Of a stretch of 64,000 nucleotides of DNA, positions 1 through 64,000 are shown one piece after another (position 1 is the stretch's first letter; the number at the start of each line of letters is the position of its first letter). This stretch comes from Dyadobacter sp. (GTDB lineage: Bacteria > Bacteroidota > Bacteroidia > Cytophagales > Spirosomataceae). The stretch covers positions 1,827,013 through 1,891,012 of the forward strand of contig NZ_JAGIAS010000001.1 of NCBI RefSeq assembly GCF_017744695.1, in the 5' to 3' direction. The notes under the pieces were generated by a model. That model ran no database searches, was not told the DNA's origin, and worked only from the letters and a program-made list of their open reading frames with translations. The position numbers were made by a program, and so were the translations under genes.

Positions 1-40
1 CGGTTGTAGGAGATTGATTGGTATGACATTGAAAATAAAT

Positions 41-2635
41 TTACTTCTTGATCAGCTTCTGGAACTCGTTCAGTTTCAGCAATGCTTCGATGGGTGATAG
101 TGTGTTGACATCCACGAGCAGCAATTTTTCTTTCAATTCGTCCAGCTTCGGGTCCGCCGGTTCAAAAATGCTGAGCTGGAAATTGTTTTTAGGAATATCC
201 TTCACCCGCTTCTTGTGCTCGTGCGCCACGTGGTCTTTTTCCAGGTGTTGCATGATCTCACTCGCGCGCAGGACAATCGGTTGCGGCATACCGGCGATCT
301 GCGCCACATGGATACCGAAACTATGCGCACTGCCGCCCGGTTTGAGTTTCCGCAGGAAAACCACTTTGTTGTCCACTTCCTTTACGGCTACATTGAAGTT
401 TTTGATGCGCGGGAAATCCTCCGCAAGCTGGTTCAATTCGTGGTAGTGGGTGGCAAAAAGCGTTTTGGGCCGGCAATCTGACTGGCTATGGAGGTATTCT
501 GTAATCGCCCAGGCAATGGAAACACCGTCGTAAGTGCTCGTTCCGCGACCAATCTCATCCATCAGTACCAGGCTTTTGCTGCTCAGGTTATTCAGGATGC
601 TGGCCGTTTCGGTCATTTCGACCATGAAAGTACTTTCCCCTTTACTGAGGTTATCGCTCGCCCCTACCCGGGTGAAAACCTTGTCGACCAGACCAATCGT
701 AGCCGATTTGGCCGGGACAAAACTACCCATTTGGGCCATCAGCACGATCAATGCCGTTTGCCGGAGCAACGCCGACTTACCGGCCATGTTGGGACCGGTA
801 ATGATGATGATCTGCTGGCTGGCGTCGTCAAGGTAAACATCGTTGGGCACATAGCTCTCGCCCACCGGCAATTGCTGCTCGATTACCGGGTGGCGTCCTT
901 CCTTGATATCCAGCTCGTTGCCCTCACTGATGACCGGTTGCACGTATTTGTTCTTCCGGGCAGCCAATGCAAACGAACTCAGTACATCCAGCGCCGATAT
1001 TACCAGCGCATTCTGCTGAATGGCCGCCACATACTCCGAAGCCGTTTGAACGATTTCACTGAATATTTTGAATTCGATGGCCGAAATGCGATCCTCCGCA
1101 TTCATGATCTTCTCTTCGTACTCTTTGAGCTCAGGCGTAATATACCGTTCCGCATTCACGAGGGTCTGTTTCCGGATCCAGTCGGAAGGTACCTTGCTCT
1201 GATGCGCGTGGGTCACTTCTAGATAGTAGCCAAATACCTTGTTATAGGCAATTTTTAACGAACCAATACCGGTGCGTTCGATCTCCCGGTTCTGGAGTTT
1301 GATCAGGTAATCCTTGCCTTCGTAAGAAATGGCGTGCAATTCATCCAGTTCGCTGTCTACACCGCTCCGGATCATCCGGCCCTGGTTGGACAATACCGGC
1401 GCGTCATCGCGAAGCTCGCGTTCGATTTTCTCGACCAATGCGTCGCAGGTATCGAGCTGGGAAGCAAATTTATTCAGCATACCGCCCGTCAGCAATTCTT
1501 TTACGGGGGTAATCTGTTTCAGTGATTTTTTTAGCTGAACCAACTCCCGCGGATTAATACGCCGCACCGCCACTTTGGAAATCAGTCGTTCCAGGTCGCC
1601 GATCTGTTTGAAGTATCCAACCAGCGACTCATGGAGCTCCTCATGTGCCAGGAGGTGCGCAACCGCGGCCAAACGTTCCTCAACCGGCGCTTTGTCTTTC
1701 AACGGCAATACCATCCATTTCCGCAACTGCCTCGCGCCCATCGGCGTAACCGTGTGATCGAGGATGTCGATCAGTGGTACACCACCTTCTTGTTGAGGAT
1801 ACACGAGTTCCAGGTTACGGACGGTGAAACGGTCGAGCCACACATATTTCTCCTCTTCCAACCGGGTAATGCGGCTGATATGCGCGACCTCCTTGTGCTC
1901 GGTTTCGCGCAGGTAATGCAAAATCACCCCCGCCGCAATAATGCCCAGCGGGAGCGACTCAATGCCGTAGCCCTTTAAAGTTGTAGTCTGAAAATGGCCT
2001 GTAAGCTGCTCATAGCCATAATCATAGCCGAAGCACCAGTCTTCCAGGTGAAAAGTATGGTATTTCCCTCCGAAGAGTTCGTTGAATTCCTGCTTATGTT
2101 TTTTGCAATACAACACCTCGGCCGGGCCGAAGCCCTGGAGCATTTTGTCTACGTAGGCCGCATTGCCCTGCGATGCCATGAATTCGCCCGTGGAAATATC
2201 CAGGAACGCAATCCCGTAAAAACCGTCGCTGCCTACGTGTATCGCCGCCAGATAGTTGTTTTTACGAATATCGAGCACATTATCGTTGAACGACACGCCC
2301 GGCGTAACAAGCTCCGTTACCCCGCGCTTTACAATGCCTTTTGCCGCAGCCGGATCTTCCAGCTGGTCGCAAATCGCCACACGCTCGCCCGCGCGGACGA
2401 GTTTGGGCAGATAATTATCCAATGAATGGTGTGGAAAACCTGCGAGCTCCTCGTGCGCACCGCCATTATTCCGGCGTGTAAGTACAATGCCCAGAATTTT
2501 GGAAGCCCTTACCGCATCCTCTCCGAAAGTCTCATAAAAATCACCAACCCGGAAAAGCAGCAGTGCTCCGGGATATTTGGCTTTAATCTGATTGTATTGT
2601 TTATTAAGCGGAGTTTCTTTGTGTGCCTTTGCCAA
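41..2635 (-). CDS. mutS: DNA mismatch repair protein MutS
   Basis: 864 aa; N-terminal TPLNKQYNQIKAKYPGALLLFRVGDFYETFGEDA, Walker A ITGPNMAGKSALLRQ, DEIGRGTSTYDG, TLFATHYHEL. Confidence 0.98.
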   Translation of the reverse strand: MAKAHKETPLNKQYNQIKAKYPGALLLFRVGDFYETFGEDAVRASKILGIVLTRRNNGGAHEELAGFPHHSLDNYLPKLVRAGERVAICDQLEDPAAAKGIVKRGVTELVTPGVSFNDNVLDIRKNNYLAAIHVGSDGFYGIAFLDISTGEFMASQGNAAYVDKMLQGFGPAEVLYCKKHKQEFNELFGGKYHTFHLEDWCFGYDYGYEQLTGHFQTTTLKGYGIESLPLGIIAAGVILHYLRETEHKEVAHISRITRLEEEKYVWLDRFTVRNLELVYPQQEGGVPLIDILDHTVTPMGARQLRKWMVLPLKDKAPVEERLAAVAHLLAHEELHESLVGYFKQIGDLERLISKVAVRRINPRELVQLKKSLKQITPVKELLTGGMLNKFASQLDTCDALVEKIERELRDDAPVLSNQGRMIRSGVDSELDELHAISYEGKDYLIKLQNREIERTGIGSLKIAYNKVFGYYLEVTHAHQSKVPSDWIRKQTLVNAERYITPELKEYEEKIMNAEDRISAIEFKIFSEIVQTASEYVAAIQQNALVISALDVLSSFALAARKNKYVQPVISEGNELDIKEGRHPVIEQQLPVGESYVPNDVYLDDASQQIIIITGPNMAGKSALLRQTALIVLMAQMGSFVPAKSATIGLVDKVFTRVGASDNLSKGESTFMVEMTETASILNNLSSKSLVLMDEIGRGTSTYDGVSIAWAITEYLHSQSDCRPKTLFATHYHELNQLAEDFPRIKNFNVAVKEVDNKVVFLRKLKPGGSAHSFGIHVAQIAGMPQPIVLRASEIMQHLEKDHVAHEHKKRVKDIPKNNFQLSIFEPADPKLDELKEKLLLVDVNTLSPIEALLKLNEFQKLIKK

Positions 2636-2724
2636 TTATCAGCCTAATTTTAAGAACAAGGATTTGTACAAAATTAAGCCTTCTCTCCGGTTTGGCAAGT
2701 CAGGGCAAATGATTTATCCCCTCG

Positions 2725-3330
2725 TCAAAAGGTCCTTTCATAAAAAAGTTTAGCCTCTTTCGGCGTAACTTCCCATACGTCCCCTGGTTTAGGAAAATTT
2801 ATTTTTTTATCCGCTAATGAAATTTTTCCGATAGACCAGCGAACTAGCCTGAGCGTCGGGAAACCGACCGCCGCCGTCATCCGCCGCACCTGCCGGTTCT
2901 TGCCCTCATGCAATGTAACCGACAGCCATGAAGTAGGGATATTCTTCCGGAAACGGATCGGCGGATTACGCTCCGGCAGCTCCGGCTCGTTTATTTTCGA
3001 GATCTCGGCGGGCAGCGTCTTGTACTGTTTCCCATTGATAGAAATCATTACGCCATTGGAAAGCTGCCGGCAAGCTTCTTCTGTAACCTCGCCTTCCACC
3101 TGCACGTAATACGTACGCGTGTGCCTGTTACGCGGTTCGAGTAGTTTTGTTTTGAGGAAATTGTCGTTCGTCAGGAGCAAGAGCCCTTCGCTGTCAGCGT
3201 CAAGCCGGCCTACGGGGTAAATGTCTTTGGCAAATGTAAAATCGAGATCAGCCAGCGTCTGATGATCGCCCTCGCGGGAGAATTGCGAAAGCATTCCGAA
3301 GGGTTTGTAGATGAGGTAGTATTGAAACAA
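2725..3330 (-). CDS. rRNA pseudouridine synthase (RsuA/RluE family)
   Basis: YPVGRLDADSEGLLLLTND catalytic motif; HEGKNRQVRRMTAAVGFPTLRLVR. Confidence 0.93.
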   Translation of the reverse strand: MFQYYLIYKPFGMLSQFSREGDHQTLADLDFTFAKDIYPVGRLDADSEGLLLLTNDNFLKTKLLEPRNRHTRTYYVQVEGEVTEEACRQLSNGVMISINGKQYKTLPAEISKINEPELPERNPPIRFRKNIPTSWLSVTLHEGKNRQVRRMTAAVGFPTLRLVRWSIGKISLADKKINFPKPGDVWEVTPKEAKLFYERTF

Positions 3331-3352
3331 AATAAAAAATTTTACATCTGGG

Positions 3353-3934
3353 CTATTTGATCAACTTTCCCAGATCAACTGTTAAGCCTGGAAGAACATT
3401 CTCACCCGAAAGTACAGCGGCGAAATCCTCTGTAGATACCGAGCCATCTTCACGAAAAATATATACTTTACGATCGAACCGGTCAATCATCCAGCCGAGA
3501 CGGGTACCGTTTTCAATGTATTCCTTCATCTTTTCAAGTACGTATTGCTTTGAATCGGATTTGGAACGAATTTCGACTACAAAATCCGGGCACACGTGTG
3601 CGAACTTCTCTCTTTCTTCATCGTCCAAATCAATCAATCTTTCCGGACTGATCCAGGATATATCAGGCGATCTCACGGCCCCGTTTGGCAATGTAAAGCC
3701 GGACGAGGATTCCAAAAATTCACCTAAGCCCGTTTGCTCAAACCATTTGAACATAACCCCACCAAGGCGGAAATTCAGGCGCGAAGTAGACATTGTTGTT
3801 GGTGACATAACTATAATGTTTCCATGCGAGTCCCTTTCGAACTCTAGTGTGTCGTTTATTTGGCAGAACTCAAAGAATTCTTCGTCACTCATCGGGCTAA
3901 CCATTTTTAAAGTCACCTGCATTTCGGCATCCAT
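3353..3934 (-). CDS. Uma2 family (DUF820) putative endonuclease
   Basis: 193 aa; VRSPDISWIS, CPDFVVEIRSKSDS, EKMKEYIENGTRLGWMIDRFDRKVYIFR pattern. Confidence 0.85.
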   Translation of the reverse strand: MDAEMQVTLKMVSPMSDEEFFEFCQINDTLEFERDSHGNIIVMSPTTMSTSRLNFRLGGVMFKWFEQTGLGEFLESSSGFTLPNGAVRSPDISWISPERLIDLDDEEREKFAHVCPDFVVEIRSKSDSKQYVLEKMKEYIENGTRLGWMIDRFDRKVYIFREDGSVSTEDFAAVLSGENVLPGLTVDLGKLIK

Positions 3935-4009
3935 GGGTCATTGAGTTTTTGCTTCTATCAAAAATAAACAATTATCACCGGCATTGAAACACACATTTAC
4001 CCCAATGCC

Positions 4010-4774
4010 CTACTCAATTTCCAACCACACCGGACAGTGGTCCGAATGGACGGCATCGTTGTACTGGCGGGCACCGGTGATGCGGTCTTTGATCGGTTCG
4101 GCTACGGAAATGTAATCGATACGCCATCCTTTGTTGTTGCCGCGGGCGCCGGCGCGGTAGGTCCACCAGGAGTATTGGCGGAGCGTGGGGTTCATGAAAC
4201 GGAAGGCGTCGGTATAGCCGTTGGCAAACCATTCGGTCATCCAGGCACGCTCTTCGGGCAGGAAGCCGGATGATTTCTGGTTCCTGACCGGATCGTGGAT
4301 ATCGATTTCGGTATGTGCAATATTGTAGTCTCCGCAAATGATCAGGTTCGGACGCTCCTTTCTCAATTCATTTACCCAAACGAAGAAATCGGCAAGGAAG
4401 CGCATTTTCACGCTCTGCCGCACGTCGCCGCTGGTACCGGAAGGAAAATAGCAGTTCAGCACCGTGATATCGCCGAAATCAGCCCTTAACACGCGGCCCT
4501 CCGAATCGTAAGCCGGAATGCCGCATCCTTCCACAACAAGGTCCGGCTTGATTTTGGAAAATATCGCGACCCCGCTGTAACCCTTTTTCTCGGCGGCGTG
4601 CCAGCCCGCGAGTTCATAACCCAGTGCCCGAAAACCCGAAAGGTCGACCACATCCGGCGTAGCTTTTACTTCCTGAAAACAAAGAATATCGGCCGGTGTG
4701 GTTTGCAGCCAGTCGAGCAGGCCGTTTTTTAATGCGGCGCGGATGCCGTTCAGATTGTAGGTTAGTATTTGCAT
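4010..4774 (-). CDS. xth: exodeoxyribonuclease III (Xth/ExoA family)
   Basis: MQILTYNLNGIRAALKNGLLDWLQ...CFQEVKA...CGDYNIAH...SDHCPVWLEIE; start set at the ATG at 4774 rather than the longer ORF in the track. Confidence 0.93.
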   Translation of the reverse strand: MQILTYNLNGIRAALKNGLLDWLQTTPADILCFQEVKATPDVVDLSGFRALGYELAGWHAAEKKGYSGVAIFSKIKPDLVVEGCGIPAYDSEGRVLRADFGDITVLNCYFPSGTSGDVRQSVKMRFLADFFVWVNELRKERPNLIICGDYNIAHTEIDIHDPVRNQKSSGFLPEERAWMTEWFANGYTDAFRFMNPTLRQYSWWTYRAGARGNNKGWRIDYISVAEPIKDRITGARQYNDAVHSDHCPVWLEIE

Positions 4775-4799
4775 AAATGAGGGGCAGGCATTGACAGCC

Positions 4800-6623
4800 T
4801 TAGTAAAATAACACTTGCTTTCCGGTATAAGCCGATTTCCACTTCCCGGATTCATCGCGTGACATGATCCACGCGCGGTATTTTCCCTCGGGAAGCTTCG
4901 GCTTGTAAAGCGAGTACTGGTAATTGTTACTGTAATATGAAGCTTTTTGTAAAAAATCGGAAACCGTATTATGCTCCGGAACCGCAGGGAGTACGATCGT
5001 ATGCCGCCCCGAATCCAGCGCAATGTAAAAGGTTTCTTTCTGCGCCCTCTCCGGCGTTACAAAAAATTTGAAATACTTGACGGGAAGATTGTTTTCTCCA
5101 TTTCTGTACTGGAACTGCGCATCGAAGGTTCCCGCAAACGGTTTTCGCGACGCGGTCTGACGGATCAGGTCTTCCTGCGCGGGCATGTCGTAAAACTGGT
5201 AGAAATCCGTAATCCCATCCGATTCAAGATCGATGATCAGGTCGCGCATGCGCGTGGGGTGGTTCCAGAACGGGATGTCGGTAAACAGGTCCCCGATGGT
5301 CAAGAATGTTTTGTAATTCTTCCAAAAGTAGCTGTCGATCACCAGATCGTCGTGCAGTTTTCGTATCGATACGATGGAAGTGAAATAGCTCACAAAATTC
5401 AACCCGATAAAAAACACCATCGCAACAATAGCCGCCAGTTTTTTCCAGGATTTGAAATTCTTCAAAGCAATTACGACGCAGATATAGCAAGCAGCGACCA
5501 ATACAATTCCGAATATCATGTACCGCCTCGAAAACACGGTACCGCCGTACATAACGTAATTGTTGATCGGCCGGCTGATGACGAACATCGCACCGGTACC
5601 CATGATGAACATCATTGTACCAAGCAGGAACCAGTCCGACCAGACAGGTTTGCGTGCCAGTAGTGTTCTTAATGCCCAGATCGCAAAGATTAATGCAATA
5701 CCGGCCCCCAGCACAACACAAGCGATCATGTCCTTGTGAAACACCGGCACAAGCGGATGCCTCACGTCGAGGTACAAGGCATTACCCCAGAACGCCATCA
5801 CGAAAATCGCATTGAAAAACGGGTGGTTCCAGACTTTTTCACCCGGGGAACTGACGAACTGGTAATCGAAAAAGAAGTAGAACAGCAATACCACAACGCT
5901 GGCCACAAGCCACCAGAGCAGGCTTTTGAAACGCTTCTGAAAGGTTAATATGATCATTCCTACGATCCACGCCAGCAATCCGCTGCCACTCGTGAAGGTT
6001 GTCAGCAATGCAGCAATCAGTCCGACGCGGAAGCCCTTTTCATCCTCACGTGCAAGGCCATGGACGGTAAGCATGGCAAAGAAGATCAGCGGTGTGTTTT
6101 GCAGCGCCGCAATTCCCCAATAAGCGTTTTCGAAGTAAACCAGATTGAAAAGTATGTAGGGCACGGGAATGAACCAGTACCACGAAATGCGCTCCTTTTT
6201 CAGGCCTAGGTAAAGCAAATAGCCTATTCCCAGCATGAAAAGGTCCCCGATGATGATCTGCGTTTTGATATTGACCGAGCCGGTCAGCGCGAACATGATC
6301 AACATGACGATCCGCTCGAAGCCAAACCTGTGCTGGTTCACCTGCTCGAAAAGCGCTTTCAGCATTCCTGTGAAACTCCCCGAGTTGCGCAGTTTCTGCA
6401 CGGTTTCAAGTAGATTGAAATCGTCGGTATAAGGAATATTGACGACGTGCGCATCAAGGAGGATGAAAAAATAGAGCACGGGTAATACGACCAGTCCGAT
6501 ACCGGTCCACTGCCGCCAGGATCTTATTTTTTCTATCCAAAACGTAGCCCCAAACAGTATCAGCAGTACAACAACGAGACTGTAATACTCAAACAAATGA
6601 GGATCTTCGAGAAATAGCTTCAA
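4800..6623 (-). CDS. polytopic membrane protein of unknown function
   Basis: 607 aa; many hydrophobic segments in the N-terminal two thirds, soluble C-terminus. Confidence 0.7.
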   Translation of the reverse strand: MKLFLEDPHLFEYYSLVVVLLILFGATFWIEKIRSWRQWTGIGLVVLPVLYFFILLDAHVVNIPYTDDFNLLETVQKLRNSGSFTGMLKALFEQVNQHRFGFERIVMLIMFALTGSVNIKTQIIIGDLFMLGIGYLLYLGLKKERISWYWFIPVPYILFNLVYFENAYWGIAALQNTPLIFFAMLTVHGLAREDEKGFRVGLIAALLTTFTSGSGLLAWIVGMIILTFQKRFKSLLWWLVASVVVLLFYFFFDYQFVSSPGEKVWNHPFFNAIFVMAFWGNALYLDVRHPLVPVFHKDMIACVVLGAGIALIFAIWALRTLLARKPVWSDWFLLGTMMFIMGTGAMFVISRPINNYVMYGGTVFSRRYMIFGIVLVAACYICVVIALKNFKSWKKLAAIVAMVFFIGLNFVSYFTSIVSIRKLHDDLVIDSYFWKNYKTFLTIGDLFTDIPFWNHPTRMRDLIIDLESDGITDFYQFYDMPAQEDLIRQTASRKPFAGTFDAQFQYRNGENNLPVKYFKFFVTPERAQKETFYIALDSGRHTIVLPAVPEHNTVSDFLQKASYYSNNYQYSLYKPKLPEGKYRAWIMSRDESGKWKSAYTGKQVLFY

Positions 6624-6657
6624 AACATAGGGGAGTTTGGGAACTGACTGCGCCTGC

Positions 6658-7290
6658 TTACCGCGTTCCGGTGATCATCTGGCTGGTTATTTCTTTTTCA
6701 AAAGTAATATAACCGGGGTAATTGACCTGCTTTCCGGCAATATCCAGCGTCGGCCTTACTTTCACCACGAACTTCGAAGGCTTGGCGTCCGACTTGCCCG
6801 TCAGGGCGATAATCATGTTCACAAACTGATCGCGCGTTTTGTCGTTGGAAAGCAACTGGTATGCATTGGTTTGCAGGCTCACAGGTACGCGCGTAGGCGT
6901 GGTGCCCGGCATCACTTCGATCAGTTGGCTCAGGTAGCCGTTGAAAATTTCGCTTTCAGTCAGCAGCACTTTATATTCCAGCTGGTTGATCGCCGCCCGC
7001 TTGCGGGTAGGATTGGTGATATCCACATTAACCCGGAGATTCAGCGGCACGTCTTTTCTGAGTAACCCCATGGCCAGTCGCGGATATCTGGCCAGGTCGA
7101 AATCACTGAAACTCCTGATATTCCGGAACTCGCGAATGTCGATACCAGCGAGGTACACGCTGTCGACCGACGCAATATCATATTTACAATCACCAAAAAC
7201 CTTCGCTTCCGAAACCTGACGGCTCACGCCGCAACTTGTCATTACAGCCACAACAACGACGATTACGGCCAACCAAATGTGTTTTTTCAT
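6658..7290 (-). CDS. putative lipoprotein, LEA/WHy-like
   Basis: MKKHIWLAVIVVVVAVMTSCG lipobox; LNLRVNVDITNPTRKRAAINQLEYKVLL resembles LEA14/WHy repeats. Confidence 0.6.
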   Translation of the reverse strand: MKKHIWLAVIVVVVAVMTSCGVSRQVSEAKVFGDCKYDIASVDSVYLAGIDIREFRNIRSFSDFDLARYPRLAMGLLRKDVPLNLRVNVDITNPTRKRAAINQLEYKVLLTESEIFNGYLSQLIEVMPGTTPTRVPVSLQTNAYQLLSNDKTRDQFVNMIIALTGKSDAKPSKFVVKVRPTLDIAGKQVNYPGYITFEKEITSQMITGTR

Positions 7291-7372
7291 TACAATGTAT
7301 TTTTCGCAAGTTAAACAGTAGGTATCAGAACGCATACCCGGGGCGGGGATTATTAGTTTCTGGTGTTATTTT

Positions 7373-7403
7373 TTGCGTGCTTTCGAACCAGCCTCTACAT
7401 TTG
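7373..7403 (+). promoter_or_regulatory. putative Bacteroidota-type promoter (TTG-N20-TACATTTG)
   Basis: TTG at 7373-7375 and TACATTTG at 7396-7403, about 35 bp upstream of the DUF4494 ATG. Confidence 0.4.
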
Positions 7404-7436
7404 CACACTCTAATTTTCACCCAATCAACACGAACA

Positions 7437-7976
7437 ATGGCCAGCTGGTATTTAGGAAAAATTCGGTATCAAAAAGAAGACGAAGCAGGAAGGTTGAAAA
7501 CGATCAATGAGACGTATCTGGTAGATGCAGTTTCATACACCGAGTCGGAAGCGAGATTGTACAAGCAAATCCTTACCGACGCCAGCGATTTCAGTGTGAC
7601 GGCCATCAGCAGAATGCGCCTGGCCGACCTCTTTTCTTATGAGGAAGGCGAACAGTGGTTCAAAGCCAAGGTCATTTACTTCTCCGTGGACGAAAAGAGC
7701 GGCAAGGAGAAGAAAATTGTGAATTATATGCTGGTCAATGCGGAAGGCATCCAGCAAGCACTCGACCGGATCAACGAAAGCATGCGCAACTTCCTGATCC
7801 CTTACGAAGTGACGGACATTAACCTCACCCCGATCCTGGATGTGTTCCCATATTCGGCGGATGAAGACAAGGAACCTGAAATTCCGGCCAATATGCGCCC
7901 GCTATCCGAGGTAATGGCCGAACGCGCACAGGCGGAGGCTAGCACGGAAACCGCGGTTCCAGTAGAGAATGCATAA
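7437..7976 (+). CDS. DUF4494 domain-containing protein
   Basis: MASWYLGKIRYQKEDEAGRLKTINETYLVDAVSYTESEARLY; start at the internal ATG at 7437. Confidence 0.8.
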   Translation: MASWYLGKIRYQKEDEAGRLKTINETYLVDAVSYTESEARLYKQILTDASDFSVTAISRMRLADLFSYEEGEQWFKAKVIYFSVDEKSGKEKKIVNYMLVNAEGIQQALDRINESMRNFLIPYEVTDINLTPILDVFPYSADEDKEPEIPANMRPLSEVMAERAQAEASTETAVPVENA

Positions 7977-7977
7977 C

Positions 7978-8058
7978 AAATGTCACCCTGAGCGCAGTCG
8001 AAGGGCATGTGGGACGGCTCCATACTGACTGTCTTCGACTTCGCTCAGACTGACATTT
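7978..8058. repeat. REP-like imperfect inverted repeat (about 26-bp arms)
   Basis: AAATGTCACCCTGAGCGCAGTCGAAG ... CTTCGACTTCGCTCAGACTGACATTT; arms match except 3 positions. Confidence 0.8.
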
Positions 8059-8066
8059 ATCAAACA

Positions 8067-8810
8067 TCAGTCATTCACCTTCAATACCGCATAACCCTTG
8101 GCATTCGCCGTGTAAGGATCCTTGCCAAAACTTTTCAATTTCAAGACCAGGTCTTTCGAATTAATCTCTGAAAGCAACAAATCCGAAGGCAGCAGGTTCA
8201 TGTAATCAAATGAAACCGGCAGACTTACGGCGCTTTCGACGAATTCGAGGCCGTAGAGCGGGTACACGCTAAATGGGGTTTTGGTAAGCCAGATCTTCTC
8301 CTGAGTGCCCGAAGTCGCGTAAGTGAGGTCATACTCGGTGCTGGTCAGGCCAAATTCTTCCCGTTTGTTTTCTGTGGGTACCACATAGGTCGCGAAATCG
8401 TCCTGCTGCTGCTTTTTAGTATCCGCATCCGGCTTAAATTCCTTCACCACTTCATTGATCCTGACTTTCTTACCGTCCTCATCGGTTCCACAGAAAATGT
8501 ATTTCCCGTCGGGGAAGCCGATCACAAAATCAAATGCTTTACCGCCTTTTCCGAAACTCGTTTCCTTCACAAAACACATGGCGCCTGTAACCGGGTCCAG
8601 GTGAATTTTGATCGTCCCGGCGGTTTTATCCGCTTTATTCTGATAATCAAAAATCAATGCGTGGCTGAAATAGTACTGCCCCTTGTCGGGCTTCCAGAGC
8701 GTAACGCGCTGTTTGTCGGCGGGTATCTTTTTCGGGGCCTGCGCCAACGCTGGCACGACAACGCCCAGGAGACACACCGAGAGGGCAAAAATGGATAGGT
8801 AACGTTTCAT
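8067..8810 (-). CDS. exported protein of unknown function
   Basis: 247 aa with signal peptide MKRYLSIFALSVCLLGVVVPALAQ. Confidence 0.6.
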   Translation of the reverse strand: MKRYLSIFALSVCLLGVVVPALAQAPKKIPADKQRVTLWKPDKGQYYFSHALIFDYQNKADKTAGTIKIHLDPVTGAMCFVKETSFGKGGKAFDFVIGFPDGKYIFCGTDEDGKKVRINEVVKEFKPDADTKKQQQDDFATYVVPTENKREEFGLTSTEYDLTYATSGTQEKIWLTKTPFSVYPLYGLEFVESAVSLPVSFDYMNLLPSDLLLSEINSKDLVLKLKSFGKDPYTANAKGYAVLKVND

Positions 8811-8920
8811 TTCACAGGTTCTTTAAAATAGCTGCAAGCTAGAAAGAGCCTGCTGAAAAACCATACCATCGCTGCATTTTCCGCGAACATCGTAAATTGC
8901 ACCGCATTTGTACAATCTAC

Positions 8921-9727
8921 ATGAGTCTTTCATTCCAGCAAAAAAACATTACCCTTGCCCCTGGGCGGCGCATTTACTTCGCGTCTGACTTTCACCTCGG
9001 CGTACCCACCGCCTCCGCGAGCCGCGAGCGCGAAAGGCGCATCGTAAGCTGGCTGGAATCAATCAGACACGATGCCCAGGTGATCTTTCTCGTGGGCGAT
9101 ATTTTTGATTTCTGGTTTGAATACAACCGGGCGATACCGAAAGGCTTTGTGCGTTTGCTGGGCAAGCTGGCCGAGTTGGCAGACGAAGGAATCGAGCTCG
9201 TGATTTTTACAGGAAACCATGATATGTGGATGTCGGGGTACCTCACCGAAGAGCTCGGTGCGCCCATTTACCGCAACCCGGTGAGCTTCGCTATCAGCTC
9301 GCCATCAGGTACTAAAAAGCTGCTGGTAGGCCACGGCGACGGCCTTGGCCCGGGAGACCATACTTACAAGTTTTTGAAGAAAGTATTTGAAAACAAGTTC
9401 TTCCAATGGCTCTTCCGGGTCGTACACCCGGACGTAGGTATGTGGATCGCCTCCGAATGGTCGAAGCGCAGCCGGTTGGCGAATGTGAATAAGGGTGAAG
9501 AACGCTTCCTGGGTGCGGATCATGAATGGTTATTCCAATATTGCCGCGATGTGGAGGCTACTGCTCCCCACGACTATTACATTTTCGGACACCGGCACCT
9601 CGTGCTCGACATGGACGTCAGTGCACATTCACGCTACATTAACCTCGGCGAATGGGTTACCCAGCAGCATTATGCCGTATTTGACGGCAATGATTTGCAA
9701 TTGAAGAAGTTTGAACCGGCTGGCTAG
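8921..9727 (+). CDS. lpxH: UDP-2,3-diacylglucosamine diphosphatase (LpxH-like)
   Basis: IYFASDFHLGVP, VFLVGDIFDFWFEY, FTGNHDMWM, VGHGDGLGPGD, YIFGHRH metallophosphoesterase motifs. Confidence 0.88.
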   Translation: MSLSFQQKNITLAPGRRIYFASDFHLGVPTASASRERERRIVSWLESIRHDAQVIFLVGDIFDFWFEYNRAIPKGFVRLLGKLAELADEGIELVIFTGNHDMWMSGYLTEELGAPIYRNPVSFAISSPSGTKKLLVGHGDGLGPGDHTYKFLKKVFENKFFQWLFRVVHPDVGMWIASEWSKRSRLANVNKGEERFLGADHEWLFQYCRDVEATAPHDYYIFGHRHLVLDMDVSAHSRYINLGEWVTQQHYAVFDGNDLQLKKFEPAG

Positions 9728-10479
9728 TTTCCGCTCCGCTTTTTGGCAGCTTCCGCTTCGGCGGGGCTTGGCACGATGAAATCCTGCTTCGTGATATTTT
9801 CACGCGGGGTTGCATTCAGCTCTTTGCTCCAATCCTTCTGTTTCAAGTCCCCGTTTTTGACTGATTTGATAAATTTCGCCCATGCAAACGGGTTCAGGAA
9901 CGGGAAGCTCGTAGCAAAACCTTTGTTCGCCGCCGATTCCCTACCAAACATCAGCTGGTCCATCGAGTACCGATAGTTGGTCTGCGCATTGTTGGGCATT
10001 TGAGCGGCAAGCCGATTGATATAATCCGGGTCGGTACTCTTTGCCAATGCATCACGCTCGGCCTGATCGGGCAATTTAAGTGCAAGAAAAGCCTTCTTAA
10101 ATTCCTCTTCGGTTGAATAGGGGTAGATGGTAACGCCGGAAAGGGTCACTACATCTTCGCGCAGGGCCACGATCGCCGAATAGATATCCGAGTTGTAACC
10201 TCTTGGAACAATGTGGAATTGCTTTTTATAGCCTACATAGCTGAACACAATGCTATCGCCCGGGAAAACCGGGATAGTAAATGAACCGTCGGCTTTGGCA
10301 AGCGTTCCCCGTCCCGCATTCACGATAAAAATGGTGGCACCGGGCAAGCGCTCCGTGGTTTTACCTCCCACGACCACCCCCGAGAAGATAATCGCTTTCT
10401 GTTCACCCTGAGCAAATGCTTCCCGCCCACACAACATTCCCGCCAGCACGAGGAAAAATATTAAAAGACTCCGTTTCAT
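9724..10479 (-). CDS. exported carboxypeptidase-like regulatory domain protein
   Basis: Signal peptide; FSGVVVGGKTTERLPGATIFIVNAGRGTLAKADGSFTIPVFPGDSIVFSYVGYK. Confidence 0.75.
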   Translation of the reverse strand: MKRSLLIFFLVLAGMLCGREAFAQGEQKAIIFSGVVVGGKTTERLPGATIFIVNAGRGTLAKADGSFTIPVFPGDSIVFSYVGYKKQFHIVPRGYNSDIYSAIVALREDVVTLSGVTIYPYSTEEEFKKAFLALKLPDQAERDALAKSTDPDYINRLAAQMPNNAQTNYRYSMDQLMFGRESAANKGFATSFPFLNPFAWAKFIKSVKNGDLKQKDWSKELNATPRENITKQDFIVPSPAEAEAAKKRSGN

Positions 10480-10644
10480 TCCTTCCAGATTACGCCCCGG
10501 GAAAGCCCGGAAACTTTGATTAGCACGATGATAAATTTCCCTTCAAATAGTGTTTGCCGAATGCTTGTAAAAATTCCGTTCCTTATTTTACAAACGACCT
10601 GAGTAACCGGGCATTGCCCTATGAATTATACAAAGCGATTTTGC

Positions 10645-11478
10645 TCAGGAAAATAACTTCAAAAATGTAACAATAAATGGCGCCGACAGTAAAAGGCCGT
10701 CGAAACGGTCGAGGAAGCCTCCATGGCCGGGAATACTGCTCCCCGAGTCCTTGATGGCGATACTCCGTTTGAACAACGATTCCACCAGGTCGCCATACGT
10801 ACCCACCACCACGATAATCGCGCCGATGCAATACCACTTCCAGGGCTCGAAGGTACGGAAATAATGCCCCAGCGCAAATGCGATGATACCCGCAAAGACA
10901 GCACTGCCCATTGACCCTTCCCAGGATTTTTTGGGAGAAATGCGCTCGAACAGTTTCCTTTTCCCAAACTTGGTCCCCGCAAAATACCCCCCGATATCCG
11001 ACGCCCAGAGGAGCAGCAGGCTACCGAGTACGATCTCGTAGTTGTAAGTTCCTCCGCGCAGCGCCATCACGATGATCAATGCGAACGGCAATGCCACGTA
11101 AATAATGCCCAGGAACGTAAAACCGATATTCGTAAAGGGTTTCAGATCGTTCTTTTTATAGAGTTTGATAAAAAAGATCATCGATAGCAGCGGGCTGATA
11201 ATGAAGTAGTTTTCAAACTCGACAATGTCCTGCTCTATCAAATACGCAAGAAGCATCATGACTGTGCCACAGAACGTGCCATAATATGTAAGTGGCTGGT
11301 TACCATCGAGGCCGAGCAGTTTGTAAAATTCGAGCTGTGTGAGGGAGCTGATGGCGCAAAAAAGCAGCAAAAATGACCATTCACTGTAAACAATGCAACT
11401 AATAATAACAAATACGCCCGCCAACCCGGTGATGGTCCTTTGCTGTAAATTACTCAGGTTGTTTAAGCGCTTCGTCAT
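10645..11478 (-). CDS. cdsA: phosphatidate cytidylyltransferase
   Basis: Polytopic; WASDIGGYFAGTKFGKRKLFERISPKKSWEG, KDSGSSIPGHGGFLDRFDGLLLSAP signature. Confidence 0.95.
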   Translation of the reverse strand: MTKRLNNLSNLQQRTITGLAGVFVIISCIVYSEWSFLLLFCAISSLTQLEFYKLLGLDGNQPLTYYGTFCGTVMMLLAYLIEQDIVEFENYFIISPLLSMIFFIKLYKKNDLKPFTNIGFTFLGIIYVALPFALIIVMALRGGTYNYEIVLGSLLLLWASDIGGYFAGTKFGKRKLFERISPKKSWEGSMGSAVFAGIIAFALGHYFRTFEPWKWYCIGAIIVVVGTYGDLVESLFKRSIAIKDSGSSIPGHGGFLDRFDGLLLSAPFIVTFLKLFS

Positions 11479-11671
11479 TTGTTAGTATTGTTTGGGCCTT
11501 TTCCAGTTCGACTGCGGGCACATGCACTTCAAAGTTTCCGAATATCGGGTAATTACTATCCTGCTTGTTCACAATCACCGCCCCGATTCCATTCTGTTCC
11601 AAAATTTCGCGGGCTATTTCGGCCCGGATCGCCTGTCCGCTCTGGTAGGCCTTCGCCCAGTTTTCCTCCAT
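11450..11671 (-). CDS. DUF2007-like putative signal-transducing protein
   Basis: 73 aa; AYQSGQAIRAEIAREILEQNGIGAVIVNKQDSNYPIFGNFEVHVPAVELEKAQTIL. Confidence 0.75.
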   Translation of the reverse strand: MEENWAKAYQSGQAIRAEIAREILEQNGIGAVIVNKQDSNYPIFGNFEVHVPAVELEKAQTILTNDEALKQPE

Positions 11672-11694
11672 TATTTTTGAAATGTTAAATTATC

Positions 11695-12660
11695 TTAAAA
11701 GTTGCGCAGAACACCCGTTCCCGTCCCCTGGCCGTTTTTTCTGATCACCTGCAGAATGGCAGCAGACACAACCAGCGAAGCCGTAATGAGCATCAACGGC
11801 ATCGATTTTGCCTCTTCTATATTAATCTCTATCAGGCCTACATTATGTAAATACATCATTACCAGCACAAAACCATTGTTAACGAAATGTGCCAGGATCG
11901 CGACCCACAAATTGCCGCTCCAATAATACAGATAGCCGAACAATGCACCAAGCATCATACGCGGCAAAAAGCCGTAAAACTGGAAGTGAATAGCACTGAA
12001 AATAGCCGCCGACACCCAGATCGCCACATGAATATTGCGTAATTCGAGGTACAATTTGGATTGTATCACCCCCCGGAACAGGATTTCCTCCCCAAGAGCA
12101 GGCAACACCGTTACTACGAACAAAGCGATCAGCAGCTGGCCGAAATTCGTATAACTCGTGAGAAACTCCGTCATCACCGAAAGCTGGTCTTCCTTATCGC
12201 GCATCCATTTTTCGAGGCCCGACAATGCATCCGGTAAATCCATCGCCTGATTCCATTCGATAAACTTGCTGTTCGCCGGAATAAATGCCAGTACCAGCAA
12301 AAACACCAGTACCCAAATGTACCATACAGGTTTGCGCTCCGTGCTCAGGGCGCTTATGGTGCGGCGTTCGATATAGAACCAATAAATGAGTGTCGGGAGC
12401 AAATAGGAAAAGAAATGGACCGTACCTTGCATGATCATCAGCGCGTTCCACCCGTTTGGTACTTTTTCAGGTTCGGCAAAGAGCTGGGTGAGCAGGGCTG
12501 TAACGCTTTCGGTGTCCGCGCCAAGGTAAACGGCGAGCGCCATTACAGCCAGTACGTTGCCTACGGCCATACCGATAAGCATGAAGCCGACCAGTACCAA
12601 TAAACTGCCCCAGGTGCCGGGTACGCGCGAAACAGCCAGATTCGGGTTACTATTTTGCAT
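11695..12660 (-). CDS. CPBP family intramembrane glutamic endopeptidase
   Basis: LPALGEEILFRGVIQSKLY and FSAIHFQFYGFLPRMMLGALFGYLY motifs; start at MQNSNPN. Confidence 0.88.
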   Translation of the reverse strand: MQNSNPNLAVSRVPGTWGSLLVLVGFMLIGMAVGNVLAVMALAVYLGADTESVTALLTQLFAEPEKVPNGWNALMIMQGTVHFFSYLLPTLIYWFYIERRTISALSTERKPVWYIWVLVFLLVLAFIPANSKFIEWNQAMDLPDALSGLEKWMRDKEDQLSVMTEFLTSYTNFGQLLIALFVVTVLPALGEEILFRGVIQSKLYLELRNIHVAIWVSAAIFSAIHFQFYGFLPRMMLGALFGYLYYWSGNLWVAILAHFVNNGFVLVMMYLHNVGLIEINIEEAKSMPLMLITASLVVSAAILQVIRKNGQGTGTGVLRNF

Positions 12661-12717
12661 AATTGGTGTAAATTTACAGTTTATTATCATATTACTGCGT
12701 AGTGGTGTTGAAGGATT

Positions 12718-13707
12718 ATGGTTAAGATTGGAAATATAGAACTGAGTGATTTTCCGTTGCTGCTGGCGCCTATGGAGGACGTCAGCGACCCGCCTTTCCG
12801 TGCGGTCTGCAAGGAAAACGGGGCCGATTTGATGTACACCGAATTTGTGTCGTCCGAAGGGCTCATTCGTGATGCGGCTAAAAGCGTTCAGAAACTGGAT
12901 ATTTTTGAGTACGAAAGACCGGTGGGCATCCAGCTATTCGGCAGCGATGTGGAAACGATGGGCTCGTGCGCAGAGATCGCCTCGCGCGTGAACCCCGACC
13001 TGATCGATATCAACTACGGCTGTCCCGTAAAGAATGTCGCTTGCCGCGGCGCGGGCGCTGCATTGTTGCAGGACATTCCCAAAATGGTCAAAATGACGGA
13101 GTCGGTGATCAAGTCGACGCATTTACCGGTGACGGTAAAAACGCGCCTTGGCTGGGACGACAATACGAAGAATATCCAGGAAGTGGCGGAGCGCTTGCAG
13201 GATATCGGCATAAAAGCGCTGTCTATTCACGGGCGCACCCGCGTACAGATGTACAAAGGCGCGGCCGACTGGTCGCTCATTGCCAAAGTGAAGGAAAACC
13301 CGCGCATTACCATCCCAATTTTCGGCAATGGCGATATCGATACGCCCGAGAAGGCATTGGAATACAAAAATACCTACGGCGTAGACGGCATTATGATCGG
13401 CCGCGCGACGATCGGTAATCCGTGGATCTTCAACGAGATCAAGCATTACCTCAAAACCGGTGAAAAACTGCCGCCGCCTACCATGGAGCAGCGCGTGGAT
13501 GTTTGCCGCAGGCACCTCGAATTCTCCATCCGCTGGAAAGGGCCGGTAGCAGGTGTTTTTGAAATGAGAAGACATTATACCAATTATTTCAAAGGGCTGG
13601 AACACTTCAAACCATACAGAATGCGCCTCGTGGAAGCGCCTACCTTCGACGAACTCGACAGCATCCTCAAAGAAATTGCGAACGATTACAGCGAAATGGT
13701 ATGCTGA
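12718..13707 (+). CDS. dusB: tRNA dihydrouridine synthase (DusB family)
   Basis: LLAPMEDVSDPPFRAVC, DINYGCPVKNVACRGAGAALLQD, TVKTRLGWD, HGRTRVQMYKG. Confidence 0.93.
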   Translation: MVKIGNIELSDFPLLLAPMEDVSDPPFRAVCKENGADLMYTEFVSSEGLIRDAAKSVQKLDIFEYERPVGIQLFGSDVETMGSCAEIASRVNPDLIDINYGCPVKNVACRGAGAALLQDIPKMVKMTESVIKSTHLPVTVKTRLGWDDNTKNIQEVAERLQDIGIKALSIHGRTRVQMYKGAADWSLIAKVKENPRITIPIFGNGDIDTPEKALEYKNTYGVDGIMIGRATIGNPWIFNEIKHYLKTGEKLPPPTMEQRVDVCRRHLEFSIRWKGPVAGVFEMRRHYTNYFKGLEHFKPYRMRLVEAPTFDELDSILKEIANDYSEMVC

Positions 13708-14228
13708 AAGTAAATGTGGGCAACAAGCCGCAGGCCGAGCAGCCTGAAAACAGCCATGCATTTGAAATCGACCAGCGGAAAGAAGGCTGGTTTATCAATG
13801 GAAATGCTTTCAACGGCGACATTGCGGCGCTTGGCAACAACCGTTTCCACGTTATCTGGAACAACAAATCCTACAATATCGAAGTGCTGGACCGTAACCC
13901 GACCGAAAAAACGACGCATTTGCTCATCGACGGCCAGCATTACCACACTACGGCAAAGGACGACCTCGATCTTTTGCTCGAAAAAATGGGCATGCAGAAT
14001 GGCTCCGCTCAAAAGATCAACAACGTAAAAGCCCCTATGCCGGGTCTGATCCAATCCATCGCCGTGGCCGAAGGAGACAGCATTGCCAAGGGTGACAACC
14101 TGCTCGTGCTGGTGGCCATGAAAATGGAAAATGTGATTAAATCATCGGGAAGCGGGGTTATTAAAACGTTGAAAGTGACGCCCGGACAGATTGTGGAAAA
14201 AAACCAGGTATTATTGGAGTTTCACTAA
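13701..14228 (+). CDS. biotin carboxyl carrier-type protein
   Basis: [47 protein letters not shown] biotinylation motif AMKM. Confidence 0.9.
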
Positions 14229-14289
14229 ATTACTTGTGAATCTGAACTTCGTCCGCTTATTTTTACGGATCAAAACACCACTCACAACC

Positions 14290-15012
14290 ATGCCGGAACC
14301 AAAATACAAACGTTTATTACTGAAACTCAGCGGAGAAGCACTCAACGGGGGCGACAAAGCCCAGGTCATCGACTTTAACATTCTCGACAATTATGCCAAG
14401 GAAATCAAAAGGATTACCGAGGTAGGCGTGCAGGTTGCAATCGTAATTGGTGGTGGAAATATTTTCCGCGGAGCTTCTGTGGAAAAATCCGGGATCGACC
14501 GGGTTCAGGGCGATCATATGGGCATGCTCGCGACCGTGATCAACGGGATGGCGATCCAGAGCTCACTGGAAAAACACGGAATGAACACACGCCTGATGTC
14601 GGCCATCAAAATGGAGCAGGTTTGCGAGCCATTGATCCGCCGCCGTGCTGTTCGTCACCTCGAAAAGGGACGTGTAGTGATCTTCGGAGCAGGTACCGGG
14701 AACCCTTATTTTACAACCGATACAACAGCGGGCCTCCGTGCCATCGAGTCGGAATCGGAGGTGGTTTTGAAAGGTACCCGTGTGGACGGTGTTTACACGG
14801 CCGATCCGGAGAAAGATCCGACGGCAACCAAATACGACCAGCTATCATTTGACGAGGCATTGGCCAAAAACCTCAAGATCATGGACCTTACCGCATTCAC
14901 GTTGTGCAAGGAAAATGACCTCCCGATCATCGTATTCGATATGAACAAACCCGGCAACCTGTACGATCTGGTGATGGGTGGAAACGTCGGAACGCTGATC
15001 TCGAACCAATAG
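14290..15012 (+). CDS. pyrH: UMP kinase
   Basis: [59 protein letters not shown]. Confidence 0.97.
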
Positions 15013-15036
15013 AAAAATACAGCTTACTATAAAACA

Positions 15037-15597
15037 ATGGAAGAAATAGAATTATATCTGGATGACGCCAAGGATACCATGGACGGCGCAATCAAACACC
15101 TTATTATTGAATTAGGTAAAATCCGCGCCGGAAAAGCATCTCCGCAGATGCTGGAAGGTCTTCAGATCGAATACTATGGTTCAATGACGCCGATCCAGAA
15201 CGTGGCGACAATCAACACGCCCGATGCCCGGACGCTGGCGATCAAACCTTTCGAGAAGAAAATCATCAACGACATCGAAAAGGCGATCCGCAATAGTAAC
15301 CTGGGCTTCTCTCCTTCTAACGATGGCGAGCTCATCCGGATTTCTGTTCCCCCATTGAATGAAGAGCGCCGTCGCGAGCTCGTAAAACGTGCCAAAAACG
15401 AGATTGAAACCGCGAAGATCAATGTTCGTAATATCCGTCAGGATGCCAACAACTCGCTGAGAAAACTAACTAAGGAAGGTGTTTCCGAGGATTTGGTAAA
15501 ATCCAGTGAAGAGCGCGTTCAGAAACTGACAGACAGCTTCGTGGCCAAAATAGAGCAGATATTCTCCGTGAAAGAAAGGGAGATCATGGAAGTATAA
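15037..15597 (+). CDS. frr: ribosome recycling factor
   Basis: 186 aa; HLIIELGKIRAGKASPQMLEGLQIEYYGSMTPIQNVATI; VPPLNEERRRELVKRAK. Confidence 0.98.
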   Translation: MEEIELYLDDAKDTMDGAIKHLIIELGKIRAGKASPQMLEGLQIEYYGSMTPIQNVATINTPDARTLAIKPFEKKIINDIEKAIRNSNLGFSPSNDGELIRISVPPLNEERRRELVKRAKNEIETAKINVRNIRQDANNSLRKLTKEGVSEDLVKSSEERVQKLTDSFVAKIEQIFSVKEREIMEV

Positions 15598-15621
15598 TAC
15601 GACTGATTCCCTACCTTAACC

Positions 15622-15656
15622 AAACAAAAACCCGCCGAAAGCGGGTTTTTTGTTTG
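15622..15656 (+). terminator. intrinsic terminator downstream of frr
   Basis: AAACAAAAACCCGC CGAAA GCGGGTTTTTTGTTT. Confidence 0.85.
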
Positions 15657-15664
15657 ATTAAGGT

Positions 15665-15749
15665 CCCCGGACTGAAGTCCGGGGCAATGGGATTAAGATT
15701 GCTTAAAATTCAAAAAGAAACATGCAATGCCCTGGACTTTAGTCCGGGG
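15665..15749. repeat. pair of REP-like palindromes (CCCCGGACT-NN-AGTCCGGGG)
   Basis: Palindromes at 15665-15684 and 15730-15749, each a 9-bp arm with a 2-nt loop; the second has one T.G wobble. Confidence 0.8.
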
Positions 15750-15768
15750 AAAATATAGATTAATACAA

Positions 15769-16761
15769 TTATTTGTTGGCGCTGAATCCTTCGAAACCGC
15801 GGTGGTTCGACTCTTCGTACAAACGCTCCTTCGGCAAGCTGCGGAAGTAATCGTAGGTAATGCGCAAACCTTCTTCACGGGGCACTTTCGGTTCCCAACC
15901 CAGAACTTCTTTCGCTTTCGAAATATCCGGCTGGCGCTGTTTCGGATCGTCCTGTGGAAGCGGTTTGTAAACCACTTTCTGATCTGTGCCCGTCAGCTTG
16001 ATAATCTCTTCCGCAAACTGGCCGATCGTGATCTCCGCCGGGTTCCCGATGTTAACGGGCAACGAATAGTCGCTCATCAGCAGACGGTAAATGCCTTCTA
16101 CCAAATCATCCACATAGCAGAACGAGCGGGTTTGCGTACCATCACCGAACACGGTAATGTCCTCGCCGCGCAACGCCTGGCCCATGAATGCAGGCAATAC
16201 CCGTCCGTCGTTCAGGCGCATTCTGGGTCCGTAGGTATTGAAGATACGAACAATACGCGTTTCGAGGCCGTGGTAGCGGTGGTACGCCATCGTGATTGCC
16301 TCCTGGTAACGCTTCGCCTCGTCGTAGCAGCCGCGCGGCCCGATCGGGTTCACGTGGCCCCAGTAATCTTCGGTTTGCGGGTGCACGAGCGGGTCGCCGT
16401 ATACCTCCGAAGTGGAAGCGATAATGAAACGTGATTTTTTGGCACGGGCCAATCCCAGCAGGTTATGCGTTCCCATTGCGCCTACTTTGAGCGTCTGGAT
16501 CGGGATTTTCAGATAGTCGATCGGACTGGCGGGAGATGCGAAGTGCATAATGTAATCGAGCTCGCCGGGTACATGCACATATTTGGTCACATCATGATGA
16601 TAAAACTCGAAATTCGGGTTGGGCATCAGGTGTTCGATATTGCGCATATCGCCGGTGATCAGGTTGTCCATCCCGATCACATACATTCCCTCCTTTAAAA
16701 AACGCTCGCAGAGGTGCGAACCCAGGAAACCTGCTGCTCCCGTAATTAAAACACGTTTCAT
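15769..16761 (-). CDS. UDP-glucuronate decarboxylase (UDP-xylose synthase family SDR)
   Basis: [57 protein letters not shown]. Confidence 0.92.
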
Positions 16762-16797
16762 TAAGATGAGTAAGTTAGAGTATTTACTATTTTATGA

Positions 16798-18114
16798 TCA
16801 GGCCGGTACCACCTTCTCGCGACCGATGCTATAATAGGTATAACCCATTTCACGCATCTGATCGAGTTCGTACAAGTTTCTGCCGTCGAAAATCACCTTG
16901 TTTTTCAACAGTTTACCCATTTTCTCAAATTCCGGCGTGCGGAACTGAGGCCATTCGGTAAAGATCATCAACGCATCCGCGTCATCGAGCGCTGCGTAAG
17001 GCGTGTGGCAGAAAGTAACCTTATCGCCCAGAACGCCCTTCACATTAGGCATCGCCTCAGGATCATAGGCGGTCACTTTCGCGCCGGCTGCGAGCAATGC
17101 ATCGATGTTTTCCAATGCAGGAGCTTCCCGGATATCATCAGTATATGGTTTGAATGCCAGGCCCCACACTGCGATCGTTTTGCCTTTCAGCCCATCACCG
17201 AAGAACCCTTCCACCATCGGAAGCAGTTTCTTTTTCTGGTCGTAGTTCACATCCATCACCGATTTCAGGATGCGGAAGTCATAGTCGTAATCTTTGGATG
17301 TTTTGGCGAGCGCCTGAACGTCTTTCGGAAAACAGCTACCGCCGTATCCGATCCCCGCGAACAGGAAGCGCTTGCCGATACGGCTGTCCGTACCGATACC
17401 GCGACGAATATCGTCCACATTCGCACCTACTTTCTCGCAAAGGTTCGCGATTTCGTTCATGAAGGTGATCTTCATGGCCAGGAATGAATTCGCTGCATAT
17501 TTGGTCATTTCTGCCGAGCGCTCATCCATGAAAATAACAGGGTTACCCTGGCGTACCAGCGGGGCATACAACTTCTCCATTACCTTTTTGGCTTTTTCCG
17601 AGGTTGTACCCACCACGACGCGGTCGGGTTTCATGAAATCTTCCACGGCTACGCCCTCACGAAGGAACTCGGGGTTCGACACCACGTCGAAATCCACTTT
17701 GGCATTTTTAGCGATCGCCGCGTGTACTTTCTCAGCCGTTCCGACCGGCACCGTGCTCTTGTCGATGATCACCGCATACTGATCCAGGATCGGCCCGAGA
17801 TCGTCTGCCACTTTGAGAATATATTTCAGGTCGGCAGAGCCGTCTTCCCCCGGAGGCGTTGGTAATGCGAGGAATATCACCTGCGCATCTTTGACACCTT
17901 CGGCCAGGTTGGTCGTAAACAACAAGCGTCCTTCGGCCACATTGCGGTCGAAAAGAACGTCGAGACCCGGCTCGTAAATGGGTATTTCTCCTTTTTGAAG
18001 GCGTTCAACCTTTCTGACGTCGATATCGACGCAAGTCACCTGGTTGCCGGTCTCGGCAAAGCAAGTACCTGTCACCAAACCCACGTATCCTGTTCCTACT
18101 ACTGCAATTTTCAT
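16798..18114 (-). CDS. ugd: UDP-glucose 6-dehydrogenase
   Basis: MKIAVVGTGYVGLVTGTCFAETGNQVTCVD; GIGYGGSCFPKDVQAL; VWGLAFKPYTDDIREAP. Confidence 0.96.
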   Translation of the reverse strand: MKIAVVGTGYVGLVTGTCFAETGNQVTCVDIDVRKVERLQKGEIPIYEPGLDVLFDRNVAEGRLLFTTNLAEGVKDAQVIFLALPTPPGEDGSADLKYILKVADDLGPILDQYAVIIDKSTVPVGTAEKVHAAIAKNAKVDFDVVSNPEFLREGVAVEDFMKPDRVVVGTTSEKAKKVMEKLYAPLVRQGNPVIFMDERSAEMTKYAANSFLAMKITFMNEIANLCEKVGANVDDIRRGIGTDSRIGKRFLFAGIGYGGSCFPKDVQALAKTSKDYDYDFRILKSVMDVNYDQKKKLLPMVEGFFGDGLKGKTIAVWGLAFKPYTDDIREAPALENIDALLAAGAKVTAYDPEAMPNVKGVLGDKVTFCHTPYAALDDADALMIFTEWPQFRTPEFEKMGKLLKNKVIFDGRNLYELDQMREMGYTYYSIGREKVVPA

Positions 18115-18325
18115 AAACGGTTAATTATATATAGCTGTTTTGGCACTTGTTTAATAAAATCCGGGAATTGTACTTAACTAAGTCCAGTGCGTGAGGACGG
18201 TTGCAAAAGTAATTTTTTTAGGCGAATGTTCACCTTCGCGATTTGTATTTGTTCGTTACTGGCTAGCGAATTTGTCGCATTCTCACTATCATTGGGTAGT
18301 CACACAAATATAATCATCAACACCT

Positions 18326-19492
18326 ATGGACACACGAGAAAAGGACCTGACTATAAACCCCTCCGACGAAATTTGTAACCTCATCAAACAAACCGTCAGG
18401 GATTTCGCCGCGCTGCACATCAAGCCAAACATCCGTACCTGGGACGACCAGCAGCATTTTCCAAAAGAACTTTTCAGATCGCTGGGAGAGCTCGGCCTCA
18501 TGGGTATGCTCATTCCTGAGAGCCTCGGTGGCGCAGGGCTCGGCTACCGCGAGTATGTTACGGCTATTATCGAGCTGGCGAAGGTCGATCCGTCGGTAGC
18601 CTTGTCAATGGCAGCACACAATTCGCTTTGTACCAATCATATCTACATGTTCGGCAACGACGAACAGAAGCAAAAATACCTGCCCGGCCTCGCTACGGGC
18701 TCGCTTGTGGGTGCGTGGGGCCTTACCGAGCCTAATACCGGTTCCGACGCGGGCAATATGCGCACAGTGGCCGTCCGGGATGGGAACGACTGGGTAATCA
18801 ATGGTTCCAAAAACTTCATTACCAATGGCAAAAGCGCCGATGTGCTGGTCGTAATGACCCGTACCGGAGAACCAGGCGACAAGCATGGCGCCACCGCATT
18901 CGTGCTCGACACCAATACACCGGGTTTCACGGCGGGCCGCAAGGAAGACAAACTCGGAATGCGGGCTTCTGAGACCGTGGAACTGTTGTTTCAGGATTGC
19001 CGTATTCCGGACAGCCAACGATTGGGAGAGATCGGCGACGGGTTCATACAATCCCTTAAAGTGCTCGATGGCGGCCGCATTTCCATCGCCGCGTTGGGCG
19101 TAGGTACCGCCTGGGGCGCGTATGAGGCAGCTCTGACCTATTCCAAAGAACGCAAGCAGTTCGGCAAAGCTATCTGCGACTTCCAGGCCATTGCATTCAA
19201 ACTCGCCGACATGTACACCGATGTCCAGGCTTCGTCATTACTCACTTTCCATGCCGCTGCATTGAAAGACGCCGGAGAAAAAGTGACGCTGGCGAGCTCG
19301 GTGGCCAAATACCACTCGTCGGAAACAGCTGTGCGCGTGGCCAACGAAGCGGTGCAGATATTCGGAGGTTACGGGTTTGTGAAAGATTATCCCGCCGAAA
19401 AATTCTATCGCGACAGCAAGCTTTGTACCATCGGCGAAGGCACAAGCGAAATACAGAAAATCGTTATTTCCAAGGAAATATTGAGGAACTAG
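18326..19492 (+). CDS. acyl-CoA dehydrogenase
   Basis: GAWGLTEPNTGSDAGNMRT, ERKQFGKAICDFQAI, QIFGGYGFVKDYPAEKFYRDSKLCTIGEGTSEIQ. Confidence 0.95.
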   Translation: MDTREKDLTINPSDEICNLIKQTVRDFAALHIKPNIRTWDDQQHFPKELFRSLGELGLMGMLIPESLGGAGLGYREYVTAIIELAKVDPSVALSMAAHNSLCTNHIYMFGNDEQKQKYLPGLATGSLVGAWGLTEPNTGSDAGNMRTVAVRDGNDWVINGSKNFITNGKSADVLVVMTRTGEPGDKHGATAFVLDTNTPGFTAGRKEDKLGMRASETVELLFQDCRIPDSQRLGEIGDGFIQSLKVLDGGRISIAALGVGTAWGAYEAALTYSKERKQFGKAICDFQAIAFKLADMYTDVQASSLLTFHAAALKDAGEKVTLASSVAKYHSSETAVRVANEAVQIFGGYGFVKDYPAEKFYRDSKLCTIGEGTSEIQKIVISKEILRN

Positions 19493-19648
19493 TTCCCGTA
19501 TCGCAACCTTTTACCCGGCTCTTTCAAAAAGAAACCCTGTTTATTCCAACCGGCCAATAAGTAAGCACCGCCGGTTGGAATTTGCTTTTTCTTCGCCTCC
19601 CTCCAAGGCACAAGTATGCTGCATTCCGTCACAGACCAAACATGAAAT

Positions 19649-22120
19649 GTGATGGAAAGAACAATGCTACTGCTGCTCCTTCTGGTGACCAGCTACGCCA
19701 ACGCCCAACCAGCCGGTTCAATACCCGGCAATCACGTGATAACATCGTCACTGATTTCCAACCGCGTTATTTCACTGACAATCAGTGAAAGATTCGACAC
19801 CACGGGCTGCCATGATCCAAAGCGCTATTCGCTGCTATCAGCCATTGATCCTGATTATCAAACGTTCACCCAGCCCGTCCGGATTGGTCGGCATAGCTTC
19901 GTAAAGGGACTTAGCCCGTCCGACGAGCCGACCATCGTTTTTGAATTGTACCTGATTTTTGAAAAACCATTAAAAAACGGCACCTCCTACCATTTACAAG
20001 TCGACAACATTAGCGACACCGATGGTAACACTGCAAATCTGGACACCATCTTTACTTTCAGCGACGCCGAAATCCGAGGAAATGTAAAGGCTAATGAAGT
20101 AGGTTATCTGCCCGCGAGCCCTAAACTGGGGAAATTGGGGCGATTTTTGGGTGATGCCTGGTTTATGCCCATCGATTCGCTTGCACCGCCTGCGTTTCAG
20201 GTTATGGATGAGGATCAGCAGGTAGCATTCACCGGAACTTGTCAGTATCTCAAATCAGACTCGGCATTCAGTGGCGAAAGTGTGTTTGAAATGGATTTTT
20301 CCGCTTTGGAAACACCTGGCAAATACTACGTTTATGTGCCCGGATATGGCCGTTCCGAAATGTTCACCATCGCTTCGGACTGCTACAATACACTTTACCT
20401 GAACACCGCCCGGGCATTATATTACCAGCGATCCGGCGAACTTGACGCCATCCATGCCGGCGCATGGGCACGCGAAGGGTTACCTGCTCAAACCGCCCAA
20501 ATCCATTCCTCGCACCTTAACTCAGCACTCTATTCAGCCTCCGACTACCCTCCGGGTACCGCATTACCCATGCTGGGCGGCTGGCTGGATGCAGGCGACT
20601 ACGGGCGTTACGTTCCCACGGCGGCGAGCGCATTGTTCATTATCTTCACCGCGTTTGAAATTTACCCCGAAAAATTCCCCGACAACCACCTCAATATCCC
20701 CGAAAGCGGCAACGGCATTCCCGATTGGCTCGACGAGGCCCGATATGAAACCGACTGGCTCATGCAAATGCAGGCGCCCGACGGCGGCGTTTACTTCCGC
20801 GTCACTCCCGCCACGTGGTCTCAAGGTTTGCCGGGCGAAGAGCAAAACACCCTCTACATTTCTGAAAAAACCACGCAGTCGACCGCATTATTCGCGGCGG
20901 CGATGGCCATGGCAGCCAGAAATTTCCAAAACGCCAATGCCGCCTATGCCGCATTATGCCTCGAAAAAGCCCGCAATGCATGGTCATTCCTGAAAAACCA
21001 CACCACTCCTACACCTCCGGTTAATGTTCCCGGCATTTCGGCAGGCCCTTATCCCGACCCTATCGACGCCGACAACCGCGCATGGGCAGCGGCAGAACTG
21101 TACAAAACAACCGGCGAAGCGCAATACAATACCGATTTTAACGAATGGTACAGTCAAATCCCGCATCAGTTCCATGCGACCATGAGCTGGCAGCAGCATA
21201 CTTTCAAAGCCGCCTGGGCTTATGCAACCACGACTTTTGATGTAAACAATGCGTTTGTCGACGAATTTAAAGACAAGCTGAACAGCGAAATATTGGTGAA
21301 TTATTTCAACCGAACCATGAAAATCCACGCCTACCATGGCGCCTACCACCATTTCAAGGGTTACGTGGGTTACGGTTCTTTCGGGATGGCTCAAAGCTAT
21401 GCATTCGACTACATTTTGTTTGCGCATATACTGCAAAAGCCTGATTTGCTGAATTATGCTAAAATCCAGCTCGATATTCCTTTGGGCAATAATCCGCTGT
21501 CACAATGCTTCATCACAAATGCCGGCGTGCATTCGCCACAGTATCCTTTGCATTGGTCGACGCTTCCAGGCAAGTTTGCGCAGCCCGTACCCGGTGTGCC
21601 GGTTTTCGGGCCGGCCGCTTCTTTGCTGATGAACCGGCCTTCGAGTTTTATCATCCAGGATTCACTGAATCGCTACCCCTATGGCTATCTGAAAGAAGAT
21701 CCATATCCTGTCCTTCGTCGCTATACCGACGCGCGGCAGGCTGTTGAAATGTCGGAATTTACGGTACAGGAAATCAGTGTGACGGCAGCGGTGTTTGCGT
21801 TTTTCAGCAGCACCGATACAGACGGCACATTTGAAAACTCCACCATCCGCTCTGTAAAATCGCCTTGTCGGCAGGTAAAATGGTCTGTTTACCCGGTTAG
21901 TCACCCTGTTTACAAAATCACAATTGAAAGTACTGCTGAACGAAACACGGAAGATTATACCGGCGAGCTTTACAATCTGTCGGGTCATAAAATAATGGAA
22001 ATCACGCCGGCTTCCGACCTTACTTTCAATGCCTCGCACATGCCCGCAGGCGTATACATTTTGCGCTTGCGAACGCGTGCAGGCATCGATTTGGGAGGCA
22101 GGAAACTATTGATCCCCTAG
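19649..22120 (+). CDS. glycoside hydrolase family 9-like protein with T9SS-type C-terminal domain
   Basis: Signal peptide; ANEVGYLPASPK cellulase-N domain; GGWLDAGDYGRYVPTAASA; DADNRAWAAAELYKTTGE; EFTVQEISVTAAVFAF; C-terminal GELYNLSGHKIMEI...MPAGVYILRLRT. Confidence 0.88.
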   Translation: MMERTMLLLLLLVTSYANAQPAGSIPGNHVITSSLISNRVISLTISERFDTTGCHDPKRYSLLSAIDPDYQTFTQPVRIGRHSFVKGLSPSDEPTIVFELYLIFEKPLKNGTSYHLQVDNISDTDGNTANLDTIFTFSDAEIRGNVKANEVGYLPASPKLGKLGRFLGDAWFMPIDSLAPPAFQVMDEDQQVAFTGTCQYLKSDSAFSGESVFEMDFSALETPGKYYVYVPGYGRSEMFTIASDCYNTLYLNTARALYYQRSGELDAIHAGAWAREGLPAQTAQIHSSHLNSALYSASDYPPGTALPMLGGWLDAGDYGRYVPTAASALFIIFTAFEIYPEKFPDNHLNIPESGNGIPDWLDEARYETDWLMQMQAPDGGVYFRVTPATWSQGLPGEEQNTLYISEKTTQSTALFAAAMAMAARNFQNANAAYAALCLEKARNAWSFLKNHTTPTPPVNVPGISAGPYPDPIDADNRAWAAAELYKTTGEAQYNTDFNEWYSQIPHQFHATMSWQQHTFKAAWAYATTTFDVNNAFVDEFKDKLNSEILVNYFNRTMKIHAYHGAYHHFKGYVGYGSFGMAQSYAFDYILFAHILQKPDLLNYAKIQLDIPLGNNPLSQCFITNAGVHSPQYPLHWSTLPGKFAQPVPGVPVFGPAASLLMNRPSSFIIQDSLNRYPYGYLKEDPYPVLRRYTDARQAVEMSEFTVQEISVTAAVFAFFSSTDTDGTFENSTIRSVKSPCRQVKWSVYPVSHPVYKITIESTAERNTEDYTGELYNLSGHKIMEITPASDLTFNASHMPAGVYILRLRTRAGIDLGGRKLLIP

Positions 22121-22241
22121 TCGCGCGACCACTTATCCGGGAGATCGACCGACGGGCACCATTACCTTACATTAGTCCGAGAGCGATAGGAATGAACGCC
22201 ACTTCGTGTTATTTTCGCCATAGACCTTAAACCGACTTGTT

Positions 22242-23156
22242 ATGACCCCTTTCATTGTTCTGCTCGTCCTGGTGGTGCTCACCATTCTGATGACCGTCAA
22301 GGTTGTCCCACAGCAAAGTGCTTACATTCTGGAACGTCTGGGAAAGTTTTATGCCGTCCTGCAACCGGGCGTCAATTTTATCATTCCCTTTTTCGACCGG
22401 ATTGCCTATAAGTACACGCTTAAAGAAGCCGCTGTGGATATTCCCGAGCAGATCTGTATCACCCGCGATAACGTGCAGGTGCGCATGGACGGCGTCATAT
22501 TCATCCAGGTAATCGACCCGCGGAAAGCGGCCTACGGTATTTCGGACTATACTTTTGCCGTAATCCAGTTGGCCCAGACGACAATGCGTAGTGAGATCGG
22601 CAAGCTGGACCTGGACAAGACATTCGAGGAGCGTATGACGATCAACCGTGCGGTCGTCGAATCGATCGATGAAGCGGCCACAGGCTGGGGCGTGAAGGTA
22701 CTCCGCTACGAAATCAAGAACATTACCCCGCCGCAAAGCGTACTGAATGCGATGGAAAAACAAATGCAGGCTGAACGCGAGCGTCGTGCGGTGATCCTGC
22801 AATCGGATGGTGAAAAGCAGGCGGCGATTAATGTAGCCGAAGGACAAAAACAGAAAGTCGTGCTGGAATCGGAAGGTATCCGCTTGCGGCAAATCAACGA
22901 GGCGGAAGGCGAGGCTTCGGCATTGAAATCGGTGGCAGAAGCGACAGCAGAAAGTATCCGACTCGTAGCCAAGGCTATCCGGGAAGAAGGCGGCACAGAA
23001 GCTGTACAATTGAAAGTAGCCGAAAATTACGTGGAGCAATTTGGTAAAATAGCCAAAGCCGGCAATACCCTGATCCTGCCTGCCAACCTCGCCGACATGG
23101 GTTCGCTGATCGCGACGGCATTAACCGTAGTCAAATCATCGGAACATAAGCAATAG
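22242..23156 (+). CDS. SPFH/band 7 domain protein (stomatin/QmcA type)
   Basis: VVPQQSAYILERLGKFYAVLQPGVNFIIPFFDRIAYKYTLKE; coiled-coil ERERRAVILQSDGEKQAAINVAEGQKQ. Confidence 0.93.
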   Translation: MTPFIVLLVLVVLTILMTVKVVPQQSAYILERLGKFYAVLQPGVNFIIPFFDRIAYKYTLKEAAVDIPEQICITRDNVQVRMDGVIFIQVIDPRKAAYGISDYTFAVIQLAQTTMRSEIGKLDLDKTFEERMTINRAVVESIDEAATGWGVKVLRYEIKNITPPQSVLNAMEKQMQAERERRAVILQSDGEKQAAINVAEGQKQKVVLESEGIRLRQINEAEGEASALKSVAEATAESIRLVAKAIREEGGTEAVQLKVAENYVEQFGKIAKAGNTLILPANLADMGSLIATALTVVKSSEHKQ

Positions 23157-23160
23157 TATC

Positions 23161-23595
23161 ATGGATTTGACCTTACCACAGATTTGGCTCGTCGTAGGGC
23201 TGGTAATGCTCCTGGCAGAACTGGTCAGCGTCCTGCTCGTGTTCGTTTTCTTCGCAGCCGGCGCATTGCTCACTTCCCTGCTCACGTCTATCGGACTACT
23301 CCCTAGTACTGAAAGCCAGATACTGGCATTTTCGGCTATCTCGCTGGTTTCACTACTCGTTCTCCGAAAGCACGCCCGTAAATTGCTCGAACGACGTTCC
23401 AGCCCCGAATACAGCGAATTCACCGGGGAAACGGCCATGGTGATCCGCGACATTCCAGGTAATGGCGAAGGCCGTATATACTACCGCGGCGCCGAATGGA
23501 AAGCTGTTTCGGAAAACCATCAGAATATCCCGGCCGGCAGCAAGGTAGTGATCAAAAAAACAGAGGGCATCGTCCTGATCGTGGAAGAATCCTGA
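23161..23595 (+). CDS. NfeD family protein
   Basis: Two TM segments then an OB-like domain FTGETAMVIRDIPGNGEGRIYYRGAEWKAVSENHQNIPAGSKVVIKKTEGIVLIV; adjacent to the SPFH gene. Confidence 0.88.
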   Translation: MDLTLPQIWLVVGLVMLLAELVSVLLVFVFFAAGALLTSLLTSIGLLPSTESQILAFSAISLVSLLVLRKHARKLLERRSSPEYSEFTGETAMVIRDIPGNGEGRIYYRGAEWKAVSENHQNIPAGSKVVIKKTEGIVLIVEES

Positions 23596-23610
23596 AACAT
23601 TCATCCAAAC

Positions 23611-23655
23611 AAAAAGCCGTGGGCCCGATTGACTCGGCCCCACGGCTTTTTGTTT
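23611..23655. terminator. bidirectional intrinsic terminator between convergent genes
   Basis: AAAAAGCCGTGGG...CCCACGGCTTTTTGTTTTT. Confidence 0.85.
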
Positions 23656-23666
23656 TTATACTAAAA

Positions 23667-25379
23667 TTACTTTTTCAGCGCTTCCTCCACCGGATGTCCG
23701 ATGTTGCCGCTCGCCGGTAAAATGTGCAGCAGCGAAGCGATGGTTGGTGCAATGTCGCAAACGGAAGTTCTCTTCACCGTCTCCCCTTTGTTAATGCCCC
23801 AGCCGAACATTACAAACGGCACCTGGGTATCATAGTTATAAGGCGTACCATGCGAGGTTCCTGTGGAAGTTCCGTAGAACCACCCCGGTTGTGAAATTAC
23901 CTGCAAATCGCCGCTGCGCTTGGCATTCACATTATTCTTGTACAATTCCAGCTGATAAGTATTCAGCGGCGCTTTGCCCATGTCGGTCAGGTCGATCACG
24001 TCGGCGATGCCCGGCACCGTCAATGCGGCGTCACGTACCACGCTGTGCACGGCTGCGATAGTGATGTTCTTTTTTCTCAAAAGGTTGTGGTCAAAATAAA
24101 GCTGGTTGTTGTCGGTAGCAACCACATATTTATCTTTTCCAAAAGCCTCATTCAGCGCGTCGGTAACGGCGTTGGTCAGCAATTTACGATCGACCAGGCC
24201 TGCGGGCAACTTGTGCTCCTTCGCGAAGCCCGGCACATCCACCACCCCATGGTCGGCGGTCAGGAATACGGTATATTGCCCTTTTCCTACCCAGCCATCG
24301 AGGAAGTTGAACAAATCAGCAAACTCGCGGTCCAGGCGCAGAAAATCGTCCTGCTGCTCCACAGAGTTCGGTCCCACACGGTGGCCAATCTTATCGGTCG
24401 ACGAGAAACTGATCGCCAGGAAATCGGTATCTTTCCCTTTTCCAAGTTGTTCGCCTTTGATCGCCTCGATAGCCATTTCCTTGGTAATGGTATTACCCCA
24501 GGGTGTATCGGTCACAATACCGAATGCATCACCCGCCATTCCGACGAGCTCATAAGGGAATACCGGCTTTTTCGCGCCCGGCAGTTTTCCTTCCCAGGCC
24601 ACATCGTCCGGAGAGCTTTGTGTATAGGCATCCGCGGTCAACAGAAGGCCCCAGCCTTTTTGTGCATATTCGGCAGGTCTTTTCTTTGCATTGTAATCCT
24701 TGGCCCATTGCGGAAGGTCTTCCATATAATAGGTGCTGCTCACCCAGTTGCCGGTTTTGGAGTCAAACCAATAGGCGGCATTCGCGGCATGACCTGCGGG
24801 CAGGATCGAGCCACGGTCTTTGATCGCTACACCGATGGTTTTGGAACGGAAGTTGGTCGCGATGCGGAGCTGATCGGTCACCGTGCTCACGAGCAGATTT
24901 TTGGGAGACATTTTACCTACTGCCACGTTGCTGCTTCCAACGGTTTTCACCGTGCTGTCTTCCACACAATACACGTCCTGTTTCGCGATCGGGTCGTACC
25001 ATTCATTGCCCACAATCCCGTTGATCGCCGGTACCGATCCCGTGTACGCGGACGCGTGCCCCGCAGCCGTTACCGTGAGCGCGTAGCTGTAATGGTTGTT
25101 TTGGCAGTTGAAGCCCTCATTCATCATTCTTTTGAAACCGCCCTCGGTATACTGGTCGTAATAGCGGTACAGGTAATCGTAACGCATTTGATCCACTACA
25201 ATACCTACTACCAGTTTTGGGCGGGCAATGGCCGAAGTTTTTGTTGCGGCAGCTTTGGCAGCCGCGGCCTGCGCGGCGCCGGCTTTCTTGGGGGTTTGTG
25301 CGGAAACGGCCGTCATAGCCATTGCAGCCAATACCCAGCAAGCTAATTTTCTCACAGTTAAGGGATTTAGATAAAACAA
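23667..25379 (-). CDS. PafA-like alkaline phosphatase / type I phosphodiesterase family
   Basis: LVVGIVVDQMRYDYLYRYYDQYTEGGFKRMMNEGFNCQNNHYSYALTVTAAGHASAYTGSVPAINGIVGNEW; FLTADHGVVDVP. Confidence 0.88.
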   Translation of the reverse strand: MFYLNPLTVRKLACWVLAAMAMTAVSAQTPKKAGAAQAAAAKAAATKTSAIARPKLVVGIVVDQMRYDYLYRYYDQYTEGGFKRMMNEGFNCQNNHYSYALTVTAAGHASAYTGSVPAINGIVGNEWYDPIAKQDVYCVEDSTVKTVGSSNVAVGKMSPKNLLVSTVTDQLRIATNFRSKTIGVAIKDRGSILPAGHAANAAYWFDSKTGNWVSSTYYMEDLPQWAKDYNAKKRPAEYAQKGWGLLLTADAYTQSSPDDVAWEGKLPGAKKPVFPYELVGMAGDAFGIVTDTPWGNTITKEMAIEAIKGEQLGKGKDTDFLAISFSSTDKIGHRVGPNSVEQQDDFLRLDREFADLFNFLDGWVGKGQYTVFLTADHGVVDVPGFAKEHKLPAGLVDRKLLTNAVTDALNEAFGKDKYVVATDNNQLYFDHNLLRKKNITIAAVHSVVRDAALTVPGIADVIDLTDMGKAPLNTYQLELYKNNVNAKRSGDLQVISQPGWFYGTSTGTSHGTPYNYDTQVPFVMFGWGINKGETVKRTSVCDIAPTIASLLHILPASGNIGHPVEEALKK

Positions 25380-25442
25380 AAAAACTGCGGAGCCGGATAC
25401 AGTCCGAACCCGGCATGGCCCGCAGCGAATACTCTTTTCAGG

Positions 25443-27128
25443 TTACTTTTTCAATGCTTCCTGCACCGGGTTGCCCACATTACCACTTGGCGGCAGAATG
25501 TGCAGCAATGCCGAAATGGTCGGCGCTATGTCGGCGATGGAAGTACGGCGAAGCGTCTCGCCCTTGTTGATTCCCCAGCCGTACAGCAGGAACGGCACGT
25601 GCGTATCGTAGTTGTAGGGAGTACCATGGTCGGTGCCGGTACTCATAGTTGAAGCAAACCAGCCCGGTTGGAGCAATACTTGTAAATCGCCGCTGCGTTT
25701 GGCATTGATATTGTTCTTAAAAAGCTCCAATTGGTAGGTATTCAATGGCGCCTTGCCCATATCGCGCAGGTTGATTACATCGGCTACCCCGTCCACGGCC
25801 AGCAATGCGTCACGCAATGTCTGGTACACATCCGCCACGGAGATCTTCTTCTCTTTCAGTATCGCCTTGTTGAGGTAAAGCTGGTAGTTCTCAAATGCAG
25901 AAACATATTCCGCCTCCCCGTAAGCATCATTCAATGTTTTCACGATGGTGCGGGTCAGGGTGGTCGCATTCAGCAACCCCGCAGGCAACTTATGCTCCTG
26001 CCAGAATGCAGGCACATCCATGGCACCGTGGTCGGCAGTGAGGAACACGGTGTAATTGCCTTTGCCCGCCCAGCTATCGAGGAAGTTAAAGAAATCGGCA
26101 AATTCCCGGTCCAGTTTCAGATAATCGTCTTCCTGCTCCACCGAGTTCGGCCCGAACATATGGCCGATCCGATCGGGAGAAGAAAAACTTACCGCGAGGA
26201 AGTCGGTGTCGGCACCTTTGCCCAGGTTTTCACCTTTGATCGCCGCAATGGCCATTTCCTTGGTAATCGTGTTACCCCATGGCGAAGTTGTCATCGGGCC
26301 ATAGGCATCGCCCGCATTGCCTGTCAGATCATGCGGGAACACCGGCTTCGTCGCAGTCGAGAGTTTGCCTTCCCAGGGCACATCGTCGGGGGAGCTTTGG
26401 GTATATTCTGCGATAGGCAACATCGTATTCCAGCCTTTACCCATGTATTCGGCAGGCTTTTTCAGGTTATTGTAATCTGCAACCCATTGCGGCAGTTGAT
26501 CCGTGTAATAGGTACTCGTCACGAAATTCCCGGTTTTGGAATCAAACCAGTAGGCACCCGTTGCCGAGTGACCGGCCGGCAGAATGGAAGCACGGTCTTT
26601 GATCGCTACGCCGATGGTTTTGGAGCGGAAATTGGTGGCAATGCGCAGCTGATCGGTAACCGTGGTAACCAGCAGGTTTCGCGGCGACATTTTGCCTACC
26701 GTTACATTGCTGCTCCCTACTGTCGCAACCGTATTATCATCCGTGCAATACACGTTTTTGGCTTGTGCGACATCGTACCAGTCGTTACCCACAATACCGT
26801 TCATCGCTGGCATCGAGCCGGTGTAAACAGCCGAATGCCCGGCCGCTGTTACAGTCAATGCATAATGGTAATGGTTGTTGCGGCAGTTGAAGCCCTCATT
26901 CATAAGCCTTTTCAAACCACCCTCCTTGTATTTGTCATAATAGCGGTACAGGTAGTCGTAGCGCATCTGGTCGACGACCATGCCTACTACCAGTTTGGGC
27001 CGTGCCAGTTTGGCTGCCGCCGTAGGAGCCGTCTCCCCCGTTTTACTTTTGGTTTGGGCAAAAACAGGTTGAACAATAACGAGTCCTGCAAACAAAACTC
27101 TGAGAAGCGGATGATAGATCAATTTCAT
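25443..27128 (-). CDS. PafA-like alkaline phosphatase / type I phosphodiesterase family (paralogue)
   Basis: Colinear, highly similar to the 23667-25379 product, including LVVGMVVDQMRYDYLYRYYDKYKEGGLKRLMNEGFNC; start at MKLIYHPLL. Confidence 0.88.
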   Translation of the reverse strand: MKLIYHPLLRVLFAGLVIVQPVFAQTKSKTGETAPTAAAKLARPKLVVGMVVDQMRYDYLYRYYDKYKEGGLKRLMNEGFNCRNNHYHYALTVTAAGHSAVYTGSMPAMNGIVGNDWYDVAQAKNVYCTDDNTVATVGSSNVTVGKMSPRNLLVTTVTDQLRIATNFRSKTIGVAIKDRASILPAGHSATGAYWFDSKTGNFVTSTYYTDQLPQWVADYNNLKKPAEYMGKGWNTMLPIAEYTQSSPDDVPWEGKLSTATKPVFPHDLTGNAGDAYGPMTTSPWGNTITKEMAIAAIKGENLGKGADTDFLAVSFSSPDRIGHMFGPNSVEQEDDYLKLDREFADFFNFLDSWAGKGNYTVFLTADHGAMDVPAFWQEHKLPAGLLNATTLTRTIVKTLNDAYGEAEYVSAFENYQLYLNKAILKEKKISVADVYQTLRDALLAVDGVADVINLRDMGKAPLNTYQLELFKNNINAKRSGDLQVLLQPGWFASTMSTGTDHGTPYNYDTHVPFLLYGWGINKGETLRRTSIADIAPTISALLHILPPSGNVGNPVQEALKK

Positions 27129-27259
27129 TGTGATGCTATTGACAGCGTGAGGTTCCGTGTAAATATTACTCGGCAAAGATAAAGATGTACTACGTTTAAA
27201 AGCAGAAAACCGGCGTGCATTTCACGACCGGTTCCCTGAATCTTAATTTTATTTTAATC

Positions 27260-30070
27260 TTATTTTTTGTCGCTTCCACCAAGCTGTGCAGGTGCCCCAC
27301 CGGTTTGAGCGCCTTTTTTGGCTTTCTCAAAATCACCGGCTTTGATGATCACCAGCTTATTGTAGTCGATATGCTTGTTAAATGCAGCCTTGATCTGGTC
27401 CGGCGTCAATGCTTCGATTTTCTTCTCAAAATCGGCATCCCATTGCATGGTACGGTTTAAATAAAGGTTGCTGCTGAGCGTGTTGGTAAGCGACGCGTCC
27501 TGCGAGCGCGCTACCTGCCGCGATTGCAGGTATCCCGACTTGGCTGCTTTCAACTCGTCGGCCGTAAATCCTTCCTTCATCACCTTCTCGATTTCCTCTT
27601 TGAATGCCGCTTCCAGTTTCTCCGCATTCTGAGGTGCGTAAATGGCGTACGACATAAATGTACCGTTCTTGTCCAGCGGGCTCGCCGAGAATTGGGAGCC
27701 AACGCCGTAGCTCAACCCTTCCTTCTGACGAATACGGGTAGCCAGGCGCGAATTCAGGAAGCCTCCGCCGAGCATGTAGTTACCCATTATCAATGCCGGA
27801 TAGTCGGGATCGGTATCCTGCAATGGCATATTCAACCCGGCCACAAACATCGCGTTGGCCTTATCCGGCGTCTCGATCGCCTTGTTTTCGGCCTTTACTG
27901 CCTGGTAAGGCGAAGCAATGCGGGTGAACGGCTTTGCACTTTTCCAGCTTCCGAACTCGTCGTTCAGGATTTTCTGGATCGCATCCTTGTCGAAATCGCC
28001 CACCACGGTGGCCGAGGCGTTGTTAGCCCCATAAAATTCCTTGTGGAATTGACGGATCTGGTCAATCGTCGTAGCCTTAATGCTCTCGACATCCTCATCG
28101 AACGTGCCGACGTAGCGTACGTCGCTTTTGGGGTAAGGCGAGGTAAGGCGGCGGTACTGGTTAAAAGCGATGGCCTGCGGTTCGCTCCGCTGCGATTCAA
28201 TGCCCGCCAGTTCTTCCTGTTTCAGTTTTTCGAATTCGTTTTCGTCGAATGCAGGGGTTTTCAACACTTCCGCCACCAGTTTCATCACGGCAGGCAGGTT
28301 CTCTTTGGTTGTTTCAATACTCGCCCCGGCCTGATTGGTATTACCGAAGAAACTGACACGTGCTTTCAGACGGTCGAACTCGTCCTTCACCTGCTGGCGG
28401 GTTTTGGTTTTCGTACCCTTGTCAAGCATTGAGCCGGTCAGATCGGAGATCGTCGCCTTGTTTTGCAGGCTCTTCTCGTCGCCGAACCGGAGGAAAACGC
28501 GCGCCGCAACTACATTACCGCGGGTCTTTTTAGGTAGCAATGCGGTTTCAATCGTATTCGCTTTCTCGACCCGCGTCGTACGGCTTTCCACATTGGCCGG
28601 CGAAGGGTCAAATGCCTCGCCTTCCGCTACCACAGCCTCTCCCTTGTAGTCCTTCACGAGATCGGCTACTTTCGGCGCTTCGGGAATTTCGGCCCTTACC
28701 GGGTTAGCCTCAGGCATGAATGTACCCAGAGTGCGGTTCGATGGTTTGAAATAATATTGTGCGACCCGGGCTACGTCTTCGGGCGTTACTTTGCGGATAT
28801 TATCGCGGAAAAGGAATGCCAGACGCCAGTCGCCCGTAGCGATGGATTCGCTGATGCTCAACCCCACCCTTTCCGAGTTCCGGAATTCGAGGTCCCAGTT
28901 TTTGAGAATCGTTGTTTTGGCCCTTTCCACATCCTCTTTGGATGGTTTGAACGTGGCAGTCGAATCCAGCGTCGCGGTGAATGCTTTTTTCGCTTCATCC
29001 AGCGATTTCTCTTTCAGGATTTCAGCCCCGAACAATACGAAACCGGGGTCGTACAGCTGGAATGTGTATCCAAATTGGGACGAGGCTTTCTTGGTGTCCA
29101 CCAGGTTTTTATACAACCTTCCGTTTGGCTCCGTGGTAAGCACTTCCGTGAGCACCTCCATGGCAGGGTAATCGGCGTGCGAGCCAGGCATAATATGGTA
29201 CATCGCCATCAGCATTTGCACATCGCCTGTTCTTTTCAACTCCACAAAACGTTCGCCGTCCTGGGTAGGCTCCACGGTATACGAGTGTGGAAGGACACGG
29301 GTCGGTTTAGGAATTTTACCAAAATATTCGTTGATCAATGCCAGCGTTTTAGGCTCGTCGACCTTCCCGGCCACCGTCAGCACCGCATTATCCGGCTGGT
29401 AATATCTCTTGTAAAATGCTTGCAGGTTTTCGATGGGTACGCGCTCGATGTCGGAGCGGTTACCGATCGTCGACTTGCCGTAGTTGTGCCACAGGTAACC
29501 TCCCGAAATGACCCGCTGCATCAACACGCGGAACGGACTGTTTTCGCCCGATTCGAACTCGTTACGCACCACGCTGAATTCGCTGTCGAGGTCCTTCTTG
29601 GCAATAAATGAGTTCACCATCCGGTCGGATTCCAGGTCGAGTGCCCATTTCAGGTTTTCGTCGGAGGCTGAGAAAGTTTCGAAATAATTGGTACGGTCAT
29701 ACCACGTGGTACCGTTCGGTCGCGCACCGTGCTCGGTGAGTTCCTGTGGAATGTTGGTATGCTTCGGAGAGCCTTTGAACACCAGGTGTTCGAGCAAGTG
29801 GGCCATCCCCGTTTCTCCGTAACCTTCGTGACGGGAACCTACCAGATAGGTGACGTTTACCGTGATGGTCGGCTTGGAGGGGTCGGGGAACATCAGTACT
29901 TTCAGGCCGTTCTCGAGATTGTATTCCGTAATCCCTTCCACGGACGTCACTTTCGTAACGCCTTTCGGCAACTGCTGCGCTTCCGAAGGCATTGCCAGCA
30001 TCGCAGCAAGCATCATTCCGACGAGCGAGCCCTGCCTGAACAAATTTGTTCTTCTAGATTTCATGACCAT
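27260..30070 (-). CDS. M16 family (insulinase-like) metallopeptidase
   Basis: GYGETGMAHLLEHLVFKGSPKHTNIPQEL (HxxEH), two M16 halves, signal-peptide-like N-terminus. Confidence 0.94.
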   Translation of the reverse strand: MVMKSRRTNLFRQGSLVGMMLAAMLAMPSEAQQLPKGVTKVTSVEGITEYNLENGLKVLMFPDPSKPTITVNVTYLVGSRHEGYGETGMAHLLEHLVFKGSPKHTNIPQELTEHGARPNGTTWYDRTNYFETFSASDENLKWALDLESDRMVNSFIAKKDLDSEFSVVRNEFESGENSPFRVLMQRVISGGYLWHNYGKSTIGNRSDIERVPIENLQAFYKRYYQPDNAVLTVAGKVDEPKTLALINEYFGKIPKPTRVLPHSYTVEPTQDGERFVELKRTGDVQMLMAMYHIMPGSHADYPAMEVLTEVLTTEPNGRLYKNLVDTKKASSQFGYTFQLYDPGFVLFGAEILKEKSLDEAKKAFTATLDSTATFKPSKEDVERAKTTILKNWDLEFRNSERVGLSISESIATGDWRLAFLFRDNIRKVTPEDVARVAQYYFKPSNRTLGTFMPEANPVRAEIPEAPKVADLVKDYKGEAVVAEGEAFDPSPANVESRTTRVEKANTIETALLPKKTRGNVVAARVFLRFGDEKSLQNKATISDLTGSMLDKGTKTKTRQQVKDEFDRLKARVSFFGNTNQAGASIETTKENLPAVMKLVAEVLKTPAFDENEFEKLKQEELAGIESQRSEPQAIAFNQYRRLTSPYPKSDVRYVGTFDEDVESIKATTIDQIRQFHKEFYGANNASATVVGDFDKDAIQKILNDEFGSWKSAKPFTRIASPYQAVKAENKAIETPDKANAMFVAGLNMPLQDTDPDYPALIMGNYMLGGGFLNSRLATRIRQKEGLSYGVGSQFSASPLDKNGTFMSYAIYAPQNAEKLEAAFKEEIEKVMKEGFTADELKAAKSGYLQSRQVARSQDASLTNTLSSNLYLNRTMQWDADFEKKIEALTPDQIKAAFNKHIDYNKLVIIKAGDFEKAKKGAQTGGAPAQLGGSDKK

Positions 30071-30238
30071 ATTAAAATCAATTAGTTTAGATTTATAATC
30101 CTTGAAAATAGTGCAGAATATCACATTTACCAATGGATTGGTGACAAATGGCAAAATATATACGTTGCAACATAATGTCGCATCATGCGTGTATGGGTTG
30201 CATATGAATTTTCAAAACACGTCCCTCATCGAAAGAGA

Positions 30239-30634
30239 ATGACCACAATTAAAAAAGCCCCGATCCTGTTTTCCTTCCTGGCTGCTGCCCTGCTATCTGC
30301 CTGCGCAGGCAACGGGATCCCCATTTCATCCAATACCAAATACCCGATCCAGGTCCTGTACGATAACCAACCGCTGGAACGTCCCTATTCCGAATTGGCG
30401 GTGGTGGAGATCGGCAGCGAGGATTCGCTGACGGCCGACCAAACCAAGGACAAGCGGATGATGTTCCGCGGAAACGACGCCAAAACAAAAGAGCTCCTGA
30501 CCGCACGGCTGGTTATGAAAGCCCAGAAAATTGGCGCCGATGCCATTATCAATGTGAAATACAAATACTACACAAGCGTGAATAAGGAAGGCTATATGCT
30601 GAGCGGGCTGGCTGTGCGGTACCGCGGAGAATGA
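30239..30634 (+). CDS. putative lipoprotein of unknown function
   Basis: MTTIKKAPILFSFLAAALLSACAGNG lipobox; KAQKIGADAIINVKYKYYT. Confidence 0.6.
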   Translation: MTTIKKAPILFSFLAAALLSACAGNGIPISSNTKYPIQVLYDNQPLERPYSELAVVEIGSEDSLTADQTKDKRMMFRGNDAKTKELLTARLVMKAQKIGADAIINVKYKYYTSVNKEGYMLSGLAVRYRGE

Positions 30635-30661
30635 CACTGCTAACAAGATAAATTAAAAACC

Positions 30662-31189
30662 ATGCTGTTTACTGCCAAACTATCCGACATGCCCGTCGAG
30701 GCGGAATCGAGGGTGATCATCCGTTTTCAGGATTGCGATCCGCTGATGCATCTGAACAACTCCAAATACTTCGATTACTTCTTCAATGCGCGGGAAGACC
30801 AGGTTTCCAAATTGTATGGTTTCAGTTTTGAGGCAATGTTCCGCGAGCTGCGTACGAGCTGGGTCGTGTACCAGCACCAGATCGCGTACGTAAGGCCCGC
30901 GCGCATCAGCGAGTGGGTACGCATTACCTCGCGTGTGATCTACTACAATGAAGACACGATGGTGACCGAGTATTTCATGACCAACGACCTCCGCACCGAA
31001 CTCAAAACCGTGCTCTGGACTACTTCCAAGCATATCAGCATTGCCTCCGGGCAGCGTGTACCGCATCCGAAGGAGGTAATGGATTACCTGGGCGCGACCT
31101 GCGTACCGGGCCTCGATTTCCCGCACCTGCATTTCAACGACCGCATTCACGCGATCAAGCAGGAACTGGCGGCGGGCGCTAGCGTGTAG
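30662..31189 (+). CDS. acyl-CoA thioesterase (hotdog, 4HBT-like)
   Basis: IIRFQDCDPLMHLNNSKYFDYFFNAREDQVSKLYG. Confidence 0.82.
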   Translation: MLFTAKLSDMPVEAESRVIIRFQDCDPLMHLNNSKYFDYFFNAREDQVSKLYGFSFEAMFRELRTSWVVYQHQIAYVRPARISEWVRITSRVIYYNEDTMVTEYFMTNDLRTELKTVLWTTSKHISIASGQRVPHPKEVMDYLGATCVPGLDFPHLHFNDRIHAIKQELAAGASV

Positions 31190-34100
31190 GGTCTTTTTCT
31201 GAGATCAGCTTTCTTGTGGTATCCTGTTTGGCATCCTGCGGAGCATCCTGGCGGACAGAATCGGCAGGCAGGAAGGGGATTCGCACGCCTGGTTTAGGCG
31301 AACGGGTGAAGCGGTTGAAACTGTGGGTAAACTGCATGCTCACACCGCCCGTCGTGAAGGTACCGCTGTTGAACACCAGGTTATTCTGGATATTCCGGTT
31401 GTAGGCCTTCACCCGCACCGAACCTTTGGCATTCAACCAGTACTCCAACGTCCACTCACCGAGCAAGCTCGCAGCATCGTATTGAGAGGCACCCGTTTGC
31501 GACTGCGTCCCGGAAGTAAACCGGCCGTCTCGCGTTACGCGAAAACGGTCGTTCAGGAACCGGTACGAGAAGCGCAGCTGCAAGTTATTCAATGCATTCT
31601 GGTCCAGGGAAAGGCCCGAAACACCCACTTCGAGATTTTCGTTGATACCCGAAGCCCAGCGGCTGATCTGGTTCGATACGAGTTCGCTGATGCTGCTTCC
31701 GAGAAAGTTCTGGCTACCTACCGTCGCCAGGCTGCTTTCAGGCAATAGCTGGTTCACGACAAGCAAGCTGCTCACCTGCCGGCTCAGCTCCTGTTCGTCT
31801 GATTTCAACTTGTTCTGAAATGCTTCCAGCTGGCCCCGGTAAGCGCTCAGCGAGGGATTATCGAGGATTTTCAGGTCATACCGGATGGTGGGCGACATCA
31901 GCCGTTCCGACAGCCCGATGGTCACCTCCACGGGATACCTTCTCGACAATGCATCCCCGCTGTTATTCCCCAGATTCCCGGTATTGGGCAGCACGCCCGC
32001 CAGCGACACCATTTGGGTGTACCCCGCCTTTACGTCGAGCTGTGCGCCGTAAGGATCACCCGCCCAGACGATCCTGCTGCCCGGCTTGATATTGAATTTC
32101 TTGTTGATGACATTCTGTAAAGTAAAATTATACTCTCCCTTTTCGATCTCGTACGTCCCCGCCATGGTGAAATCACCCTGGGTATCGATGTTCAGGTTGA
32201 GACGTCCGCTACCGTTTCCGCGCAACACGTCGCCGGTTTGCCGGTCGAAGATAATTTCGCAGGTCGCGTCGGGAGTAAGGTTGAAGTTGAAATCCATTTT
32301 GATCCCGCCTGCAATGTGGCTGCGGGCTACGGAATCAACAGCGGGAGCACCGGTTGTACTGTCGGCGGGCACCATTTTGCTCACAAACTGAATATAATCC
32401 TGCGTGGCCACTTCGGTAGCACCATCCAGCGGGATATGGATACGCGTGCCTTTGTTACTGGTCACATTGGCCTCGATGTTCAGGTTATCAATCGGCCCGT
32501 ACACCGCCACAGGACCGGTTACGTAGGCCGTTCCGTAGAACATGTCATTATCCTTCACGGTGGTATTCAGGATTTTGAAATTGCGAAGGTCTGCATTGAA
32601 CCCGAGCGAGAAATACTTGAAACCATCATGAAAAACCCCGCCGCGCAATGTCGCCGTATTGCCGTCGGAATCGGTAACGAGAATGTTATTGCCGGTGATC
32701 TCGCTTTCACTGAAATTGATTTTATCGCTGAATGTAAACACCGATTGCAGGTAATCAAACTTCATCCGGCCTTTATCCACAGTGAGCGACCCTTCCAAAA
32801 CAGGCGCGTCGACCACCCCCTTTATCGATACTACCCCCTGCGCGGTCCCGCTGATGTCGGAGACCAGTCCTTCCGCGAAAGGTTCGAGCGCTTTGAAATC
32901 CGCCTGATTGAAAATGGCTTTCAGATTCAGGGTGTTTGTTTCGAGTTTTGGGCGATAGGATCCCACGAGGCTGAAAACCCGGCGTGCATTCTTGTTAAGC
33001 TGGGCGTCGATCTGCAACTCGCTGGTGATCTGGTCCCAATCGCCGGTCCCCAGCAGGTTACCGAACTCGTACTGACCATACCCAAGGCCTTCGATCGCAA
33101 AATTCGCATCGAGCATAGCACTGTTGTAAATATCCTTCACCTTGGCAGAGCCGTCCATGATGCCCGATAGCTTGGTGGTGAAAACTGGGTTCAAGCTGGC
33201 GAGTTTGAAGTTTTTAATATCCAGCAAAAGGCTCTTTTCCGGATCTTCCGACGCGGTTCCGCTGAGGAAAATGCGTTGCTTGCCGCTCACCAAACCGAGG
33301 TTCGACATCGTGATATCGTCGCCCACAATCGAAATCAGGCTCTCGGAAGGCACGTTCCATTCTTCATCCAGCAGGTTGAGTTTGGAGTTTTTGAAACCAA
33401 TATCCAGACCAGCCGGCAGGAATCGTATCTCACCCGCCAGGTTGGCCCTGTTGGTACTTTTAACCTGATGGATCGCGCCGTTGAAATCGATATGGTCCAC
33501 ATCCCAGGTCCCTTCCAGCTCCATTTTCTCGGTAGGCACCATTTTGCTGATCTGCTGCTTGTCGGAAGTCACAAGAATGGACGCGAGTACTTCGGCGCTG
33601 TTTACGAATTTCGAGGTGGTAACATCCACTTCCGCATTCATAAACTGGTTTTTACCATAACTCACCGTATCCGACACCGCATTGAATGTCAGTACCGCCG
33701 TGTTATCCATTTTAAAAATTCCCTCCGCTTTTGCACCGCGGGAAATGTAAATATCCGGGCTGAGGAAAGCCAGGAACTTCGACAGGTTATGGGTCTGAAC
33801 CGAGTAGTCGATATCGTACCTGCGCGACAGCATTTTCAATGGCTTCCGTGCGTAGTATTCATTCCGGCTGGCCTCGTTTTCAAAGAAATACAGTTTATAT
33901 TCTTCCAAAACCTGGCTCACGTCCTTCCAGGCCTGTGTCGGCAGGAAGTTGCCTTCCACCTTGGCCGTCAGGAACTCGCTGTCGAGTTGCAGATGCCGTT
34001 TTCCGAGGTGGTTCCTGGAAGACAATACCAGCGTATCCACGACAAGGTTACGCTCTTTATTGGTCATCACGAGGTAGGTATTGAGTAATTTGGCATGACC

Positions 34101-35804
34101 AACCAGCTCATCGACCGTGTTACCCGTCACATTCACATTCAATTGCGTGCGGAGCGTGATCGGGTCTTCGCTGAAACCGAGTTCTTTCAAATTAGCCTTT
34201 TCGATCACCCCTCTGACGTCGAACATGTTTTGCTGCTTCGAAAGATCGAACTCACCGTCGAGGTTAACCACCAGGTTGCTATCGCGGGTGCTCACCAGCC
34301 CATTGAAATACTGGTTCTGCAAATTGCCTCTCAGCCGGATGTTTTTATAATCATAATTTCTGAAACCTACCCGGTGCACCAGCGCATTCATATCCGCGGA
34401 AGCGACCGAGAGTTCCAATCCTTTTCCGTATACCTTCCCTTCAAAATCCAGTTCCTGCCAGTTGTCCTCGTCTTCCAGCAAAGTCCCTAAATTGAAAGCC
34501 GACGTCTTCACCTCACCCGAATAGGTGGTCGTTTTGGCGTCGGCAATGTGGAACACCAGATCTCCCGACAGCTCGCCCAACTCCGACGAAGCCGACGCAT
34601 TTACCGCAAAATCTTCCAGTGTCCCCTTGAATGTGCCATCCAGCAGGGTATAGCCGAATTTTTGCAAATCGGGGTGCATGTCCCATTCCGGGTAATATTG
34701 CACGAGGTCGACGGGGTCTATTTTGGAGACCGATAACCGGATGTCCATCAGCACGCCTTCGATCGTAGGAAGGCCCTTAAAACCGATATCGCCAATGAGC
34801 CTGCTGTTCTTCCCGAAGTGCAGGTCGGTATTGGAAAGCATAAAATCATCGACCTTCCCATTGAAATCGCCTGATATCATCCAGGTTTCATTCAAGCCAT
34901 CGATGTAACTCGAAAACAAGCCCAGATCACGCGAATCCACCCGGCTACCGACGAGGTGCCCTTTCATGCGGATCTTGTGATTGAAGTCGCCCAACTCGCC
35001 CGACCGGTTGTAATAGAATATCACCTCGTCTTTCAAATGCGAATTGCCAATGTGCGCATCGAGCTCCTTCAATTCCATTTTTTTCTGGCAAAAAAGGAAT
35101 TTAGTGTCGAGGTCGTGCATTTCAAGGCCCGTCTGCTTATCGACCGTTTTCAGGTTTTTGGCACGAAATGCAATGGTATCTCCCTGAACGAGGAAATCGC
35201 TGAGCTCGCCATAGAGGTGTTTGAGGCTGAAATGGGAGTAGTCAAATACCCGTGAACCGCGATCGCGGGGCTGACGCGGGTCGTCGTAACCGAATGTACC
35301 GTCGATCACCTTCGCTTTGCCAATGATGAAAGGCGTGTTGTTCTCGGGCGCATTCGGCGGCCTGGGCACTGCCGGAGCGGTGAGCTCGTTAATGCGGGCG
35401 ATGAAGCCGTCGATGTTGAGGTCGCCCGATTTCGGCACTATGACCAGGTGTACATCAGGCCGGTACACATTGACTTCGTCCAGAAATATCTCCTTCGCCG
35501 AGTCGCGGAGAATATTGTTAAGATTCAGATTGACATCCAGGCGACCGACATCGATCATGTCCGCACCCGAGGAATCCTTCACCGAAACGCCTTCCAGCGA
35601 AACCACGTCGAACCATTTGATATTAACCCTTTCAATGGAAATGGGATAATTCAGCTTGGCGGAGATATCGGCCGTTACGTACCCTACGGCCCAGGTTTGC
35701 ACCGAAGGAAGCTGTAATGCGGTGGTAGCAATTCCAAGCGCCAGCAGCACGAAGATGATAACCACGATCAGACCATTACCAAGCGCCTTCAGGAATTTTA
35801 ACAT
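31179..35804 (-). CDS. translocation/assembly module TamB-like protein
   Basis: 1541 aa AsmA-like N-terminus, C-terminal DUF490 region (GSGRLNLNIDTQGDFTMAGTYEIEKGEYNFTLQNVINKKFNIKPGSRIVWAGDPYGAQLDVKAGY). Confidence 0.92.
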   Translation of the reverse strand: MLKFLKALGNGLIVVIIFVLLALGIATTALQLPSVQTWAVGYVTADISAKLNYPISIERVNIKWFDVVSLEGVSVKDSSGADMIDVGRLDVNLNLNNILRDSAKEIFLDEVNVYRPDVHLVIVPKSGDLNIDGFIARINELTAPAVPRPPNAPENNTPFIIGKAKVIDGTFGYDDPRQPRDRGSRVFDYSHFSLKHLYGELSDFLVQGDTIAFRAKNLKTVDKQTGLEMHDLDTKFLFCQKKMELKELDAHIGNSHLKDEVIFYYNRSGELGDFNHKIRMKGHLVGSRVDSRDLGLFSSYIDGLNETWMISGDFNGKVDDFMLSNTDLHFGKNSRLIGDIGFKGLPTIEGVLMDIRLSVSKIDPVDLVQYYPEWDMHPDLQKFGYTLLDGTFKGTLEDFAVNASASSELGELSGDLVFHIADAKTTTYSGEVKTSAFNLGTLLEDEDNWQELDFEGKVYGKGLELSVASADMNALVHRVGFRNYDYKNIRLRGNLQNQYFNGLVSTRDSNLVVNLDGEFDLSKQQNMFDVRGVIEKANLKELGFSEDPITLRTQLNVNVTGNTVDELVGHAKLLNTYLVMTNKERNLVVDTLVLSSRNHLGKRHLQLDSEFLTAKVEGNFLPTQAWKDVSQVLEEYKLYFFENEASRNEYYARKPLKMLSRRYDIDYSVQTHNLSKFLAFLSPDIYISRGAKAEGIFKMDNTAVLTFNAVSDTVSYGKNQFMNAEVDVTTSKFVNSAEVLASILVTSDKQQISKMVPTEKMELEGTWDVDHIDFNGAIHQVKSTNRANLAGEIRFLPAGLDIGFKNSKLNLLDEEWNVPSESLISIVGDDITMSNLGLVSGKQRIFLSGTASEDPEKSLLLDIKNFKLASLNPVFTTKLSGIMDGSAKVKDIYNSAMLDANFAIEGLGYGQYEFGNLLGTGDWDQITSELQIDAQLNKNARRVFSLVGSYRPKLETNTLNLKAIFNQADFKALEPFAEGLVSDISGTAQGVVSIKGVVDAPVLEGSLTVDKGRMKFDYLQSVFTFSDKINFSESEITGNNILVTDSDGNTATLRGGVFHDGFKYFSLGFNADLRNFKILNTTVKDNDMFYGTAYVTGPVAVYGPIDNLNIEANVTSNKGTRIHIPLDGATEVATQDYIQFVSKMVPADSTTGAPAVDSVARSHIAGGIKMDFNFNLTPDATCEIIFDRQTGDVLRGNGSGRLNLNIDTQGDFTMAGTYEIEKGEYNFTLQNVINKKFNIKPGSRIVWAGDPYGAQLDVKAGYTQMVSLAGVLPNTGNLGNNSGDALSRRYPVEVTIGLSERLMSPTIRYDLKILDNPSLSAYRGQLEAFQNKLKSDEQELSRQVSSLLVVNQLLPESSLATVGSQNFLGSSISELVSNQISRWASGINENLEVGVSGLSLDQNALNNLQLRFSYRFLNDRFRVTRDGRFTSGTQSQTGASQYDAASLLGEWTLEYWLNAKGSVRVKAYNRNIQNNLVFNSGTFTTGGVSMQFTHSFNRFTRSPKPGVRIPFLPADSVRQDAPQDAKQDTTRKLISEKDPTR

Positions 35805-35873
35805 ATATAGCTTCGCAGCGGGATACTGCTTATCTTATTGTTAATGCTTAATTTTGCGAATATTTTCCACAGT

Positions 35874-36872
35874 ATGAATATCCTCGCCATTGAATCGTCG
35901 TGTGACGAAACCTCCGCAGCTGTTATAACAAACGGGAATATCCGCTCCAATGTTGTTGCTACGCAACTCATCCACACCCAGTACGGCGGCGTCGTTCCCG
36001 AACTGGCTTCGAGAGCGCATCAGCAACACATTCTGCCGGTGGTGGACAAAGCATTGAATGATGCAAAAATAGCAAAAAAAGACCTGGATGCCATTGCTTT
36101 TACCAAGGGGCCTGGTTTACTGGGCGCTTTGCTGGTAGGTACTTCGTTCGCAAAGTCCATGGCGCTCGGATTGGATATCCCGCTGATCGAGATCAATCAC
36201 ATGCAGGCGCACGTGCTCGCGCATTTCATAGATACGCCCAAGCCTGCATTCCCTTTCCTTTGCCTTACCGTGAGCGGTGGACATACCCAAATCGTAAAAG
36301 TCACCGGCCCGCTCGAGATGGAAATTATCGGCGAAACGCGCGATGACGCAGTGGGTGAGGCTTTTGATAAAACGGCCAAGCTCCTCGACCTGCCCTATCC
36401 GGGCGGCCCGCTGATCGACAAATATGCCGCGCAGGGGAATCCCCAAGCCTTCCCATTTCCGCTTCCGGAAATACCCGGGCTGGATTTTTCATTCAGTGGG
36501 ATTAAAACTTCGTTTTTGTATTTCCTCCAAAAACAGGTCCGCCAGAATCCGGATTTCATCAAGGAAAACATAGCCGACATTTGTGCCAGCATTCAGTTTA
36601 CTTTAATTGATATTCTCCTTAAAAAACTAAAAAAAGCATCCCGCGAAACGGGTATTAAGGAAATTGCGATCGCCGGCGGTGTTTCCGCTAACTCAGGTTT
36701 GCGCAAATCGTTGCAGGAACTCGGCGAACAGCTGGGCTGGAATGTGTATATTCCTGCTTTCGAATATTGTACGGATAATGCGGCCATGATCGCGATTGCG
36801 GCGCATTACAAATTCGAGGCGGGCGATTTCTGCGACCAGACTGTCAGCCCGCTTGCGAGGATGGAGTTTTGA
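35874..36872 (+). CDS. tsaD: tRNA N6-adenosine threonylcarbamoyltransferase
   Basis: MNILAIESSCDETSAAV; ELASRAHQQHILPVV; INHMQAHVLAHF; IAGGVSANSGLR; start at 35874. Confidence 0.97.
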   Translation: MNILAIESSCDETSAAVITNGNIRSNVVATQLIHTQYGGVVPELASRAHQQHILPVVDKALNDAKIAKKDLDAIAFTKGPGLLGALLVGTSFAKSMALGLDIPLIEINHMQAHVLAHFIDTPKPAFPFLCLTVSGGHTQIVKVTGPLEMEIIGETRDDAVGEAFDKTAKLLDLPYPGGPLIDKYAAQGNPQAFPFPLPEIPGLDFSFSGIKTSFLYFLQKQVRQNPDFIKENIADICASIQFTLIDILLKKLKKASRETGIKEIAIAGGVSANSGLRKSLQELGEQLGWNVYIPAFEYCTDNAAMIAIAAHYKFEAGDFCDQTVSPLARMEF

Positions 36873-36898
36873 GGTATTACTAATCTGGAAGGGATTGT

Positions 36899-38527
36899 AT
36901 GAAACATTTTTGCCTGAGCATTCTTTTTCTTTCAATCCTGCCGCCAATCGGTCCGCTGCTCGCACAACAAGCGCGCACGCTCCGCAGTGACCTGACGATC
37001 AGGCCATTCTTCCGGATCGACAGCACTGACACCCAAACCAGGATCGCGTACGACGCTTCCGATCAATCGTTTTATACCATCGCCTGGAATGGCGACCTGT
37101 TTCACCTGACCCCGAACGGATCAGGGAATTACAGCATCCAAAGACTGACTTCGGCACAGGATCACGGCATTAACTACCTGCAAGGGCTTGCGCTACACGA
37201 AGGCAGCGTTTACCTGGCCGGTAATGTGGTCGTTGCGCAAGGCGTTTCAGGCTACGGGAAGGCGGTGAAAGCCCGGTTGACCGGCGGTAAGCCGGTTTGG
37301 ACTGAAATCTTCAGAACCGCCGAACACGCCTCTTCCAAAACGCTTTTCGATCACGCATTCAGCGCCATCTGTTTCTCGCCCGACGGCAAGGATATGTACA
37401 TCGCCAGCGGCTCGCGCACCGATCACGGCGAGGTGAAGGATAATGAGGGCCTTTACCCCGACCTGCGCGAAGTTCCATTGACAGCCTGTATCTTCAAAAT
37501 ACCCGCCAATACCGAAAACCTGCAACTGCCTAAGGACTCGGCCGCGCTCGCGCCTTACGTTCACGTGCGCGGGGTGCGGAATGCTTTCAGCCTCGCATTT
37601 GCTGCCAACGGCGACTTGTTCAGCGTCGAAAACTCCGGCGACCGCGACGATCCCGAAGAAATGAACTGGATAAGGCCGGGTGCACATTATGGTTTTCCCT
37701 GGGAAATGGGCGGAAACGATACGCCTATGCAATTTGCCGGATACAAGCCGGCGGACGACAAGCTAATCAACCGCAATTATACCGCTTACCAGATCGGCGC
37801 GTTTCATGACGATCCGCAATATCCCCAAAAACCCCAAAACCTGATTTTTCGCAAACCAATCCAAAATGCCGGTCCGGACGCCGATATGTACCGCGATCCG
37901 GCCACGGGGAAAGTGATGGACGCGAGCGAAACCGGTAAGACAATCAGCACATTCACGGCCCACAGATCGCCGCTAGGACTCGTTTTTGATACAAAATCAG
38001 CCTTTGGCGGGGAATACAAAGGCAAAGGGTTTGTGCTGAATTTCCAGGAGGGCTCCGCTACTTACGGACCGATGCAGGACCCCGGACAGGACTTGCTCAT
38101 GCTCGATCTGAAGAAAAATACGGCCGGCGATGACTATACCCTGAACGCCTACCGCATCGCCTCCGATTTTTTCCAGCCGACGGATGCGACCATCGTCGAC
38201 AATAAGTTATATGTGCTCGAAGGCCAGGGCCAGATTTGGGAAATCACTTTTCCCAAAGAAGTCGTCACAGCGGTGAAACCCGCACACGGCATTTTCACCG
38301 TATACCCGAACCCTATTAGGGGCAGAATGCAGATTGAAGGAACATCGACCTTGCAAAATGCCCAATTAACGGTTACCGATATGACCGGCCGCACGGTTAT
38401 CCGCGAAAAAAGACGGGTAAACGGAAAAACGGAACTGGATGTTTCCAAACTCCCTGCTGGCACTTATGTGCTTCAAGTGGAGTCGCAGCAACAGCAGGTT
38501 ACCACCCGATTTGTCGTCAACCCGTGA
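36899..38527 (+). CDS. glucose/sorbosone dehydrogenase-like beta-propeller protein with T9SS-type sorting domain
   Basis: Signal peptide; VRNAFSLAFAANGDLFSVENSGDRDDPEEMNWIRPGAHYGFPWEMGG; C-terminal FTVYPNPIRGRMQIEG...LPAGTYVLQVESQQQQVTTRFVV. Confidence 0.8.
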   Translation: MKHFCLSILFLSILPPIGPLLAQQARTLRSDLTIRPFFRIDSTDTQTRIAYDASDQSFYTIAWNGDLFHLTPNGSGNYSIQRLTSAQDHGINYLQGLALHEGSVYLAGNVVVAQGVSGYGKAVKARLTGGKPVWTEIFRTAEHASSKTLFDHAFSAICFSPDGKDMYIASGSRTDHGEVKDNEGLYPDLREVPLTACIFKIPANTENLQLPKDSAALAPYVHVRGVRNAFSLAFAANGDLFSVENSGDRDDPEEMNWIRPGAHYGFPWEMGGNDTPMQFAGYKPADDKLINRNYTAYQIGAFHDDPQYPQKPQNLIFRKPIQNAGPDADMYRDPATGKVMDASETGKTISTFTAHRSPLGLVFDTKSAFGGEYKGKGFVLNFQEGSATYGPMQDPGQDLLMLDLKKNTAGDDYTLNAYRIASDFFQPTDATIVDNKLYVLEGQGQIWEITFPKEVVTAVKPAHGIFTVYPNPIRGRMQIEGTSTLQNAQLTVTDMTGRTVIREKRRVNGKTELDVSKLPAGTYVLQVESQQQQVTTRFVVNP

Positions 38528-39855
38528 GAACGTTCGTGCTATCGGCACTCGCGATCGCTTCCGCGATCTGGTTGTCATGCGGCGACTCGACGACGCCGAA
38601 CCCTCCTGCTACCGGCGGTAACAAGCCTCCCGAACTCACCAGTTTCTCCCCTCTTTCAGGCCAAAAAGGTACTGTCATCCGAATTCAGGGCAAGTATTTC
38701 AGTAATGATCTGTCGAAGGTTTCGCTTCAAATCAATGGTTTGAAAGCGACAATCAATGCTGTTACCGATACTGAAATAACCGCGGTGGTTCCCGATAAAT
38801 GTGGTTTAGGAAAGTTGGAACTCACGGTAAATAGCAAAAAAGTCACTTCTGCGACAGCATTCCGCTATCTCTACACAGCCACCACGAGCTACTTCTCAGG
38901 CAGCGGGGCCGGCGGCTTTGCAGATGGCCCACCCGAAAAGTCCAAATTCGGGACGTTATACAACATTGCCATGGATAGCAAGGGCGTTATGTTCGCTGCC
39001 GACCTCGGTAACTGCATGGTCAGGCGCATCGAAACCGACGGCAGCACTTCCACTGTTGCGGGTGCGGCGAGTGGGGGATTCAAAGACGGCAAAGGCAACG
39101 AGGGTTTGATGAAGTTCCCGATCGGCATCGAGCTCGCACCCGACGGGTCGATATTCGTAGCCGACCATAAAAACAATGCTATCCGTAAAATATTCGCGAA
39201 CGGCACACTCACCACCGTCGCAGGGGAGCCATCCCGTCCCGGATCTGCCGACGGCGGGCTGGCATCCGCCCAATTCAATGAGCCCTATGGTATAAAACTG
39301 GACAAAACAGGCACGCTCTGGATTTGCGATACCGGGAACGGGCTGATCAGAAAACTTTCGGAAGGACAAGTCAGTACTTTCGCCGGCAGCACGCCCGGCT
39401 ATGCCAACGGTAAACTCAGGGAAGCAAAGTTTTACATGCCGGCTTATCTGAACTTTGATGCAAACGGCAACATTTTCGTCGCTGACAAACACAACCATTG
39501 TATTCGCAAGATCACCCCCGACGGCATGGTCGTCACATTTGCAGGGACACCTACCCAGGCCGGCTACCACGACGGCGAAGCCGGGCAGGCGATGTTTAAC
39601 CAACCTTGCAATATCCAGATCGACAAACTCGGGAACCTCTATGTGAACGACCTGTGGAACCACTGTATCCGCCTCGTGTACCCCGACGGGTACGTAACGA
39701 CGCTCGCAGGCAAGGGCGGGACGGAGGGTTATCGGGAAGGAACCGGTGATCATGCACTTTTTAAGCATCCGCAGGGATGTACTTTGGACAAAGACGGAAA
39801 TCTTTTTGTTACAGATTCAGCTAACCAGCGTATACGTAAGCTGACCATCCAATAA
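38524..39855 (+). CDS. IPT/TIG + NHL-repeat lipoprotein
   Basis: GTG start overlapping the upstream stop; lipobox IWLSCGD; PELTSFSPLSGQKGTVIRIQGKYF; repeated NHL units NxIFVADKHNHCIRKITPDG. Confidence 0.85.
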   Translation: MRTFVLSALAIASAIWLSCGDSTTPNPPATGGNKPPELTSFSPLSGQKGTVIRIQGKYFSNDLSKVSLQINGLKATINAVTDTEITAVVPDKCGLGKLELTVNSKKVTSATAFRYLYTATTSYFSGSGAGGFADGPPEKSKFGTLYNIAMDSKGVMFAADLGNCMVRRIETDGSTSTVAGAASGGFKDGKGNEGLMKFPIGIELAPDGSIFVADHKNNAIRKIFANGTLTTVAGEPSRPGSADGGLASAQFNEPYGIKLDKTGTLWICDTGNGLIRKLSEGQVSTFAGSTPGYANGKLREAKFYMPAYLNFDANGNIFVADKHNHCIRKITPDGMVVTFAGTPTQAGYHDGEAGQAMFNQPCNIQIDKLGNLYVNDLWNHCIRLVYPDGYVTTLAGKGGTEGYREGTGDHALFKHPQGCTLDKDGNLFVTDSANQRIRKLTIQ

Positions 39856-39857
39856 TC

Positions 39858-40661
39858 ATGGCCATGACATTGTCAGAAATCTGGGTTTATCCTGTAAAAT
39901 CCCTCGGCGGGATCAGGCTCACCAAAGCATTAACAGAAGAAAGAGGGCTTCAATATGATCGCCGCTGGATGATCATTGATGAAGAAAACGTGTTCATCAC
40001 GCAGCGCGAACATTTGAAAATGGCGCTGATCGACGTCGCATTAACAGAAGGAGGATTGAAAATATACCTCCGTGCCGACCCGACGGATTTTGTACTCGTT
40101 CCTTACCAACCGGTCACCGCACTACCTGTGACCGTGCAAGTATGGGACGATACCGCGGAAGCGCTCACAGTCTCCGACGAAGCCGACGCATGGCTTACCC
40201 GGCAGCTTGATATGAACCTTCGGTTGGTAGTAATGCCCGATTCGACAGAAAGGAAGGCGGATCCACGCTATGCGCGGCACAACGAAAACGTAAGTTTTGC
40301 GGATGGCTTTCCTTACCTGGTCATTTCACAGGCTTCCCTCGACGATCTGAACGGCCGTTTGGCCGAGCCGATCGAAATGAGGCGTTTCCGGCCTAATTTC
40401 GTCATCAGCGGCACCGAACCATTTGCGGAAGATCAATGGAAGCGCATTACTATTGGCGACCTCCATTTCGAAGTGGTCAAACCATGCGCGCGCTGCGTGC
40501 TCACGACCATTAATCCCGAAACCGCCGAAAAAGGCGCCGAGCCGCTCAAAACCCTGGCAAGCTACCGGCGGAACGGCAACAAGATACTCTTCGGCCAGAA
40601 TGTAACGGTGCAGAATTTCGGAGAATTGAAGATTGGCGACCAGCTCATGGTCCTCGAATAG
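39858..40661 (+). CDS. MOSC domain-containing protein
   Basis: LSEIWVYPVKSLGGIRLTKALTEERGLQYDRRWMIID; FRPNFVISGTEPFAEDQWKRITIGDLHFEVVKPCARCVLTTINPETAEKG. Confidence 0.93.
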   Translation: MAMTLSEIWVYPVKSLGGIRLTKALTEERGLQYDRRWMIIDEENVFITQREHLKMALIDVALTEGGLKIYLRADPTDFVLVPYQPVTALPVTVQVWDDTAEALTVSDEADAWLTRQLDMNLRLVVMPDSTERKADPRYARHNENVSFADGFPYLVISQASLDDLNGRLAEPIEMRRFRPNFVISGTEPFAEDQWKRITIGDLHFEVVKPCARCVLTTINPETAEKGAEPLKTLASYRRNGNKILFGQNVTVQNFGELKIGDQLMVLE

Positions 40662-40664
40662 CAA

Positions 40665-40691
40665 AAAAGCTCCGTTATCAGCGGAGCTTTT
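40665..40691 (+). terminator. intrinsic terminator
   Basis: AAAAGCTCCG TTATCAG CGGAGCTTTT. Confidence 0.8.
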
Positions 40692-40777
40692 GCATTGTAA
40701 TTGAAATCTTCAGAACCACAAACCACATCTTGCTTACGGCCTACGGCTTATTGCTTACAGCTTAATCGCCCAAAACA

Positions 40778-41590
40778 TCACGATTGCGCTTCTGTTTCGC
40801 TCGCTCCGGTTGTCTGGAACGGGCTTTTCATAATCCCTCTTTCCGAGTTGCGGATAAAATTGATGATTTCGTCGCGTTCGTCCGAAGGCGCCATTTCGAG
40901 TTCGATCTTTTGAAGCGCTTCCGCATTATTGAGGCCCTTCATGTACACGAAACGGTAGATATTCTGAATGTCGATAATCTGCTCATTGGTAAAGCCTCTT
41001 CTGCGCAGCCCTACGGAGTTGATACCCACGTAAGAAATAGGCTCGCGTGCGGCTTTGGTAAACGGAGGAACATCCTTCCGCACCAGCGAAGCACCCGATA
41101 CAAATGCGTGGATACCGATCTTGACGAACTGATGCACCGCACTCAATGCACTTACAATAGCCCAGTCGCCCACATGGACGTGCCCTGCCATTTGTACATT
41201 ATTACCGATGATGACGTTGTTCCCAACGCGGCAATCGTGTGCCACGTGCGCATAAGCCATGATCAGACAATCGGAACCCACCACTGTTTTCCAATGCTCC
41301 TCGGTACCACGGCTGATCGTCGCATATTCGCGGATCGTCGTATTGTCGCCGACCACCGTCAGGGTGTATTCATTATTGTATTTCAAATCCTGGGGCGTAG
41401 CCGAAACGACGGCACCGGGATATATCTTACAATTTTTACCAATACGCGCACCCGAATTGATTACAGCGTGTGATCCTATCCACGATCCTTCCCCGATCTC
41501 AACATCGGCATGGATCATGGCAAAGGGTTCAATCTCTACATTCTGAGCAATCTTAGCGTCAGGATGGATATATGCTAATGATTGAGTCAT
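40778..41590 (-). CDS. lpxA: acyl-ACP--UDP-N-acetylglucosamine O-acyltransferase
   Basis: Hexapeptide repeats; IHPDAKIAQNVEIEPFAMIHADVEIGEGSWIGSHAVI; AYAHVAHDCRVGNNVIIGN. Confidence 0.96.
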   Translation of the reverse strand: MTQSLAYIHPDAKIAQNVEIEPFAMIHADVEIGEGSWIGSHAVINSGARIGKNCKIYPGAVVSATPQDLKYNNEYTLTVVGDNTTIREYATISRGTEEHWKTVVGSDCLIMAYAHVAHDCRVGNNVIIGNNVQMAGHVHVGDWAIVSALSAVHQFVKIGIHAFVSGASLVRKDVPPFTKAAREPISYVGINSVGLRRRGFTNEQIIDIQNIYRFVYMKGLNNAEALQKIELEMAPSDERDEIINFIRNSERGIMKSPFQTTGASETEAQS

Positions 41591-42978
41591 TTTTTCTTTA
41601 CCAGGCTTGCTATCATATCCGCTTCACACACCAGCTGTCCGGCTACATATCCCCGGCCGCTCATTTTAACTATCCCCCTCTTCATCGGCGAAGTGAATTC
41701 ACATTTAAAAATAACTGTATCCCCCGGAAAAACATTGCGGCGGAAACGGCAGGCATCGATTCCGATGAGGTACGGCCAATAATTGTCCGGATCGGGAACG
41801 CTGGAAAGTACCAGGATTCCACCCGTTTGCGCCATTGCTTCCAATTGCAGGACGCCAGGCATTACCGGGTTACCCGGAAAGTGCCCCAGAAAAAATTGTT
41901 CGTTGATCGTCACATTCTTCACCCCTACCACGCTGTTTTCGTCGAGCGCGATGATCTTGTCGATCATCTGGAACGGATAGCGGTGCGCGAGCAGCTGACC
42001 TATCTGGTTAATATCGAATACAGGTGCTTTGTTGGGATCGTATTGCGGGATATCTCCTTTTCCCGATTTGATCAGTTTTTTGATCTTTTTAGCCAGAGCC
42101 ACATTCGCAGCGTGTCCCGGACGTGCCGCAAGGATCTGCGCCTTGATCGGCCGACCTACCAGCGCAAGGTCACCAATGAGGTCGAGCAGCTTGTGGCGTG
42201 CCATTTCATTGGAATAATGCAGGTCCACATTGTTGAGGATACCTTTGGATTTGTCGACACTGACTTTCGGCTTGTTCAAAAGCTGAGACAAATGGTCCAG
42301 CTCACCATCCTTCACCTCGCGGTCCACGATCACGATCGCATTCGTAAGGTCGCCGCCTTTGATGAGGTTCTGCTTGTAAAGTGCTTCCAGCTCGTGTAGG
42401 AACACGAATGTACGGCACGATGCGATATCGTCTTTGAAAAGCGTGATATCGTTCAGAGAAGCGTGCTGGCTGCTGATCACGGTAGAGTTATAATCCACCA
42501 TGACCGTGAGGCGGTAGTCCGAAAGCGGTAGTGCCACCAGCTCGGTATCTTTATCCTTATTCTTATAATGTACGTATTCCGGAACTTCGAAATAATTGCG
42601 GTAGGCGTTTTGTTCCTCGATACCTGCATCGAGCAACGCATCCACGAATTTGATGGAGCTGCCGTCCATGATCGGCGGTTCGGGTCCGTCGAGCTGGATC
42701 AGCACGTTATCGATCTGCAAACCTACCAGCGCGGCAAGTGTGTGCTCAACCGTATGGATCCGCGCGCCGTTCTGCTCGATGGTAGTACCGCGGGAAAGAT
42801 CCACTACATTATCGACATCTGCATCTACAATGGGCTGGTCGGGTAAATCAACACGTTGAAACTTGTACCCGTGGTTGGCTGGCGCCGGCACGAATGTCAT
42901 CGTAGCGACAACACCGGTATGTAAACCCACTCCAGTTACGGATACAGACTTAGAAATGGTTTGTTGTTTTTCGTTCAT
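41587..42978 (-). CDS. lpxC/fabZ: bifunctional UDP-3-O-acyl-N-acetylglucosamine deacetylase / 3-hydroxyacyl-ACP dehydratase
   Basis: LpxC: HTVEHTLAALVGLQIDNVLIQLDGPEPPIMDGSS; FabZ: LLAHRYPFQMIDKI...FLGHFPGNPVMPGVLQLEAMAQ. Confidence 0.97.
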   Translation of the reverse strand: MNEKQQTISKSVSVTGVGLHTGVVATMTFVPAPANHGYKFQRVDLPDQPIVDADVDNVVDLSRGTTIEQNGARIHTVEHTLAALVGLQIDNVLIQLDGPEPPIMDGSSIKFVDALLDAGIEEQNAYRNYFEVPEYVHYKNKDKDTELVALPLSDYRLTVMVDYNSTVISSQHASLNDITLFKDDIASCRTFVFLHELEALYKQNLIKGGDLTNAIVIVDREVKDGELDHLSQLLNKPKVSVDKSKGILNNVDLHYSNEMARHKLLDLIGDLALVGRPIKAQILAARPGHAANVALAKKIKKLIKSGKGDIPQYDPNKAPVFDINQIGQLLAHRYPFQMIDKIIALDENSVVGVKNVTINEQFFLGHFPGNPVMPGVLQLEAMAQTGGILVLSSVPDPDNYWPYLIGIDACRFRRNVFPGDTVIFKCEFTSPMKRGIVKMSGRGYVAGQLVCEADMIASLVKKK

Positions 42979-43025
42979 TATATCTATTTCCTTTTCTAAA
43001 TAAGGTGCGTCCGGACATGCTGTTA

Positions 43026-44066
43026 TTACTGAAAATCAGACGTTTCCTGCTTGCGTTCCAGGTCTTTCAGCCGTTCTTCCAGCTCAGGCAGCCTACGCAC
43101 CAAAGCCATGGACCGTAAATGTTCGTTCAGGTCCCTGGCGGGGGAGCCCGATAGCGACAGGCCTTCCTTTTTAATGGATTTGCCAAGCCCGCTCTGAGCT
43201 CCGATCTTCGTATTGTTTGCTACCGTAATATGGCCAACCAAACCAACCTGACCGGCAATCACACATTGATCGCCCACAGTGGTAGAACCGGACACTCCCG
43301 ACTGGGCCGCAATTACGGTATTTTTTCCAATCTCTACATTATGTGCGATCTGAACCAGGTTATCTATTTTCGCTCCCCGGCGGATAATGGTCGAGCCCAT
43401 CGTCGCACAGTCGATCGTCGTGTTGGAACCGATGCTCACATTATCCTCTATTACCACATTTCCCAGCTGCGGGATCGTCTTGTAACTGCCATCGGCCTGT
43501 GGAGCGAAGCCGAAGCCGTCGCTGCCGATTACCGTGTTGGCAAAAATGGTCACATTCTTACCGATCACCGTGTTGTCGTAGATCTTCACACCGGGATGGA
43601 TCACCGAATAATCGCCTACCTCAACCCCGTCGCCCAACCAGGCCTGCGGGTAAATCTTCACTTCTTTTCCAATCACGCAATTTTTCCCGATATAGGAAAA
43701 TGCGCCTCGGTAACAGTTCTCTCCCGTCTGGCTGTTCTCTCCGATGAAACTCGGCTGCTCCACCCCCGACTTGATGCCGGCGAGGCGTTTCTGATATTCC
43801 TCCAGCAGGATCGTGAAGGCGGTATAGGCATTATCGACGTAGATCAACGTCGCTGCAATATCTTTTTTGGGGACAAAATCTTTATTGACAATTACTGCCG
43901 AAGACTGTGTGGAGTAGATATAATGCTCATATTTGCTATTGGCCAGAAAAGATATACAACCCGGCAGGCCCTCTTCAATTTTTGCAGCCGAACTAATTGT
44001 AATCTGATCATTTCCAACAACAGTTCCATTCAGCATCTGAGCAATCTCGCTGACAGTAAATTTCAT
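43026..44066 (-). CDS. lpxD: UDP-3-O-(3-hydroxyacyl)glucosamine N-acyltransferase
   Basis: [70 protein letters not shown]. Confidence 0.96.
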
Positions 44067-44146
44067 ATTTTATCGGCTAATTTCGGGTAATAGTATTCGA
44101 CTACGTTGTAAAAATTATTAATTCTGCCTTCTTTTTTGGATCCTGA

Positions 44147-45445
44147 TTAACCACGCAAAGATACATTTTTACCCCAACATACATAGTACTTGCGTACAAT
44201 CTTAGTGAGGGCTTCGATGGTCGGAATGTCGGACGCATCGGCTATATCCAGTAAATTCCCTTTTTTCATTTTCACGCGGATCGGGTCCTGTTCTTTCGCG
44301 TAGGCCCAATTGGTTGTTTCGCCCGTGATCAGGAAATATTTCATATCCGTTTCGGAGATCCCGCGTGCCGTGAGTCGCTCGCGAAGCGGCGCTAATGCCT
44401 CTTCCCCCGGCGGCTCACTGAAAAAACTGATTTTGAACAGGTTCCGATCCAATAGCATTTGACATAACGTCGATAAAACAGGGTCCGGATGGGTTTTCCA
44501 TCCTTTTACAGATGCCCATACGTCGTTATCATCCAATCCGTTGAATGCCGCCAGCAAATCGGGTTCATTATCAAAATCCGCGAGAGTAAACCGGTTGTAA
44601 AGGAAGCGAGCAAAATCGGGTGTGGCGAAAAGCGGCTCTCCTGCCGCCGCCAGTTCGCGGGCGCGGTGCATGATCTGCGTGAGCATCGCCTGCGCGCTCA
44701 GGAGCGTCTTATGCAGGTACACCTGCCAGTACATCAGCCTGCGTGCATGCAGGAAGTTTTCGATGCTCAAAAGCCCTTTTTCCTCCACCACCAGCTGGTC
44801 ATGGCTGATATCCAGCATTTTGATCAGGCGATCGGCGCCGATGGACCCTTCGATGACCCCCGTGTAGAAGCTGTCGCGGTTCAGGTAGTCCATCCGATCC
44901 ATATCCAGCTGGCTGGAAATCATCTGGTGGTAAAACTTGCGCGGATACTTCCCTTCGAACATCTGGATCGCGATATCGAGCCGGCCGTTCAACTGTCGGT
45001 TGAGGTCCTTCATCATCACCAGCGTAATCGCTTCATGTGGGACACCGGGAAGCACCACACTTTCCAGGACGTGCGAAAACGGCCCGTGCCCCAGGTCGTG
45101 CAGCAGGATCGCCGCCTGCGCCCCCTCCGATTCAGGCTCCCAGATCATATGGCCCTTTTCCTGCAGAGTCCGTAACGCCTGGCTCATGAGGTGCATGGCG
45201 CCGAGCGCATGATGGAAACGTGTGTGTAAAGCGCCGGGATAAACGATATCGGCCAGGCCGAGCTGCCTGATCCTCCTGAGCCGCTGAAAGTAAGGATGAT
45301 CGACCAGATCGTAAAGCAGATCCGACGCGATGGATATAAATCCGTAGACCGGATCGTTGATGATTTTCCTTTTATTCAAAATCGATTTTTTGGCAAAAGT
45401 AATAAACAACCAACGGACAAAAGAAGCTAATCTTGTTGCTTTCAT
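44147..45445 (-). CDS. HD domain-containing phosphohydrolase
   Basis: RKIINDPVYGFISIASDLLYDLVDHPYFQRLRRIRQLGLADIVYPGALHTRFHHALGAMHL; ILLHDLGHGPFSHVLE. True start may lie somewhat downstream. Confidence 0.9.
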   Translation of the reverse strand: MKATRLASFVRWLFITFAKKSILNKRKIINDPVYGFISIASDLLYDLVDHPYFQRLRRIRQLGLADIVYPGALHTRFHHALGAMHLMSQALRTLQEKGHMIWEPESEGAQAAILLHDLGHGPFSHVLESVVLPGVPHEAITLVMMKDLNRQLNGRLDIAIQMFEGKYPRKFYHQMISSQLDMDRMDYLNRDSFYTGVIEGSIGADRLIKMLDISHDQLVVEEKGLLSIENFLHARRLMYWQVYLHKTLLSAQAMLTQIMHRARELAAAGEPLFATPDFARFLYNRFTLADFDNEPDLLAAFNGLDDNDVWASVKGWKTHPDPVLSTLCQMLLDRNLFKISFFSEPPGEEALAPLRERLTARGISETDMKYFLITGETTNWAYAKEQDPIRVKMKKGNLLDIADASDIPTIEALTKIVRKYYVCWGKNVSLRG

Positions 45446-45475
45446 TTGGAGAATTGAACCGATTCGCTAATTTTG
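45445..45475 (+). promoter_or_regulatory. putative promoter for the tRNA (TTTG-N19-TAATTTTG)
   Basis: TTTG at 45445-45448, TAATTTTG at 45468-45475, 19-nt spacer, matching the Bacteroidota -33/-7 consensus. Confidence 0.55.
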
Positions 45476-45504
45476 CACTCCAAACGAGGTTTGAGAATGA
45501 GTAA

Positions 45505-45561
45505 ATAGCTCACAAACCATATAACCGATCGCTTAGGACAACTGACTCATAATCAGTAAGT
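45505..45561 (+). pseudogene. degenerate tRNA-like fragment
   Basis: ATAGCTCA (45505-45512) plus CGCTTAGGACAACTGACTCATAATCAGTAAGT; 20 nt (45539-45558) identical to the anticodon arm of the tRNA at 45589. No acceptor or T-arm pairing. Confidence 0.6.
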
Positions 45562-45588
45562 ATCAAACTCGAAGCAGATCACAAAAAA

Positions 45589-45662
45589 GGGCCTATAGCT
45601 CATTCGGTTAGAGCAACTGACTCATAATCAGTAGGTGCCTGGTTCGATCCCAGGTGGGCCCA
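45589..45662 (+). tRNA. tRNA with anticodon CAT (probably tRNA-Ile2, lysidine type; elongator Met possible)
   Basis: GGGCCTA TAGCTC..GAGC A ACTGA CTCATAA TCAGT AGGTG CCTGG TTCGATC CCAGG TGGGCCC A; all four stems pair; no encoded CCA. Confidence 0.93.
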
Positions 45663-45673
45663 CTCTCAAAATC

Positions 45674-45706
45674 AAGGACTTAGCATCGAATTGCTAAGTC
45701 CTTTTT
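45674..45706 (+). terminator. intrinsic terminator of the tRNA transcript
   Basis: AAGGACTTAGCA TCGAAT TGCTAAGTCCTT TTTC; perfect 12-bp stem. Confidence 0.85.
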
Positions 45707-45741
45707 CTTTTACTAACAGTGCAACTAACAGTGATTGAGCT

Positions 45742-45770
45742 AAAACAAAAAAGCCCGACGTGTGCCGGGC
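45742..45770 (-). terminator. intrinsic terminator for the minus-strand gene 45791-46510
   Basis: On the minus strand: GCCCG GCACACGT CGGGC TTTTTTGTTTTA. Confidence 0.65.
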
Positions 45771-45790
45771 CTGTGTGCTGCATATTTGTT

Positions 45791-46510
45791 TTAATGATCC
45801 CATTTAAGGCCTGATATATCAAAATCAATATACTTTGTTCCCGCTTCATAGAATTCCGCTCCGATCAGCAAATGCTTAGATTTCTTCATACGGCTAATAA
45901 ATTCGTCGGCTGAGGCGATGAATATTAATTCCGAACTACCATTATCGGTCTCGTGAAAAACGAAGGTCTCGGGCGCTCCCTCATCAAACTTTACTTTAAG
46001 TCGATTCGCCTCTCCGATTCTGTAAATAAACTGACACTTATCGCATCTAAGCATTACGTCGTTTTGGCCGTCGGAATGTCTCACGATTAATCCGAAGGTA
46101 GTTCCGCCGTCGTATGGGAAGTCAAAATTAATCTCCTCTGTCGCGAACGTGTTTGCAAAATACCTCTTCTTCGATGTCATTCTGTCAACATCATCACTAT
46201 ACAGCCAGTCGCTTATTTCAAGGAGTGTTGTATCGGCGGCGGAGATTGTGGTATCAAGTCCAGCATTACTAATGGGTGCCTTGCTCCCGCTGTCTGAAAA
46301 TTGGTAAGGAGATTGTTGGTTTTTTGATGCGACCCAGACCAGAATAGCGATATAAGCAATGCCAATCAAAGCCCTAATTGACTCTGGTAATACTCGCATT
46401 TTATAGAGTCCGTAGAATCCTGCGGGAGGGAAGACAAAAACAAGCAATACAACTAACCATATCTGGTTGTACCACTTGTGTTTATCGGGCTGATTGGAAG
46501 AGGTGTTCAT
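45791..46510 (-). CDS. prophage membrane protein of unknown function (possible lysogeny-expressed moron)
   Basis: MNTSSNQPDKHKWYNQIWLVVLLVFVFPPAGFYGLYKMRVLPESIRALIGIAYIAILVWVASKN: two TM segments, then a soluble domain. Confidence 0.6.
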   Translation of the reverse strand: MNTSSNQPDKHKWYNQIWLVVLLVFVFPPAGFYGLYKMRVLPESIRALIGIAYIAILVWVASKNQQSPYQFSDSGSKAPISNAGLDTTISAADTTLLEISDWLYSDDVDRMTSKKRYFANTFATEEINFDFPYDGGTTFGLIVRHSDGQNDVMLRCDKCQFIYRIGEANRLKVKFDEGAPETFVFHETDNGSSELIFIASADEFISRMKKSKHLLIGAEFYEAGTKYIDFDISGLKWDH

Positions 46511-46630
46511 TGTGTTAGTCAAGGGGTTCTGTTCGAGCCTTAACATAGTAGATTTCCTTAAATTTGTCAAATTCTGCAATTAATTCACTGGCAGAGTTGC
46601 GGCCTGTACCCAATGGGGTTTTTCGGTTTA

Positions 46631-47521
46631 CTAAGTAAAATTTAGAGGAAGTTGGGCCCCTGGATTTCGATATCTTGTAATGGCTACAATTTCGTAAATT
46701 TCAAAGATGTCAGTGAAGGGTAAAGTGATGGCAGGAAACTTCGATTGATCGGGATGTGTCGAGGCTAGCTCTACCTCACTGGCGGAAATATTAAGATTCT
46801 TTATTTTTCTAACAAAAACGCCTTGTTTGGCTGTTATAATGGCGAGGTGCGCCGTGGAAAGGCCTATACGTCTGTTTTTTGGCTCTATTCGGATGCCAGT
46901 TACAATGTCTCCAATTCTAAGATCGTCCTCGTCATTGGAATTTAGCCCACTATCGTTGACATAAAAGGACCTGTATAACCCGAATTTGACAGATTCCACG
47001 GCCACCGCATGGCGGGCGAAAAGGTCAATTTCCTCTAAGTCGTCCCAAACCTCCGCGTAATAGTCATACCCATAATCACGACTGATGTACATCAAAGGGG
47101 TGGTAATTAAATATCTGTCCACGCCTCCCCGGAACCCCCAGAATTCTGTTGAGTTTTCGCGTTTTATCAATTCAAACCCGGCCGCTGACCAATTGTTGTT
47201 TTTATCTTGATCTGGACCGGCGCTCAATAAAGATTGTTCTCCGCCAGCCAGGGGGGTTCCGTCAGGATTGAAAGGGAGAGAGGTCTGTGAGCTATTTGTC
47301 ATTCCGCCCTTGCCAGTAAGTAGCCAAATGATGTTTAAATCTGGGTACTGTACTGCAATCTTTGCAAGAACTGCTGAGCTTATATTGGAATTCAGTCTAA
47401 TAGACTTGTACAATGCTCCTCTAGATAGGCCTATTTCGTTTTCAACGACATAAGCAGTAATTCCCTTATAGTCAAGGTATTGTGAAAATCTCTCAAACAT
47501 TTCTATAAAATTATTGCGCAA
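46631..47521 (-). CDS. phage repressor: N-terminal HTH plus S24/LexA-like C-terminal domain
   Basis: MFERFSQYLDYKGITAYVVENEIGLSRGALYKSIRLNSNISSAVLAKIAVQYPDLNIIWLLTGKG; C-terminal LRIGDIVTGIRI...ITAKQGVFVRKIKNL...ASTHPDQSKFPAITLPFTDIFEIYEIVAITR. Confidence 0.8.
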   Translation of the reverse strand: MRNNFIEMFERFSQYLDYKGITAYVVENEIGLSRGALYKSIRLNSNISSAVLAKIAVQYPDLNIIWLLTGKGGMTNSSQTSLPFNPDGTPLAGGEQSLLSAGPDQDKNNNWSAAGFELIKRENSTEFWGFRGGVDRYLITTPLMYISRDYGYDYYAEVWDDLEEIDLFARHAVAVESVKFGLYRSFYVNDSGLNSNDEDDLRIGDIVTGIRIEPKNRRIGLSTAHLAIITAKQGVFVRKIKNLNISASEVELASTHPDQSKFPAITLPFTDIFEIYEIVAITRYRNPGAQLPLNFT

Positions 47522-47550
47522 ACAGTTGCTTTGATGTAAAAATGTACACT

Positions 47551-47610
47551 ACATTTGATGTACTAAATGACGCGTCAAATGTAATTTGTATGCATTTAGT
47601 ATCCTAAATG
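47551..47610. promoter_or_regulatory. putative repressor/Cro operator cluster
   Basis: ACATTTGA(47551-47558)...TCAAATGT(47575-47582) and CATTTAG(47593-47599)TATC CTAAATG(47604-47610) in the divergent intergenic region. Confidence 0.6.
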
Positions 47611-47648
47611 TAGTTATTTAATGGTAAATAGTAAACTATTAGACGTAA

Positions 47649-47930
47649 ATGCAAACCGTGGCAACAAGTATCGAAACTCTTCTTGGCAATGCGATCACAA
47701 AGATCAATACTTTGCCAGGCGCAAACGCAAAATTTTACGAACAACTCGGTAAGTCTAGAACAGTCGTATCTAATTGGAGAAGAGGGATTTCTAAGCCCTC
47801 TGATAACGATTTAGCTCTATTCTTTAAGACCGCAGCTTCAATTATCCGGGAATTCGAGGAGCTTCAAAAAAAACAAAAAGTATTAACGCAAGCGGCCATA
47901 GCTGAATTGGAATCCCTCATTTCGGTCTAA
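47649..47930 (+). CDS. Cro-like small HTH protein
   Basis: 93 aa divergent from the repressor; FYEQLGKSRTVVSNWRRGISKPSDNDLALFFKTA. Confidence 0.6.
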   Translation: MQTVATSIETLLGNAITKINTLPGANAKFYEQLGKSRTVVSNWRRGISKPSDNDLALFFKTAASIIREFEELQKKQKVLTQAAIAELESLISV

Positions 47931-48020
47931 TTAAGGGTACTGGCTATCTATAATGCGCAATGTCTCTTATAATCACCTCGTCACACCTAAAAATCTGTGC
48001 ATCAAGAACCAACATAACCG

Positions 48021-48308
48021 ATGGAACATCCGTATCAACCACTTTTCGACCGGCTGGACGACCTGGGCCGGCGCCTTGACAAGGCGATTGAAGGAAGCCT
48101 GAATGAACATGGACTAAGCAAATTCGAGTTCGTGCGTATTGAGGAGGCCGCAGGTATCCTCGGCGTAGCAATACCAACTGTCCGGGCTTATACCGCCAAA
48201 AAGAAGCTCCGACATTACAAGCGCGGGCACTACGTGTACTACAAAATTGGCGACCTTAACGAATTCATTGAGAAGGGTCGAATCGAACCCAAAAAAGCAT
48301 TCAGTTAA
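48021..48308 (+). CDS. helix-turn-helix (excisionase/HTH_17-like) protein
   Basis: VRIEEAAGILGVAIPTVRAYTAKKKLRHYKRGHYVYYKIGDLNEFIEKGRI. Confidence 0.8.
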   Translation: MEHPYQPLFDRLDDLGRRLDKAIEGSLNEHGLSKFEFVRIEEAAGILGVAIPTVRAYTAKKKLRHYKRGHYVYYKIGDLNEFIEKGRIEPKKAFS

Positions 48309-48329
48309 CCTTAACCGCTTTTATCTGAA

Positions 48330-48893
48330 ATGAACACTTTACAACCCGGGGTACCTTCGCAAGTTGGCCTCGACAAGGAAAACGACATCAATTATTGGAA
48401 ACGGAAAGCGAGCGGGCTCGCTGACCAGGTAGCCTCTCTTACCCATGCCGCGAATGAAGCCAAGCAGACCGGGTTTAAGGCGAAGTGCTTCTTAGCTGAG
48501 TTGGGATATCACCAGGATATGAGCGCGTTCGAAAGCAACAGCCCGGACATTGATGATTGGGAGGTCGCTTGGCGAGAGCACTACGCTAAAAGGGTTCTGT
48601 ATCCGCGCGAGTTGCCGGAGGCCCTGCCTGTCCCGAATTCTGAACTGGCAAAAATTTGCCAACGTTTCATTGGGCACGAGGGCGCCGGCGAGGCCACCAA
48701 AATACTGAACGACCTGGCAAGCGCCTACATGTATCAAGAGCTTCGTAATTCTAACCTTGTCGACGCTCCGTCCTTGGAGGACTGCCTTGCCAAGGTTGAT
48801 TATGCACATTCACTTGTGAATTTCCTTGTTGATGTCTCCGACGAGCTCCAAACGACGAATATTCAAATCAATGGGGAGAAATCGGCTGCTTAA
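48330..48893 (+). CDS. phage protein of unknown function
   Basis: 187-aa ORF in a co-directional early cluster. Confidence 0.6.
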   Translation: MNTLQPGVPSQVGLDKENDINYWKRKASGLADQVASLTHAANEAKQTGFKAKCFLAELGYHQDMSAFESNSPDIDDWEVAWREHYAKRVLYPRELPEALPVPNSELAKICQRFIGHEGAGEATKILNDLASAYMYQELRNSNLVDAPSLEDCLAKVDYAHSLVNFLVDVSDELQTTNIQINGEKSAA

Positions 48894-48905
48894 TTATCGC
48901 TCGCT

Positions 48906-49313
48906 ATGGATACAGAATTGACTCCGCGGCAGCAAGCCATTGTGAACGCATACGGAGCCGCATGGGGCAAGCTTCCGGCTGTAACCCGTGACGGTTGGGC
49001 AATGATATGTGAGTTCGGGCCTAACGTGAGTTTGAATTGGGCGTCCTATGGATTTTCAGAGCAGCAGGTCCAAATCAAGAAAGAAGGACGTGACGTTTAT
49101 TGGCGACCGGTCGGGTTGGTGGGGATTGAGGATAACAATGGATGGTACCGATTTGATAAAGACAAGCCATTGAAGAACCAGGAAGTCCACGCAATGCAAG
49201 CAGGGAAACACTACGTCGGGAAGATTACCGTTTTTGACCCGAAAAACGATTATTATGAGCGGACCTATTCGCACTGGCGGCCGCTTGAAGAGATGCCATT
49301 GCCAATTTATTGA
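48906..49313 (+). CDS. phage protein of unknown function
   Basis: 135-aa ORF in a co-directional early cluster. Confidence 0.6.
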   Translation: MDTELTPRQQAIVNAYGAAWGKLPAVTRDGWAMICEFGPNVSLNWASYGFSEQQVQIKKEGRDVYWRPVGLVGIEDNNGWYRFDKDKPLKNQEVHAMQAGKHYVGKITVFDPKNDYYERTYSHWRPLEEMPLPIY

Positions 49314-49342
49314 TATTTAGATTCCTGTCCATTTCTTAGAAA

Positions 49343-49555
49343 ATGAAAGCAAGATCATTCAGGTGGTTGCAGCTAATTACTGGCATCCACCGCATTCACC
49401 ATGCCCGATATTCATACGGGTGGGTTCACAAACTGTACCCGTTTGTGGGGTATTTTCCGAACTATAAGGAACGCTTCAAGCGCCTGAAAGCGAAAGCCTG
49501 GAATCGGATTTGGCCAGAAGATTGCCACGACTGTACGTGGACAGGATTCTACTAA
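49343..49555 (+). CDS. small basic phage protein of unknown function
   Basis: 70-aa ORF, co-directional, tightly spaced. Confidence 0.5.
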   Translation: MKARSFRWLQLITGIHRIHHARYSYGWVHKLYPFVGYFPNYKERFKRLKAKAWNRIWPEDCHDCTWTGFY

Positions 49556-49567
49556 ACCTCATCTCAT

Positions 49568-49765
49568 ATGGATAGACAGACGTTCCACCTAACCAGCCAA
49601 GACCTGATCGAGGTCTTCAAAAAGTTAACCGAAGAAGGACTTTTGAGCGAAGTTTCTTTTAAAAGCATAATGCCAGTTCAATACTACGGCGAAGACCTCA
49701 TAAAGGTTATCGCATCGGGCCACCCCGGCGCAGAAGCAGTTTTTCGAGAAGTGCTCGACAAGTAA
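49568..49765 (+). CDS. small phage protein of unknown function
   Basis: 65-aa ORF, co-directional, tightly spaced. Confidence 0.5.
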   Translation: MDRQTFHLTSQDLIEVFKKLTEEGLLSEVSFKSIMPVQYYGEDLIKVIASGHPGAEAVFREVLDK

Positions 49766-49790
49766 TTACCATCACTTAAAATTTCCAATT

Positions 49791-50021
49791 ATGCTTATAT
49801 CTCAGTTACCTCCCGGTTTACGGGAGCTGGCGCAGCGTCGGCAAATCGATTACCCAATGCCCAATCCGAAAGGGCCAATATCACACCTCGGTTCCGCGTT
49901 CGTGTGGGACTGGACGCCAGAAGGTTTTGATTTTTGGAGTAATGTAGTCCAGGGCAACTATTCAGTTTACTACGGGTGCAAAGTCACGAATTTGAAACTG
50001 AAAATAGCCGTAACGCCATGA
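49791..50021 (+). CDS. small phage protein of unknown function
   Basis: 76-aa ORF; ATGA overlap with the next gene. Confidence 0.5.
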   Translation: MLISQLPPGLRELAQRRQIDYPMPNPKGPISHLGSAFVWDWTPEGFDFWSNVVQGNYSVYYGCKVTNLKLKIAVTP

Positions 50022-50635
50022 AACCATTCTATCCTTTACCTCAGGAAATTCCCTTACTCTTAGAGGAAGTACAGCGGGCTCTGGTTCGGCCTCTCAGACA
50101 GCAGCCCAGGGGCATAATCAAGCAGGTGCTTCAAAACGGAAATCGGAAGGATATTTATCTACTTGTTGATGCCGGCAACTGGGATAACAACGTTTGTGAA
50201 AGTACACCCTTCGATCAACCCGGGACGATCCTGTGGTGCAGGGAAACGTTCTCGGGTTTCAAACAAATAGGTGGCCGCTACGTCCGGGAGAAACTTCACT
50301 TTAAGGCTACCGAACCTGAATTGCCGGGCGCCCGTTGGCTATTGCCTGTAACGATGCCGATATATGTAAGCCGGCTATGGCTTGAAGTGTTAGAGCTTAA
50401 AGTGTGCAGGTTAATGGATCTGACACATGAAGAAATGTATGAAACCGGGGTTCGTATAGCTGATTCTTACAGTCGAGGGATGGCCACGGACGAAGGCAGT
50501 GTCGAGGCTTTCAATTGCGGCGACGGCATCCGGCGGGTTTTCTATGAGATTTATGACGAGAGGTTTGGAAAGCGGGAAATATCAAATCCCTGGATCTGGT
50601 ATGCCGCAGTCAAGAAGGTAGACTCTCCCGTTTAG
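50018..50635 (+). CDS. ASCH-like phage protein
   Basis: GTILWCRETFSGF...TMPIYVSRLWLEVLELKVCRLMDLTHEEMYETGV...NPWIWYAAVKKV matches the layout of phage ASCH-domain proteins (WVRET / MPRWASRITLEV..VRVERLQDI / NPWVWV). Confidence 0.7.
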   Translation: MKPFYPLPQEIPLLLEEVQRALVRPLRQQPRGIIKQVLQNGNRKDIYLLVDAGNWDNNVCESTPFDQPGTILWCRETFSGFKQIGGRYVREKLHFKATEPELPGARWLLPVTMPIYVSRLWLEVLELKVCRLMDLTHEEMYETGVRIADSYSRGMATDEGSVEAFNCGDGIRRVFYEIYDERFGKREISNPWIWYAAVKKVDSPV

Positions 50636-50679
50636 CTGGTAGAAGGGCGCCTCTTCATTTAACATTCTAATCATACAAA

Positions 50680-53172
50680 ATGGATTTATTAGACATTGCC
50701 ATAGGCAAACACCGGAATACAAAGACGTGGCAGAACAAACAAATGAGCGTCGAGACTTTGGCGAAAATGTGCTCAGAGCCGCAGGTTACCAATGAAACCT
50801 TCGCAGAATACCTTAAAATGCCCACCGGCGAACAAGATCGAATCAAGGATGTGGGCGGGTTTTTCGGTGGGTATCTGCCCAACGGTGTCCGAAAGAACAC
50901 AAACGTTCTTCACAGGTCTGTTATTACGATCGATTTGGATTTTGCAAAGCTGGGATTCTCCGAGGATTATGAGATGCTATTCGGGTACGACGCCATAATC
51001 TACTCAACGCGTAAGCATTCAGCAGAAAAACCCCGACTTAGGCTAATACTAATTCCTGACCGAGAACTCCGTCCAGACGAATACGAGCCCGTGGCACGTA
51101 AAACCGGAGAAATGTTTGGTATTGAGCAGTGTGACCATACTTCTTTCAGGGTTACCCAGTTCATGCACTTGCCCTCGGTCAGTAAAGATATGGTCGGTGA
51201 ATTTATTTTTAAACGGATCGAGGGGCCCCGGATATGCGTCGACGAGGTTAAAGGGATGTATCGGAACTGGGAAGACCAAAGCGAGTGGCCTCGAACAAGC
51301 AGGGAAACCAAACAGATCAGGGACGCTGCGTTCAGAAAGCAAACACAGGCAGACCCGCGGGAGAAAGGTGGTCTGATTGGTCTCTTTTGCCAGGCATATC
51401 CGACTGTATCGGACGTAATTTACGAATACCTACCTAACGTATACGAAGAAACTGATATGTCGGGAAGATGGACCTATAAGGCTGGCAGTGGGCATGCCGG
51501 AGCTGTTGAATATACAGATGGGCTCTTCCTTTACAGTAACCATATGACGGACCCCGCGTATAGTCGGCTATGTAACGTCGTCGATTTGGTTCGAATTCAC
51601 CTGTACGAGCCAATGGATGCTAATGTGGCCGAAGATACCCCGATTAATAAAAAGCCTTCTTTCATGGCAATGCTGGATTTGATCAGGAACGATCCAAAGG
51701 TGAAGGCGTTAAATGCCGCGGCAAAGTTTGCGGAGGCTGGGGTTGATTTCGCGGATATACCTGGTGGTAAGAAGGAATTGGACTGGGTTTCCAAAGCAGA
51801 ATTCGATACCAAAGGTAGATTTATCACTTCGCCCCATAACATCGAGCTCATTCTTAGGTCAGATCCAGCATTGAAGGGGCGTTTTAAATTCAACGAGTTT
51901 TCAGAACACATCAATATAGAAGGCCCCGTCCCTTGGGACTCAGTGCCTGGGATCCGCCAAATAGCTGATAATGATGTTAAGGGGCTTCGGAACTATTTGG
52001 GGAAAAACCCTTACAATATTAAGCGAAGCCCCATAATTGATGATACCTATCCGTTGATAGCAAAAGAGAATCAGTTTCACCCGATCAGAGAGTATTTATC
52101 AGGCCTGAAATGGGACGGCGTTCCACGAGTAGACACGCTACTAACCGACTACTTAGGCGCCGAAGATACCCCTCTCGCACGCGCATTCATACGTAAAACG
52201 TTGTGCGCAGCGGTGACGAGGGTGTTCCGGCCAGGGGCGAAATTTGACTACATTTTGACTTTAATAAGTACGGAAGGGACCAAGAAAAGTACATTAGCAA
52301 AATCATTAGGAAAGGAATGGTTCTCTGAGACCTTTAATTTTTCAATGCTACATGGGGGTAACGGAGTTCGGGCGCAAGAACAAGTGCGAGGTGTTTGGAT
52401 CATTGAAATTCCGGAGATGTCAGGGCTTAACAGAGCTGAGGTTGAGGCTGCAAAAAGTTTCATTACGACGACTGTGGATCGATATCGGGTGACGCGAGGG
52501 GAGCACCAGTCCTCATTCAAAAGACAGTGCGTATTTATAGGGTCGTCAAATAATGAAGAATTCTTATCGAGCCAAACGGGTAACAGAAGGTTTTGGCCTG
52601 TTGTCGTATTCGTAAATCCGCCAAAGAAAATTATCGAGGGTGAGTTTCTCGACCCATATGAAGTTGACCAAATTTGGGCAGAAGCTTTCGTACTGCATAA
52701 AACGGAGCTGCTGTATTTAACTCCGGAATTGGAGGCCTTAGCACGAGAAACTCAGGCTGATCATACTGTATCAGATGAGCGCCAAGGGCTAATTCACAGG
52801 TTTTTAGAAATGAAGTTACCGGACGGTTGGGATTCTATGGAGCCGGTCCAGCGAAAAATCTATTTCGAATACGGGGATTCGTCAAAACCAGGACTCACCA
52901 CGAGAACCCGAGTTTGCGCCGCTGAAATATGGGTGGAAGCCCTTGGGGGTTCGACAAAAGACATGTCGTCCCAGAACACCCGATTTATACACAACATAAT
53001 GCGAAAGATGCCAGGGTGGAAGCCCTATAAATCAAAGACTGAATTTAAAGTCTACGGGAACCAAAGAGCATATCGGCGTGTGGATTCTGAAAACCCGACC
53101 GGCGGAACCGCGAGCGAAGTGAGCATACACGGGACGGCCAGGAAATCATTGGAAGTTTTTGAAAATAATTAA
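50680..53172 (+). CDS. primase (AEP-like N-terminal region) fused to VapE-type helicase
   Basis: HRSVITIDLDFA (DxD-like) and STRKHSAEKPRLRLIL (sxH-like); FHPIREYLSGLKWDGVPRVDTLLTDYLGAEDTPLARAFIRKTL; GAKFDYILTLISTEGTKKSTLAKSLG. Confidence 0.85.
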   Translation: MDLLDIAIGKHRNTKTWQNKQMSVETLAKMCSEPQVTNETFAEYLKMPTGEQDRIKDVGGFFGGYLPNGVRKNTNVLHRSVITIDLDFAKLGFSEDYEMLFGYDAIIYSTRKHSAEKPRLRLILIPDRELRPDEYEPVARKTGEMFGIEQCDHTSFRVTQFMHLPSVSKDMVGEFIFKRIEGPRICVDEVKGMYRNWEDQSEWPRTSRETKQIRDAAFRKQTQADPREKGGLIGLFCQAYPTVSDVIYEYLPNVYEETDMSGRWTYKAGSGHAGAVEYTDGLFLYSNHMTDPAYSRLCNVVDLVRIHLYEPMDANVAEDTPINKKPSFMAMLDLIRNDPKVKALNAAAKFAEAGVDFADIPGGKKELDWVSKAEFDTKGRFITSPHNIELILRSDPALKGRFKFNEFSEHINIEGPVPWDSVPGIRQIADNDVKGLRNYLGKNPYNIKRSPIIDDTYPLIAKENQFHPIREYLSGLKWDGVPRVDTLLTDYLGAEDTPLARAFIRKTLCAAVTRVFRPGAKFDYILTLISTEGTKKSTLAKSLGKEWFSETFNFSMLHGGNGVRAQEQVRGVWIIEIPEMSGLNRAEVEAAKSFITTTVDRYRVTRGEHQSSFKRQCVFIGSSNNEEFLSSQTGNRRFWPVVVFVNPPKKIIEGEFLDPYEVDQIWAEAFVLHKTELLYLTPELEALARETQADHTVSDERQGLIHRFLEMKLPDGWDSMEPVQRKIYFEYGDSSKPGLTTRTRVCAAEIWVEALGGSTKDMSSQNTRFIHNIMRKMPGWKPYKSKTEFKVYGNQRAYRRVDSENPTGGTASEVSIHGTARKSLEVFENN

Positions 53173-53204
53173 CTATTTGAAATTCAAATAGTTAATTATT
53201 TTCA
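53160..53204. repeat. perfect 22-bp-arm palindrome overlapping the 3' end of the VapE gene
   Basis: TGAAAATAATTAACTATTTGAA A TTCAAATAGTTAATTATTTTCA. Confidence 0.95.
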
Positions 53205-53213
53205 CTACTTATA

Positions 53214-53325
53214 CTACCGTTAATTATATAATAACATAATATTTAAATAGGGGTAGATTATTTATATAGAGTATAAATAACTACTGCCTATGGAGAAAAT
53301 ATGGAAATATGGAAATTAACGGTAG
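53214..53325. repeat. nested dyad-symmetric inverted repeats
   Basis: CTACCGTTAATT (53214-53225) / AATTAACGGTAG (53314-53325) enclosing TTATTTATA (53258-53266) TAGAG TATAAATAA (53272-53280). Confidence 0.9.
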
Positions 53326-53457
53326 CGAAGTGCATAACGGGTAGTATCCACCTTATTTTTTAGTAAAATGGAAAATCAATTTTTTGATAATCAAAGGCAT
53401 AACTATTAACCTTGCTTAATTTAGATCAATTACCAGTTTTTGAGATCACGGAAAATT

Positions 53458-53481
53458 CAGACGCTATTGGCAATACGTCTG
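53458..53481. repeat. near-perfect palindrome upstream of the 53543 gene
   Basis: CAGACG C TATTG G CAATA CGTCTG. Confidence 0.85.
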
Positions 53482-53542
53482 CGGTGCCCAATTGCTGGAC
53501 TAAAATTTTATTATTTTCACTTAAGACTTAATCCCCTCGATA

Positions 53543-54295
53543 ATGAAAAAAGAACAATTCGGAAATCTCTTTTTAGGCCAAAGAGTATGGGTTATTAACA
53601 AACAGCTACCGGGGACAATTTTTGCCTTGCATGACGGGTATAAAGCTCCAGAAGTGGACATTATGTTGGACCCACACAGAATTTTCAGGAACGGTAAACG
53701 CATGTATCTTGCGTCACCTAGAAATCTTAACGCCTCACCTTATATTGAAGGGCAGACTATTCGAGTGGACGATAAATATGTCGGCATGATTACTAAAATC
53801 GAGCCGTCTGTCAATGGCCGATTTTGGTACACATTAAAAACATTTGGAGATACTAAGGATGAGGAAAGATCATACCCCAGCCACGAATGTAATATTGAGG
53901 CCGTTACAAAGCCGGTCTTTAACATTACGGACAGGCCCCTCACGAATTATCCACCGCCTACGCCCAATTGGGAGTCAAAATTAACTCTTAAAAGGGGAGG
54001 TAGTCCAGAAGGATCTATCCCAAACCATAAACTGATTTTGCAAAATGACTCAAAATTGGCAGGTAATATCGCATTTAACCGTCTGACTCACAACGTGGAT
54101 GTTATTGGGGAGCTTCCTTGGAGGCGTGAACCTGAGTACAAAGCATGGAACGATAGTGACGCGTCATGTCTGAGGCATTACCTCGGAGTCAATTATGACA
54201 TTTCTAGCCGGGGATTAGAAATCGCTTTTTCTCTCGCTACTCAAGAGTACAAATTTCACCCGGTGAATGATGCAATTCAATTCGAACCGATTTAA
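53543..54295 (+). CDS. protein with a stand-alone VapE pre-ATPase-like domain
   Basis: C-terminal HKLILQNDSKLAGNIAFNRLTHNVDVIGELPWRREPEYKAWNDSDASCLRHYLGVNYDISSRGLEIAFSLATQEYKFHPVNDAI aligns by eye with VapE residues HNIELILRSDPALKGRFKFNEFSEHINIEGPVPWDS...FHPIREYL; no ATPase follows. Confidence 0.75.
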   Translation: MKKEQFGNLFLGQRVWVINKQLPGTIFALHDGYKAPEVDIMLDPHRIFRNGKRMYLASPRNLNASPYIEGQTIRVDDKYVGMITKIEPSVNGRFWYTLKTFGDTKDEERSYPSHECNIEAVTKPVFNITDRPLTNYPPPTPNWESKLTLKRGGSPEGSIPNHKLILQNDSKLAGNIAFNRLTHNVDVIGELPWRREPEYKAWNDSDASCLRHYLGVNYDISSRGLEIAFSLATQEYKFHPVNDAIQFEPI

Positions 54296-54300
54296 AAATA

Positions 54301-54329
54301 AAACGGGAGCCTCGCAGCTCCCGTTTTTA
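54301..54329. terminator. intrinsic terminator between convergent genes
   Basis: AAACGGGAGC CTCGCA GCTCCCGTTT TTA. Confidence 0.85.
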
Positions 54330-54342
54330 GTTACCTATCGTT

Positions 54343-54777
54343 TCAAAACTTTACTCCGAGCTGGTCGAAACAATCCTTTATGATGTGTAATAGCTCTTCT
54401 TCGGTCGGTAACCCTTCAACCTGTGGGCCTGCCGCGACGGCCGTCTTCGGCACTGGCGTCACTTTACGAATGCTTGCCGGATCTCCCTCGTAAGTGAAAA
54501 AGCGCGCCTCATGCCGCGGAAGGGTTTTAAAAGCAGGATTTTTGAACTTCGCCGCGGCATATTGTCTGAGTTCATCCGAATCGGCGAATGTCTGGCAGAC
54601 GACTTTTACCTGGTTCTCGAAGGTGTTAAAAATTACAAGTATCGTCGGAGACTCGTACGATAAAATAGCCTCGTAGACTGGCAGAGCGGCATTTTTACTG
54701 TTATCAGAAGGTAATTCTTCAAGTTCAGGCCAATGCTTTCGAGTAACTTCGATTGCTAGTACAATAAATTCTTTCAT
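54343..54777 (-). CDS. phage-encoded protein of unknown function (second gene of a minus-strand pair)
   Basis: 144 aa; start overlaps the stop of the upstream gene by 4 nt. Confidence 0.6.
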   Translation of the reverse strand: MKEFIVLAIEVTRKHWPELEELPSDNSKNAALPVYEAILSYESPTILVIFNTFENQVKVVCQTFADSDELRQYAAAKFKNPAFKTLPRHEARFFTYEGDPASIRKVTPVPKTAVAAGPQVEGLPTEEELLHIIKDCFDQLGVKF

Positions 54778-55736
54778 TGTTTAGGGGATTTTCTGATTTT
54801 GGGCGAACCGGTATGTTTTACTTTAGCCAATGGAGGAATTTTGGCACCTTCTGCTTGCTCGGGAAGGGCTTTTACCCGCGACTCCACCGATTGTAGCTGT
54901 TTGATATCCGGAAATTTCTCAGGACCGTTATTCGCTTCCTTCAAAGAAGGTTGAACTTCTGCACCTTTTATAAACAACTCGTGCATGGCCATGATGGATT
55001 TGGCCAGTTGAGATCGATATTCAGGGTCAGCTTTTAATCCATTTCTCGTAATAATGCCTGAGACTTCTGTCTCCACATGGTCGCTGATAAGCTGCTTCTG
55101 GGCGCCCAATATCATCTCCAGATAATCGTTTTTTAATTTATATGATCTCACCTCTTGAGCTACCATTTTGTTATCCAGAACCTTTCTCCAGATGACTGCG
55201 GCCGACCAGCAGATATCGTTTATTAACTTATATGCCATTTTCCCAATTCCAAGAACCTTAACCACTAGCCATACGGACCCGGGCTCGCCTCGAAGTATCT
55301 GAATCGTGCCGTCGACTTGAGGGTGGCGCAAAGGAAGAGTGAACGCTATTTTGAAGGCGCTCGTGTACTTTTCAAGATCTTGAAAGCCGTTGCCATCAGG
55401 TAGTCGTATCCGCAAGCTATCTTCGTCAAGGGGAGGAAAGGTTCTAGATATGAAGTTGCTTACAGCAACGAGAGCTTCTCGCAATTCGATTGACCTGGTT
55501 AAAATGTACTTCATAGTCTCAGAATCGGCCCCCAATAGGTCGGAGTTAGGATAACTATGAAGAAATATTGAAAAGTCGCCAATTGTTTTTGACTCGATTC
55601 CAAGTCGACGAAGTTCTTCCAAGATAATTCGATACCTGGAAAGTCCCCTGACCTCTGACGGGTTATCCTCGTTGTTGAATTTTAATGGGTATGTGATTGC
55701 TTCTGTCAGCAATGATTGTATTTCGTCAAGATTCAT
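54774..55736 (-). CDS. phage-encoded protein of unknown function (first gene of a minus-strand pair)
   Basis: 320 aa, no family recognised. Confidence 0.6.
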   Translation of the reverse strand: MNLDEIQSLLTEAITYPLKFNNEDNPSEVRGLSRYRIILEELRRLGIESKTIGDFSIFLHSYPNSDLLGADSETMKYILTRSIELREALVAVSNFISRTFPPLDEDSLRIRLPDGNGFQDLEKYTSAFKIAFTLPLRHPQVDGTIQILRGEPGSVWLVVKVLGIGKMAYKLINDICWSAAVIWRKVLDNKMVAQEVRSYKLKNDYLEMILGAQKQLISDHVETEVSGIITRNGLKADPEYRSQLAKSIMAMHELFIKGAEVQPSLKEANNGPEKFPDIKQLQSVESRVKALPEQAEGAKIPPLAKVKHTGSPKIRKSPKQ

Positions 55737-55903
55737 GGATAGTAGGAGAAGTCGAGGTTGTAACTGGTGACAAAAATGTTGTACTATTTGCAGAAATAGA
55801 AATAGATATTGTCTATTGAATGGTATTAATAATAACTATTATCTATATTTGGGCTTGTTGAGTTTGGCTACGCCGTTAGCAGACCGATTGGCTGACCCAG
55901 ACT

Positions 55904-56194
55904 ATGCATCACTTCATCAACAAACAAATTAACATGGTGCCAACCCAACGAAAAGCTCGCAGGTCGAAGTCAGAACTCGTCGATGCGGTCCCATTCGATC
56001 GCTCCCCAAAGAATTCAGATGTAGCCCGGATTGTGAATCTGAAGCCCGGTATGCGCATGCTGATCGAAGTCGAGGCTCTGGCAGTCGAGGATCGTGCCTG
56101 TGTTGCCGGGAATCTTTGCATTATCGACGGACCCAATCACCAATCGTTCCCTGATCTCCTTTTGCAAATCCACGAAATCCGATACAAATCATGA
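55904..56194 (+). CDS. phage protein of unknown function
   Basis: 96-aa ORF; 4-nt overlap with the next gene. Confidence 0.5.
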   Translation: MHHFINKQINMVPTQRKARRSKSELVDAVPFDRSPKNSDVARIVNLKPGMRMLIEVEALAVEDRACVAGNLCIIDGPNHQSFPDLLLQIHEIRYKS

Positions 56195-56478
56195 GTGAAG
56201 CAGCTTTACTACAAAAAAGCTTTGAAAACATAAAGCTTTACAAAAAGCACTGTGATAGCCTCAGGGAGGCAGACGAGGGTATCCCCGGCAAGCAGAAGTT
56301 TCATCCAGGGCAGGTAGCATACTACGTTGAAACCAAGGATACAGTCCAGTCTTGCACTGTCGACAGGTACCAGGGAAGCGAAATCCTTGTTTCCAAGGAC
56401 GGGAAGCCGTTCGGATGGTTTTCGGATGATACTTTGTTTCACACAGCCTCAGAGGCATATTCTTCATCACAACTATGA
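56191..56478 (+). CDS. phage protein of unknown function
   Basis: 95-aa ORF; 4-nt overlaps both sides. Confidence 0.5.
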   Translation: MSEAALLQKSFENIKLYKKHCDSLREADEGIPGKQKFHPGQVAYYVETKDTVQSCTVDRYQGSEILVSKDGKPFGWFSDDTLFHTASEAYSSSQL

Positions 56479-56732
56479 TCACTGTTTCATTGCTTTCCGC
56501 GATTTGTACGAGCATTTTATGGCTTATCATTTGGCTGTGTCGAAAACGCCGCTGGCTGAGAGTGATTGAGCGATTAAGATACGAGAAGTCTCAAACAGTC
56601 ATCGGGCTTGTTCGCCAGCATGAACGAGCGTCATTGGCTGAGGACCGATTAATTCAGAGAGAAGATGAATGCCGACGACTTAGGGGAAAGGTCAACGAAT
56701 TACGCCGGAACAAACGATTCATCGAGTCATGA
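56475..56732 (+). CDS. small phage protein with N-terminal TM and coiled-coil-like region
   Basis: MITVSLLSAICTSILWLIIWLCRKRRW... then charged helical region; 4-nt overlaps both sides. Confidence 0.5.
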   Translation: MITVSLLSAICTSILWLIIWLCRKRRWLRVIERLRYEKSQTVIGLVRQHERASLAEDRLIQREDECRRLRGKVNELRRNKRFIES

Positions 56733-57094
56733 AGATCCACGCTATTCGCTTGAAAGAGTATCAGGCTAAGCTGGTCATTGACCAGGAATTAATGAGAAAA
56801 GCTGCGAATGACCTCATAGCGACTTACCAGAATTTACAGTTTGAAATGGTCTGTGGCACGTTGGCGGCTGCGACAAAGTCAGTAAATGCATACTGTCGTG
56901 CAATCGGCAGGTGCCTCGTTTTAGCCGCTTATGAGCGAATTAATTGGACTCACCCCACGAACCGCCGCCGAGGTAAGAAAAATACGCGATTGCAGAGAGT
57001 GGCGCGACAGGGTACGGCCTCAGCAGCTGCGGGACTTTCCATATTGTCAGATTTGCGACAGAAAAGGGCGTTTGGTAGAGGCCGTTCAGGTTGA
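56729..57094 (+). CDS. phage protein of unknown function
   Basis: 121-aa ORF; C-terminal 164 nt overlaps the HNH gene in another frame. Confidence 0.45.
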   Translation: MKIHAIRLKEYQAKLVIDQELMRKAANDLIATYQNLQFEMVCGTLAAATKSVNAYCRAIGRCLVLAAYERINWTHPTNRRRGKKNTRLQRVARQGTASAAAGLSILSDLRQKRAFGRGRSG

Positions 57095-57239
57095 TCATAT
57101 TGTCCCGTTGGAGGTTGGAGGCGCTCCCTTCGACCCCAAAAACCTGCAAAGCCTCTGCAAGCGCTGTCACACAATAAAAAGCGCTGAGGAGGCGAGGCAT
57201 AGGAAAAAGACTGATCAATATGGACGGCCAGTATCTTGA
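56931..57239 (+). CDS. HNH endonuclease
   Basis: FPYCQICDRKGRLVEAVQVDHIVPLEVGGAPFDPKNLQSLCKRCHTIKSAEEARHRKK. Confidence 0.93.
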   Translation: MSELIGLTPRTAAEVRKIRDCREWRDRVRPQQLRDFPYCQICDRKGRLVEAVQVDHIVPLEVGGAPFDPKNLQSLCKRCHTIKSAEEARHRKKTDQYGRPVS

Positions 57240-57670
57240 ACGGAAAGTATATCAATAAGTTGACTAATTATTTCAGCCCCACAAGCGAATGACTCTACTA
57301 TATCAGCATCCTTCGAAGCGAAATCTATCAAAACCAGCCGATATTGATCGGTCGCCTCCATCTTGACGATGGAGAGCGATCTACCGCCTTCGTCGGTAAA
57401 CTCGACTTCATTGCGGGTAAAATAATCAATCGGGCAACATTTCCCTTTTTGATCAATATAGATGACCGGAAACAGTGAAATGAATAATGCATCCGGATTA
57501 TCCCCGAATTGGGAGTTCGAAATTTGAAACAGGGTAGGCGGTGACCAGTCGACGGAAATTGTCGATTCGAAAACATTAGGCGTTACACCCGGTGGAATTT
57601 CAAGCAGTACATTCGATCCTGGGAATTGCGTTAAGATCGAGTCCTTGATAGAGAGGTAGAGGTCATACAT
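57215..57670 (-). CDS. phage-encoded protein of unknown function (counter-oriented cargo)
   Basis: 151-aa ORF on the strand opposite to the phage operon; 25-nt convergent overlap with the HNH gene. Confidence 0.55.
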   Translation of the reverse strand: MYDLYLSIKDSILTQFPGSNVLLEIPPGVTPNVFESTISVDWSPPTLFQISNSQFGDNPDALFISLFPVIYIDQKGKCCPIDYFTRNEVEFTDEGGRSLSIVKMEATDQYRLVLIDFASKDADIVESFACGAEIISQLIDILSVQDTGRPY

Positions 57671-57741
57671 ATGAATAACGGTTGATGTACGGCCAAGAAT
57701 GCCGAAAAGTTCAGGATGAAGCTCAGTTTAAATAAAAAACA

Positions 57742-58404
57742 TCAAGTCGGCGCGCCGTCCCGTTTTGCAATGTTATTAAGGTCTTTCTCAGGAAGTGCCC
57801 CGTATATTTCAGCAATTTTCTTTGGTTGGGTAATGAAGTAATGGCAGATAACATTTAAAAGGCCGAATAGGGCTCTTGCTATTTCAGGATTGTCATTCAA
57901 ATCTATTTGGCCAGGATGAACAGCATTGTTGCCGATCACTCGAATAGAGTCGAGAGCCTGCTGAAACTGTGCTGGGAGACCGCGCTTGACAAGGTTTTTG
58001 ATGTCATCGTTGATGTTATTGCCCTTCTCGCCTATGTGAGCTAGAATTTTTTGAAGTGCAAGTCGTAGTAATGCGGCTGAGCTCCTTGGGGATGTATTGA
58101 GTATATCTTTGGCCTCATTGTAGTCTGCTTTAATATCGTCCGGCAAATCTGGATTTGCTTCTTCAACGGTTGAAACATTTGGAAATAGTAGTTTTTCTCT
58201 TTTCCAAAAAGAGAGATCCTTGCAATGAGTACATTGGGCAATTGAGTAGTTCAATGTAGGGTCGGCTTGATGGAGGTGAAAAGCAACATTGCTCCTGTCA
58301 TAATAGCATAATATATAATGTGACCAGGTCTGATTTGCTAGAACATTGCAGTTTGGGCAAGAAAATGCACTTTGATCAAATTTAGGTGGAAAGTACTTAC
58401 TCAT
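57742..58404 (-). CDS. DUF4145-like protein with N-terminal zinc-ribbon-like motif
   Basis: FSCPNCNVLAN...CTHCKDLSFW; SSAALLRLALQKILAHIGEKGNNINDDIKNLVKRGLPAQFQQALDSIRVIGNNAVHPGQIDLNDNPEIARALFGLLNVICHYF. Confidence 0.82.
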   Translation of the reverse strand: MSKYFPPKFDQSAFSCPNCNVLANQTWSHYILCYYDRSNVAFHLHQADPTLNYSIAQCTHCKDLSFWKREKLLFPNVSTVEEANPDLPDDIKADYNEAKDILNTSPRSSAALLRLALQKILAHIGEKGNNINDDIKNLVKRGLPAQFQQALDSIRVIGNNAVHPGQIDLNDNPEIARALFGLLNVICHYFITQPKKIAEIYGALPEKDLNNIAKRDGAPT

Positions 58405-58499
58405 GAAGTGATCGGTAAAGGTGAATTCAAGCTAGAACCATAGTTAATGTCATTAAAGGCAAATTATCATATTAATTAATCATTTAGCAACAAAGTATC

Positions 58500-58826
58500 A
58501 TGACAAAGGAACAATTAGATCATGCGACCAACCTGCATGCTTATGTTGTGCACCACGAGCAGCACATGAATAAACTGTCGGAAGCACTTGAAAAGAGGTA
58601 TCAAACGAAACGGGGAGATCGCATGGTATCCGCTTTTGGAATACACTTTGATGCAGAGGATGTAGCTGACGTCATCCAGATTCTTATTGAGAAGGAGCAA
58701 GCAGCATTAGAACGTGCGCAGCAGGCCTTCGATGCTTTGAAGTTGACAGGAGAGACAGCCATATCAAATGGAGAGCTCTTGGTCATTGCGAAGCGTATGG
58801 GGATGATAGTGGGTGAATTAGGGTGA
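58500..58826 (+). CDS. phage protein of unknown function
   Basis: 108-aa ORF upstream of TerS. Confidence 0.5.
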   Translation: MTKEQLDHATNLHAYVVHHEQHMNKLSEALEKRYQTKRGDRMVSAFGIHFDAEDVADVIQILIEKEQAALERAQQAFDALKLTGETAISNGELLVIAKRMGMIVGELG

Positions 58827-59022
58827 AAAAGGGACTATGATAGAGAAAGGCCGTTTCCAGCGTTCTGAGCCGTTTTTTGGGCTTGTAGTAGTCCTACTAC
58901 AGGGGAGGGGTCAAAACTTTAAAGGTGACCCCGTGACAATGCCCGCCGCCCCCATCTGAGTACAATGTCAAAATTCAGGGGGTGGGGGTATCAAGAGTAA
59001 CAATTGATTTTTTTTTTGAAAA

Positions 59023-59514
59023 ATGGGACCAGGTAGACCACGTAAACCGACTGCGCAAAAAAAGCTGGAAGGTACGGCCCGGAAGGATCGCGCGAATACA
59101 AACGAAATCATGCCGTCAACTATCGAGCACCCGCCATCGGCGCCGAAGTATTTATCTGCCGCCGCCAAAAAGGAATGGAAGATGGCATGCACCGAACTGA
59201 TCAAGATGGGCATCCTCGCAAATACCGATCTGGCCCTGCTTTCCGCATACTGCAATGAAATGGGATCGTACATTGAAGCGTGCGACGTGATCCGAAAGGA
59301 AGGTATGATCATGACTTTCGAGCGAGGCGATGGGGGAACCTACTCACAGCAGCACCCGGCCGTCGGTATCAAAAATGCCGCTTTGTCTAACGCGTTGAAA
59401 ATTGCAAATCAGTTCGGCTTTACACCGGCCGCCCGGGCGAGAATCGAAGCTCCGGAAAAAGGTGAGGATCCGCTAATGGCGGCAATGAAAAAATTGCAAC
59501 AATTGAATGGCTAA
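59023..59514 (+). CDS. phage terminase small subunit (P27 family)
   Basis: MGPGRPRKPTAQKKLEGTARKDR...PSAPKYLSAAAKKEWKMACTELIKMGILANTDLALLSAYCNEM; precedes TerL with an 8-nt overlap. Confidence 0.9.
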   Translation: MGPGRPRKPTAQKKLEGTARKDRANTNEIMPSTIEHPPSAPKYLSAAAKKEWKMACTELIKMGILANTDLALLSAYCNEMGSYIEACDVIRKEGMIMTFERGDGGTYSQQHPAVGIKNAALSNALKIANQFGFTPAARARIEAPEKGEDPLMAAMKKLQQLNG

Positions 59515-61237
59515 TACGCTTGAATCTGGCTTAAAGTATGCTGAGGATGTCCGCGATGGTAAGATCATTGTCGGCGAACTGGTGCGACTTGCTGTTAAGC
59601 GCCATTTCAAAGACTTAGGCAGGCAGGACGGAAAGACACTACGGTTTAATGAGGGGCTGGCTACGTTTGCGATTTCGTTCTTTGATCTGATATCATTGTC
59701 GAAAGGCGAAACCGATGGCGGAAAATTCGAATGCTCGCCCTGGCAAGCATTCGTAGTGATCAGCTTGTTCGGTTGGCAGTCATACGATTCAGAGAAAAAT
59801 CGTTGGAAACGGAGGTTCCGAGAGGCTTACATTGAAATTCCGAAGAAGAACGGGAAAACCACTTTCGCCGCCGCCATTGGGCTACTGCTTCAATTTTGGG
59901 ATGGTGAAAACGGACCCGAAATCTATTCTGCGGCATTCACCCGCGATCAGGCAATGCAGTGCTTTGATGAGGCGAAAGCGATGGTCGAGCGATCGCCGGC
60001 CCTGATGAAGCATGCGAAGGTTAGTCTTTGGAGCGTGATCTACAAAAAGCTGAGGGGTAAGTTCATGGCCGTTTCGCACGACAAGCGGACGACAGAGGGT
60101 AAAAACCCGCACGGTGTAATCCTTGATGAGTACCATGTTCACGAAAACGATGGTGTCCGGAACAGTTTGCAGACCGGTATGGCAGCTCGCAAGCAACCTA
60201 TCTTCTTCATCATCACTACGGCTGGGGACAATAAGCAAGGCCCGTGCTACAAGTACCGGGAAGTCTGTATCAGTGTACTGAAAGGAAAGTCAAAGCTCGA
60301 TCAATCATTCATCCTGATTTATGGCATTGACAAGGACGACGATTGGAAAGATGAGAAAACGTGGCGCAAAGCAAATCCTAACCTCGGCATTTCCGTTGAA
60401 ATGGATCACCTTCGCGGCCAATTCCAACAGGCGTTGCTTTCGGGTACCAAGGAGGTTGACTTTAAAACAAAGCACCTCAATATGTGGGTGGACGCAGCCA
60501 TTACGTGGATTCCTTCGGAAACGTGGGATGCGCTGGCCCGGCCGCACATTGCCAAATCGCTTTCCAACCGGAACGTGTGGTATGGCGGCCTTGACTTGGG
60601 GCAGTCCCGTGATATCTCCTCACTTGCTGCATTCTTTCCAGAAGAAAAGTTCTTGCTGGTTCGGCACTATTGCTCGGAGATCGCAGCGGAAAATGCAGTG
60701 CGGTCCGGGATCGATTACAAGCAGTGGATTGAGGAGGGGCACTTAATTCCGACGCCCGGTAAAACGACTGATTACAACTTCATCAAAAGGGACATTTTCG
60801 AGGCGGCGATGGAGCAAGAGCTCATGTTTCTCGGCTACGACCCATATTCGGCGCCCTATTTCCGTGATGAATTGACTGAGGAGCTGGGCACCAGGTGGGC
60901 AGCAGTAACCAGAGAGGACGGATCCTTGAATTGGGATTACTACAACAAAGTGCAGGTCTTCCAGCAAAAAGCCGCGGGTATGGCTCCGGCTACCAAGTTG
61001 TTCGAAGAAATGATACTGAACGGCGAGATTTTTCACGATGGGAATCCAATTACCTCCTGGATGTTGGGGAATGTGGCGATGCGGGTTGATGCATACGGCA
61101 ACTATACGCCCGTGAAGGACAAAAGCCGCGACAAAATCGATGGCATTATTGCGAGTATCATAGCAATAGGCACCTACTCGAAATGGAATACTACAATGGG
61201 CGAATCTAAAAACGACGGATCATACGGCGTGTATTAA
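59507..61237 (+). CDS. terL: phage terminase large subunit
   Basis: REAYIEIPKKNGKTTFAAAIGLLLQFWDGENGPEIYSAAFTRDQA; VILDEYHVHEN; NVWYGGLDLGQSRDISSLAAFFP. Confidence 0.96.
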   Translation: MANTLESGLKYAEDVRDGKIIVGELVRLAVKRHFKDLGRQDGKTLRFNEGLATFAISFFDLISLSKGETDGGKFECSPWQAFVVISLFGWQSYDSEKNRWKRRFREAYIEIPKKNGKTTFAAAIGLLLQFWDGENGPEIYSAAFTRDQAMQCFDEAKAMVERSPALMKHAKVSLWSVIYKKLRGKFMAVSHDKRTTEGKNPHGVILDEYHVHENDGVRNSLQTGMAARKQPIFFIITTAGDNKQGPCYKYREVCISVLKGKSKLDQSFILIYGIDKDDDWKDEKTWRKANPNLGISVEMDHLRGQFQQALLSGTKEVDFKTKHLNMWVDAAITWIPSETWDALARPHIAKSLSNRNVWYGGLDLGQSRDISSLAAFFPEEKFLLVRHYCSEIAAENAVRSGIDYKQWIEEGHLIPTPGKTTDYNFIKRDIFEAAMEQELMFLGYDPYSAPYFRDELTEELGTRWAAVTREDGSLNWDYYNKVQVFQQKAAGMAPATKLFEEMILNGEIFHDGNPITSWMLGNVAMRVDAYGNYTPVKDKSRDKIDGIIASIIAIGTYSKWNTTMGESKNDGSYGVY

Positions 61238-61238
61238 C

Positions 61239-61436
61239 ATGAAAATTCAGAAAACAGACTTACAACTGACCAAAACGGCTTTTTTTAAGCTGTTCAACGA
61301 CCATTTAGCCACAGGAACCACCGTAAGGCGCGCATTTGATCACGTAGACCGGATCTGCTGGACTGACGGCTACAAGAACTATTATTCCTCGTTTGAGTCG
61401 TTCAAAGCGGCTTATTACGGCAACAAAGCAAAATAA
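61239..61436 (+). CDS. small phage protein of unknown function
   Basis: 65-aa ORF between TerL and portal. Confidence 0.5.
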   Translation: MKIQKTDLQLTKTAFFKLFNDHLATGTTVRRAFDHVDRICWTDGYKNYYSSFESFKAAYYGNKAK

Positions 61437-61510
61437 TTTTCAAAGGAGGTATTGGGAATTACAATTATTGGGTTTTCGCCTCCGTACCTTTCGAGCAAAC
61501 TTATATTTCA

Positions 61511-62860
61511 TTGGCTAGTTGGACAAACATCTTTCGATTTGGCGAGAGATCCCAGCCCGCACCTGTTGAGCCCGTTGAAGAGCGGTCGGTTACGCCGGCT
61601 ACTGTTTCGGACGGATCCGGTTCTGTTGCATCTACGAAGGATGCGGCGGAAGAGTTTGCGCGGAAATTGGGATTGGATGAGCTGCATGTGTCTGTGACGC
61701 CACGGAACGCGATGAGTATCGCTGCGTTTTACGGTTGTGTCAGGTTTATCAGTAACATCCTTTCGAGCCTGCCGTATACTGTATACCGTTCTGAATCGGG
61801 AGGTGGTAGTAAAAAATTCACAGAGCACCCGCTCCATTGGGTTTTAACCAAGCGTGCGAACCGGCATATGTCGCCATTTATCGCGCACCGTACAATGTTA
61901 ATGAACTGTCTGGTCTACGGCTGGTCAATCGCAGAGATCAAACGTGATTATCTGTACAGGGTAACCGAAATCATCCCTTATCCATGCTCGAAAGTGTTCA
62001 TCCTGCATGACACTTCTTCGGATGAGTTCTATTTTAAGATCCCTCACCTCAATAAGACACTTTCCGAGGATGAAGTGATTTGGTTAAAAGACCTGAGTTT
62101 TGACGGCAATTGGGGAGGCTCGATTGTTACGTGGCAGGCCCAAACGATCAAAATCAACCTGCTTGCAAAGCAATTTGAGGATAAGTTTTTGTCAAAAAGC
62201 ACCTTTGTCGGCGGGATTATCGAAAGTGGCGACGCAAAAAACGAGGATGCTGCAAAGATCATCAAAAAGCGGATGGTCGAGGGGTTGCAGGATGGCGATG
62301 ATGGCGGGTTTGGCCTGGTAGTCCTTTCTCACGGGACCAAATTCACAAAGGTCGGTATGACGCCGGTTGAGTCTCAGTTGAACGAACTATTCAATCACTC
62401 CGCGAAAGAGATCGCGATGATGTTCGGCCTGCCGCTCTCGGTTTTGGGGAACACTGAGGTTCAAAGCTCATGGGGAACTGGCGTGGAGCAAATGTTTATA
62501 GCGCTCACGAACTCGGTACTGATCCCCATCGCGACTCAATTCGAGCAGGAGCTGGATTACAAGTGCCTGCGCAAGGACGAAATATTAAAGGGGATTTTCA
62601 CCCGACACAATTTTAAAGGTCTGCTGAAAGGCGACCAGAAAGCACAAGCAGAGTACTACACCAAAATGGCCGGCGCTGGCTTCTTCAAGTTGGATGAAGT
62701 GCGCGACCTGGAAGAGATGGAGAAACTACCAGACGGCACCGGCGATACAGCCTACATGAACGGCTCAAACCGTCCGCTTGCTCTGCTCGGCAAAGAGTTT
62801 AAACAGACCAAAAACAACAAAAAAAGCAATGGAAACGAGGATAGTGCCTCAGAATCTTAG
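61511..62860 (+). CDS. phage portal protein (HK97 family)
   Basis: AMSIAAFYGCVRFISNILSSLPYTVYR...KEIAMMFGLPLSVLGNTEVQSSWGTGVEQMFIALTNSVLIPIATQFEQEL; start is TTG in the track. Confidence 0.95.
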   Translation: MASWTNIFRFGERSQPAPVEPVEERSVTPATVSDGSGSVASTKDAAEEFARKLGLDELHVSVTPRNAMSIAAFYGCVRFISNILSSLPYTVYRSESGGGSKKFTEHPLHWVLTKRANRHMSPFIAHRTMLMNCLVYGWSIAEIKRDYLYRVTEIIPYPCSKVFILHDTSSDEFYFKIPHLNKTLSEDEVIWLKDLSFDGNWGGSIVTWQAQTIKINLLAKQFEDKFLSKSTFVGGIIESGDAKNEDAAKIIKKRMVEGLQDGDDGGFGLVVLSHGTKFTKVGMTPVESQLNELFNHSAKEIAMMFGLPLSVLGNTEVQSSWGTGVEQMFIALTNSVLIPIATQFEQELDYKCLRKDEILKGIFTRHNFKGLLKGDQKAQAEYYTKMAGAGFFKLDEVRDLEEMEKLPDGTGDTAYMNGSNRPLALLGKEFKQTKNNKKSNGNEDSASES

Positions 62861-63425
62861 TCAAGTGCGGGCGGTTTCCGGAGCCGATGGCGTTGTGCAT
62901 ATCCCCGGTACTGGCATCGTATTCAACCAACGGTCGCAAAAACTCGGTTGGTTCTACGAAATCATTGATCCAAGGGCATTGAATGGTGCCGATCTGGAAG
63001 ATATCGTGTCCTGTTTTAACCACAACATGGTTTATGTGCTCGGCAGGACCACAAACAAGACTCTTACGTATACGATCGACGAAAAGGGATTTCACTATGA
63101 CGCTGTGCCGCTGCCTACGCAGACGATTAAAGACCTGGTAATTGAACCGATTCGCAACGAGTACGTAACTGGCAGCTCATTCATGTTTACAACCGCCGAA
63201 AATGGCGATGAGTGGGATTTTAGCCAGGAAAGAGACGGTATAATCCTGAGATATGTCACTCGGATTGAAAAAGTGTTCGAGGTTGGGCCCGTAACCCTGC
63301 CAGCTTACACTCAAACTACTACCGACGTGGTTCAACGCTCGTACGAAGCGGCAATGAAGGCCCATAAGGAGCAGGAAAGGCAATATCTGAGCCAGTATGT
63401 ACGCATGCGGATGCAGATGATTTAA
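62829..63425 (+). CDS. HK97 family prohead protease
   Basis: GTGIVFNQRSQKLGWFYEIIDPRALNGADLEDIVSCFNHNMVYVLGRTTNKTLTYTIDEKGFHYDAVPLP; start at ATG 62829 overlapping the portal 3' end. Confidence 0.93.
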   Translation: METRIVPQNLSQVRAVSGADGVVHIPGTGIVFNQRSQKLGWFYEIIDPRALNGADLEDIVSCFNHNMVYVLGRTTNKTLTYTIDEKGFHYDAVPLPTQTIKDLVIEPIRNEYVTGSSFMFTTAENGDEWDFSQERDGIILRYVTRIEKVFEVGPVTLPAYTQTTTDVVQRSYEAAMKAHKEQERQYLSQYVRMRMQMI

Positions 63426-63458
63426 AGATTAGTAACAATTTCATCAACAAACAAAGTA

Positions 63459-64000
63459 ATGGATAAGAAAACTCTTAAAGAGCTCCAAGAAGAGCGCGCT
63501 GTTATGCGTACCGAAATGGAGAACCTTGCGAAGGAGTCCGACACCAGGGCACTTACGCCGGAGGAGCGTACGCGATTCTCCACTTTATCGGATGAGGCAA
63601 AAGAGCTCGATGAACAGATCAGGAGTGCGCAGCAAATCCAGGCGTTTAAGGCTGGCCGTGCAGCATCTATTGGTTCTGGCGAAGATGGGCAGCGCGACGT
63701 TTCGAAGCAGGACGAACGTGATTTGGCTCGTTTTAGCTTGCTTCGCGCACTTGACGCGAAACTGCATGCGAGAGAACTGGATGGTGTTGAAGCGGAGGTC
63801 CAATCAATCGGTATGGAAGCAGCCAAGCGCGACAATATCGAGGTGAACGGAGCGGGGCTCATCGTTATGGACTCTATTTTCACCAAGCGCGGCCAGACTG
63901 CGACCGGGCAGACCACCAATCCCGGTGACCAGGGCGGCGTACTGATTCGTGAAGATGTTCGCTCCGTCTTGGAAGTTTTGCAGGCCAATACTTTCCTGAA
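63459..64000 (+). CDS. phage major capsid protein (HK97 family), truncated by the window end
   Basis: Translated by eye: MDKKTLKELQEERAVMRTEMENLAKESDTRALTPEERTRFSTLSDEAKELDEQIRSAQQ...; GGVLIREDVRSVLEVLQANTFL; open to the window edge, so absent from the ORF track. Confidence 0.9.
   Translation, partial: MDKKTLKELQEERAVMRTEMENLAKESDTRALTPEERTRFSTLSDEAKELDEQIRSAQQIQAFKAGRAASIGSGEDGQRDVSKQDERDLARFSLLRALDAKLHARELDGVEAEVQSIGMEAAKRDNIEVNGAGLIVMDSIFTKRGQTATGQTTNPGDQGGVLIREDVRSVLEVLQANTFL

Follow-up and report, generated by a model that had tools for sequence, protein, structure and literature searches.

A stand-alone VapE pre-ATPase domain encoded next to the primase-helicase gene and predicted replication origin of a Dyadobacter prophage

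What role can a phage protein have that carries the domain preceding the ATPase of VapE-type primase-helicases, lacks the ATPase itself, and is encoded right after a complete primase-helicase? This question is raised by a locus in the window, a stretch of 64,000 nucleotides from a Dyadobacter sp. contig, the right part of which holds the left arm of a prophage, extending from a repressor-like gene to the terminase. VapE/Rep helicases are self-loading initiators that replicate many temperate phages as well as virulence-carrying satellites such as SaPIs, and a natural stand-alone VapE/Rep N-terminal domain would make ring assembly at the origin directly accessible to study. The genes framing the question are the following, with the names of the repressor-like gene, the HNH-like gene and the terminase having been read from translations and not from family searches.

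46631-47521, minus strand: repressor-like gene
from 47649, plus strand: early rightward genes
50680-53172, plus strand: primase-helicase (VapE/phrog_256), 830 aa (PF05272, E=4e-63; phrog_256, E=4e-261)
51769-52113, plus strand: pre-ATPase domain inside VapE, residues 364-478, paralogous to that of the short protein (profile match and alignment)
53543-54295, plus strand: gene of the short protein, 250 aa, an intact open reading frame encoding an N-terminal region and the stand-alone VapE pre-ATPase domain
53543-53932, plus strand: N-terminal region, residues 1-130
53957-54292, plus strand: stand-alone VapE/Rep N-terminal (pre-ATPase) domain, residues 139-250 (homology, fold and dN/dS)
54300-54327, no strand assigned: terminator-like hairpin of 12 pairs, 6 of them GC, between the short gene and convergent minus-strand genes
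about 57 kb: HNH-like gene
59507: terminase

The original prediction, made by eye, that the C-terminal part of the short protein corresponds to the segment preceding the VapE ATPase was borne out by sequence and by fold. An alignment of 106 columns pairs residues 142-245 with VapE residues 368-473 (32% identity; E=3e-13, single comparison), the homologous spans being approximately 139-250 in the short protein and 364-478 in VapE. Among the PHROG helicase profiles, phrog_256 (1.3e-21) and phrog_1313 (9.8e-14) match the short protein only from residue ~118 or 140 to 245, and a profile of the domain found one match among PDB sequences, residues 15-128 of a chain of 7PDS described as 'Similar to D. 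nodosus vapE' (E=7e-9). The AlphaFold model of the short protein, built on 26 sequences, has pLDDT values mostly between 86 and 97 across the C-terminal domain, and a PDB structure search with this model returned the six chains of 7PDS as the only matches with E<0.001 (E=6e-7), while the corresponding matches in BFVD were exclusively VapE-like, primase or helicase proteins. The entry 7PDS is a PriRep1-dsDNA structure, which we take to be the SaPI helicase of Qiao et al. (2022); the model of the neighbouring VapE matches it as well (E=2e-32). Furthermore, the strongly conserved columns ahead of the ATPase border are retained in the short protein (W143, N161, D169, G174, P192, W193, D204, D206, Y213 and Y218).

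The protein ends where the motor would begin. Since searches against Pfam, NCBIfam and PADLOC gave no match, it is devoid of a P-loop ATPase, and since the Pfam VapE ATPase of the neighbour begins at residue 473, it stops at the motor border, in agreement with the predicted absence of Walker motifs. Thus, the AAA+/SF3 motor (PF05272) is missing, as judged from the Pfam search and the domain border, and so is the C-terminal (origin-binding/Tail) domain, as judged from the model and from the end of the protein at residue 250. The P-loop ATPase of DnaC/DnaI-type AAA+ loaders was found neither by Pfam nor by the PDB structure search, and PADLOC yielded no match to a known anti-phage defense family at E<=1. 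A remnant of the ATPase past the stop codon was rejected in view of the hairpin, which lies directly 3' of the stop and was called on the minus strand with a T-rich tail, and of the convergent conserved genes that follow. These are two overlapping minus-strand genes (54343-55736, 144 and 320 aa), retained at 79% and 88% in the D. soli prophage described below; they have no convincing family match in Pfam, PHROGs, NCBIfam or PADLOC and are a candidate cargo or immunity pair. The short gene is the last of the early rightward group, ahead of the hairpin, and the Bacteroidota promoter TTTG-N-TAnnTTTG does not occur near it.

The N-terminal region has no match in Pfam, PHROG, NCBIfam or PADLOC, so that the description of the first ~130 residues as unrecognized holds. 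Residues 1-62 are basic (pI ~10), and pLDDT is below 50 for residues 1-64; residues ~72-112 are modelled as a small beta-barrel with moderate confidence (pLDDT ~70 for 70-110). Structure searches with the model of this region gave weak Tudor/SH3-like matches (E>0.1), and shuffle tests gave no support for tandem SH3 repeats (p=0.77 and 0.27). It is worth noting that a 135-aa protein encoded upstream (48906-49313, plus strand) has weak Tudor-like profile matches itself and resembles, at its C-terminal end, the second half of the N-terminal region; this kinship is marginal (p=0.046) and was not used.

A near relative, Dyadobacter soli DSM 25329, carries a prophage (viral contig IMGVR_UViG_2619619010_000002) with a syntenic ortholog of the short gene that is 77% identical, and the order VapE, gap, short gene and two minus-strand genes is common to both phages. 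Comparing the window with D. soli by the Nei-Gojobori method, we obtained a dN/dS of 0.13 for the short gene at a dS of ~1.1, close to the 0.104 of VapE, with both halves constrained (0.114 for the N-terminal and 0.153 for the C-terminal half). The two copies differ by an indel in whole codons and show neither a stop nor a frameshift over 250 codons. On these sequence data, the short gene is a real, constrained gene, and the possibility that it represents a decayed fragment, which the original prediction had named as a potential refutation, did not materialize.

The short gene belongs to a block of ~9 kb (48.1-57.2 kb) that shares ~84% nucleotide identity with D. soli (L007-L009) over most of its length, although the two phages differ widely in their repressors (33% amino acid identity) and large terminases (51%); therefore, the short gene travels with the replication module. 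Within the module, synonymous divergence between the window and D. soli varies from ~0.14 to more than 2, which indicates a recombination patchwork. This also explains why the VapE pre-ATPase domain is 94% identical at the nucleotide level between the two phages: special constraint on this domain was considered and rejected, as dS is low there too (0.26, compared to 1.1 in the primase part). The gene just upstream of VapE (49976-50635, plus strand) is 91% identical in D. soli with a dN/dS of 0.058; its product matches phrog_874, a family of unknown function (E=6.5e-13), and it may be considered a further conserved partner within the replication block.

The short form is not a general companion of primase-VapE genes. 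Among 48 genomes of the genus, it was found in two prophages only, those of the window and of D. soli, and the Dyadobacter genomes G015 and G027 encode VapE proteins without it. No further short forms came up in 391 genomes at the order level, in 396 at the phylum level, or in viral contigs, phages, plasmids and, in one scan, genome contigs. All 28 viral-contig loci with the domain, except for the D. soli copy, run into the WDG...ATPase region, and the same extension into the ATPase was seen in all of the 30-odd other domain-carrying loci whose open reading frames were read. In phage records, the domain occurs at exactly one place per record (181 of 181); nearly all matches listed lie inside genes named primase, helicase or VirE/VapE, and those hypothetical genes that were inspected are full-length. 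Searches with the N-terminal region retrieved only the D. soli copy and one marginal partial match (E=0.003) in an open frame of 621 aa. The short form is thus, within the sequences searched, very rare and specific to one lineage.

With respect to descent, the short-form domains constitute a well-supported pair of their own in the tree, on a long stem (1.5-1.7 changes per column), and the domain shares ~33% identity with its counterpart in the own VapE, compared to 37-42% with the VapEs of other phages. In AU tests, a sister relation to the own VapE was weakly rejected (p=0.043), while a clade with the wider Dyadobacter VapE group was not (p=0.32). The tree largely lacks resolution between domain transfer and in-place duplication; an old divergence or an import from another VapE seems likelier than a fresh in-place duplication.

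Between the VapE gene and the short gene lies a second conserved element, with the following features.

53199-53350, no strand: predicted replication origin, an AT-rich core with flanking inverted iteron-like repeats (D. soli identity and family arrays)
53214-53222, minus strand: iteron-like copy CTACCGTTA in reverse orientation (CTGCCGTTA in D. soli)
53317-53325, plus strand: iteron-like copy TAACGGTAG (TAACGGCAG in D. soli, altered jointly with the left copy)
53335-53344, plus strand: iteron-like copy TAACGGGTAG

Positions 53214-53350 are 87.6% identical to D. soli, compared to 63-69% in the intergenic DNA on either side, and the element is bounded by perfect 12-nt inverted arms (53214-53225 and 53314-53325) that are altered together in D. 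soli, from CTACCG/CGGTAG to CTGCCG/CGGCAG. The array is thin in both phages, consisting of three TAACGG(G)TAG copies, of which the inverted one lies to the left and the two direct ones to the right of the AT-rich core, and repeat enrichment in the gap had a permutation p of 0.007 in the window and of 0.31 in D. soli. In most VapE loci, the gap has an AT-rich core surrounded by short direct and inverted repeats, as exemplified by GTGTCAACA, GGTATCCAT, TGTTACATT and GGACAGCAA; enrichment reached the permutation floor (p=0.003) in 21 of 31 VapE loci, which include a few close relatives of each other, and in none of 31 coding controls. These dense iteron-like arrays, within the 300 bp downstream of the VapE/phrog_256 genes, were noted at L010, L011, L020-L023, L026, L032-L034, L036, L040-L047, L049 and L051. 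In PICIs, the origin is located immediately 3' of rep, with an AT-rich region between two sets of iterons (PMC6092414), and the element described here is likewise situated immediately 3' of the primase-helicase gene, which ends at 53172. We therefore read the gene order as primase-helicase, predicted origin and short protein, with 53199-53350 as a predicted origin of phage replication; judging from these repeats, the PICI-type layout appears to be common in full phages, so that the origins of VapE phages become predictable and testable.

When folded as RNA, the gap forms a hairpin of 112 nt (z=-5.2) with one co-changed pair and two wobble-keeping changes relative to D. soli, and an Rfam search gave no match above its thresholds. 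Since other loci carry inverted iterons at this place, the gap was read as DNA repeats of an origin, and a structured RNA was set aside. Furthermore, a perfect 22-nt inverted repeat with a 1-nt spacer spans the VapE stop codon (53160-53204); it is not conserved in D. soli.

The earlier functional ideas for the short protein, namely a loader, an origin-recruitment factor or a brake, are reasonable and are put in context by the predicted iteron origin just 5' of the gene, and it is plausible that the protein assists or restrains the initiation of phage DNA replication. In its broad form, the proposal that the short protein is a dedicated trans-acting VapE/Rep subunit at an iteron origin, which either loads the helicase or poisons the rings of rival VapE phages, has in our judgment a little short of an even chance. 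To our knowledge, no protein has been described that couples a stand-alone ring domain to a new N-terminal module. The narrower reading, in which the short protein serves the VapE of its own phage as an accessory at the predicted origin, is the one that we favor, if tentatively and at less than even chance, with help in assembly ranked slightly ahead of a brake on the own VapE. The short protein, a fusion of a new N-terminal region and the N-terminal (ring) domain of a VapE/Rep-type primase-helicase without the remainder of that enzyme, would then act as an accessory replication protein: the ring domain would dock on the VapE hexamer of the same phage at its N-terminal ring, or become part of that ring, the N-terminal region would contact DNA or another replisome protein, and the site or timing of VapE assembly at the origin might be set in this way. 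The homology and fold of the domain, purifying selection, and the place right after the primase-helicase gene and the predicted origin support this reading, and extra help in origin recognition makes sense given only three iteron-like sites compared to the dense arrays of most relatives.

What is known about the domain ahead of the motor in related SF3 primase-helicases is informative in this regard. The NrS-1 Head forms a hexameric ring with a positively charged channel of ~20 A (PMC7102993), and the D5_N domain of ASFV C962R forms a symmetric ring (21 A; PMC10516667). However, a truncated NrS-1 comprising primase and Head without helicase and Tail neither binds ssDNA nor unwinds DNA, and hexamer assembly requires the Tail (PMC7102993), so that a pre-ATPase domain on its own may be unable to enter a ring. 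The accessory reading is further weakened, as far as sequence comparison goes, by the greater similarity of the domain to VapEs of other phages than to its own, by VapE loci with iteron-poor gaps but no short protein (L035, L038 and L050), and by its confinement to a single carrier lineage.

This similarity pattern, together with the weak rejection of a sister relation to the own VapE, would fit a domain that poisons the VapE/Rep hexamers of competing phages or satellites, resulting in superinfection exclusion at the level of replication; the own VapE would be spared because the two domains have diverged. The short protein would then possibly be a phage-made inhibitor of VapE/Rep replicons, and the phage-interference genes of PICIs do sit at an equivalent position, just after pri-rep-ori (PMC6092414). 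However, the absence of a PADLOC match, the inclusion of the gene in a replication block with which it travels, and the AU result for the Dyadobacter VapEs as a group speak against such interference, which we regard as possible but doubtful.

Truncated Rep forms are known to limit plasmid initiation, and by analogy the short protein could be a negative auto-regulator, a brake on copy number or timing that mixes into or masks the ring of its own VapE. Domain fold and neighborhood fit this as well as they fit the accessory role, and the position of the gene as the last early rightward one before the hairpin is in line with it; the low identity to the own VapE domain counts against it, though, and we consider a regulator of this kind rather unlikely. 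Likewise, the long stem branch and an N-terminal region of no known family would be compatible with a co-opted domain that has a job apart from VapE, e.g., in DNA/RNA binding or as a structural component, and whose location is merely historical. Yet the retention of the strongly conserved VapE-domain columns, the constraint on the C-terminal domain (dN/dS 0.15) and a position that in both phages is beside the predicted origin and VapE render co-option improbable. Finally, while the short protein is truncated relative to all other carriers of the domain, a functionless remnant of a second VapE gene is extremely improbable and is refuted for these two sequences by the dN/dS and the 250 codons open in both copies at this divergence, as well as by the hairpin directly past the stop and the protein's own conserved N-terminal region.

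Several known systems can be compared with this arrangement. The pri-rep-ori module of PICIs likewise has a primase-helicase, an origin directly 3' and then a small gene (PMC6092414), but here the setting is a full prophage, terminase and later genes included, with only three iteron-like copies, and the short gene matches no known defense or interference family. The NrS-1 Head and C962R D5_N also precede the SF3 motor of a primase-helicase and form a ring of their own (PMC7102993, PMC10516667), an equivalence by position only; the structure search matched 7PDS and not these. In the phrog_256 primase-helicases (VapE, PF05272) of Caudoviricetes, to which the VapE encoded next to the short gene belongs, the domain likewise lies just before the ATPase; however, these proteins of ~800 aa combine primase, motor and C-terminal domain, and no stand-alone domain was found among them. 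The direct homolog is SaPI Rep1/PriRep (7PDS), whose N-terminal domain shows homology in sequence (E=7e-9) as well as in fold (E=6e-7) and whose rep gene is followed by an iteron origin. Rep1 continues into the AAA+ motor and a C-terminal domain; both are absent from the short protein, which instead carries an N-terminal region of its own.
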